Positions 1 through 6,008 of a stretch of 6,008 nt of DNA are shown piece after piece. The position numbers and the translations under genes were made by a program. Within the stretch, counting starts at the first letter, position 1. The number at the start of each line of letters is the position of its first letter. Where the stretch lies: NCBI GenBank assembly GCA_003142355.1, contig PLMF01000264.1:12754-18761 (forward strand), given 5' to 3'. The DNA is from Bryobacterales bacterium. GTDB taxonomy: Bacteria; Acidobacteriota; Terriglobia; Bryobacterales; Bryobacteraceae. The notes under the pieces were generated by a model. That model worked only from the letters and a program-made list of their open reading frames with translations. It did not search any database and was not told where the DNA came from.

Positions 1-95
1 GACTTCAACGACTCGCGGAAAAAAAAGCCGTGGCCGGCATGCCCGTCCTGCCGGATGGGGATGGAGTCGCCGGCGGGCTCGCTTTTCATACTCAT
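1..95 (-). CDS. Possible start of the gene downstream of the kinase (partial, cut by left edge)
   Basis: An ATG at 95-93 overlaps the kinase stop codon (ATGA), the usual layout of a translationally coupled gene, and the frame stays open to the window edge for 31 codons. A second in-frame ATG lies at 89-87. Most codons end in G or C, as in the real genes here. The peptide begins MSMKSEPAGDSIPIRQDG and later has three Phe in a row encoded across a run of eight T. It does not look like the start of a LytTR response regulator, the usual partner of this kinase type, because no receiver-domain opening is visible. I do not recognise it. No clear Shine-Dalgarno sequence precedes it. The same stretch may instead be a noncoding terminator region. 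Confidence 0.35.
   Translation of the reverse strand, partial: MSMKSEPAGDSIPIRQDGHAGHGFFFRESLK
19..54 (-). terminator. Weak intrinsic-terminator candidate after the kinase gene
   Basis: Read on the minus strand, a 6-bp GC-rich stem (CCGGCA/TGCCGG, 9-nt loop, positions 54-34) is followed 7 nt later by eight T (26-19). An alternative 4-bp stem (GCCG/CGGC) directly abuts the T run. Either could end the kinase transcript. The first stem is not adjacent to the T run and the second is short, and the stretch may be coding, so this is only a candidate. Confidence 0.25.
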
Positions 96-1417
96 GAAAC
101 CGCCGCCAGATCGGTCTGCAACTCGGGCACCTCGATCTGGGTGCGGGTGCCCTCGCCCGGTTGGCTTTCAATCCACATACGGTACTCGTTTCCAAACAGC
201 ACTTTGAGCCGCTCGCTGACGTTGCCGATGCCAATGCCCTGCTCGAACACCGTGGCCAGCCTGGCCTCGGGAATGCCGACTCCGTCGTCTTCCACCAGCA
301 GGTGCAGCCTGGATTTGCCGCGGCGCGCGCGAATGCGGATGGTGCCGCCCTCCACCTTGCTGCTGAGGCCGTGCTTGATGGAATTCTCGACCAGCGGCTG
401 AAGCAGCATGCTGGGCACCAGCATATCGAGGGTATCTTCGGCCACATCCTTTTCGAAGCGCAGCTTATCGCCGAAGCGGACGGTTTCGATGGAAAGATAA
501 TCCTCGATGAAGCTCAGCTCCTCGCGCAGGGTGCTGAAGTTTTCGTGCTTGCGCAGCAGCCGCCGGAGGACCGCCGAGAGCTTCGCCACCATCGTCCGCG
601 CCTGGTTGGGGTTGGTGCGGATCAGCGAGGAAACCGAATTCAGCGTATTGAACAGGAAGTGGGGATTGATCTGGCTGGTGAGCGCCGCCAGGCGCGCCTC
701 CACCAGCAGCCGCTCCTGCTCTTCCAGCTTCTTCTCGTTGCGCGCGTTGTTCCAGATTTTGAGCGGAATGGCCACGGCGAACAGGGTGGTGGCGTAAAGG
801 GCCAGGATGGTCAGCGGAGGCGGATGGGGCCAGCCGGGCGCGTCCGGCGCCAGGTAGAAAATCTCTTTGGTCTGGAAGAAATCACCCATGGTCTGGCGCA
901 AAAACTCGGCCACCAGGATGGCGGCGAAGAAGAGCAGATGAAAGGCGGTGCGCCGGTGGTTGCGGCTTTCCTTGAAGAAACGGTAGATATTCAGGTCGAA
1001 AAACGGAGTAAAACGCCAGATCTCTTCAGGATCGGGCGCCCAATCGCGCAGCAGCCCGCCCAGTACGCCGACGCCCGCGAGCAACGGCATGGTGACGCGC
1101 TCGTGCGCTATGAAAACGGCGGGCAGGGAGATGAGCACGCCGGAGAGCAGGCCGGTGACGTATCCGCCCAGCAGGCCGGCGATGAGGCTGCCTTCGAGGC
1201 CCAGATCGGCCGCGTGGTAGGTCCGGCTGACCACGCGGGTGGCCACGCTGGCGGCGAAGACGCTGGCAAGCCACAGCGAGAGCACCACCCGCTGCTTCAG
1301 CGTGCGCGTCTCCCGCATGAGCGCCGACTTGAAGCGGTTGGAGCGCGCCAGCACGCTGGCAATGGAAGCCATCGCGACCAGCTTGACCAGCAGCGCAACC
1401 AGGTAGCGTTCCAACAT
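92..1417 (-). CDS. LytS-type membrane sensor histidine kinase
   Basis: Inner-membrane histidine kinase of the LytS/YhcK class (His_kinase PF06580), 441 residues from the chosen start. The N-terminal part (about residues 3-125) carries several hydrophobic helices with Gly-rich stretches and fits a 5TMR-LYT sensor domain; two more helices lie near 160-173 and 202-220. A charged, probably coiled linker (about 225-245) leads to the phosphoacceptor motif QINPHFLFNTLN, with His253. The ATPase domain follows: N box VENSIKH (Asn345), G1 box DDGVG (377-381) and G2 box GIGIGN (394-399). The ATG at 1417 was chosen because upstream in-frame codons are AT-rich and overlap the divergent promoter and ribA. 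No Shine-Dalgarno sequence precedes it and the nearest -10 box implies a leader of about 10 nt, so translation may be nearly leaderless. The signal sensed is unknown, and no response regulator is visible here, although one could lie beyond the left edge. Confidence 0.93.
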   Translation of the reverse strand: MLERYLVALLVKLVAMASIASVLARSNRFKSALMRETRTLKQRVVLSLWLASVFAASVATRVVSRTYHAADLGLEGSLIAGLLGGYVTGLLSGVLISLPAVFIAHERVTMPLLAGVGVLGGLLRDWAPDPEEIWRFTPFFDLNIYRFFKESRNHRRTAFHLLFFAAILVAEFLRQTMGDFFQTKEIFYLAPDAPGWPHPPPLTILALYATTLFAVAIPLKIWNNARNEKKLEEQERLLVEARLAALTSQINPHFLFNTLNSVSSLIRTNPNQARTMVAKLSAVLRRLLRKHENFSTLREELSFIEDYLSIETVRFGDKLRFEKDVAEDTLDMLVPSMLLQPLVENSIKHGLSSKVEGGTIRIRARRGKSRLHLLVEDDGVGIPEARLATVFEQGIGIGNVSERLKVLFGNEYRMWIESQPGEGTRTQIEVPELQTDLAAVS

Positions 1418-1430
1418 GTGGTGTTGGAAC
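1408..1430. promoter_or_regulatory. Perfect 9-bp inverted repeat, operator candidate
   Basis: GTTCCAACA (1408-1416), five bases, then TGTTGGAAC (1422-1430) is an exact inverted repeat. It covers the kinase start codon and predicted transcription start, and lies just upstream of the ribA -10 box, so a bound dimer could affect both genes. A further copy of the half-site core TCCAAC lies at 1463-1468, 53 bp from the first and just before the ribA start. The arrangement resembles a repressor operator. The protein that would bind it is unknown; LytTR regulators normally use direct repeats, so the kinase's own regulator is not an obvious candidate. Confidence 0.5.
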
Positions 1431-1432
1431 CC

Positions 1433-1440
1433 ATTATAAT
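1433..1440. promoter_or_regulatory. Bidirectional -10 box (ATTATAAT palindrome) between kinase and ribA
   Basis: The palindrome ATTATAAT contains a perfect TATAAT on each strand: 1435-1440 for ribA and 1438-1433 for the kinase. It sits in the only AT-rich patch of a GC-rich neighbourhood and exactly between two divergent genes. The -35 matches are poor: CCAACA at 1411-1416 for the plus strand at an 18-bp spacing, and nothing convincing for the minus strand. Weak -35 elements would suit promoters that depend on an activator or are tightly controlled. Confidence 0.55.
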
Positions 1441-1469
1441 AAAAGGAGTAAGACTTCCGTAATCCAACC

Positions 1470-2087
1470 ATGAACCACTTCTCCGCGCTGCGGCTCACGA
1501 AAGTGGCCGAAGCGGCCTTTCCGACGCAATTCGGTTCCTTCCGGATCTATGGATTCGAAGGCCGCGATGGTGACCTCACCGAAGAAGCGGTGGTGCTGAA
1601 AATGGGGGAATTGGCGGGCGGCCCCCCTCCGCTGGTCCGCATTCACTCCCAGTGCCTGACCGGAGACGTGTTTCACAGCTTGCGCTGCGATTGCCGCGCG
1701 CAGCTCGAGATTGCGCTCCGGAGCATCGCCCAGGAGGGCCGCGGCCTGCTCATCTACGAGCATCAAGAGGGCCGCGGTATCGGCCTGCTCAACAAGCTCC
1801 GCGCTTACGAGCTGCAAGACCATGGCGCCGACACCGTGGAAGCCAACGAGCGCCTCGGATTCGACTCGGACCTGCGCAGCTACGAGCTGCCCGGGGCCAT
1901 TCTGCAATACTTCGGATTGAAGGCGGTCCGACTGCTCTCCAACAATCCGCAGAAAGTGGAAGCCGTGGAGAGGGCCGGCGTCGAAGTGGTCGAGCGGGTG
2001 CCCTGCCTGGCCGACGTGCTGGATACGCGCGAATCCTATCTGCGCACCAAGAAGGAAAAGATGGGCCACCTGCTGGAGGATTTCTAG
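1470..2087 (+). CDS. ribA: GTP cyclohydrolase II
   Basis: Cytoplasmic zinc enzyme that opens GTP to 2,5-diamino-6-ribosylamino-4(3H)-pyrimidinone 5'-phosphate with release of formate and pyrophosphate, the first committed step of riboflavin synthesis. The 205 residues match the length of stand-alone RibA. Visible signatures are the zinc ligands Cys62, Cys73 and Cys75 in CLTGDVFHSLRCDC, the nucleotide-binding stretch HQEGRGIGLLNK (98-109), and Tyr113, Asp134 and Arg136, aligning with E. coli Tyr105, Asp126 and Arg128. The C-terminus TKKEKMGHLL is typical. The ATG at 1470 is the only start after the upstream in-frame stop at 1449. Its nearest purine-rich site, AAGGAG (1443-1448), is 21 nt away, unusually far, so initiation may rest on other contacts. 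There is no RibB (DHBP synthase) domain fused and no other rib gene beside it. I see no FMN-riboswitch-sized leader. Confidence 0.97.
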   Translation: MNHFSALRLTKVAEAAFPTQFGSFRIYGFEGRDGDLTEEAVVLKMGELAGGPPPLVRIHSQCLTGDVFHSLRCDCRAQLEIALRSIAQEGRGLLIYEHQEGRGIGLLNKLRAYELQDHGADTVEANERLGFDSDLRSYELPGAILQYFGLKAVRLLSNNPQKVEAVERAGVEVVERVPCLADVLDTRESYLRTKKEKMGHLLEDF

Positions 2088-2162
2088 CGAGGCTGGAACC
2101 GCCGGTACTTTTCCCCGGTTTCGCAGCAAACAATACTAGCCACGCGACGGAACCCGTAGTAC

Positions 2163-2194
2163 TTGTCCTCATCGGCCGCGCAGCCCAGTATAAG
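2163..2194 (+). promoter_or_regulatory. Possible promoter for the PilZ-like gene
   Basis: TTGTCC (2163-2168) and TATAAG (2189-2194) resemble -35 and -10 boxes, but their 20-bp spacing is longer than ideal. If used, transcription would begin near 2201, which would rule out the alternative start at 2199 and favour the ATG at 2238. The gap after ribA (2088-2237) holds no clear terminator, so read-through from ribA is also possible. Confidence 0.25.
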
Positions 2195-2237
2195 ATCAAT
2201 GGCGCAAACTATTGCCTCCGCGAATGGCTGGGCTTCC

Positions 2238-2579
2238 ATGGCCTTCAGCCTCCTGAAGCGTGGCCTGTGGGCCGTGGCCGGCCGCAGCCGGCCGGAGGGC
2301 CGGGCGTTGGGCCAACCCGAACGTCGTCTCAACCACGGGTTAAAGGGTCATTTCAAGGCCAAGATCTACGACCAGTCCGGCTGGATGCGGGTCCGTGGAG
2401 TGGACATGCACGCGGAGGGCGCCTTGGTCATGGCCAGCAAGCCCCTGGCGCCGCAGTCGCCAGTGTTCGTGCACTTGAAGAGTTTCGGGCTGATGGGGTT
2501 TGGGCAAGTGCGGCACTGCACCAGGCGGGGGCCGTGGCGCTACGCCATCGGGGTGGTGTTCCCTGCTCCGTTGATGTAG
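2238..2579 (+). CDS. PilZ-like domain protein (divergent)
   Basis: Predicted 113-residue cytoplasmic protein whose second half (about residues 40-113) reads as a small PilZ-type beta barrel: a strand KAKIYDQSG, then RVRGVDMHAEGALVM, PVFVHL, LMGFGQVRHC and YAIGVVF. PilZ domains bind cyclic di-GMP through an RxxxR motif and a later [D/N]xSxxG motif. Here the second motif appears as DMHAEG (56-61), with His in place of Ser. The first is incomplete: the Arg29-Arg30 pair has no second Arg four residues on. Cyclic di-GMP binding is therefore uncertain. Starts at 2199 (ATG) and 2163 (TTG) are also in frame. I prefer 2238 because strong third-position G/C begins there, but no start has a good Shine-Dalgarno sequence. 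The assignment rests on motif reading alone. The gene downstream lies 46 bp away on the same strand. Confidence 0.65.
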   Translation: MAFSLLKRGLWAVAGRSRPEGRALGQPERRLNHGLKGHFKAKIYDQSGWMRVRGVDMHAEGALVMASKPLAPQSPVFVHLKSFGLMGFGQVRHCTRRGPWRYAIGVVFPAPLM

Positions 2580-2581
2580 GG

Positions 2582-2596
2582 AGGAGGCGGCCTCCT
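2582..2596 (+). other. Short hairpin after the PilZ-like gene
   Basis: AGGAGG (2582-2587), CGG, CCTCCT (2591-2596) is a perfect 6-bp inverted repeat starting 2 nt past the PilZ-like stop codon. Its left arm is itself a perfect Shine-Dalgarno sequence, so the stem would hide it. No T run follows, so it is not a standard terminator. The next accepted start (2626) is too far away for that Shine-Dalgarno sequence to serve directly. Confidence 0.4.
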
Positions 2597-2625
2597 GCCG
2601 ACGGGCTGCCAACGTTCATGCGACG

Positions 2626-2934
2626 ATGGGGCGTGTGGACGCCACCGATCCGGAGCAGCGGACCAGGGCCGAATGCGCCAGCCGCCGACAGGCGTTCCAA
2701 ATGATCGAGGCCCTGCGCAAGTCGGACAACCCGAGTGTCCGCCAGATCGAGTGGATCGGCAGCGGGCCGCGGGTCAGCGTACGGGAGACCCGTTGCATCT
2801 CCGCAACGCATTTGGGCGCCGCCGCCGGAAAGGGGATTCAGCCGCGCGATTTGAAGGTTTCCGACATCCAGGCCAGGCTCCGGGCCGACGGCGTGAGCTT
2901 CGACGTGGGCGACCGGGAACAGAAGAACCTGTAG
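2626..2934 (+). CDS. Hypothetical protein, 102 residues
   Basis: I do not recognise this protein. It is probably real: nearly all codons end in G or C throughout, unlike the frames around it. It is charged and soluble, with no signal peptide or membrane segment. Residues 18-34 look like an amphipathic helix (RRQAFQMIEALRKS), followed by alternating short strands (QIEWIG, RVSVRETR) and a mixed C-terminal half containing DLKVSDIQARLRADGV. It has only two cysteines, spaced too far apart to suggest a metal site. The ATG at 2626 has no good Shine-Dalgarno sequence and the frame is open further upstream, so the true start could lie earlier. It follows the PilZ-like gene by 46 bp on the same strand and may be expressed with it. 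Confidence 0.6.
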   Translation: MGRVDATDPEQRTRAECASRRQAFQMIEALRKSDNPSVRQIEWIGSGPRVSVRETRCISATHLGAAAGKGIQPRDLKVSDIQARLRADGVSFDVGDREQKNL

Positions 2935-2939
2935 GTTGA

Positions 2940-2958
2940 AGCTCCACAAGTTGGAGCT
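2940..2958. repeat. Perfect 7-bp inverted repeat after the hypothetical gene
   Basis: AGCTCCA (2940-2946), CAAGT, TGGAGCT (2952-2958) forms a 7-bp stem starting 5 nt after the stop codon of the 102-residue gene. No T run follows on either strand, so it is not a classical terminator. It may protect the 3' end of the mRNA or assist factor-dependent termination. It also lies at the far edge of the decayed DUF481 region. Confidence 0.4.
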
Positions 2959-3037
2959 AGAATGGAAATATCGGCATAAAGGCCAAAAGATGAAGGTCCC
3001 CCACCGACCAGAATTGCCAGCGGAGACAGGAGCCACC

Positions 3038-3148
3038 TCAATCAGTCTTAATCCTGGTGGCGACGCCGAGATCGAGGTTCACGCGGTAGGCGCCCGTATC
3101 CGAGAGATTATTGAACATTCGAAAACTCTGGGTGAGCGAACTGGCGGC
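3038..3148 (-). pseudogene. In-frame C-terminal remnant of the DUF481 gene
   Basis: Beyond the stop codon of the DUF481 reading frame (TGA at 3208-3206), the same minus-strand frame continues after a foreign stretch into ASSLTQSFRMFNNLSD, then TGAYRVNLDLGVATRIKT, up to a second TGA at 3040-3038. From memory of the family, DUF481 barrels carry a closely similar segment (SxLTQSFRMFNNLxDTGxYRxNxDLG) near the C-terminus, so this is the missing end of the gene at 3206-3766. No start codon or ribosome site serves it separately. Past the second stop, CLRWQFWSVGDLHL (about 3028-2987) weakly resembles the next family segment (LSWQxSVxDRxL), suggesting the decay extends to about 2960. No alignment was run. 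Confidence 0.65.
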
Positions 3149-3190
3149 AACGCCAAAACTCTGACATTCACGACGGCTTGGAACGCGGCG
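3143..3190 (+). other. Inverted fragment of the DUF481 gene
   Basis: On the plus strand, opposite to the DUF481 gene, this stretch reads GGNAKTLTFTTAWNAA. That matches the start of the DUF481 barrel (pattern GNxxTxxFTTxxNAxR), exactly the part missing from the minus-strand gene at about 3434. The piece therefore seems to have been cut from its place and reinserted backwards some 250-290 bp away. GGCGGC (3143-3148) fits both the fragment and, as GCCGCC, the C-terminal remnant on the other strand, so it could be the microhomology at which the pieces were joined. The resemblance is from memory of the family, not an alignment. Confidence 0.5.
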
Positions 3191-3205
3191 CCAACCATTC
3201 CAGTT

Positions 3206-3766
3206 TCAGCACGCCATTGACCCGCCGCCGAGGAGGTTCAATGCGCTGCGTTTGTTCTTGACCGCGTGTAATCCGAAACCGCCTCCAATTACAAACCGCA
3301 GGTCCAGATTCTGGAACCTGTCGTACTCGTAATCGTTAAAGAAATTCACAAACAGGCGCGGGCTGGCGGTCTGGCCATTGATCAAAGCCGAAGCCTTGAT
3401 CAAATTGAAATCGAGGGAGATCTTGTCCGTGGTCATAGCGGCGACTTCGCCCGGACTCACGTCCACCTTCGTATCCTTGGTGGTGATTCCCACCTTTCCC
3501 TCACTGGGGGCCACCGTGCCCACCAGGGTCTTTCCGTCTTTGAGAACCACATTGACCGGTTGATCCGATTTGAGTGACGCGACCTTGTCCCAGGGAGCGG
3601 TGACAATCCCGAAATTGTCGGTCTTGACGGTAATCGTCTTGCCGTCCTGTTTGAGGATGGTGCCGGTGACGCGATCGCCGTTCTTCATCACCACCTGGTC
3701 CGCCCACGCGGTACTCAAAAGCAGACCGGCAGACACCACCAACCAAAACAGGTGATGGAACTTCAT
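3206..3766 (-). CDS. DUF481-family outer-membrane-type protein, internally deleted and truncated
   Basis: The 186-residue reading frame has a signal peptide (residues 1-22, cleavage after AWA) and a beta-rich region with two related units ([13 protein letters not shown] at 25-37, [13 protein letters not shown] at 73-85). It then passes into DUF481 barrel sequence ([39 protein letters not shown]). DUF481 proteins are predicted outer-membrane beta barrels of unclear role, usually well over 300 residues here. Against that layout, sequence seems missing after residue 111 (the domain linker and barrel start), after residue 134 (one strand pair) and after residue 183. The frame then ends in MAC. 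Both internal losses keep the frame. The ATG overlaps the mscL stop by 4 bp, so translation is probably coupled to mscL. The product probably cannot form a full barrel; read it as a pseudogene or a stump. The deletions are judged from memory of the family. Confidence 0.75.
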
Positions 3767-4221
3767 TGCCTGGCAGGCTCCGGTGAGCTCAGTTGAGAAG
3801 TGCAGTTGGGGCAGCGCGTCGCCGCGATGGGGATTGGCGTGCAGCAGAATTGGCAGACCTTGGTGGTGGGCGCCGCCGGCGCCGCCGCGGGTTTCTTCCC
3901 CAGTTTGCTGGCTTGCTTTACGGTAATGAAGATCACAAACGCAACGATCAGGAAATTGATCACCGTATTGAGGAACTGGCCGTACGCGATGACGGGCGCC
4001 GCGGCGGCTTTAGCGGCCGCCAGCGTCGGATAGCACCGGCCGTTCAGACTGATGAACAGATCCTTGAAGTCCACGTGCCCCAGAGCCAAGCCAATCGGTG
4101 GCATCACAACGTCATTCACCATCGAGGTGACGATGGCGCCGAAAGCAGCGCCGATGATCACGGCAACGGCGAGATCGAGCACGTTGCCCCGCATTACGAA
4201 TTCTTTGAAGTCCTTCAACAT
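3763..4221 (-). CDS. mscL: Large-conductance mechanosensitive channel with C-terminal zinc ribbon
   Basis: Inner-membrane channel that opens under high membrane tension and releases solutes during osmotic downshock; known MscL is a homopentamer. The N-terminus is classical: [20 protein letters not shown] (residues 5-24) then [20 protein letters not shown] covers the amphipathic helix, the first membrane helix with its Gly-rich pore lining, and the first loop. The periplasmic loop (about 48-80) contains one Cys and an Ala-rich stretch. The second helix is about 82-103 ([17 protein letters not shown]). Instead of the usual C-terminal helical bundle, an Ala/Pro linker (109-120) leads to CQFC (123-126) and CPNC (137-140), a four-cysteine zinc-ribbon pattern. 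The protein has 152 residues against 136 in E. coli. A Shine-Dalgarno-like AAAGGA precedes the ATG by 11 nt. The stop overlaps the ATG of the DUF481 gene, so the two form an operon. Confidence 0.96.
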
Positions 4222-4269
4222 GTTTCTACGTTTCCTTTCTGGCCGATGAACACCGCGTCACCACCTGGG

Positions 4270-4298
4270 TTGCGCGGTCTCGGGTACGCAGATATGAT
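4270..4298 (+). promoter_or_regulatory. Promoter candidate for the PEGA-like gene
   Basis: TTGCGC (4270-4275) and TATGAT (4293-4298) are spaced by 17 bp in the intergenic gap between divergent mscL and the PEGA-like gene. The -10 box matches at five of six positions and the -35 box at three. It would give a leader of about 50 nt. An overlapping TATCAT on the minus strand (4302-4297) could serve mscL, but I see no matching -35 box for it. Confidence 0.4.
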
Positions 4299-4357
4299 GA
4301 TACCGTTGGGCGGGCGAGGCGTGCTACCCGGCGAATTCAGATAGGAGATCTACCACT

Positions 4358-4897
4358 ATGCGGATGGCTTCTTTCGTACGTAACGCGGCACTGCTGATCG
4401 CGGTGGCCTGCATTCCTGTCGTGGGACAACAGAACACAGGTTCTCTGAAGACGAGCATCAGTCCAGGCCGGGCGGGAGTCTTCATCGACGGCAAGTACAT
4501 CGGGCCGGCCGGGAATTTTGGCATTGGCAGGAAATACACGGTCGCTGCCGGCGAACATGAAGTCAGACTGTCCGAGCCGCGCTACGAAGATGTGGTGACG
4601 AAGGTGACGATTCAGGCGGGAAAGACTACGAAACTGGCTCAAACCATGAAAGAGCTCCCGCTCGCAAAACCACCCTTCGGACTCCTGCGCACTATGTCCG
4701 AGGACAAGTTCGCGGCGGTCTACGTGAACGGCAAGTTCATGGGCCACGCCGGAGAGTTCAACAACCCGGTACAGGGTCTCCAGCTAAACCCGGGCGCGTA
4801 CGCGGTCAAGATCGTTCCCGTTGGCGGCGGAGAAGGGCACGAAGAGCAAGTCAAGATTGAAGCGGACAAGGTAACGATCGTCCGGGCGAAGAAGTGA
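4358..4897 (+). CDS. Secreted protein with two PEGA-like repeats
   Basis: Predicted exported protein of 179 residues. The N-terminal signal peptide (about 1-23: basic start, hydrophobic ALLIAVACIPVV, cleavage near VVG/QQ) includes Cys18, but the preceding AVA is a poor lipobox, so I favour a soluble secreted or periplasmic form. Two similar units follow. Unit one (about 30-98) has AGVFIDGKYIGPAGNF, then KYTVAAGEHEVRL and VTIQAGKTTKL. Unit two (about 108-179) has AAVYVNGKFMGHAGEF, then LQLNPGAYAVKIVPVGG and VKIEADKVTIV. The pattern of a surface-exposed [I/V][D/N]GKxxGxAG turn, a GxHxVxL strand and a closing strand is that of PEGA domains, beta-sandwich modules of envelope proteins with no known enzymatic role. 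AGGAG (4343-4347) lies 10 nt before the ATG, a good ribosome site; an ATG two codons later is possible. Its end overlaps the convergent aminopeptidase gene by 47 bp. Confidence 0.8.
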   Translation: MRMASFVRNAALLIAVACIPVVGQQNTGSLKTSISPGRAGVFIDGKYIGPAGNFGIGRKYTVAAGEHEVRLSEPRYEDVVTKVTIQAGKTTKLAQTMKELPLAKPPFGLLRTMSEDKFAAVYVNGKFMGHAGEFNNPVQGLQLNPGAYAVKIVPVGGGEGHEEQVKIEADKVTIVRAKK

Positions 4898-6008
4898 CAG
4901 TGACGTTGACGTAATAGAGATCCGTCGCCACCTCGAATTGGTCTTTGGGGAGCGGCGTCTCCATGGTCTGCCAGCCGGTTGTGGGTCGAATGATCTGCCA
5001 GTGGTCTTTTGTTCCGACGCGCACCGGCATGGCGAACGCCGGCTCATCGGCCTTCCAGCGATAGGAGACGGTGCCCTTGGCGTCGTCGAACGTCAGCTCC
5101 AGGGTTGGAAGCGCGGCGTGGCGCAGATACTGATCGAAGACCGGCGTCAGGTTCATTCCGGTTTTCCGGTTGAAGTACTCGACCACATCCTCGGTCATGA
5201 TGTTCCGATACTTGAAGTGCTGGTAGAAGCCGCGGATGAGCGCCCACCAGCGGCGGTCATCGTTCACAATGCTGCGAAGCGTGTTGAGGAAGAGCGCGCC
5301 CTTGAAGTACATGTCCTGCGGCGGTGTGGCGTTGACGCCCCGCGGGGCGATGATCGGGAGGGCGTTTTTGACTTTCGATTTGTACCCGTTGGTGTACTTC
5401 AGGGCATCCTTGCGCCCCCACATGTATTCGACGTAGAGGCACTCGAGGTAGGTGGCCCAGCCTTCGTGAATCCACATGTCGGACACGTCGGCGGCGGTGA
5501 TGCTGTTGCCGAACCACTCGTGCGCACTTTCGTGAATGATGATGAAGTCGAACCTCGGGCTGATGCCGACGCCGGTCCAGTCGCGCTCCAGGTAGCCGTT
5601 GGCGAAGTGGTTGCCGTAGGTCACCGCGCTCTGGTGCTCCATGCCGGAATAGGGCGCTTCGATCAGCTTGTAGCCGTCCTTCCGGAACGGATACGCGCCG
5701 AAGTAGTGCTGGAAGGCCTGGAGCATACCCTTGGCCTGAACGAATTGCTTCCTGGCCTTGTCCAGGTCTTCGGGCAAGGCGTAGAAGTCGAGCGGCAGGC
5801 TGCCCAGCCGGCCGGCGAAGTGCTGGTAGTTACCGATGTTCAGCGAGACGTCGTAGTTGTTGATGGGGTAGTGGACGCGCCAGTCCCAGCGCGTGTAGCC
5901 GTCGCCGAGGTCGGTCTTGCCCACGAACTTCCCGTTGGAGACGTCGACCAGACCGTTGGGAATGGACACGCTGATTTGCATGTTCTCGACCTCGTCGCGC
6001 CACTGGTC
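4851..6008 (-). CDS. M1-family metallopeptidase (aminopeptidase), C-terminal part
   Basis: C-terminal 385 codons of a zinc aminopeptidase of the M1 (aminopeptidase N-like) family; the start lies beyond the right edge and the frame is open there, beginning DQWRDEVENMQISV. Such enzymes remove N-terminal residues from peptides. The catalytic core is intact: zinc-binding HESAHEWFGNS (HExxH at 5534-5520) with the third ligand Glu in WIHEGWATYLE, 18 residues after the second His as expected, and the transition-state Tyr in MYFKGALFLNTLR. The substrate N-terminus-binding motif, GAMEN in classical members, reads YSGMEHQSAVTYGN (about 5651-5610), a form I associate with Acidobacteria and Bacteroidetes members. 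After the catalytic domain comes a beta-sandwich (about 5112-4890). The last residues, from about SSPGRSLPC to the stop, are antisense to the end of the PEGA-like gene and may be a tail acquired by loss of an earlier stop. Where it is exported cannot be judged without the N-terminus. Confidence 0.95.
   Translation of the reverse strand, partial: DQWRDEVENMQISVSIPNGLVDVSNGKFVGKTDLGDGYTRWDWRVHYPINNYDVSLNIGNYQHFAGRLGSLPLDFYALPEDLDKARKQFVQAKGMLQAFQHYFGAYPFRKDGYKLIEAPYSGMEHQSAVTYGNHFANGYLERDWTGVGISPRFDFIIIHESAHEWFGNSITAADVSDMWIHEGWATYLECLYVEYMWGRKDALKYTNGYKSKVKNALPIIAPRGVNATPPQDMYFKGALFLNTLRSIVNDDRRWWALIRGFYQHFKYRNIMTEDVVEYFNRKTGMNLTPVFDQYLRHAALPTLELTFDDAKGTVSYRWKADEPAFAMPVRVGTKDHWQIIRPTTGWQTMETPLPKDQFEVATDLYYVNVTVTSSPGRSLPCPLQS

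Follow-up and report, generated by a model that had tools for sequence, protein, structure and literature searches.

Bacterial pseudogenes can decay by illegitimate deletion at short homologies, with internal loss. The DUF481 (PF04338) gene described here, for a predicted outer-membrane barrel protein, lies on a 6,008-nucleotide stretch of a Bryobacterales contig (the window), apparently of a soil acidobacterium. It resembles such pseudogenes in its internal loss at short or no homology, its intact neighbours and the presence of an intact orthologue in a relative, and differs from ordinary decay in two respects: it carries an inverted, displaced insert made of two pieces, and every length change is in frame. 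Short-range template switching offers a second comparison, in which, under a four-point model, an inverted fragment is copied from a source tens to hundreds of bases away; quasipalindrome switching in prokaryotes is also mentioned in that source (PMC7954356). The locus resembles the model in having an inverted fragment of nearby origin between forward flanks, and one of the inverted pieces (C) taken alone has the 1-3-2-4 layout; it departs from the model in that the inverted part comprises two non-contiguous pieces of the reference locus L001 (5354-5400 and 5675-5705), so that one four-point event is insufficient and the other piece (A) needs a further skip. Like DUF481 outer-membrane proteins, some of which are named at source among our protein matches as 'putative salt-induced outer membrane protein YdiY', the gene has the N-terminal segment and several barrel segments; unlike them, it has lost the continuous barrel. 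A literature search found no paper on this locus, which is no proof that none exists. Most likely the locus is genuine and holds a pseudogene that was broken recently by a micro-rearrangement, beside an older one. The decay looks to be of a known, ordinary kind, although its break points are unusually intricate and well preserved.

Our reference, L001 (PMYB01000210.1, from the Bryobacterales isolate fen_178 MAG), is syntenic with the window, collinear with it over most of its length, and holds an intact 350-codon DUF481 gene with the same mscL upstream. The two are 95.7% identical over 809 bases and 96.2% over 1,058 bases on the ribA side, in the same order, 86% identical over 1,465 bases that take in PEGA, mscL and the opening third of DUF481, and 92% identical over 889 bases of the M1 peptidase; among the genomes covered, the genus is represented by one. 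One scan of genome contigs yielded 77 DUF481-relative loci; in 74 of them the match begins at the first residue of the 324-residue query and extends to residue 321 or further. A family-wide DNA search gave matches in at least 122 of 237 genomes, the closest after L001's own genome being G002 (74%) among the matches listed; because the places were not read one by one, that search says little about other scrambled copies. The window matched no plasmid record, none of 72 pattern matches to viral contigs was confirmed, and no Rfam family was found in the window at gathering score.

Other differences between the two loci lie outside the DUF481 gene. In L001 some 2.9 kb, with an 848-aa frame in it, separate the PEGA frame from the M1 peptidase; the window is without this stretch, at 4897-4903. 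In the interval 4851-4900 the end of the PEGA frame (plus strand, to 4897) overlaps that of the peptidase frame (minus strand, to 4851), and the last residues of the peptidase are unlike its end in L001, as if the joint had rewritten the C terminus. At 874-1044 L001 is interrupted by five consecutive N, probably an assembly gap, where the window's frame 92-1498, which resembles a sensor histidine kinase, is continuous; a real deletion is therefore improbable here.

An initial annotation, made from the letters alone, had described a minus-strand DUF481 frame that stops at 3206 and lacks stretches after codons 111 and 134. Alignment to the intact homologue, the check it had proposed, bears this out: the frame running from 3766 is a 186-aa ORF matching PF04338 above the gathering score (31.6 bits, cut-off 21.1), the match covering only profile positions 63-109 of 210, and both missing stretches are confirmed against L001. 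As predicted, this same frame is also taken up again from 3148 (VAASSLTQSFRMFNNLSD...), where it matches codons ~281-312. Relative to L001, the pieces run in the order codons 1-111, 163-186, ~203-248, inverted ~262-251 (C), inverted ~159-143 (A) and forward ~281-312 (Table 1). The forward order is thus without codons 112-162, 187-202, 249-280 and 313-350, parts of the first and third gaps being present in inverted form. With no continuous frame over the whole barrel, this is a broken DUF481 family gene, and its disabling changes relative to the intact L001 orthologue at the same place mark it as a probable pseudogene.

The same annotation had noted an inverted plus-strand segment between the minus-strand pieces. 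That segment is real and, like the minus-strand piece on the 3148 side, matches DUF481, but it is not single: A is fused to C, which had been missed. Piece A has a nucleotide score of 25 and piece C of 29, against a best of 14 in 500 dinucleotide shuffles for each, and C matches at the protein level in 11 of 11 residues. A originates within the 153-bp gap after codon 111 and C is inverted nearly in place, the A-C insert being located between codons 248 and 281. The displacement, put at about 250-290 bp, was about right, measuring 243-289 bases from the expected place at the 3434 junction. Judged on sequence, the annotation's reading of the pieces is accurate. A, C and the flanking junctions span ~410 bases in L001, and 729 of the 1,053 positions of the L001 gene are present in the window, none of them twice (segment limits entered by hand from the alignments). 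For the last ~38 codons (313-350), a tblastn search of the window found nothing with E up to 1. The filler found in their place has no match in G001 or G002, and against 122 loci only matches of 14-22 bases (E about 0.9). Read by eye, this filler past the broken gene contains the palindrome AGCTCCACAAGTTGGAGCT.

Table 1. Features of the scrambled DUF481 locus and its flanks (window positions; codons numbered as in L001)
Feature	Position	Strand	Description
ribA (GTP cyclohydrolase II)	1470-2087		Far side of DUF481, past the FAD fragment and a small frame
Segment without L001 counterpart at this place	2092-2625	+	Replaces the start of the FAD gene; 138-aa frame 2163-2579
FAD-dependent oxidoreductase remnant	2626-2934	+	Three in-frame pieces (2626-2790, 2791-2821, 2822-2934); start gone
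Filler in place of codons 313-350	2935-3045		111 bases; short palindrome at 2940-2958
DUF481 codons ~281-312	3046-3144	-	Forward, in frame with the gene start
Inverted piece A, DUF481 codons ~143-159	3145-3191	+	GGNAKTLTFTTAWNAA; 36/47 bases (77%) against L001 5354-5400 inverted
Inverted piece C, DUF481 codons ~251-262	3192-3222 (protein match to 3225)	+	30/31 bases equal to L001 5675-5705 inverted
DUF481 codons ~203-248	3223-3361	-	After 48-bp in-frame deletion, common AGC; J2, overlap 3
DUF481 codons ~163-186	3362-3433	-	After 153-bp in-frame deletion; J1, overlap 0
DUF481 codons 1-111	3434-3766	-	Protein start, N-terminal beta region; window 3435-3798 89% identical to L001 4891-5254
mscL	3763-4221	-	Upstream of the DUF481 frame; beyond it, PEGA-domain frame and M1 peptidase

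With L001 as template, the overlaps at the seven junctions are 0, 3, 0, 0 and 1 bases in DUF481 and 2 and 7 bases in the FAD remnant, whose joints have CG and CCGCCGG in common. The GGCGGC microhomology suggested earlier for the resumption joint reduces to an overlap of 1 base against this template, a figure that may have been different in the window's own ancestor. All length changes (153, 48, 15 net for the inverted block, 198 and 66 bp) are multiples of three. That the minus-strand pieces stay in one frame, as had been pointed out, is true; the oddness ascribed to this is partly expected from the codon-phase bias of direct repeats, 45-55% of those in DUF481 and about 44-56% of those in the FAD gene being in phase (3-6 bases, 30-400 bases apart). 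Five frame-keeping changes have p = 0.004 at 1/3 each and ~0.02-0.05 under a repeat-phase null, which is only approximate for zero-overlap junctions; since about half of the repeats are in phase, frame keeping is a mild oddity, only mildly unusual. Three inversions separate the signed arrangement P1 B -C -A D from the original; none of the 48 signed orders is further away, and 25 of the 48 lie at that distance.

Decay is not confined to DUF481, as the FAD gene is in three pieces. Its counterpart at L001 6042-7343 is a 433-aa frame, from which 198 and 66 bp are absent between the window's pieces. The fragment's match to FAD_oxidored (PF12831) is weak, its 17.8 bits falling short of the cut-off of 27, and the fragment's relatives among the protein matches mostly carry PF12831. 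In the segment that replaces the start of this gene, the 138-aa frame has matches in 20 of the 237 family genomes; residues ~52-138 are similar, and at the best four places the open frames are 152-159 aa long. Over its first 218 bases (2092-2309), which cover the stretch before the 138-aa frame and the start of that frame, the segment has 72% identity to another part of G001 (L116 1498-1714).

Values of dN/dS against L001, which mostly span the time before breakage, are 0.21 for DUF481 codons 1-110 and 0.05, 0.13 and 0.13 for the other DUF481 pieces, alongside 0.13 for mscL, 0.10 for ribA and 0.19 for the M1 peptidase. The low DUF481 values indicate that most of the divergence from L001 took place under constraint. 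The three FAD pieces, of 55, 10 and 36 codons, have values of 0.55, 0 and 1.3. For all short pieces, with their low counts, the figures are imprecise. The simplest reading of these rates would be that the FAD gene relaxed early and that DUF481 broke recently.

Structure prediction for the 186-aa frame, from 30 aligned sequences (mean pLDDT 59.7, pTM 0.47), gives a confident all-beta part at residues ~20-110 (block-mean pLDDT 81-88), the only part confidently folded. The first break, after codon 111, coincides with the end of this part, and the barrel scraps at residues 115-186 have pLDDT below 50. This would be compatible with a retained N-terminal module, but the N-terminal part is expected to fold in the intact protein too, so its folding does not favour retention over decay. 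The locus can now encode no product longer than the truncated 186 aa and is probably not a working barrel.

Related proteins include a further rearranged form. P0086 (113 aa, on 12 contigs) is without codons 61-117 and has codon ~159 joined to ~245-250, out of frame and in forward orientation. L001 has GCGCGG at both P0086 break sites, and a deletion between this pair, judging by the protein letters, would give P0086; the A-C joint of the window (J4) is ~6 bases off the exact P0086-type junction, whose position is likewise deduced from protein letters. Among the 120 listed of 137 protein matches, apparent breaks were picked out by eye near codon 159 in P0016 and P0085, and near codons 203 and 284 in P0118, which comes from a 6.2-Mb contig. 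P0085 is a recombinant or an assembly chimera, in which a phosphoribosyltransferase frame (PF00156) passes into DUF481 around codon 158, at the stretch FGVARV. The protein search admitted only lengths 0.55-1.75 times that of the 186-aa query, leaving out intact 350-aa proteins and including intact copies only where a later start had been called (324 aa). The notion that DUF481 is broken unusually often in this clade was dropped, the length filter being biased against intact genes and many of the short matches perhaps being contig-end cuts or sequencing frameshifts.

The junctions recur on other contigs. P0001, a 186-aa protein from a 9,180-base contig, agrees with the window in 183 of its 186 residues, which gives it J1, J2 and J3, and ends before the other junctions; its three residue differences argue for a second strain, and its cluster has four members, which may include the window. 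The other inversion joints are covered by P0122, whose plus-strand frame, on a contig of 950 bases, includes the A-C insert. The FAD remnant and its junctions are represented by P0123, from five contigs (the longest has 65,848 bases), among them perhaps that of the window; P0122 and P0123 carry the mark of window-encoded proteins. These occurrences speak against an assembly or binning artefact joining real fragments, an option raised by the initial annotation and in keeping with the probably metagenomic source of the window, and make it very improbable. Retention of the 186-aa product, as a secreted N-terminal module with its frame kept and its barrel discarded, is improbable too. It would account for five out of five length changes being multiples of three, for the N-terminal dN/dS of 0.21, for the same frame in P0001 and for a first break at the end of the part predicted to fold; against this, in-phase repeats make up about half of the direct repeats within the genes in any case, recent breakage would account for the low dN/dS, and the 70-odd residues of barrel scraps would be dead weight. 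Phase variation by a programmed invertible segment, which a short inverted segment within a surface-protein gene might call to mind, has virtually no chance of being correct and was rejected on a repeat scan of 2095-3445 (minimum 12 bases): no inverted repeat pair lies around 3145-3222, the one 12-base pair having an arm at 3218-3229 and its partner at 2765-2776. None of the nine frames scanned, a set outside which frame 92-1498 falls, matches a recombinase family, and flipping A-C would not rebuild the gene because A and C are non-contiguous.

The best explanation, and in our view a probable one, is that a once functional DUF481 gene was recently broken after codon 111 by several rearrangements with 0-3 bases of homology, beside a FAD gene that had apparently been in decay for longer. 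The inverted A-C insert could have arisen by a local template switch, copying backwards on the other strand through C, with a skip from the GCGCGG near codon 248 to the GCGCGG near codon 159 (the pair whose deletion would explain P0086); A would then have been copied before a return to codon 281, and the 153-bp deletion would have removed forward A. An identical product would be expected from break-and-rejoin of small shards, which, as nothing is doubled, is almost as good; we infer that template switching with the GCGCGG skip is the most likely route. Overlaps of only 0-1 bases against L001 at the three inversion junctions provide no specific microhomology for such a switch; the template-switching repair envisaged by the initial annotation stands as a possibility, the microhomology given for it being unsupported. 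Counting against the best explanation are the all-in-frame changes, at p ~0.02-0.05, and P0001, which keeps the truncated frame open in what is apparently another strain. A modest chance attaches to local shattering in a single event, with breaks within about 1 kb rejoined at once and shards reordered or inverted, none of them copied. Such an event would fit the absence of any position used twice, the blunt or near-blunt junctions and an order that otherwise takes three inversions, the maximum distance (tied by 25 of 48 orders), whereas dN/dS suggests from small counts that the FAD gene had been relaxed for longer than DUF481, so the events were probably not simultaneous. No clear intermediate allele was identified among the protein matches listed, for or against shattering. 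We give a smaller chance to one multi-switch replication or shattering event at the scale of the gene, in which four breaks, traced by hand as a single rearrangement cycle, would fall within ~400 bases, with none of the pieces doubled, the frame kept, and the breaks near codons 159 and 248 reused in the P0086 lineage.

Small inverted or displaced fragments are easily overlooked in bacterial pseudogenes, where ordinary alignments make them look like noise or filler. Here an intact relative is close enough to fix the junctions to within a few bases, which makes this DUF481 gene a clean case of bacterial gene loss and a warning against taking such loci for assembly errors or for frame-keeping functional variants. 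If the single event with reused breaks proved true, this gene would be a natural hotspot for studying template switching in bacteria.
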